IMG/VR virus record: IMGVR_UViG_3300021477_000032
Coordinates: 1-20,572 of that record
DNA: 20,572 nt
Strand: one strand, 5' to 3'
Source of the DNA: a virus
Position 1 is the first letter of the stretch. The number at the start of each line of letters is the position of its first letter. A model generated the notes under the pieces. It was given only the letters and a program-made list of their open reading frames with translations. It was not told the origin of the DNA and searched no databases. The translations under genes were made by a program, and so were the position numbers. Of this stretch, positions 1 to 20,572 are shown piece by piece.

Positions 1-564
1 ATCTATAATTAGTAAATCAAAATTCTTGTGATTTTTCAATGATTTAGAATCAATGTTTTCTATGACAATCGAACCATCATCAGGCAGCACATTTAACAGC
101 GTTTCAGTTAATTGCCGCTTTAGTTCCAGGTTAGGCACTATAACCAAGGTTCGAACATTCATGGCAGCTATTATACCAGCAATCATCAAAGATTTGCCGG
201 TTCCAGTAGCACTGCTAATAATGCCACGTTCTTCACGTTTAAATGCCTCTATGGCGTCGATTTGGTAATGACGTAGGGTAACGCCGTATGGAACGTAGGA
301 AGGCCTTATAGCTGGCTTTATGCGCAAGTCCTTAACTTCAAACTTTAGGTTACTCCACAGCAGATGTTCCAATAAGCGGCTAATCAATCCAGTGGGGAAT
401 TCGCCTCTTTTTGAGACTAAAGACTTCTTCCTAGGACCAAACCTTGAGAAATGGGCTGAACTACCTCCAACAGTATAGCTTAAAAAGGCCTTAATCTGGA
501 CTTCTTCAGTCTTAGATAGGTCCTTGATAGTTGAGTAGCTATTGCCAATCTCAATTTGAATCAC
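1..564 (-). CDS. UvsW-like SF2 DNA/RNA helicase, N-terminal part (cut by window edge)
   Basis: The visible 188 residues are the N-terminal part of a superfamily 2 helicase. A Q-motif-like LRHYQIDAIEAF is followed by Walker A/motif I SSATGTGKSLM, motif Ia LVIVPNLELKRQ and LLIID, the first residues of the DExH box, where the window ends. Roughly 95 residues precede the helicase core, as in phage T4 UvsW-type proteins. UvsW-type helicases unwind branched DNA and R-loops during recombination-dependent replication, which fits the recombination genes on the other strand. The chosen start is GTG at 564-562. It overlaps the TGA of the upstream collagen-like gene as GTGA, so translation is probably coupled; I see no good Shine-Dalgarno site of its own. 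Helicase class is secure, UvsW orthology is inferred. Confidence 0.85.
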   Translation of the reverse strand, partial: MIQIEIGNSYSTIKDLSKTEEVQIKAFLSYTVGGSSAHFSRFGPRKKSLVSKRGEFPTGLISRLLEHLLWSNLKFEVKDLRIKPAIRPSYVPYGVTLRHYQIDAIEAFKREERGIISSATGTGKSLMIAGIIAAMNVRTLVIVPNLELKRQLTETLLNVLPDDGSIVIENIDSKSLKNHKNFDLLIID

Positions 565-1073
565 TGAATTACGCAGTTAGGTAAAATCGTTAAAGTACAG
601 CTGGCATTAATGCCATCAGAAGTATAGGTTCCAGGAGTCAACAATGAAAGGAACCCATCATTAGCCGAATAAACGCCGTAAAGCTGGTTATCAATGCATA
701 GCGCTACTTCAGGGAAGGAAGATGGGTAAGTAGGTGTAAAACCTGAGCATAATTGGATTATGTTGACCACAGTGCCATTAGTTCCAGGACTTCCAGAAGG
801 TCCTTGTGGCCCTACTGCTCCTGTATCTCCATTGCAGATAATGGTGATGTTATTATTGATTGTTACCTCAGTACCTCCAAATGGACAATCGTTGTGGCTA
901 GCTGGCTGAGTCGTTACTACCGGCGTTACTCCTGCTACCCCTTGGATACCTTGTACGCCCTGGGGACCACGTACGCAAGCTGTAAAGGCTATTAGGATGG
1001 CTACTAGAGCTAAAAGCATAAAAACTCCTATCATGTAAAGTTCGTCATAGGTCAACTTATGTCTACGGTGCAT
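561..1073 (-). CDS. Membrane-anchored collagen-like protein
   Basis: This 170-residue protein starts with a basic segment and one hydrophobic helix (about 12-32). The helix ends in FTAC with Cys33, a possible but imperfect lipobox (F rather than L/V/I at -3). Two Gly-X-Y collagen-like tracts follow: residues 36-48 (GPQGVQGIQGVAG) and 82-100 (GDTGAVGPQGPSGSPGTNG). The C-terminal 70 residues form an unrecognised Cys-containing, beta-rich domain. Cysteines at 63 and 80 and several later ones suggest an oxidising compartment. The likely form is a surface-exposed or periplasmic trimer anchored at the N-terminus (inference). ATG at 1073 has a strong AGGAGGG site four bases upstream. The stop overlaps the helicase start, so a membrane protein and a helicase share one transcript. 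Role unknown; superinfection exclusion or virion decoration are possibilities. Confidence 0.85.
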   Translation of the reverse strand: MHRRHKLTYDELYMIGVFMLLALVAILIAFTACVRGPQGVQGIQGVAGVTPVVTTQPASHNDCPFGGTEVTINNNITIICNGDTGAVGPQGPSGSPGTNGTVVNIIQLCSGFTPTYPSSFPEVALCIDNQLYGVYSANDGFLSLLTPGTYTSDGINASCTLTILPNCVIQ

Positions 1074-1124
1074 AAACCCTCCTAAATCAGCCTATAGGCC
1101 CTTAGCCCTAAAGTCAATAAAAAT

Positions 1125-1154
1125 ATTATAATAAAGTTCTTGACAAAGCCTTAA
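1125..1154 (-). promoter_or_regulatory. Possible leftward promoter for the collagen-like/helicase operon
   Basis: On the minus strand a perfect -10 TATAAT lies at 1130-1125. With an 18-base spacer the -35 would be TTAAGG at 1154-1149, matching TTGACA at only three of six positions. Transcription would start near 1118 and leave about 45 bases before the start codon. It overlaps the -35 of the rightward promoter at 1140, so the two could interfere. Confidence 0.35.
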
Positions 1155-1168
1155 AACTTTGTTAAAAT
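1140..1168 (+). promoter_or_regulatory. Strong rightward sigma70-type promoter with extended -10
   Basis: TTGACA (1140-1145) is followed by a 17-base spacer and TAAAAT (1163-1168), with TGT directly before the -10 giving an extended -10 (TGn). Transcription should start near 1175. This is over 200 bases upstream of the first rightward gene, so the transcript carries a long leader or a separate RNA. The architecture is shared with the sites at 14389 and 15552. Confidence 0.75.
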
Positions 1169-1174
1169 GAGCAT

Positions 1175-1344
1175 AGTCGTTAAGCCAAATGCTGTATTGC
1201 CCTAATAGGAGACACCATGAGGGTTTAGGGGATGGGATCTTAGCTCTAGCCGTTTAGGCATTCAGACCTTCCACCTTAAGTAGAATACCATCTATATTAT
1301 GTAATTACAATATAAATCTTTGGGCCCTTAGTAAAATTTATTGC
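1175..1344 (+). other. Untranslated leader or small-RNA region
   Basis: About 170 bases between two rightward promoters hold no convincing gene. CCCTAA at 1200-1205 can pair with TTAGGG at 1225-1230. This encloses a Shine-Dalgarno-like TAGGAG and an ATG (1217) that opens only a three-codon frame (Met-Arg-Val-stop). Further on are a GCC/GGC mini-hairpin around 1249-1259 and a perfect ten-base palindrome TGTAATTACA at 1300-1309 in AT-rich DNA, which could be an operator half. No rho-independent terminator is visible. It may be a regulatory leader or a small RNA. The function is unknown and the structure was judged by eye only. Confidence 0.35.
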
Positions 1345-1372
1345 TTGACTCTTATACTTTCCTTGGTATCCT
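1345..1372 (+). promoter_or_regulatory. Second rightward promoter candidate
   Basis: TTGACT (1345-1350), a 16-base spacer ending in TGG, then TATCCT (1367-1372): the same extended -10 design as the sites at 1140, 14389 and 15552, but with a poorer -10 (four of six). The predicted start near 1379 leaves only about nine bases before the ATG at 1388, just including AGAGG. Confidence 0.45.
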
Positions 1373-1387
1373 TTACTTAGAGGTTTT

Positions 1388-1624
1388 ATGTGTATTTTAT
1401 GCATTGAAATAGCTAAAGGTAAAATGACTGTAGCTGAAGCTGGCAGGGCTTTAGATGAAATGACTATTACTGAGGAGCATGAGGATGAAGTCCATCAGCT
1501 TATAGTCGATACGTACACAGATAAGGAGCTATTTGAGTACTTCTTGAGTGGTGATTTATCTGTATGGCCACATGATGCAATCGATTATGGGGATATATTC
1601 TACAGGAGTTCTACCGATGTATGA
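1388..1624 (+). CDS. Small conserved-type phage protein, unknown function
   Basis: A 78-residue acidic protein that I do not recognise. It begins with MCILCIEIAKG, containing a Cys-x-x-Cys pair (Cys2, Cys5). An amphipathic helix-rich middle (VAEAGRALDEM) and many Asp/Glu residues follow. AGAGG lies five bases before the ATG. It is the first gene of the long rightward operon and directly follows a candidate promoter, so it is probably expressed early. The last codons overlap the start of the next small membrane gene (ATG at 1617). A soluble regulator or host-interaction protein would fit the position, but nothing in the sequence proves this. Confidence 0.65.
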   Translation: MCILCIEIAKGKMTVAEAGRALDEMTITEEHEDEVHQLIVDTYTDKELFEYFLSGDLSVWPHDAIDYGDIFYRSSTDV

Positions 1625-1709
1625 AGATATTAAGACCGCTATTATCGTATTGGGATATTTGTTCTTATTTGTAGCATTAACTGGCCTATTGGCCCATCTA
1701 ACCCAATGA
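1617..1709 (+). CDS. Small single-span membrane peptide (30 residues)
   Basis: ATG at 1617 opens a 30-codon frame beginning MYEDIK, followed by a hydrophobic helix of about 18 residues (TAIIVLGYLFLFVALTGL) and a short polar tail. AGGAG at 1603-1607 is nine bases upstream. It overlaps the end of the preceding gene by eight bases. It is too short for homology arguments. The clean membrane helix and ribosome site make it credible. Small early membrane peptides of phages include holin-like and host-takeover proteins, but no role can be assigned. Confidence 0.5.
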   Translation: MYEDIKTAIIVLGYLFLFVALTGLLAHLTQ

Positions 1710-1746
1710 ATGTATTCTGGGAGGATGGCGATATGGAGGAGTTAGA

Positions 1747-1884
1747 TTGAAACTCATGATTGTGATCTTTTTCTTTATTTTAGCAATTATTTACTTTGGG
1801 CTTACTTCTTACTTGCAGCAGCGACATAACTCATGTAATCTATTAGGGAGGAGTCAAGGCCATGTCTGTACTGAAAAAGAGTAA
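1747..1884 (+). CDS. Small membrane protein with TTG start (45 residues)
   Basis: TTG at 1747 follows GGAGGAG (1735-1741) at good spacing. It opens a 45-residue frame with one N-terminal hydrophobic helix (MIVIFFFILAIIYFGLTSYL) and a polar tail holding two cysteines. An in-frame ATG at 1756 is the alternative start but is too far from the ribosome site. The 3' end overlaps the next gene by 23 bases. It looks like an N-terminally anchored small protein; a spanin or holin role is possible given its neighbours but unproven. Confidence 0.45.
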   Translation: MKLMIVIFFFILAIIYFGLTSYLQQRHNSCNLLGRSQGHVCTEKE

Positions 1885-2377
1885 ATTTCGCACTATCTAC
1901 ATCATAGGCGAGATTAATGAGCAGTCCTTTGCACAGTTCCATGCTGATTGTCAAGCAGCTTTAGATAACCAGCTAGGTCTCAACCTTGTTATTCATTCTG
2001 AAGGTGGTTTGTCTCTCACAGCACTTGCTTACTATGATCTGATTAAGTCTTACCCCTTCCGCACTCGTTGTATGGTCCACGGTCATGCTCAATCAGCTGC
2101 TACCCTTATCTTTGCTGCCTGTAGGGAACGTTTTATGGGTAAGTCTGCTTGGCTTATGTTTCATGAAGATCAGCATGGAGATCTTCCAGATATGTCCACC
2201 ACTGGCATTGAAGTACTTGCCGATAGGGCACGCAGGTTTGAACAGCAATGGCTTCAGCTTATGCATGAGTCGACCGGTATGAGTATGGCAATGCTTGATA
2301 GCCTCCACACTCGGGAGACTTGGCTTAATTATGAACAGTGTTCGGCCCTAGGCCTTTTATCAGAGACTAAAGTATGA
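1862..2377 (+). CDS. ClpP-fold serine protease (S14-like), catalytic Asp apparently missing
   Basis: This 171-residue protein aligns with the ClpP fold. HSEGG (45-49) matches the SPGG oxyanion strand. GHAQSAATL (74-82) matches the GQAASMG nucleophile region with Ser78. WLMFHED (97-103) matches VMIHQP with His101. TRETW..YEQCSALGLLS (to 167) matches the C-terminal EAVEYGLVD segment. Where E. coli ClpP has its catalytic Asp in GLVD, this protein has Ser167, followed by Glu168. It is shorter than cellular ClpP (about 195-207). Such proteins may process phage proteins or interfere with host proteolysis. Its place in an early-type operon far from head genes argues against a prohead protease. GGGAGGAG about nine bases upstream supports the ATG. 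The stop overlaps the next start as ATGA. Confidence 0.8.
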   Translation: MSVLKKSKFRTIYIIGEINEQSFAQFHADCQAALDNQLGLNLVIHSEGGLSLTALAYYDLIKSYPFRTRCMVHGHAQSAATLIFAACRERFMGKSAWLMFHEDQHGDLPDMSTTGIEVLADRARRFEQQWLQLMHESTGMSMAMLDSLHTRETWLNYEQCSALGLLSETKV

Positions 2378-2574
2378 CGCCTAAATGCGTATACGTGTCA
2401 TGGCCGGTGTACAACGCCTTAGTCGAGAAGCTAGGAGCAGCTGCTACATTTGGCACTTTAGATTTTGATGATAACGAATCATTGCATACTTTATTGATTA
2501 GCGATGTTTACATAGTACCCAATGTGTTTAAACTTAGTTACAGGTTAGCTAGAAAGCAAAGGACCAGTAAATGA
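2374..2574 (+). CDS. Hypothetical small protein
   Basis: A 66-residue protein of unknown function, starting MTPKCVYVSWPVYNALVEKL. The middle is acidic (FDDNES) and the C-terminus basic (YRLARKQRTSK). No membrane segment, zinc motif or known catalytic pattern is visible. It is locked into the operon by ATGA overlaps at both ends, which supports its being real. The basic tail could bind nucleic acid, but that is a guess. Confidence 0.6.
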   Translation: MTPKCVYVSWPVYNALVEKLGAAATFGTLDFDDNESLHTLLISDVYIVPNVFKLSYRLARKQRTSK

Positions 2575-2738
2575 CTAAGCAAAGACGTGAATTAAATAAG
2601 GATATTTACTCACAAGAACAAATAATATATCATTTGAATAGGACTATTTCTGGCCTAAAAGCTAAACTCAAGAGAGAAAAAGCAATTCTTCAGTTCTTGT
2701 TACCCAAACCCAAACCTAAACTGGACCAAATAGTATGA
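2571..2738 (+). CDS. Hypothetical small basic coiled-coil protein (55 residues)
   Basis: ATG at 2571 overlaps the previous TGA as ATGA, and its own TGA overlaps the next ATG the same way. The product starts MTKQRRELNKD. It has a helical, Lys/Arg-rich middle (LNRTISGLKAKLKREKAIL) with heptad-like Leu/Ile spacing, and ends in a Pro-Lys repeat (PKPKPKLD). The two coupled junctions and the lack of any other way to fill this 160-base space make it credible. Function unknown. Confidence 0.6.
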   Translation: MTKQRRELNKDIYSQEQIIYHLNRTISGLKAKLKREKAILQFLLPKPKPKLDQIV

Positions 2739-3202
2739 CAATCCCTCAATTATCGCAAAAAACTCAGTTAATCGTTCTAGGCGTATCATGCCTAATCTGT
2801 TTTGCTTGCGGAAGATTCTTTGCTGGTAAAGCCGAAGTCAAGACCGAGCAGCAGATTACCGAGAACAAAACTGTTGACCAGGATAAGGATACCCATACCC
2901 ATACAGTTACGGTCACTACTAAGGCTAAAGATGGTACTACTAAGATCACCCAAACCCAAGATAGTGATACCATAGATATTAAGGATATTACCTCTAAAGT
3001 CCAGGAAGATACTAAGACCGATACCATACCTCCTAAGACCAACCTAACTAATGTGTCGGCTTTGGTCGGTAATAATTTCTCAAACGTCTTTGCACCAGTT
3101 TACGGAGTGTCAGTTACCCATCAAGTCCTAGGCCCGATAAGTATTGGAGCATATGGCCTTAACAATGGAATAGTAGGAGTGTCAATTGGCGTCAACTTTT
3201 AG
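2735..3202 (+). CDS. Membrane-anchored Thr-rich protein with beta-type C-terminus
   Basis: This 155-residue protein has an N-terminal membrane helix at about 11-29 (LIVLGVSCLICFACG). A long Thr/Lys/Asp-rich stalk follows (for example HTHTVTVTTKAKDGTTK). The glycine-rich C-terminal 45 residues have alternating hydrophobic residues and end in phenylalanine (GVSIGVNF), resembling an outer-membrane-type beta signature. The layout suggests an inner-membrane anchor spanning the periplasm, as in spanin-like or envelope-exclusion proteins, but I recognise no family. It starts at an ATGA overlap. The end contains the Shine-Dalgarno site and start of the next gene. Confidence 0.65.
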   Translation: MTIPQLSQKTQLIVLGVSCLICFACGRFFAGKAEVKTEQQITENKTVDQDKDTHTHTVTVTTKAKDGTTKITQTQDSDTIDIKDITSKVQEDTKTDTIPPKTNLTNVSALVGNNFSNVFAPVYGVSVTHQVLGPISIGAYGLNNGIVGVSIGVNF

Positions 3203-3584
3203 TCAATTAGAAGCTAAGATTGAAGCATCTTATACTGAGGGGACTTCCACTGAACAAGCTGAACTCCTTGCAGCTGAATTCCTTCATGCTCAACTCCACG
3301 TGTCTGATCTGCTTAAGTCTGCTAGTCTTGATGCTAGTATGCGCAAGTCAGGTCTAAAGGCCATTAGGGCAGCAGTATACCTAGAGGCTGCTAAAGCTTC
3401 AGACAAGAAGCCGTCCGATGTAATGCTTGCAGCAATGGTCGATTCACATGAAATCGTCCAACAGGAGCAGGAAGCCTATGATAAAGCCATCGCAGAATCT
3501 GAGTATTTAGAGCGTTATTACAATATATTCCAGAATGCTCATATCTATTATCGCGGTATCGCGAAAGGGAGTTTTGGATCATGA
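3186..3584 (+). CDS. Possible UvsY-like recombination mediator (TTG start)
   Basis: A 132-residue, almost wholly helical protein. TTG at 3186 is chosen because AGGAG at 3175-3179 sits six bases upstream and no ATG is near. By eye the layout resembles T4 UvsY (137 residues): a helical N-terminus, a basic middle (MRKSGLKAIRAAVYLEAAK), a segment ending in MVDSHEIV, and an aromatic C-terminal helix (LERYYNIFQNAHIYYRGIAK) resembling UvsY's final YWGILLDF...GFAIK region. UvsY loads UvsX recombinase onto SSB-coated DNA. The UvsX-like gene lies about 430 bases downstream. Family assignment is an inference from pattern and context; a hypothetical protein is the safe call. It overlaps both neighbours. 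Confidence 0.45.
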   Translation: MASTFSQLEAKIEASYTEGTSTEQAELLAAEFLHAQLHVSDLLKSASLDASMRKSGLKAIRAAVYLEAAKASDKKPSDVMLAAMVDSHEIVQQEQEAYDKAIAESEYLERYYNIFQNAHIYYRGIAKGSFGS

Positions 3585-3811
3585 AACACTTTGGAGCAGA
3601 AGAAGCCACACAACGCACATTGGAAGGCGTTCTAAAGCGAATTAAAGCTGATGCCGATCAAGGTGGTACGTACATACGTTTACATGAAACGTCACGCCAG
3701 TTAGTAAATGAATTGAGAAATCTTGGCTTTACTTTAACTCTCAAAACTGATACTTATGGCTGGTTATTCAAACAAAAAATATCGTATTATCAAGTGACTT
3801 GGGGAGAGTAA
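3581..3811 (+). CDS. Hypothetical small protein
   Basis: A 76-residue protein coupled to the preceding gene by ATGA. An N-terminal helix (ATQRTLEGVLKRIKADADQG) is followed by an alternating helix and strand pattern ending in YYQVTWGE. This looks like a small alpha/beta domain, but I recognise no family. It sits between a putative recombination mediator and the recombinase, so a DNA-transaction role is plausible by context only. Confidence 0.6.
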   Translation: MKHFGAEEATQRTLEGVLKRIKADADQGGTYIRLHETSRQLVNELRNLGFTLTLKTDTYGWLFKQKISYYQVTWGE

Positions 3812-3823
3812 AAGGAAGTTTCT

Positions 3824-4021
3824 ATGCATGAGCTAAAGATCAGATTTAGGTTGGGTAATTTCGTAAGAGTCAATACTAAAGACTTTTATGCTGGATGCCT
3901 TGGTCATACGGTAGATTATGAAATTATTGCTGGCGTGGGCACATTCTATAAGGTAAAATTAGAATTCGATGGTAGAATAATTGATGTTCCAGAATATGCC
4001 TTGGAGATAGCACATGGCTAA
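3824..4021 (+). CDS. Hypothetical small SH3-like beta-barrel protein
   Basis: A 65-residue, mostly beta protein. VRVNTKDFYAGCLGHTVDY followed by YKVKLEFDGRIIDVPEYALE resembles the KOW/SH3-like pattern of small barrels (a V-x-V strand, a Gly turn, then a substrate-facing strand). AAGGAAG lies before the ATG. The end overlaps the recombinase start by eight bases. Function unknown; the fold is inferred from strand pattern only. Confidence 0.6.
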   Translation: MHELKIRFRLGNFVRVNTKDFYAGCLGHTVDYEIIAGVGTFYKVKLEFDGRIIDVPEYALEIAHG

Positions 4022-4877
4022 ATTTGATATTTCTGGCATTGTAGCCGATGTACAGAAGCTTTATAATAAAAAAGATAGTATGTCCAATGTAAGCATTGGG
4101 GATGGCCTAAAGTCTATGACTGAAGGCGACTTCATCACTATGCCAGAATGGTGGAGATTAGCTACTAATACCCCTGGATTACCCTATGGCGCCATGGTCA
4201 TGATTGCTGGTGACTCTGACTCCGGCAAGTCCTCCTGCGCTATTACAGCTATGAAGGCAGCCCAAGAACAAGGTGCAGCTGTTATCTATGTAGAAACTGA
4301 GGGTAAAACCACTACCCAAGACCTAATAAATTGGGGAGTAGATCCAAGCCAAATCATGCTTGTTAAAAGTTCAGTAGCAGAAGAAGCATTTGATAGCCTC
4401 TTTAAGCTTTGGGACGGCTTTGCTAAGAAGTATCCAGATGCAAAGCTTTTAGTGATCTTTGATTCTATAGGTAACGTAGTCTCTAAACATGACCTTGAAA
4501 TGGATATGACTACCACTAACCAGAAGCCGGGTGGTAAGGGTAAAACCAACCGTCAAGGTATTAACTCACTTATTGCTAGAAGCCGTAAAGGTAACGCTGC
4601 TACATTGGTCATAAACTATACATATGCAAATATAGGTAGCCCAGGCAAAACCAATGCCGGTGGTAAAGCCCTCAACTTATTTAGCAGTTTGACCTTCCAA
4701 ACCTCCCGCAAAGGCTGGTTAGAAAAAACAGTTAAAGGCCAGAAGGTACGCATTGGAGCTAAAGTTCAGTGGAATTTATACAAGAATCATATCGATAAGT
4801 CGAATCCAGGCCCTAAGGTAGTTGAACTTGATATTACGGCTGATGGTATTGAAGTAGCTGGATTGGCCAATGAGTAA
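4014..4877 (+). CDS. RecA/UvsX-like recombinase
   Basis: A RecA-fold ATPase of 287 residues. Walker A is GDSDSGKS (66-73). A RecA-type catalytic glutamate lies in YVETEGK (Glu94/Glu96). Walker B is LLVIFDSIG with Asp150. A flexible DNA-binding loop region, GGKGKTNRQGIN, follows. It is shorter than T4 UvsX (about 390) and E. coli RecA (about 350), lacking a long C-terminal domain. It should form filaments on single-stranded DNA and catalyse strand exchange in recombination-dependent replication and repair. gp47/gp46-like genes follow directly and a possible UvsY precedes. The start overlaps the upstream gene by eight bases, and the end overlaps the nuclease gene by eight. Family is secure; UvsX rather than another RecA relative is by context. 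Confidence 0.88.
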   Translation: MAKFDISGIVADVQKLYNKKDSMSNVSIGDGLKSMTEGDFITMPEWWRLATNTPGLPYGAMVMIAGDSDSGKSSCAITAMKAAQEQGAAVIYVETEGKTTTQDLINWGVDPSQIMLVKSSVAEEAFDSLFKLWDGFAKKYPDAKLLVIFDSIGNVVSKHDLEMDMTTTNQKPGGKGKTNRQGINSLIARSRKGNAATLVINYTYANIGSPGKTNAGGKALNLFSSLTFQTSRKGWLEKTVKGQKVRIGAKVQWNLYKNHIDKSNPGPKVVELDITADGIEVAGLANE

Positions 4878-5895
4878 GCCAATAGCTGTTCTAATTAGCG
4901 ACATTCACTATAGTTTACAGACACTTGAGTTAGCTGATAAATCGCTTAGGATGGCTATTGATAAGGCCAATGAATTGCATATACCGTTAGTAGTAGCTGG
5001 TGATTTACATGATACCAAAGCCAATCTACGTGGCGAGTGTGTAAATGCTATGCTTAAGACGTTTAGATTGTCGCAAGTGCCGACGTTTGTATTAGTAGGT
5101 AACCACGATAAAATTCATGAAAAATCTAATGAGCATTCACTTAACTTCTTAAGGGATCATGTAACTATTGTAGACCAGGCCTTCTCACCGGGCGTTCTAC
5201 CAGAAGTACACTTCATTCCATATCAATCAACAGTAGCAGATTTTACTTGGGAGCTAGCTCGCCTTAAAACTAATAAAATAATCATATGCCATCAGGGAGT
5301 TACAGGTTCCATAGGCGGCCATTATATACAAGATCCAAGTGCTGCTAATAAACACGAAGTTGGTAGTTTCAGATTCATCAGCGGTCATTATCATAGCCGA
5401 CAGGATATAGACCTTCCATTTGACGGTAAGTGGTCTTATATCGGTAATCCGTATACATTGACCTTTGGAGAAGCTAATGATCCAGAAAAAGGGTTCCAGA
5501 TTCTAAACGAAGATGGCTCATTGACCTTTGTTCCAACTAACCTCAGGAAGCATATAGTCATTGATGTACATCTATCAGATTCGGACGAATTAGTAGTGCA
5601 TAATGGATATTATGAAGTTAGCGCACAAGATATAGTTCAAGTTAGACTTAAAGGTTCTAAGTCACAGTTACCACGTATCAATAAATTCAAAGTCGGCCAA
5701 ATACTTGGATTACAGGACTTTAAACTTGACTTAATACCAAATGACGATAAACTAGAGACTGAAGGCCTAAAAAATCTGTCCCAAGTTGAGATTTTAGATG
5801 GCTTAATCGATAAGTTACCAGAACACGCCGCTAAAGACGCTCTAAAGGTATTATGGAGGAGTTTAAATGAAGCTGCTAAAGGCAATGGTAACTAA
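4870..5895 (+). CDS. SbcD/Mre11-like exonuclease subunit (T4 gp47 type)
   Basis: This 341-residue metallophosphoesterase carries the full Mre11/SbcD motif series: SDIH (Asp11, His13), GDLHD (44-48), GNHD (77-80), CHQG (His141) and GHYH (His173, His175). These bind the two metal ions of the exo/endonuclease. Length matches T4 gp47 (339 residues). It would act with the SbcC/gp46-like ATPase encoded next to trim DNA ends and give the recombinase a single-stranded tail. The ATG overlaps the recombinase stop by eight bases, and the 3' end overlaps the ATPase gene by 29 bases, whose ribosome site is inside this gene. Strong assignment. Confidence 0.92.
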   Translation: MSKPIAVLISDIHYSLQTLELADKSLRMAIDKANELHIPLVVAGDLHDTKANLRGECVNAMLKTFRLSQVPTFVLVGNHDKIHEKSNEHSLNFLRDHVTIVDQAFSPGVLPEVHFIPYQSTVADFTWELARLKTNKIIICHQGVTGSIGGHYIQDPSAANKHEVGSFRFISGHYHSRQDIDLPFDGKWSYIGNPYTLTFGEANDPEKGFQILNEDGSLTFVPTNLRKHIVIDVHLSDSDELVVHNGYYEVSAQDIVQVRLKGSKSQLPRINKFKVGQILGLQDFKLDLIPNDDKLETEGLKNLSQVEILDGLIDKLPEHAAKDALKVLWRSLNEAAKGNGN

Positions 5896-7354
5896 CTTCG
5901 GGAGTTATAAACACCTTGAATTTGACTTTAATAGTAATGGGTTAACTCTTATTAGCGGTCCTACTGGTTCCGGTAAATCAACTCTATGCGATATAGTTCC
6001 CTGGATCTTATTCGGCCGTACCTCTAAAGGTGGTGCTGTAGATGAGGTACGTTCCTGGGACGCAGAAGAAGCTACCACCGGAACCTTGATGCTCCATGGC
6101 ATTAGTATTACCAGAAGCCGCAAGCCTAATGATCTAACCATTGATGGCCGACGTGGCAAGGACCTAAACGATACCCAGAAGATGATAAATGATGTAATAG
6201 GCATGGATTATGACTTGTATTTGGCTGGTGCCTATATGCATGAATTTAGCCAAACCGCGCAATTCTTCACTACCACAGCTAAGAACCGTAGAATATTGAC
6301 TGAACAGCTGGTGGACCTATCATTAGCTAAGAACGTGTCTCTGGCGGCCAGGGATAACCATAAACTACTTCTAGGCAGTCGCAGTCGAATAGAAGCTGGC
6401 ATTATGAAACTCAATGCTCAACTTGATACAATGGAAGAAATATACAGAGACAATGATGATAAAATCAAAGCATGGCGTAAGGGCATAAACGACGATGTGC
6501 GCGAAGCTATTAAGATGTTTAGAGTTTCTAAAGCCAATAATGAACGCAAAACCACACTGTTAAATGCCGATATTACAGCCATAGATACTCACCTAGCCAA
6601 TGTAAAGAGTGAGAAATGCCCAACCTGCGGCCATGAGACCAGCGATCATGATAATATAGGTCAATTACGTCAATCAAAGCTGGTGGAACTCAGCTACTGC
6701 ATGAAGGGCATAGCCAAAGACCACGCAAATCTGTTTAAATCAATAAAGCTGTTAAGAACTCAAGTGAATCCGTTTAAACGGGATATCGACCTTGGTAAGA
6801 TTAATCAGTTGAAATCTAATATAGATGCTTTAAAAGATTCTAAATTTGCTACCGATGTACGCCTAGCCGATGTAGAACAGATTCAGGACTTAATACCTGT
6901 ATTCAGAAATGTTTTGATAACTGATACTATCTCATTCCTAGAACACAAAACGAATAACCTGATTTCTGAGCATTTCGATGGCGAGTTCTCGATTAGTCTT
7001 AAAGTGGAAGAAGATGATAAGCTAGAAGTCGAAATACGCAATGGCGAGTATCTTTGCGCGTACACTCAATTATCCAAGGGCCAGCGCCAGATATTGAAAC
7101 TCAGCTTCTGCGTGGCTGTAATGGAGTGCATCCAGAATCACCATGGCATCCAGCTGGATACTTTGTTCTTCGATGAAGCACTTGATGGTATGGACGATGT
7201 ATTTAAGGCCAAAGCATTCAACCTCCTTGAGAAGTTAGCCTTAAACCACGATAATGTATTTGTAGTGGAGCATAATGAGAACCTAAAATTGCTATTCAAT
7301 AGTCGTATTGATGTAAAACTAACTAGTACCGGTAGTCAAGTGGACTTTACCTAA
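5867..7354 (+). CDS. SbcC/Rad50-like ATPase (T4 gp46 type)
   Basis: An SMC-like ABC ATPase of 495 residues, a little shorter than T4 gp46 (560). Walker A is GPTGSGKST (31-39). A zinc hook CPTC lies at 251-254 in the middle of a short coiled coil. The ABC signature is LSKGQRQ (402-408). Walker B is FFDEALDG with Asp436 and Glu437, followed by an H-loop in VVEH. It pairs with the preceding Mre11-like nuclease and uses ATP to open and process DNA ends. GGAGGAG lies six bases before the ATG at 5867. The coiled-coil arms are shorter than in cellular SbcC, which is typical of phages. Confidence 0.92.
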   Translation: MKLLKAMVTNFGSYKHLEFDFNSNGLTLISGPTGSGKSTLCDIVPWILFGRTSKGGAVDEVRSWDAEEATTGTLMLHGISITRSRKPNDLTIDGRRGKDLNDTQKMINDVIGMDYDLYLAGAYMHEFSQTAQFFTTTAKNRRILTEQLVDLSLAKNVSLAARDNHKLLLGSRSRIEAGIMKLNAQLDTMEEIYRDNDDKIKAWRKGINDDVREAIKMFRVSKANNERKTTLLNADITAIDTHLANVKSEKCPTCGHETSDHDNIGQLRQSKLVELSYCMKGIAKDHANLFKSIKLLRTQVNPFKRDIDLGKINQLKSNIDALKDSKFATDVRLADVEQIQDLIPVFRNVLITDTISFLEHKTNNLISEHFDGEFSISLKVEEDDKLEVEIRNGEYLCAYTQLSKGQRQILKLSFCVAVMECIQNHHGIQLDTLFFDEALDGMDDVFKAKAFNLLEKLALNHDNVFVVEHNENLKLLFNSRIDVKLTSTGSQVDFT

Positions 7355-7356
7355 TT

Positions 7357-7638
7357 ATGCCAAAGTTAAACAAACTTTACTCACGTAAGCAGATCGATCT
7401 GATTAGGAATGATCTAATAAACCAGCATGGCGACCAGTGTTCTATATGTAAACGTCCTAGATCAGACTTTAAGAACCGCTTATCAGTAGATCACAATCAC
7501 CGCACCGGCCGCGTTAGAGGCTTGGTATGCTTTTATTGCAATAAATTTAAGATCGGTAGGCATTCAATTGAGACTGCTCAAGAAGTACTTGACTATCTTC
7601 TCAAATACGATATACCCTTTACTAAGGAGATAAAATGA
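7357..7638 (+). CDS. Endonuclease VII-type HNH nuclease
   Basis: A 93-residue His-Me finger nuclease of the recombination endonuclease VII family. A zinc-binding Cys-x-x-Cys pair (28, 31) is followed by catalytic SVDHNHRTG (Asp45, His46), RGLVCFYCN (second zinc pair 58, 61) and Asn62. It holds essentially the catalytic core only and lacks the long C-terminal dimerisation region of T4 gp49 (157 residues). In the middle of a gp46/47 recombination block it is a good candidate for a branched-DNA resolvase, but stand-alone copies of this family can also be homing nucleases. Its stop overlaps the next ATG as ATGA. Confidence 0.82.
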   Translation: MPKLNKLYSRKQIDLIRNDLINQHGDQCSICKRPRSDFKNRLSVDHNHRTGRVRGLVCFYCNKFKIGRHSIETAQEVLDYLLKYDIPFTKEIK

Positions 7639-8333
7639 GTAAAAAAGTGTATAGTAAGATTCTTGTGATTCCCGATGCACATGCTCCTTGGGTTAACTGG
7701 CCAGCCTTGGAAGCTGCTCACAGATGGTCTAAGATCCATAAGCCAGATTTAGTCGTATGCCTAGGCGATCTTACAGATCAGAAGATTTGGAGTCGCTGGC
7801 CCAAAGACACCGACGATGCCAGCCCTTCCGATGAGTTTCTGGCAGCTGAGAAATGCCTCAAAAAACTACATAAAATGTTCCCTAAAATGACCATTATTCG
7901 CGGTAACCACGATGTACGGATCATTGCTAGGGCTATTGAAGCTGGTATCCCTGCCCAGATGTTTAAGGATGTAGACCAAGTATTTAATTATAAGGGCTGG
8001 ACTTGGGTACCTCAGAATGAGAAGCTTATCATTCAGACACAGCGTGGACCAATCTTATTCGTACATGGCGACGAACAAGGCGGCACACCAGCCCAGAAGT
8101 CTCGTATATTAGGTATGAGTTTAATTCAGGGCCATAGCCACAAAGTATCGATTACGTACACTTCAGTCCTTAAAGGCACTATATTCGGCGCTGAAATGGG
8201 CTGTATTATGGATGTTAGCTCCAAAGCCGCTAAATATGCAGCAGCCAATCCGGTTGGCTCATCTATTGGCTTTGGTATTGTTAAACATGGCATCCCTTAC
8301 TTTGTGGACTTTCGTCCCGGAATGAAGGTCTAA
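7635..8333 (+). CDS. Calcineurin-like metallophosphoesterase
   Basis: A second metallophosphoesterase, 232 residues, distinct from the gp47-like nuclease. Motifs are PDAH (Asp14, His16), GDLTD (44-48), GNHD (90-93), FVHGD and GHSH. It has no capping domain, so it is close to the small phage phosphoesterases that act on nucleotides, phosphoproteins or DNA ends. The substrate cannot be read from the sequence. AAGGAG about seven bases upstream and the ATGA overlap with the nuclease gene support the start. It sits between recombination and lysis/nucleotide genes. Confidence 0.85.
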   Translation: MSKKVYSKILVIPDAHAPWVNWPALEAAHRWSKIHKPDLVVCLGDLTDQKIWSRWPKDTDDASPSDEFLAAEKCLKKLHKMFPKMTIIRGNHDVRIIARAIEAGIPAQMFKDVDQVFNYKGWTWVPQNEKLIIQTQRGPILFVHGDEQGGTPAQKSRILGMSLIQGHSHKVSITYTSVLKGTIFGAEMGCIMDVSSKAAKYAAANPVGSSIGFGIVKHGIPYFVDFRPGMKV

Positions 8334-8380
8334 AACGAGACGGACTTGAGTTTTTAGCCGAAGTGACCGATAATAGTAGT

Positions 8381-8791
8381 ATGAACACACTAATGCTACT
8401 TTTTATGATGGCTTCGGCTCAAAACAACCTCCCCCAAGGTCTGTTAAGCAGTCTATGCTATATTGAATCGGGCCATAATGTGAAGGCCTTCCACCGTCAC
8501 GACGGCAAGGGCAATTCTGTTGGTATTTGCCAAATCAAATTGGCTACTGCTAAAATGCTTGGTTTTAAGGGCACTGAAAAGCAGCTTATGGAACCACAAA
8601 ATAATATTGAATATGCAGCAAAATACCTTGCAAAGCAAATCGAACGCTACCATAATATCAACAGAGGCGTTATTGCATACAATATGGGTAATGCTAAAAA
8701 CTTGACTACTAGTCAATATCAAGTTAAAGTATTTAAACACTGGAAGGGTAAAAATGTGCAAGGTAAAAGGCGGTATGTCTGCTCAAATTGA
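8381..8791 (+). CDS. Lytic transglycosylase (SLT/lysozyme-like) with signal-like N-terminus
   Basis: A 136-residue lysozyme-fold protein. The N-terminus MNTLMLLFMMASA looks like a short signal or anchor sequence. The SLT domain follows: SLCYIESGHN with catalytic Glu29, the GNSVGICQIK motif equivalent to GLMQI, and IAYNMGN near the end. It should cleave the peptidoglycan glycan strand, either at the end of infection or during DNA entry. The frame is open upstream to GTG at 8363, but the signal-like sequence favours ATG at 8381. Neither has a clear Shine-Dalgarno site. It stands alone among replication genes, with no recognisable holin adjacent, so an entry or specialised role is as likely as classical lysis. 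Confidence 0.8.
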   Translation: MNTLMLLFMMASAQNNLPQGLLSSLCYIESGHNVKAFHRHDGKGNSVGICQIKLATAKMLGFKGTEKQLMEPQNNIEYAAKYLAKQIERYHNINRGVIAYNMGNAKNLTTSQYQVKVFKHWKGKNVQGKRRYVCSN

Positions 8792-9332
8792 TGATTTAGT
8801 CAATGAGCATTACGGAGTAGCCCATATGGCCCAAGCCATGAATGCAGCAGCCAATAATAACCAAGGCAATGGCAGCTACAGATCAGGTCCGGGCGGTTTG
8901 ATTTATGAAGCATCAAAGTCACAGTTCACGCATAATAATACCGGAGCACAAAGTACGATTAAGATTCAGAATGGCGTTATTACTGATATCACTACCGGTC
9001 CTATAGAACAACCTACCACTAAGACCAATGAAGGTATTAAGCACGATAATGAAAAACCAGACCTTAGTCTCCTTCCCAGGGAATTCCTGGATGAAGTAGC
9101 TAAGGCCATGATGTATGGGGAGAAGAAGTATGGTCGTTACAATTATACTGGCGGTATGGCTTGGCATCGTATTATTGCCGCTTGTCTGCGTCACGTTACT
9201 GCATTTGCTTCAGGAGAGGATACTGACAGGGAATCAGGCGTATCTCATTTGGGCCATGCTGGTGCTTGCGTCCTTATGCTTACTGTATATTACAAGCGTA
9301 ATTTAGGAACAGATACTAGGGAGAAAAAATGA
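8754..9332 (+). CDS. MazZ-like dATP/dGTP diphosphohydrolase (DUF5664 type)
   Basis: A 192-residue protein. Residues 1-90 are Asn/Gln/Gly-rich and probably disordered. Residues about 95-182 form a MazG-like all-helical domain with the family pattern KHDNEKPDLSLLP, FLDEVAKAMMYGEKKYG, GGMAWHRIIAACLRH, FASGEDTD and SHLGHAGACVLML. These enzymes remove pyrophosphate from dATP or dGTP. In some phages the relative MazZ supplies dGMP for 2-aminoadenine (Z) synthesis with PurZ and DatZ, neither of which is in this window. GGAAGGG precedes the ATG at 8754. ATG at 8775 with AAGG upstream is an alternative. The gene overlaps the transglycosylase gene by 38 bases and the HAD gene by ATGA. Confidence 0.75.
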   Translation: MCKVKGGMSAQIDDLVNEHYGVAHMAQAMNAAANNNQGNGSYRSGPGGLIYEASKSQFTHNNTGAQSTIKIQNGVITDITTGPIEQPTTKTNEGIKHDNEKPDLSLLPREFLDEVAKAMMYGEKKYGRYNYTGGMAWHRIIAACLRHVTAFASGEDTDRESGVSHLGHAGACVLMLTVYYKRNLGTDTREKK

Positions 9333-9727
9333 GACAGATTAAGAATAATCGCACTATTTTCTGCGATGTGGATGGCACTTTGGTAGTCCATACCAGTGAT
9401 ACCGCCCAGGACTATATTGCCGTACCGGATTGTGTCAATTTGGGTAAGTATGTTAAAGTTATTCCACATTGGAATAATATACGTATTCTTAAAGAAGAAC
9501 ACGTACGTGGCGCCTTCGTAGTAGTCTGGTCTAAGGGCGGCAATCAATGGGCTGCTGATGTGATTGTGACACTCGGCCTAGAATCATATGTCGATATTAT
9601 CATGGATAAACCCACGGCTTATATCGATGATTTGCCAATAGAGATATGGTGCCCAGATAGAATATTTATTCCTATTGACAGTGCGTATAAAATCATAGAA
9701 GATAATCAAGGAGGTTCCAATGAATGA
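9329..9727 (+). CDS. HAD-superfamily phosphatase
   Basis: A small capless HAD hydrolase of 132 residues. Motif I is FCDVDGTL (nucleophile Asp13, acid Asp15). Motif II is VVVWSKGG (Ser68). Motif III/IV residues are Lys94 (MDKPTAY) and Asp100/Asp101 (IDDLP). All catalytic positions are present, so it should be active. Phage relatives include 5'(3')-deoxyribonucleotidases and polynucleotide 3'-phosphatases. Being coupled by ATGA to a nucleotide diphosphohydrolase makes removal of phosphate from dNMPs or repair of DNA ends plausible (inference). AGGGAGA precedes the ATG. Confidence 0.78.
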   Translation: MRQIKNNRTIFCDVDGTLVVHTSDTAQDYIAVPDCVNLGKYVKVIPHWNNIRILKEEHVRGAFVVVWSKGGNQWAADVIVTLGLESYVDIIMDKPTAYIDDLPIEIWCPDRIFIPIDSAYKIIEDNQGGSNE

Positions 9728-9923
9728 CGGAGAAAAAATGCTGATGCGCTATGCGACGGCTGCTACTAACCTTGCCGATGCTATGCGCGATGATCTGCAC
9801 CACAACGACGGTGTTTATAGTGAACGGACGCTGCTGGCCTATAATGCATTTGTGATTGAATCAAATGCAATGAAGGCCTTTACTGATGGTTTAGAAGACG
9901 AATTTATTAAGTATAATAACTAA
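9720..9923 (+). CDS. Hypothetical small helical protein
   Basis: A 67-residue acidic, helical protein (for example YATAATNLADAMRDDL and LLAYNAFVIESNAMKAF). AAGGAGG lies just before the ATG at 9720, and the gene overlaps the HAD gene by eight bases. No motif is recognised. The excellent ribosome site and tight spacing to the SSB-like gene support it as real. Confidence 0.6.
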   Translation: MNDGEKMLMRYATAATNLADAMRDDLHHNDGVYSERTLLAYNAFVIESNAMKAFTDGLEDEFIKYNN

Positions 9924-9934
9924 GGAGTTATAAA

Positions 9935-10471
9935 ATGGCCTATAAAGAAGTATCGGATCTGTCTGCAGATACCACCATTAGCTTGGGTGGTTCGAACCGT
10001 AAGACTGGTAAAGCTAACCCTACCAGCATTGAAGGTTACTATTTGGGTAGCCGTCAAGTAGAAGATAAGAAGAAGAAGTCTGGTCTGTCGTATATCTATA
10101 TCTTCCAAACTGCCAAGGGCAATGTTGGAGTATGGGGCAAGACTGATATGGACCGTAAGATGCAAGCTGTAACGCCCGGCCACATGGTCAAGGTATCATT
10201 TGATAAAATGGTTCCGACACCTAATGGCGAAATGTACAAGTACAAAGTCCAGTTCGATGAGACCAATACGATTGAAGTCGTAGGTGGTAACGAGACTTTG
10301 GAGGCTGCAGCTGAGCAGGACGAAGCCGAGCGCACATTTGATTCTGAACAGACCGAAGAAGCTGAAGAAAGCGATGATGATGTAATGGCCCGTTTGGCAG
10401 CAGAAGCCGCCGACCGTAAGGCCCGTACACAAGCTATCCTTGCTAAAGCTAAAGCCGCTAAGAACCAGTAA
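9935..10471 (+). CDS. Single-stranded DNA-binding protein (OB-fold) with acidic tail
   Basis: A 178-residue protein. Residues about 30-115 have the strand pattern of an OB-fold (SIEGYYLGSRQVE, SYIYIFQTAKGNVGVWG, GHMVKVSFDKM, YKYKVQFDETNTIEVVG). They are followed by a strongly acidic linker (AAEQDEAERTFDSEQTEEAE) and an Ala/Lys-rich C-terminal helix. In phage SSBs acidic segments recruit replication and recombination partners; here the acidic stretch is internal rather than at the extreme end. It immediately precedes the primase-helicase and polymerase, as expected for an SSB. AAGGAG lies before the ATG. SSB identity is inferred from fold pattern and context. Confidence 0.65.
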   Translation: MAYKEVSDLSADTTISLGGSNRKTGKANPTSIEGYYLGSRQVEDKKKKSGLSYIYIFQTAKGNVGVWGKTDMDRKMQAVTPGHMVKVSFDKMVPTPNGEMYKYKVQFDETNTIEVVGGNETLEAAAEQDEAERTFDSEQTEEAEESDDDVMARLAAEAADRKARTQAILAKAKAAKNQ

Positions 10472-10496
10472 TTAACCGCCTAACCGGGAGGGTACC

Positions 10497-12347
10497 ATGC
10501 TATGTCGTTTGATATTACCCTCCTGGGCTAGGGAAGCTGATCCAGGACTTAAACCAGTATTAGAAGGCGAATTTACAAATGATGAAATCATTGATTACAA
10601 TACTCAAGGTTACAACGTGTACTACTTGCCTAATCATCCTAGCACCTATCAACATGGTGTTATTGTCGATGGTAGTCATATTGACCGGTTTAACTGGGTT
10701 TTTGTTGATTGTGACCTTAAAGATAAGAAATACACTTCTAAGGAACACTTCATCGAAACAATTGGACTTTCTGAAATAGCTCCTACCAAGATAGTCGATT
10801 CTGGCCATGGCGTTCATGTATACTGGAAGGTATCTGATCTTACAGCCCAGACCTATCTCAGACTTCAATATCGCTTAATGCGCTTATTCAAGACCGATGA
10901 TTCTATTGCTACTTTATTCCAATTAATGAGACTTCCAGGGACAGTTAATACCAAGAATTGGGATAATTTAGTCCTTTGCGAGACTTTACTAGAAGATGAT
11001 ATTACTTACACTTCAGAACAGCTGGATAAACTCCTACCCAATATTACCCAAGAAGATGAGCAGCGGTGTGTAATGCATTATAATAGGACCTTTCATATAA
11101 ACGAAGTTCAAATCGAAATAGATGATACCCTACCAGCCAAATTTGGCCAGCTAATTCAGGATAACAAGGAAGTTAAGGAATTATTCGCTGGCAATGTAGA
11201 AGATCGATCCAAGGGCGACTTTAGACTAGGCCATTTAATGTATGCAAATGGCTTCTCACGTGAAGAAGCTATGTCGGTCCTAGTTAACAGTGCCAAGGCT
11301 AGCCAAAGGGCACCACACCACCGTGCAAGCTACGCGCAAGGCATCGTGGACAAGATATGGACCTTTGAGCTAGGTACAGAGAAGCAAAAAGCTGATACAT
11401 CGCCTACGGTACGCTATATCCTTCAGAAAGGCGATAGCGCCCTAAAAGGTACTAGATTCCCCTGCAATAGACTTATTGACGATACAGTCCACGGGTTCCG
11501 TTTAGGGCAGGTTATAGGCATTATAGGAGGTTCTGGTGTCGGTAAAACTACGCTTACTCTTAACACGTTTATTTGGTTCGCTGAGAACAATCCGGACTAC
11601 CATCACTTCTTCTTCAGTTTGGAACAACCTGCGGGAGAAATTGCAGCACGTATCCAAACTATATGCAATGGTAACGAATCACTTTATGACAAAATACACG
11701 TGGTATCTAACTATGCCGATTCTGGCGATTTCATTAACTTTTCTATTGACGATATTGAGAAGCATTTACTTGATTGGCAGGAACAAACTGGTAAAAAGGT
11801 TGGTGCTTGCGTCATTGACCATATCGGAGTGCTATCGAAGTCTGACAAAAACGGAGAAAACGAAGGACTAATAGGTATTTGCCGTCGTATGAAGGCTATA
11901 GCCGTTAAGGTCGATATGATGCTTATTATGCTATCTCAGGCACCTAGAGAGAAAGCTGGCATAGGAGACCTTGAACTAAACAAAGATGCAGCCTTCGGAA
12001 CAGTATTTTTTGAGTCATTCGTCGATTATTGCCTATGTCTATGGCAGCCCTTAAAACGAATGTACGCTGAAGGAGCACCGACCATCATGGCTCTTAAGTT
12101 CGCTAAAATTCGGCATAAGAAGCAAGGTCAAGACCGTATCCAGGAAGATGTACGATACCAGCTATTTTTTGATCCAAAGACTGAGATTTTACGTGAAACG
12201 ACTCAGGATGAAGAAGTTTCAGCTAAGTTTTATTTAAATAAAGCAACTAATGCTAGAAAGTTGGACCGTAAGACTGATATACTCCCCTATGAATCTAGGC
12301 ACGTATTTCAGGAGGGTTCTGATGAAACCAAATCTAATCATCATTGA
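10497..12347 (+). CDS. Bifunctional primase (AEP type) - DnaB-like helicase
   Basis: A 616-residue fusion. The N-terminal domain is an archaeo-eukaryotic-type (RepB/prim-pol-like) primase: VFVDCDLKD (Asp71, Asp73), DSGHGVHVYW (His107) and RLPGTVNTKN (Arg145) are its three motifs. The C-terminal domain is a RecA-like replicative helicase with Walker A GGSGVGKTT (344-352), Walker B ACVIDHIG (Asp441) and a sensor region LIMLSQAPRE. It should unwind the fork and make primers, like T7 gp4 in function but with an unrelated primase domain and no TOPRIM or zinc motif. GGGAGGG precedes the ATG at 10497. The 3' end overlaps the polymerase gene by 26 bases, so helicase, primase and polymerase are translated together. 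Confidence 0.87.
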   Translation: MLCRLILPSWAREADPGLKPVLEGEFTNDEIIDYNTQGYNVYYLPNHPSTYQHGVIVDGSHIDRFNWVFVDCDLKDKKYTSKEHFIETIGLSEIAPTKIVDSGHGVHVYWKVSDLTAQTYLRLQYRLMRLFKTDDSIATLFQLMRLPGTVNTKNWDNLVLCETLLEDDITYTSEQLDKLLPNITQEDEQRCVMHYNRTFHINEVQIEIDDTLPAKFGQLIQDNKEVKELFAGNVEDRSKGDFRLGHLMYANGFSREEAMSVLVNSAKASQRAPHHRASYAQGIVDKIWTFELGTEKQKADTSPTVRYILQKGDSALKGTRFPCNRLIDDTVHGFRLGQVIGIIGGSGVGKTTLTLNTFIWFAENNPDYHHFFFSLEQPAGEIAARIQTICNGNESLYDKIHVVSNYADSGDFINFSIDDIEKHLLDWQEQTGKKVGACVIDHIGVLSKSDKNGENEGLIGICRRMKAIAVKVDMMLIMLSQAPREKAGIGDLELNKDAAFGTVFFESFVDYCLCLWQPLKRMYAEGAPTIMALKFAKIRHKKQGQDRIQEDVRYQLFFDPKTEILRETTQDEEVSAKFYLNKATNARKLDRKTDILPYESRHVFQEGSDETKSNHH

Positions 12348-14388
12348 CCAGGTAGGTGATCTGCAGCTGTTAGAAGATTGTATAATTGATGCTGATATCG
12401 TTACATTTGATACTGAAACGACAGGACTTACTCGTTATGACTCTATTATTGGTTATTCTATTGCATTTGATGAATTTACTGGTTATTACATTATATTGGC
12501 TAAATATGACAAGGAACTCAAGAAGTTAGAGTTTAACCAGGAACTAGTAGACTACTCTAGAAACATCATGCAGCGGCTATCTGAGAAGCAGTTAGTTATG
12601 CATAATGCCGTATTTGATTGCATGATGGTAGAAGCCTATTTCAAGGTCCGGCTCATTGATGCCTTACTGATCGATACCATGATTCTAGCCCATTTGCTGG
12701 ATGAGAACCGTAGGGTAGGCTTAAAAGAACTAGCCAAGACCATGTTCGGAGAAGATTCAGCCGATCAGCAGAAACGTATGAAGGAATCAGTAGTAGCTAA
12801 TGGTGGTAAATTAACTAAACTTCATTATGAAATGTGGAAGTGTGATAGTCAAATAATGGCTGAATATGGCGCCCAGGACGCCATCCTAACCTATAAGCTA
12901 TTTACAGCATTATTGCCTCAACTAGAAGAACAAGGGTTATCAGACTTCTTCTTTAAAGATGAGTCAATGCCGCTACTTAAAGGCCCAACGTATGAAATGA
13001 ATACGACTGGACTTCAAGTCGATATGGAGGCTTTGGGAGTACTAGAGCGTACACTAACGGCTGAATGTGAAGAAGCTAAAGCCTTTATTTATCAAGAGAT
13101 ATTACCGTATGTACAGGATCGCTACCCAGGCACCACCAAGAAAAACCAGTTTAATATCGGCTCATCTTCACAATTGGCATGGTTATTATTTGACGAATTG
13201 GCCCTAGAGTTCGGCACCTTAACTGATGCTGGTAAGCAGATCTGTAAAGAGTTCGGCATGAAGATACCATATACCTATAGTGCTAAAATGGACTTCATGG
13301 CAGTCTGTAGCCATCAGGTCGGTAATGTAATGCCCAATGGTAAGAAGATAAGAGAACCGTGGTTTTATATCGCTGCCGATAAGAAAACTCTATCTAAATT
13401 CGCTGACAAGTACAAATGGGTAGCTAAGCTATTAGAATATCAGCGAAAAATGAAATTACTTAATACTTATATAAAGGGCCTAGGATCTAAAGTCCAATAT
13501 GGTATTATTAGGCCTAATTTCTTACAGCATGGTACTACCTCCGGCCGGTATGCGTCCAGGAACCCTAACTTCCAGAACCTTCCTAGGGACGACGAGCGCA
13601 TCAAGCAGTGCGTTACAGCACGTCCCGGTAAGGTCTTTGTCAGTGCCGACCAATCTCAGCTAGAGCCTAGGGTATTTGCCTCCTATAGCCAAGATAAACG
13701 CCTTATGGATGCCTTTAATGGCGCCTCTGATTTTTATTCGGTGGTCGGCATGGAGGTATATGATAAATTTGATTGCGCCCCTCAAAAAGAAGGACCTAAT
13801 GCATTTGGAGTAAAGTATAAGAAATACAGAGACTTAGCCAAGACTATAGCTTTAGCAGCAGCCTATGGAGCTACCCCCTTCCAGCTAGCGCCCACTACTG
13901 GTAAGTCTGTAGAAGATACTGCAAATGACTTGCAGAAGTATTTAGAAACATTCCCCGGTGTTCAAAGCATGATGCTAGAGGCTCACGAACTGGTCAAAAA
14001 GAATGGACAAGTCACTAGCCTATTCGGCCGTCCACGTCGGATTCCCGATGCTAAAAAAATCGAAAAACTCTATGGAATACAAGAACATAGCGAATATCCA
14101 TACGAAGTTAGAAATATGTTAAATCTGGCCTGTAACCACCGTATACAATCTACTGGCGCCTCTATAATGAATAGATCAGCCATCAAGTTTTACGAATATA
14201 TGGACGTATTGGGCATAGATGCTAAGATTATTCTACAGGTCCATGACGAATTAATCGTAGAATGCAATGAAATAGATGCCGAAACTGTCGTTCAAATGCT
14301 CCAGGACGCACTTGAGAACACGGTTACCCTCCCAGGGGTAAAATTAGAAGCAAAACCACGTATTTCTAAGACTTTAGCAAAAAAGTAG
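12322..14388 (+). CDS. Family-A DNA polymerase with 3'-5' exonuclease
   Basis: A 688-residue PolA-type replicative polymerase. The exonuclease domain has TFDTETTGL (Asp30, Glu32), HNAVFDCMM and YGAQDAILTYKL. The polymerase domain has TTSGRYASRNPNFQNLP, motif A SADQSQLEPRVF (Asp443, Glu448), motif B RDLAKTIALAAAYG (Arg503, Lys507, Tyr515) and motif C LQVHDELIVE (His641, Asp642). There is no 5' nuclease domain. The position equivalent to E. coli Pol I Phe762 is Leu511, a variant known from environmental phages. The frame is open to 12250, but ATG at 12322 with GGAGGG just upstream is the obvious start. The stop is directly followed by a promoter. Confidence 0.93.
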   Translation: MKPNLIIIDQVGDLQLLEDCIIDADIVTFDTETTGLTRYDSIIGYSIAFDEFTGYYIILAKYDKELKKLEFNQELVDYSRNIMQRLSEKQLVMHNAVFDCMMVEAYFKVRLIDALLIDTMILAHLLDENRRVGLKELAKTMFGEDSADQQKRMKESVVANGGKLTKLHYEMWKCDSQIMAEYGAQDAILTYKLFTALLPQLEEQGLSDFFFKDESMPLLKGPTYEMNTTGLQVDMEALGVLERTLTAECEEAKAFIYQEILPYVQDRYPGTTKKNQFNIGSSSQLAWLLFDELALEFGTLTDAGKQICKEFGMKIPYTYSAKMDFMAVCSHQVGNVMPNGKKIREPWFYIAADKKTLSKFADKYKWVAKLLEYQRKMKLLNTYIKGLGSKVQYGIIRPNFLQHGTTSGRYASRNPNFQNLPRDDERIKQCVTARPGKVFVSADQSQLEPRVFASYSQDKRLMDAFNGASDFYSVVGMEVYDKFDCAPQKEGPNAFGVKYKKYRDLAKTIALAAAYGATPFQLAPTTGKSVEDTANDLQKYLETFPGVQSMMLEAHELVKKNGQVTSLFGRPRRIPDAKKIEKLYGIQEHSEYPYEVRNMLNLACNHRIQSTGASIMNRSAIKFYEYMDVLGIDAKIILQVHDELIVECNEIDAETVVQMLQDALENTVTLPGVKLEAKPRISKTLAKK

Positions 14389-14416
14389 TTGACAAACTGT
14401 ATTTTAATGGTATGAT
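14389..14416 (+). promoter_or_regulatory. Sigma70-type promoter starting the packaging/virion module
   Basis: TTGACA (14389-14394), a 16-base spacer ending in TGG, then TATGAT (14411-14416), an extended -10 with five of six matches. It begins immediately after the polymerase stop codon. The predicted start near 14423 retains AAGGAGA ahead of the ATG at 14440. Confidence 0.8.
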
Positions 14417-14439
14417 ATATCCTATAAGGAGATATTTTA

Positions 14440-14841
14440 ATGAACGCTAAGCTATTGCTTAAAAAGGCCCTTTCTTACTTCCCGACTAAACTACCGACTG
14501 GCATGTCTGAATTTGAGACATGGTCTAATGATATTATCGAACTTACAGGCCCTTTGGCTGAGCCGACTAGCCTTAAATTCGCATTAGCCGACATGATCCT
14601 GCGGATTGGTCCTTTGAAGAACGATAAGTATCAAACCCTCCCCGGATCTGTCCCTAAGAACTACTTCGTACAAGCTTTACGTAAGATAGCATCAAGTCAG
14701 ATTGCTTCTGGCGTATTGCACCAGATTAAAGTTGACCAGGAAGCAGCGCAGAAGGCAGCTGCTGAGAAGGCCCAGGCTGAAGCTACTGCCGCAACTACTG
14801 AGGCGACTTCTCAAAATGAGCAGCAAGTATCAAACCCCTGA
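14440..14841 (+). CDS. Hypothetical protein, first gene of the packaging/virion module
   Basis: A 133-residue protein of unknown function. The N-terminal 95 residues are helical with a conserved-looking MNAKLLLKKALSYFPTKLP start, FETWSNDIIEL and SLKFALADMILRIGPL. The last 40 residues are Ala/Glu/Gln-rich (EAAQKAAAEKAQAEA) and probably an extended helix. A strong promoter and AAGGAGA site precede the ATG, so it should be abundantly expressed. It overlaps the next gene by 26 bases. An accessory virion or assembly protein is plausible. Confidence 0.72.
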   Translation: MNAKLLLKKALSYFPTKLPTGMSEFETWSNDIIELTGPLAEPTSLKFALADMILRIGPLKNDKYQTLPGSVPKNYFVQALRKIASSQIASGVLHQIKVDQEAAQKAAAEKAQAEATAATTEATSQNEQQVSNP

Positions 14842-15211
14842 ATTTCTTGAACTAAAAGAGAAATGGGATAAAATTCTAAAAGATGATGGCTTCATTGATA
14901 TTGAAGCTGTTGATACTTCTGACACCAGCGCACCGTTCCATAAGAAGTCAGGTAAGAATGCCCATACGGCATTGTGGCTTAACTCTAAGATCGATTACTT
15001 TACTTACGCTACGTACTTTTTGAATGATAACGCATTTGATACTGAATTAGAGCGCACCATTTGGGAGTATCATACTAACGGCATATCGGCTAGGAATATA
15101 GCTAAGACGCTAACTGCTGTTGGCATTAAGACCAGCAGAATGAGTGTGTGGCGAACAATTAACTACTTGAGATCGATAATGAAGTCCAGGTATTTGGCTA
15201 AAAATGAGTAA
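14816..15211 (+). CDS. Helix-turn-helix protein, possible terminase-type DNA-binding protein
   Basis: A 131-residue protein beginning MSSKYQTPEFLELKEKWDK. The frame is open further upstream, but that part is a shadow of the previous gene's Ala-rich tail. ATG at 14816 is the sensible start. The C-terminal third contains a helix-turn-helix of the resolvase/terminase-small-subunit style (GISARNIAKTLTAVGIKTSRM, then VWRTINYLRSIM). It could recognise the packaging site or regulate the late promoters. Position upstream of the terminase is consistent with either. No Shine-Dalgarno site is obvious, so expression probably depends on coupling to the preceding gene. Confidence 0.68.
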   Translation: MSSKYQTPEFLELKEKWDKILKDDGFIDIEAVDTSDTSAPFHKKSGKNAHTALWLNSKIDYFTYATYFLNDNAFDTELERTIWEYHTNGISARNIAKTLTAVGIKTSRMSVWRTINYLRSIMKSRYLAKNE

Positions 15212-15623
15212 TTTCAACGGTTTATACAATATTAGAGCATTTAAGGAAGAAGATCGAAGCTTCATCATGGCCACGTTCCTTAAAGGCCTATATTATGGTG
15301 AGTCGCACTTCAGTGAGATACCTAAAGATATATTCATGAAGGCCTATCACCCATACTTGAGTAGCATGCCAGCCAGTAAGAACGTATTGATTAAGGTAGC
15401 TTGCCTCCCTGATGATCCAGATACCGTTATTGGATACAGTATTTTAACCCTAGACCAAGAGACCGTCATTTGGGTATTTGTAAAGGGACCGTGGCGTCAA
15501 AAAGGTGTAGCAAAATCTTTACTTCCTAGCAATCCAAAGTACGTTGGGCACTTGACAAAACTAGGACGTATGCTATTATCTAAAGTAAATAACCCGTCGT
15601 TTAACCCGTTTTTTAACCTATAG
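15204..15623 (+). CDS. GNAT-family N-acetyltransferase-like protein
   Basis: A 139-residue protein of the GNAT fold: YNIRAFKEEDRSFI at the N-terminus, a beta-4 strand VIGYSILTLD, then WVFVKGPWRQKGVAKSLLP with the acetyl-CoA-binding R-x-x-G-x-A loop (Arg98, Gly101, Ala103). The C-terminal strands are shorter than in cellular GNATs. The substrate is unknown; phage GNATs may modify host proteins or phage structural proteins. It overlaps the helix-turn-helix gene by eight bases. Its last 70 bases contain a promoter for the next gene. Confidence 0.72.
   Translation: MSNFNGLYNIRAFKEEDRSFIMATFLKGLYYGESHFSEIPKDIFMKAYHPYLSSMPASKNVLIKVACLPDDPDTVIGYSILTLDQETVIWVFVKGPWRQKGVAKSLLPSNPKYVGHLTKLGRMLLSKVNNPSFNPFFNL
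15552..15579 (+). promoter_or_regulatory. Internal sigma70-type promoter
   Basis: TTGACA (15552-15557), a 16-base spacer ending in TGC, then TATTAT (15574-15579), five of six matches with an extended -10. It lies inside the acetyltransferase gene. The predicted start near 15586 gives a leader of about 45 bases that retains TAGGAGA before the ATG at 15633. It would boost transcription of the terminase and structural genes. Confidence 0.78.
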
Positions 15624-15632
15624 GAGACAAAT

Positions 15633-15902
15633 ATGTCCAAGAAATCTAGCCGCTTTAACCCGTTCAAAAAACCCGCTGCCCAGGCGAAACAACCGCGTGC
15701 ATTGACTGAAATTCAAGCTGAGTATGGCCAATTGGTCAATCAGGCTGGTCAACTCCAGTACCAAATACACGTATTGCAGAAGGACCTGGATGCTGCCAAC
15801 CAAGCCTTGGTAGTAATCAATCACGAAGCAGCTGATCGCATTAAACTCGATAAAGAAGCTTCCGAAGCAGAAGCTGCTAAACCGACCGAATCTAAGGAGT
15901 AA
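15633..15902 (+). CDS. Hypothetical coiled-coil protein
   Basis: An 89-residue protein. A basic N-terminus (SSRFNPFKKPAAQAKQPRA) precedes a likely coiled coil at about 24-65 (LTEIQAEYGQLVNQAGQLQ, HVLQKDLDAANQALVV) and an acidic Ala/Glu-rich tail. TAGGAGA is well spaced before the ATG, and the gene has its own promoter. The size and shape would suit a scaffold-type or small-terminase-associated protein, but no family is recognised. The FNPF stretch near the start echoes the C-terminus of the preceding gene. Confidence 0.65.
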   Translation: MSKKSSRFNPFKKPAAQAKQPRALTEIQAEYGQLVNQAGQLQYQIHVLQKDLDAANQALVVINHEAADRIKLDKEASEAEAAKPTESKE

Positions 15903-15904
15903 TT

Positions 15905-16144
15905 ATGAACGAATTTAGTGGTAAAGCCGTAGAGCACGCCGTTACCCATAGTGTTATGCATTACCCCGGCGTTGGCCAGTTTGGTCCGACTTTGAATGTG
16001 CACCAGCTTGCTAGCTCCGTTAAAGTAACCAGCATGACCATGGGCGACTCGTTTGTATCAGTAGAAATCAAAGGTCCTCAATTGGCTACTGCTACAATCG
16101 TTATCCCATTAAGCAATTTTTCTCATATCGTAATGGCTAAATGA
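15905..16144 (+). CDS. Hypothetical small beta-rich protein
   Basis: A 79-residue protein with a His-containing N-terminus (VEHAVTHSVMHYPGVGQFG) and beta-strand-like VKVTSMTMGDSFVSVEIKG and ATIVIPLSNFSHIVM. AAGGAG sits just before the ATG, and two bases separate it from the previous stop. Its TGA overlaps the next ATG as ATGA. Function unknown. Confidence 0.62.
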   Translation: MNEFSGKAVEHAVTHSVMHYPGVGQFGPTLNVHQLASSVKVTSMTMGDSFVSVEIKGPQLATATIVIPLSNFSHIVMAK

Positions 16145-16446
16145 GTAAATTTGTTGTCAAACCTAATCAGAGTTCGCTTCCAAAGGCGCCGGACACTACT
16201 CCAGAAGTTCTCACTTCTAGTCTTAGTGTTCAGCGTCTTATCGATGATTGTCTGTTGGTTTTGAGCCGAGAAATACGCAATCTAATGATTGCTAGTGTTC
16301 AGGGCAAATTAGAAGCATCAGAGGCGCGCGATCTTAGGGATCACTGTAAGCTTTTATTTGAGATTAAGAAGATTGAACAAGATTCATTGCGCAATCTAAC
16401 CGACGATGAGTTAAAAGAAGCAGCTAAGGAAGCCCTTGAGGACTAA
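16141..16446 (+). CDS. Candidate terminase small subunit
   Basis: A 101-residue protein directly upstream of, and overlapping, the large terminase gene by 11 bases, the usual place for a small subunit. A Ser/Pro-rich N-terminus is followed by helices: VQRLIDDCLLVLSREIRNLM, ASEARDLRDHCKLLFEIKKIEQD and the acidic end LTDDELKEAAKEALED. This resembles the helical oligomerisation part of small terminase subunits. No clear helix-turn-helix is seen, so the DNA-binding role might belong to the gene at 14816. It starts at an ATGA overlap. Assignment rests mainly on position. Confidence 0.5.
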   Translation: MSKFVVKPNQSSLPKAPDTTPEVLTSSLSVQRLIDDCLLVLSREIRNLMIASVQGKLEASEARDLRDHCKLLFEIKKIEQDSLRNLTDDELKEAAKEALED

Positions 16447-17863
16447 AACTGGTCTAATGCAGGAAGTCTTATCGCGTAAAACCGTTAAGACTTACAATAA
16501 GATTGTACTTAAGGGTGACTTCCCTGAGCAGGATGCCTTTGTAGCTGATCCAGCCCGATATATAGCTAACCAGTGTTCGCGTCGTGCTGGTAAGACCAAT
16601 GGATTAGCCATCAAGTTTATTAAAACTATGGAATCACATCCTAAGTCCCAATGCGTGTACCTAGGCCTCACCCGAGAGTCAGCACGTGAGGTTATGTGGC
16701 CCGTAATGCAGGAGTTTAATGACCGCTATAACCTTGGTTTTGAATTCATCGAATCTAAACTCACTATAGTCCATCCCAATGGCGCCAAACTAGTCATGTA
16801 TGGTGCCGACATGAAGAACTTTATTAAGCGCCTTCGCGGTCGTAAATACCCAGGCGTCGCAATAGATGAGGCCCAAGACCTATCGACCATAGAATCACTG
16901 GTAAATGACGTTCTAACACCATCCATAGCCGACTATGAAGATGGCTGGATTGCTTTAACTGGCACTCCCGGACCTGTCCCTAACGGCTACTTCTTTGAGG
17001 TAACCCAGAACAAACGATATGGTTATTCACACCATGGCTGGACACTCCTTCAAAACCCCCACATGCCTAACCCAACGGCTTTTATTGATGATCTATTAGC
17101 CAAACGGGAATGGACCACCGATAATGCTACCTTTCGTCGAGAGTACTTAAATCAATGGGTATTGGATGTACAATCCCTTTGGGTACAATACAACGAAAAG
17201 CAATGTGATTTCAAGGAGTTACCAAGAGAACATACTTGGGAGTATGTTATGGGAGTAGATATAGGCTTTAGGGATGCCGATGCTATAGCCATCCTAGCCT
17301 GGTCACCCACTAGTGACACTACATATCTCGTAGAAGAATTAGTAATGAATAAGCAAGGTATTACCGAGCTAGTGGCCCAAATGAACCAAATGACTGATAA
17401 GTATAAAAATATATCCAAAGTCGTAATGGATGAGGGTGGTCTTGGTAAGAAGGTCGCAGAAGAAATTCGTAGACGGCATTCAATTAACGTAGATCCAGCA
17501 GATAAGATCCGTAAACAAGAAAACGTCGAATTACTTAATGATTCTATGCGCTTAGGTAAGTTCAAAGCCAAAAAAGATAGTCGATTCGCTAAAGATTCAT
17601 ACCTAGTCCAAATCGATTGGGAGAAGTCTACTCCCCATAAAATCATTATAAAGAAACAACCTCACTCCGACATAATCGACGCCGTTCTATACGCATTTAA
17701 AGAGTCATGGGCTTTCACGCATCAGCCAGCACCACCGCCTAAGCCTAAATGGGGTACGCCCAAATGGGCAGCTGAAGAAGCCGATGCTATGTTCCAGCAT
17801 GAGCTAGATAAGATGCAGGAAGAACAAGATTATAACTCCTGGATCAAAAAAGGCGAATATTAG
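16436..17863 (+). CDS. terL: Terminase large subunit (TTG start)
   Basis: A 475-residue DNA-packaging motor. ATPase: Walker A SRRAGKT (48-54), Walker B GVAIDEAQDL (Asp144, Glu145) and coupling motif ALTGTPG. RNase H-like nuclease: VMGVDIGF (Asp275), VVMDEGG (Asp332) and HSDIIDAVLYAF (Asp412, Asp415). The C-terminus is Pro/Lys and Glu/Gln rich. It cuts the concatemer and drives DNA into the prohead. TTG at 16436 is chosen because AAGGA lies about six bases upstream. ATG at 16457 lacks a ribosome site. The rare start and the overlap with the upstream gene suggest low, coupled synthesis. Strong assignment. Confidence 0.93.
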   Translation: MRTKTGLMQEVLSRKTVKTYNKIVLKGDFPEQDAFVADPARYIANQCSRRAGKTNGLAIKFIKTMESHPKSQCVYLGLTRESAREVMWPVMQEFNDRYNLGFEFIESKLTIVHPNGAKLVMYGADMKNFIKRLRGRKYPGVAIDEAQDLSTIESLVNDVLTPSIADYEDGWIALTGTPGPVPNGYFFEVTQNKRYGYSHHGWTLLQNPHMPNPTAFIDDLLAKREWTTDNATFRREYLNQWVLDVQSLWVQYNEKQCDFKELPREHTWEYVMGVDIGFRDADAIAILAWSPTSDTTYLVEELVMNKQGITELVAQMNQMTDKYKNISKVVMDEGGLGKKVAEEIRRRHSINVDPADKIRKQENVELLNDSMRLGKFKAKKDSRFAKDSYLVQIDWEKSTPHKIIIKKQPHSDIIDAVLYAFKESWAFTHQPAPPPKPKWGTPKWAAEEADAMFQHELDKMQEEQDYNSWIKKGEY

Positions 17864-17874
17864 GCCGTTATTGG

Positions 17875-17894
17875 GACTAATACCCCTATTAGTC
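17875..17894. other. Perfect 8-bp stem-loop between terL and the next gene
   Basis: GACTAATA (17875-17882) pairs perfectly with TATTAGTC (17887-17894) around a CCCC loop. No T-run follows, so it is not a standard terminator. It ends nine bases before the GGAGG site of the next gene. It could protect or mark a processed mRNA end, or tune translation of that gene. Confidence 0.6.
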
Positions 17895-17911
17895 ACCTAA
17901 TTGGAGGCCAA

Positions 17912-18199
17912 TTGCTCCCCTTTCTTAAAAATAAACAGCAATCAGTCGCTGGCCTCATTATAAAAGGTCGCACACCAGACCAAAAAGATGGTCAAGACCA
18001 AGAAAAACCTAGTGATTTAGAAGATTGCGCTAAAAGCATTATATCGGCTATTGAGTCGAAGGATGCTAGCGCCCTTGCTGAAGCAATGCATAAGGCATTT
18101 AAAGCAATGGAGAAGATGCCTCACGAAGAAGCATCGCATAAGGACCAGAACCCGTCTCCGCACACTTATGATGCGCAGAACATAAAGGCTGCTGAATAA
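17912..18199 (+). CDS. Hypothetical small protein after the terminase (TTG start)
   Basis: A 95-residue protein read from TTG at 17912, with TTGGAGG about five bases upstream. It starts MLPFLKNKQQSVAGLIIKGR. A disordered Asp/Gln/Lys-rich stretch follows, then a helix (CAKSIISAIESKDASALAEA and MHKAFKAMEKM), and it ends with a polar tail. No known family is recognised. Position after terL and before repeated beta-rich genes suggests a virion or assembly role. Its stop joins the next start as TAATG. Confidence 0.65.
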   Translation: MLPFLKNKQQSVAGLIIKGRTPDQKDGQDQEKPSDLEDCAKSIISAIESKDASALAEAMHKAFKAMEKMPHEEASHKDQNPSPHTYDAQNIKAAE

Positions 18200-18522
18200 T
18201 GGCTGATTTTAAGCACGTATTGACCTTCCAAGGTTTAGGTGAGGCTTGCAGCTTCATCGCTGTAAACCAAGACGATTACTTCGTTAAAGCAGATATCACG
18301 CTACCCACTATCCCTACTGCTGGCATGGTCTCTGAAGTCGCAACCACGATCAATCAAAACGGATCACCGGTATACGTAAGTGCTCCTGGTATCTCAGGTT
18401 TTAAGCACGTCTTGTCCTGCCTCCCTGGTGATGTAATCACTGTAGTTCTTAGTTCAGCCCTTGCTTCTGATGCAGCCTTAAACGTAGTTAAAAGCACTAT
18501 CTCCTTCGGTGAGGGACTATAA
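18199..18522 (+). CDS. Tandem beta-rich paralog 1
   Basis: A 107-residue beta-sandwich-like protein and the first of three neighbouring paralogs. Shared landmarks are GLG near residue 12, a TLPT(I) strand, an NQNGSPVY turn, GF(K/H) in the middle, DVITVVLSS and the ending LNVVKSTISFGEGL. No signal peptide or membrane helix. Small Ala/Ser/Val-rich repeated beta proteins next to packaging genes are often virion decoration proteins (inference). It is joined to the genes on both sides by TAATG. GAGGG at its end serves the next gene. Confidence 0.8.
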   Translation: MADFKHVLTFQGLGEACSFIAVNQDDYFVKADITLPTIPTAGMVSEVATTINQNGSPVYVSAPGISGFKHVLSCLPGDVITVVLSSALASDAALNVVKSTISFGEGL

Positions 18523-18845
18523 TGGCTGATGTATATAAATCAATCGTGTTCGGCGGTCTTGGAACTGTCAGCTTTACTGCTCCAGAAGCCAATAACTATG
18601 CTGTAGACGTTAAGATCAGCCTCCCGACTATCACTAGCGGTGCAGCAATCGATAGCCTCCTTGTTGTTACTGTGAACTTAAATGGTACGCCCTGGTTCAC
18701 TACTGAAGCTGGTCAACAAGGCTTCCATACTAGCGTTTTATGTGCTGTAAACGATGTTATTACTATCGTATTTGCTTCTAGCAATCCGGCTGATAACTCG
18801 CTTAACGTAATCAAATCGACTATAGCCATCAGTGAGGGAGTATAA
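18522..18845 (+). CDS. Tandem beta-rich paralog 2
   Basis: A 107-residue paralog of its neighbours, with GGLGTVSFTAPEANNYAV, SLPTITSG, NLNGTPWF, GFHTSVL, NDVITIVFAS and the ending LNVIKSTIAISEGV. It shares EANNYAV with the third copy, so copies 2 and 3 are the closer pair in the N-terminal part. The start is TAATG-coupled to copy 1 with GAGGGA just upstream. Probably the same fold and virion-type role as copy 1, possibly forming hetero-oligomers. Confidence 0.8.
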   Translation: MADVYKSIVFGGLGTVSFTAPEANNYAVDVKISLPTITSGAAIDSLLVVTVNLNGTPWFTTEAGQQGFHTSVLCAVNDVITIVFASSNPADNSLNVIKSTIAISEGV

Positions 18846-19171
18846 TGAGTAACTTGTCTAATACCCAAATGATGAGTGGTCTTGGAACTGCTACATACAT
18901 AGCTCCGGAAGCTAATAACTATGCCGTTAGCGTTACTATCTCTGCTCCTGCCTTGTCACAAGATTCTAGTGCTAATAGCCAAGTAGTGTGCGTAATAGCT
19001 CATAATGGTACACCAGTAGTAACCAGCGTTCCTTGCGTTAAGGGCCTTCAGTGCGTTATTAACAGCGTAGCAGCTAGCGATACTATTACCGTAACTCTTA
19101 GCTCATCGGCACCTGTAGATCAGGGCTTAAACGTCATTAAATCGATTATAACTATAAGTGAGATTATCTAA
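18845..19171 (+). CDS. Tandem beta-rich paralog 3
   Basis: A 108-residue third copy: MSGLGTATYIAPEANNYAV, SAPALSQ, AHNGTPVV, SDTITVTLSS and the ending LNVIKSIITISEII. It has lost the GF motif in the middle (GLQ instead), carries extra cysteines, and its end lacks the GAGGG-TATAATG junction of copies 1 and 2. That difference marks the boundary with the following nuclease gene. TAATG-coupled start with GAGGGAG upstream. Confidence 0.8.
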   Translation: MSNLSNTQMMSGLGTATYIAPEANNYAVSVTISAPALSQDSSANSQVVCVIAHNGTPVVTSVPCVKGLQCVINSVAASDTITVTLSSSAPVDQGLNVIKSIITISEII

Positions 19172-19172
19172 A

Positions 19173-19592
19173 ATGCCTACGGGCATTTATGAACGTAAGA
19201 ATAGATTAACGGCCGAGCAGAAAAAGGCCAAAGCCGCAGAGCGCATGAGAAATGCCTATGCGAGTAAAAAGGAGATTCGGGACCGACAAAAATCGTTAAA
19301 GCTGCAGAAAGCTTATGGAATAACGCTGGAACAGTATGACGATTTTAATAAAGCCTTTGAAGGAGTATGCCATATATGTGGCAATGAGTGTCCTTCAAAA
19401 CGTCGGCTTGCAGTAGATCACGAACATAAAGACGATGGCCTAATTAGAGGTCTCTTATGTATCAACTGCAATAAAGGCTTAGGTAACTTTAAAGATAGTG
19501 CGGCTTTGATGAAAAAAGCCATTAAGTATTTGAAAACGTTCGATAAAATTAAAACTGAGGTCGAAAGTGCCATTAAAAAAATCGTCGAGTAA
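19173..19592 (+). CDS. Endonuclease VII-type nuclease, likely homing/mobile
   Basis: A 139-residue His-Me finger nuclease. A basic N-terminal half (MPTGIYERKNRLTAEQ, then a Lys/Arg-rich helix) is the kind of DNA-binding arm seen in phage homing nucleases. The catalytic half has CHIC (Cys66, Cys69), LAVDHEHK (Asp82, His83), RGLLCINCNKGLG and a helical tail. It belongs to the same family as the gene at 7357 but has a different N-terminus. The frame opens at GTG 19158, but MPTGIY is a typical first sequence, so ATG at 19173 is preferred. It lies between structural-type genes and interrupts their junction pattern, which suggests insertion. Its 3' end overlaps the next gene by 26 bases. Confidence 0.8.
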   Translation: MPTGIYERKNRLTAEQKKAKAAERMRNAYASKKEIRDRQKSLKLQKAYGITLEQYDDFNKAFEGVCHICGNECPSKRRLAVDHEHKDDGLIRGLLCINCNKGLGNFKDSAALMKKAIKYLKTFDKIKTEVESAIKKIVE

Positions 19593-20433
19593 AAAAGCAT
19601 TTGAGCATAATCTCAAAGCTGAGTTACATGCAGGGAAGCCAAAGGACCAATCGTTGGCCATTGCGTATTCTGTTAAACGCAAAGCCGGTAAGAAAAAGAT
19701 GGCCAAGGGCGGCGGAGTACATCAAGAAGACACTCCAATGGGCAAGGGCGTTTCGGCAGCTGGCTATCACGCTCGCTCAGCTAAAGAAATGGCTGACAAA
19801 TACGGCGCTACTGATAGCGCTCCATTGAATGTCGCAAAGCAAGCCCATCGCGAAAAACTCGCTGAACTAAAAGCTATGCCCAAAGTCCCCAAGTACGCCG
19901 AAGGCGGCGAAATCTCGGCTAAAGACGAAAAACGCCCTAATCCCAATGACTTATACAACGATGCTAAACAAGCACACCAGTCCGAAGCACGTAAACCCCT
20001 AAAGAATAGCGACTGGACCGATAACCCGACTGTAAAGCAAGCCCAAGCTAACAATAGCCGTAAAGTAATGCCTATTGCACGCCCTAAAATGGTGCCGACC
20101 AATGCATTCAGCACTAAGCTTTATAACCAAGAAGGCCAGCTAGAAGATAGCATGCCACCGTCCAGCCCTAAAGATCAGCCGGATCAGGACTATAACGAAA
20201 TGGGCGCTAAGCGTCAAGGACCTAAAGTCCCTGATATGGCTCATCAGCATAACAACGGTAAAGCACCTTATAAAGAAGAAATCGAAGACCAGTACAGCCA
20301 AGACGAAGCTGAATCAGACATGAAGCAAATGGCTGAAGGCGGGGACGTTACTCGCGGTCAAGAACTGGACAAAGGTCTTAAGGGCGAAATCAACAAGCTT
20401 ATCTCCTTCTCAAAGCAGAAGAAGATGGCCTAG
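19567..20433 (+). CDS. Basic low-complexity phage protein with AEGG repeats, apparently frame-broken at its end
   Basis: Read from GTG at 19567 (GAGG upstream), the 288-residue product starts MPLKKSSSKKAFEHNLKAEL and has a basic helical N-terminus (QSLAIAYSVKRKAGKKKMAKGG). The rest is a polar, probably disordered Lys/Glu/Gln/Pro-rich chain. Short glycine repeats recur: MAKGGGV (45), YAEGGEI (110) and MAEGGDV (255). A fourth, YADGGIL, occurs after the stop in the -1 frame, so the TAG at 20431 is probably not the native end. Such proteins sit in phage structural regions; function unknown. It may be a virion-internal or DNA-associated protein (inference). Confidence 0.7.
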   Translation: MPLKKSSSKKAFEHNLKAELHAGKPKDQSLAIAYSVKRKAGKKKMAKGGGVHQEDTPMGKGVSAAGYHARSAKEMADKYGATDSAPLNVAKQAHREKLAELKAMPKVPKYAEGGEISAKDEKRPNPNDLYNDAKQAHQSEARKPLKNSDWTDNPTVKQAQANNSRKVMPIARPKMVPTNAFSTKLYNQEGQLEDSMPPSSPKDQPDQDYNEMGAKRQGPKVPDMAHQHNNGKAPYKEEIEDQYSQDEAESDMKQMAEGGDVTRGQELDKGLKGEINKLISFSKQKKMA

Positions 20434-20572
20434 AGCATCCAGCCCATGAAGAAGAAGATAACGACCAAATGCGCCCGGATATGTCTGAGTACATGTCTGG
20501 CCGTATGCCAGCATATGCCGATGGCGGTATCCTGGGCGACGCGGAGGACACTTTAGATCCTAGCGTACCGTT
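20382..20572 (+). CDS. Continuation of the AEGG-repeat protein in the -1 frame (partial)
   Basis: This frame is open from 20382 to the window end. It encodes an acidic stretch (AEEDGLEHPAHEEEDND) and then MSGRMPAYADGGIL, another copy of the upstream repeat motif. No start codon precedes 20469 in this frame, and the ATG there has no proper Shine-Dalgarno site. The simplest reading is that translation passes from the upstream frame at CAAAG (20411-20415), joining SFSK to AEEDG. That would need a one-base indel (natural or from sequencing) or a -1 ribosomal slip. Confidence 0.6.

Follow-up and report, generated by a model that had tools for sequence, protein, structure and literature searches.

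The lambda G/GT tail chaperone involves a programmed frameshift whose direction, -1, is also the direction of the frame change found in the DNA described here. Programmed -1 frameshifting is described for phage tail assembly chaperones (HK97-type cluster, PMC3711429; tail chaperones, PMC10885494), and the overlapping frames of such genes are likewise present in the analysed stretch, which is an entire virus record (20,572 bases, no completeness estimate) and is called the window in the following. According to Antonov et al. 2013 (PMC3711429), singletons that have a homolog of the fused product are expected to be sequencing errors and not genuine indels, and breaks near the 3' ends of genes are more often real. 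The gene analysed here, which is located between the genes for the terminase large subunit and the portal protein, is probably one continuous gene, carried by an uncultured tailed phage, that was broken by a one-base error.

The repeat gene changes frame near the end of the record

The 5' part of a gene with A-x-G-G repeats extends from 19567 to 20433 on the plus strand, with a GTG start at 19567 and a TAG at 20431-20433. The encoded protein of 288 residues contains the repeats YAEGGEI and MAEGGDV and ends with SFSKQKKMA; its counterpart in the nearest relative, locus L002, is the open reading frame (ORF) 814-2550. The two frames cross at TCA-AAG-CAG (20410-20418), and in the zero frame the TAG is the sixth codon past AAG. 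From 20382 onward the -1 frame has no stop up to the record end (63 codons), and it contains YADGGIL; indeed, the original prediction had stated that the repeat continues past the stop in this frame. At the junction C-TCA-AAG (20409-20415, plus strand) the length differs by one base from L002 and the frame changes to -1. The continuation of the repeat gene in the -1 frame (20415-20572, plus strand) comprises 52 complete codons and is cut off by the record end. From the frame break to the record end there are 159 bases; the gene runs off this end, and the C-terminal part known from relatives is absent from the window. The first ATG of the -1 frame, at 20469, lies within a stretch that is conserved among relatives, and the earlier statement that the downstream frame has no good start is a fair description.

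The continuation of the motif was compared with its occurrence in intact genes. Among the 55 distinct intact genes taken from the best 80 of 139 portal relatives, the 17,695 in-frame codons contain A-x-G-G 239 times, whereas the 35,280 off-frame codons lack it entirely; as these genes are mutually related, the counts are not independent. By such counts the out-of-frame YADGGIL is far beyond chance. In a wider set of loci, one loose off-frame match of the motif within a gene was found (SACGGA in L146). The open alternate frame alone is weaker evidence, because 46 of 3047 off-frame stop-free runs in the same 55 genes reach 63 codons.

The nearest relative carries the gene in one piece

When viral contigs were scanned with the protein of 288 residues as query, 11 loci were obtained, of which L002 (IMGVR_UViG_3300021405_000167) was the closest. 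The last 241 bases of the window are 93% identical to L002, and the sole gap of this alignment is one base long and located at the junction. It had been proposed that an A was lost from the CAAAG run. L002 does differ by one base at the junction, but the gap falls outside the A run, which is not longer in L002. As to whether related phages have the gene fused or split, it is fused in the nearest relative: the repeat gene of L002 is one unbroken ORF (578 residues), and downstream of it are a gene for 98 residues, the portal gene (phrog_156, E 2.7e-15) and further ORFs. A comparison of the L002 portal protein with phage records gave no match. The break corresponds to about residue 350 of the 578, in the middle of the gene of L002, so that the remark on 3' ends in Antonov et al. 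is of no help to the assumption of a real mutation.

Past the junction, 47 of the 52 residues in the -1 frame are identical to L002. The 159 bases contain 15 substitutions, of which 8 are at third positions of the L002 frame and 14 are at 20474 or beyond; upstream of the junction, 20 of 23 substitutions relative to L002 are at third positions (614 bases). Judged from these substitutions, the far tail is more diverged, yet still looks coding-like in the -1 frame.

The two genes also differ in length. Window positions 20332-20349 are faced by positions 1603-1770 of L002, which has a net 186 additional bases there (62 codons), and a 65-base direct repeat of L002, with copies at 1099 and 1720, adjoins these extra bases. 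Recombination appears to add modules to the repeat gene and to remove them; Tandem Repeats Finder detected no array in the repeat gene of L002.

Portal- and terminase-linked relatives

The N-terminal 46 residues of the repeat protein match phrog_2423, a family of function unknown (E 1.1e-14), and a second, weak match to phrog_16764 was found at residues 127-164 (E 0.0037); Pfam and NCBIfam gave no match for the repeat gene at E 0.1. Whereas phrog_2423 is 52 positions long, the gene of the window and its portal-linked relatives extend into an acidic A-x-G-G region; in Enterobacter phage phiEap-2, the gene matching residues 1-35 is just 135 bases long. In the window, L002, L016 and L017 the repeat gene is located between terminase and portal, and this position, together with the composition of the protein, suggests that the product is a packaging- or head-assembly-related accessory protein. 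A search for a host via relatives in genomes gave 47 portal and 187 terminase pattern matches, none of which was confirmed.

An alignment of three portal sequences led to 139 confirmed relatives in viral contigs, of which the best 80 were retained. The N-terminal domain was found upstream of the portal gene in 64 of these 80 loci, and all 64 (best 80 of 139) have it in one closed, uninterrupted ORF; they correspond to 55 distinct proteins. Counted from the N-terminal match, the portal-linked proteins are 160 to 573 residues long, and their genes mostly end 215-450 bases ahead of the portal gene (both for the best 80 of 139). All 55 distinct proteins (L019-L098; best 80 of 139) have an acidic A-x-G-G body and a basic C-terminal end, whose last 20 residues have a net charge of +1 to +8; an initial regular expression written for the C-terminal block fitted 5 of the 55 and was discarded. 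The test for conservation consisted of a closed ORF and a search for off-frame A-x-G-G, and it misses a split with a motif-free second part (cf. L174 and L176, below). Off-frame A-x-G-G was present in 5 of the 64 loci, each time in a portal-near ORF that by eye resembles the small gene at this place. The 16 portal loci among the 80 that had no N-terminal match upstream of the portal were kept outside the 64; 12 of them have an A-x-G-G ORF and 4 have none. Extra ORFs with the motif in L033, L058 and L081 are, by eye, terminase, the small pre-portal gene or a gene of the 107-aa type.

In a tblastn search, the proteins of three relatives, L019 (same contig as L002), L074 and L102, aligned on either side of the break, each side in a different frame. 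For the two spanning proteins besides that of L002, the -1 part alone was matched weakly (34.3 and 29.6 bits); in the DNA of L074 and L102, the counterpart stretch reads on without a stop. These three spanning proteins, as well as the fused gene of L002 and of 64 out of 64 portal-linked relatives (best 80 of 139), support the preference for an indel over a -1 slip that had been expressed in the original prediction.

From 121 terminase relatives, the best 80 were retained, and 88 loci outside the portal set were examined, 60 of which have the N-terminal domain. The 50 terminase-linked loci with the domain (best 80 of 121) include 21 repeat proteins that had already been counted; of the other 29 (best 80 of 121), 4 run off the contig, 23 are one closed ORF, with a basic end as judged by eye, and 2 are arranged otherwise. 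A loose off-frame A-x-G-G was found in 5 of the 25 closed new proteins of the terminase set, either in the gene or within 600 bases after it (L128, L129, L135, L146 and L158).

In L174 (3245-3822) and L176 (7022-7656), two overlapping genes, each with its own start, stand in place of the repeat gene. The first gene encodes 86 and 100 residues, respectively, with a phrog_2423-like domain and one A-E-G-G; the second encodes an acidic protein with a basic end, and its ATG overlaps the stop of the first. As evidence against a frame break, the original prediction had named homologs whose gene terminates at this same stop and is followed by a separate gene with a good start. The downstream genes of L174 and L176 are indeed separately started, but neither locus ends at the stop of the window gene, and neither continues the repeat out of frame. 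Ten loci (L003-L012) are of another, short kind, with 64-65 residues and one motif, and several have off-frame A-x-G-G nearby; in the two examples examined, L007 and L011, A-x-G-G motifs are found in the ORF that follows. Going by these layouts, the repeat-gene family is not always one gene, and the arrangements of L174, L176 and the short kind are natural two-gene arrangements, not breaks at the site seen in the window.

Neighbouring genes and the remaining part of the window

A free-standing gene of the endonuclease VII-type HNH family (PF02945, E 5.5e-21) is located at 19158-19592 on the plus strand, between a 108-aa gene and the A-x-G-G gene, and its end overlaps the GTG of the latter. The window has 413 bases (19179-19591) where L002 has 19, and in L002 the repeat gene directly follows the 108-aa gene. 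The HNH gene has the appearance of a homing-type insertion. Three consecutive genes of 107-108 residues (18199-18522, 18522-18845 and 18845-19171, plus strand) have similar ends, LNV[VI]KS, and cross-matches of 134 bases with about 70% identity link them to non-corresponding places in L002. By sequence, the three look like tandem duplicates; the one that was scanned (18845-19168) gave no PHROG match.

Other damage in the window was searched for by tblastn with 2056 ORFs of relatives, of which 552 gave matches. From position 10,000 on every 500-base bin was covered, some by 1 to 4 queries only; before 10,000 this was the case for 3 of 20 bins, and the first 10 kb were hardly probed. A second frame break was not flagged in the half of the window that is covered by relatives. 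In addition, L099 (IMGVR_UViG_3300021180_000139) aligned with the window over 4125 bases at 98.5% identity and L002 over 834 bases at 95.8%, both without a gap; the 9 gapped positions of the remaining L002 alignment form blocks of 3 and 6, which keep the frame.

Cause of the frame break

A length difference of one base at 20409-20415 shifts the frame to -1, and a pair of proteins would probably not be made. We consider the break a singleton one-base indel, for which a sequencing or assembly error is the probable cause and likelier than a real recent mutation, a tentative second choice; very little is left for all other causes. The break is present in one record only and intact homologs match both frames, very near records having possibly been left out; moreover, a junction-spanning pattern that allowed 0-7 intervening bases matched one viral contig, which is the intact relative (the record of the window itself and those closest to it were possibly omitted). 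The omission of records very near the window could conceal a relative with the same break. An error within the final 160 bases of the contig would be the most likely cause. Read coverage usually falls toward contig ends. Against an error, the differing position is outside any long homopolymer, which does not fit a classic homopolymer miscount, and the last 159 bases align with L002 through the final base, so the end is not generally garbled. The location of the gap outside a homopolymer also favours a real, recent one-base indel in the phage population that cut the protein to 288 residues, which we hold to be possible but doubtful. Consistent with such a mutation, the family tolerates large variation in length (160 to 573 residues from the N-terminal match, best 80 of 139), the gene is modular, with the net 186 bases of L002 shortly upstream of the junction and the 65-base direct repeat, and, with a net charge of +5, the truncated end (KGLKGEINKLISFSKQKKMA) resembles the basic ends of relatives. 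This end is basic by coincidence, as a shift of frame turns the GAA-GAA run into AAG-AAG; since it is basic all the same, tail charge alone is not enough to rule out a working short form. However, a net-positive tail follows the acidic body in 55 of 55 distinct portal-linked proteins (best 80 of 139), and a tail pattern, which was written after viewing the tails, fits 45 of the 55 and is absent from the truncated protein. Furthermore, the -1 frame after the break is coding-like (47 of 52 residues as in L002, 8 of 15 substitutions at third positions), and a mutation would, for this reason, have to be young. If it were real, the C-terminal part would be lost from the protein, the phage might live with the truncation or be a losing variant, and the break would be one more truncating allele of a fast-changing repeat gene.

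Programmed -1 ribosomal frameshifting at TCA-AAG, which would give the 288-aa form and a longer fusion, is very improbable. The two frames do overlap, with the continuation in -1, the lysine tRNA could re-pair from AAG to AAA, and the 85 bases downstream can fold into a 10-bp hairpin at 20475-20500 that is missing in L002. However, this hairpin starts about 60 bases past the slip site, and the downstream fold is no better than that of shuffled sequences (z -0.72 for 85 bases, with 46 of 200 shuffles as good, and +1.14 for 65 bases); the same test, a pseudoknot-free folding, gave z 0.43 (85 nt) and 1.06 (65 nt) for the unbroken L002. The sequence at 20410-20418 agrees with the earlier remark that TCA-AAG-CAG is not an X-XXY-YYZ slippery heptamer, and the same is true of C-TCA-AAG; CTCAAAG is not enriched either (4 in the window, 2.81 expected), and the break is present in 0 of the 64 portal-linked relatives with the N-terminal domain (best 80 of 139). 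Programmed frameshifting was rejected on the grounds of unbroken relatives, a non-canonical site and a non-significant downstream structure. Still less probable is a real loss of one base that is rescued by low-level slippage of the lysine tRNA at TCA-AAG. Both a full-length form and a truncated form, the latter having newly acquired a basic tail, would then be made, and the slippage would be a 'savior' frameshift in the sense of Atkins et al. 2016 (PMC5009743). The lowest probability is given to a pair of separate genes in which the second has a start of its own, for which the ATG at 20469 in the -1 frame would be available. The distant loci L174 and L176 have such a pair, a domain gene and an acidic, basic-tailed gene that overlap and are separately started, but in these, unlike in the window, the split comes at 86 and 100 residues, where the stop overlaps an ATG. 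In addition, the stretch from the junction to the first ATG is protein-like and continuous in L002 and has stop-free counterparts in L074 and L102; a separate downstream gene at the window's site is contradicted by L002, L074 and L102 and was rejected. As a caution for similar cases, a break that lies no more than a few hundred bases from a contig end and is missing in close relatives should be presumed to be an indel before recoding is considered.

Comparison with known systems

The window gene, between terminase and portal, has a different position from that of the tail assembly chaperones in the articles cited above. Unlike the tail-chaperone frameshifting described there, the window has no conserved break, no X-XXY-YYZ heptamer and no significant structure. 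The survey of Antonov et al. (PMC3711429) is concerned with complete genomes, whereas the present case lies at the end of a virus contig. With the break read as a singleton indel, the locus nevertheless resembles category i of this survey: no recoding signal was found, a single record is affected, and the fused product matches an uninterrupted homolog.
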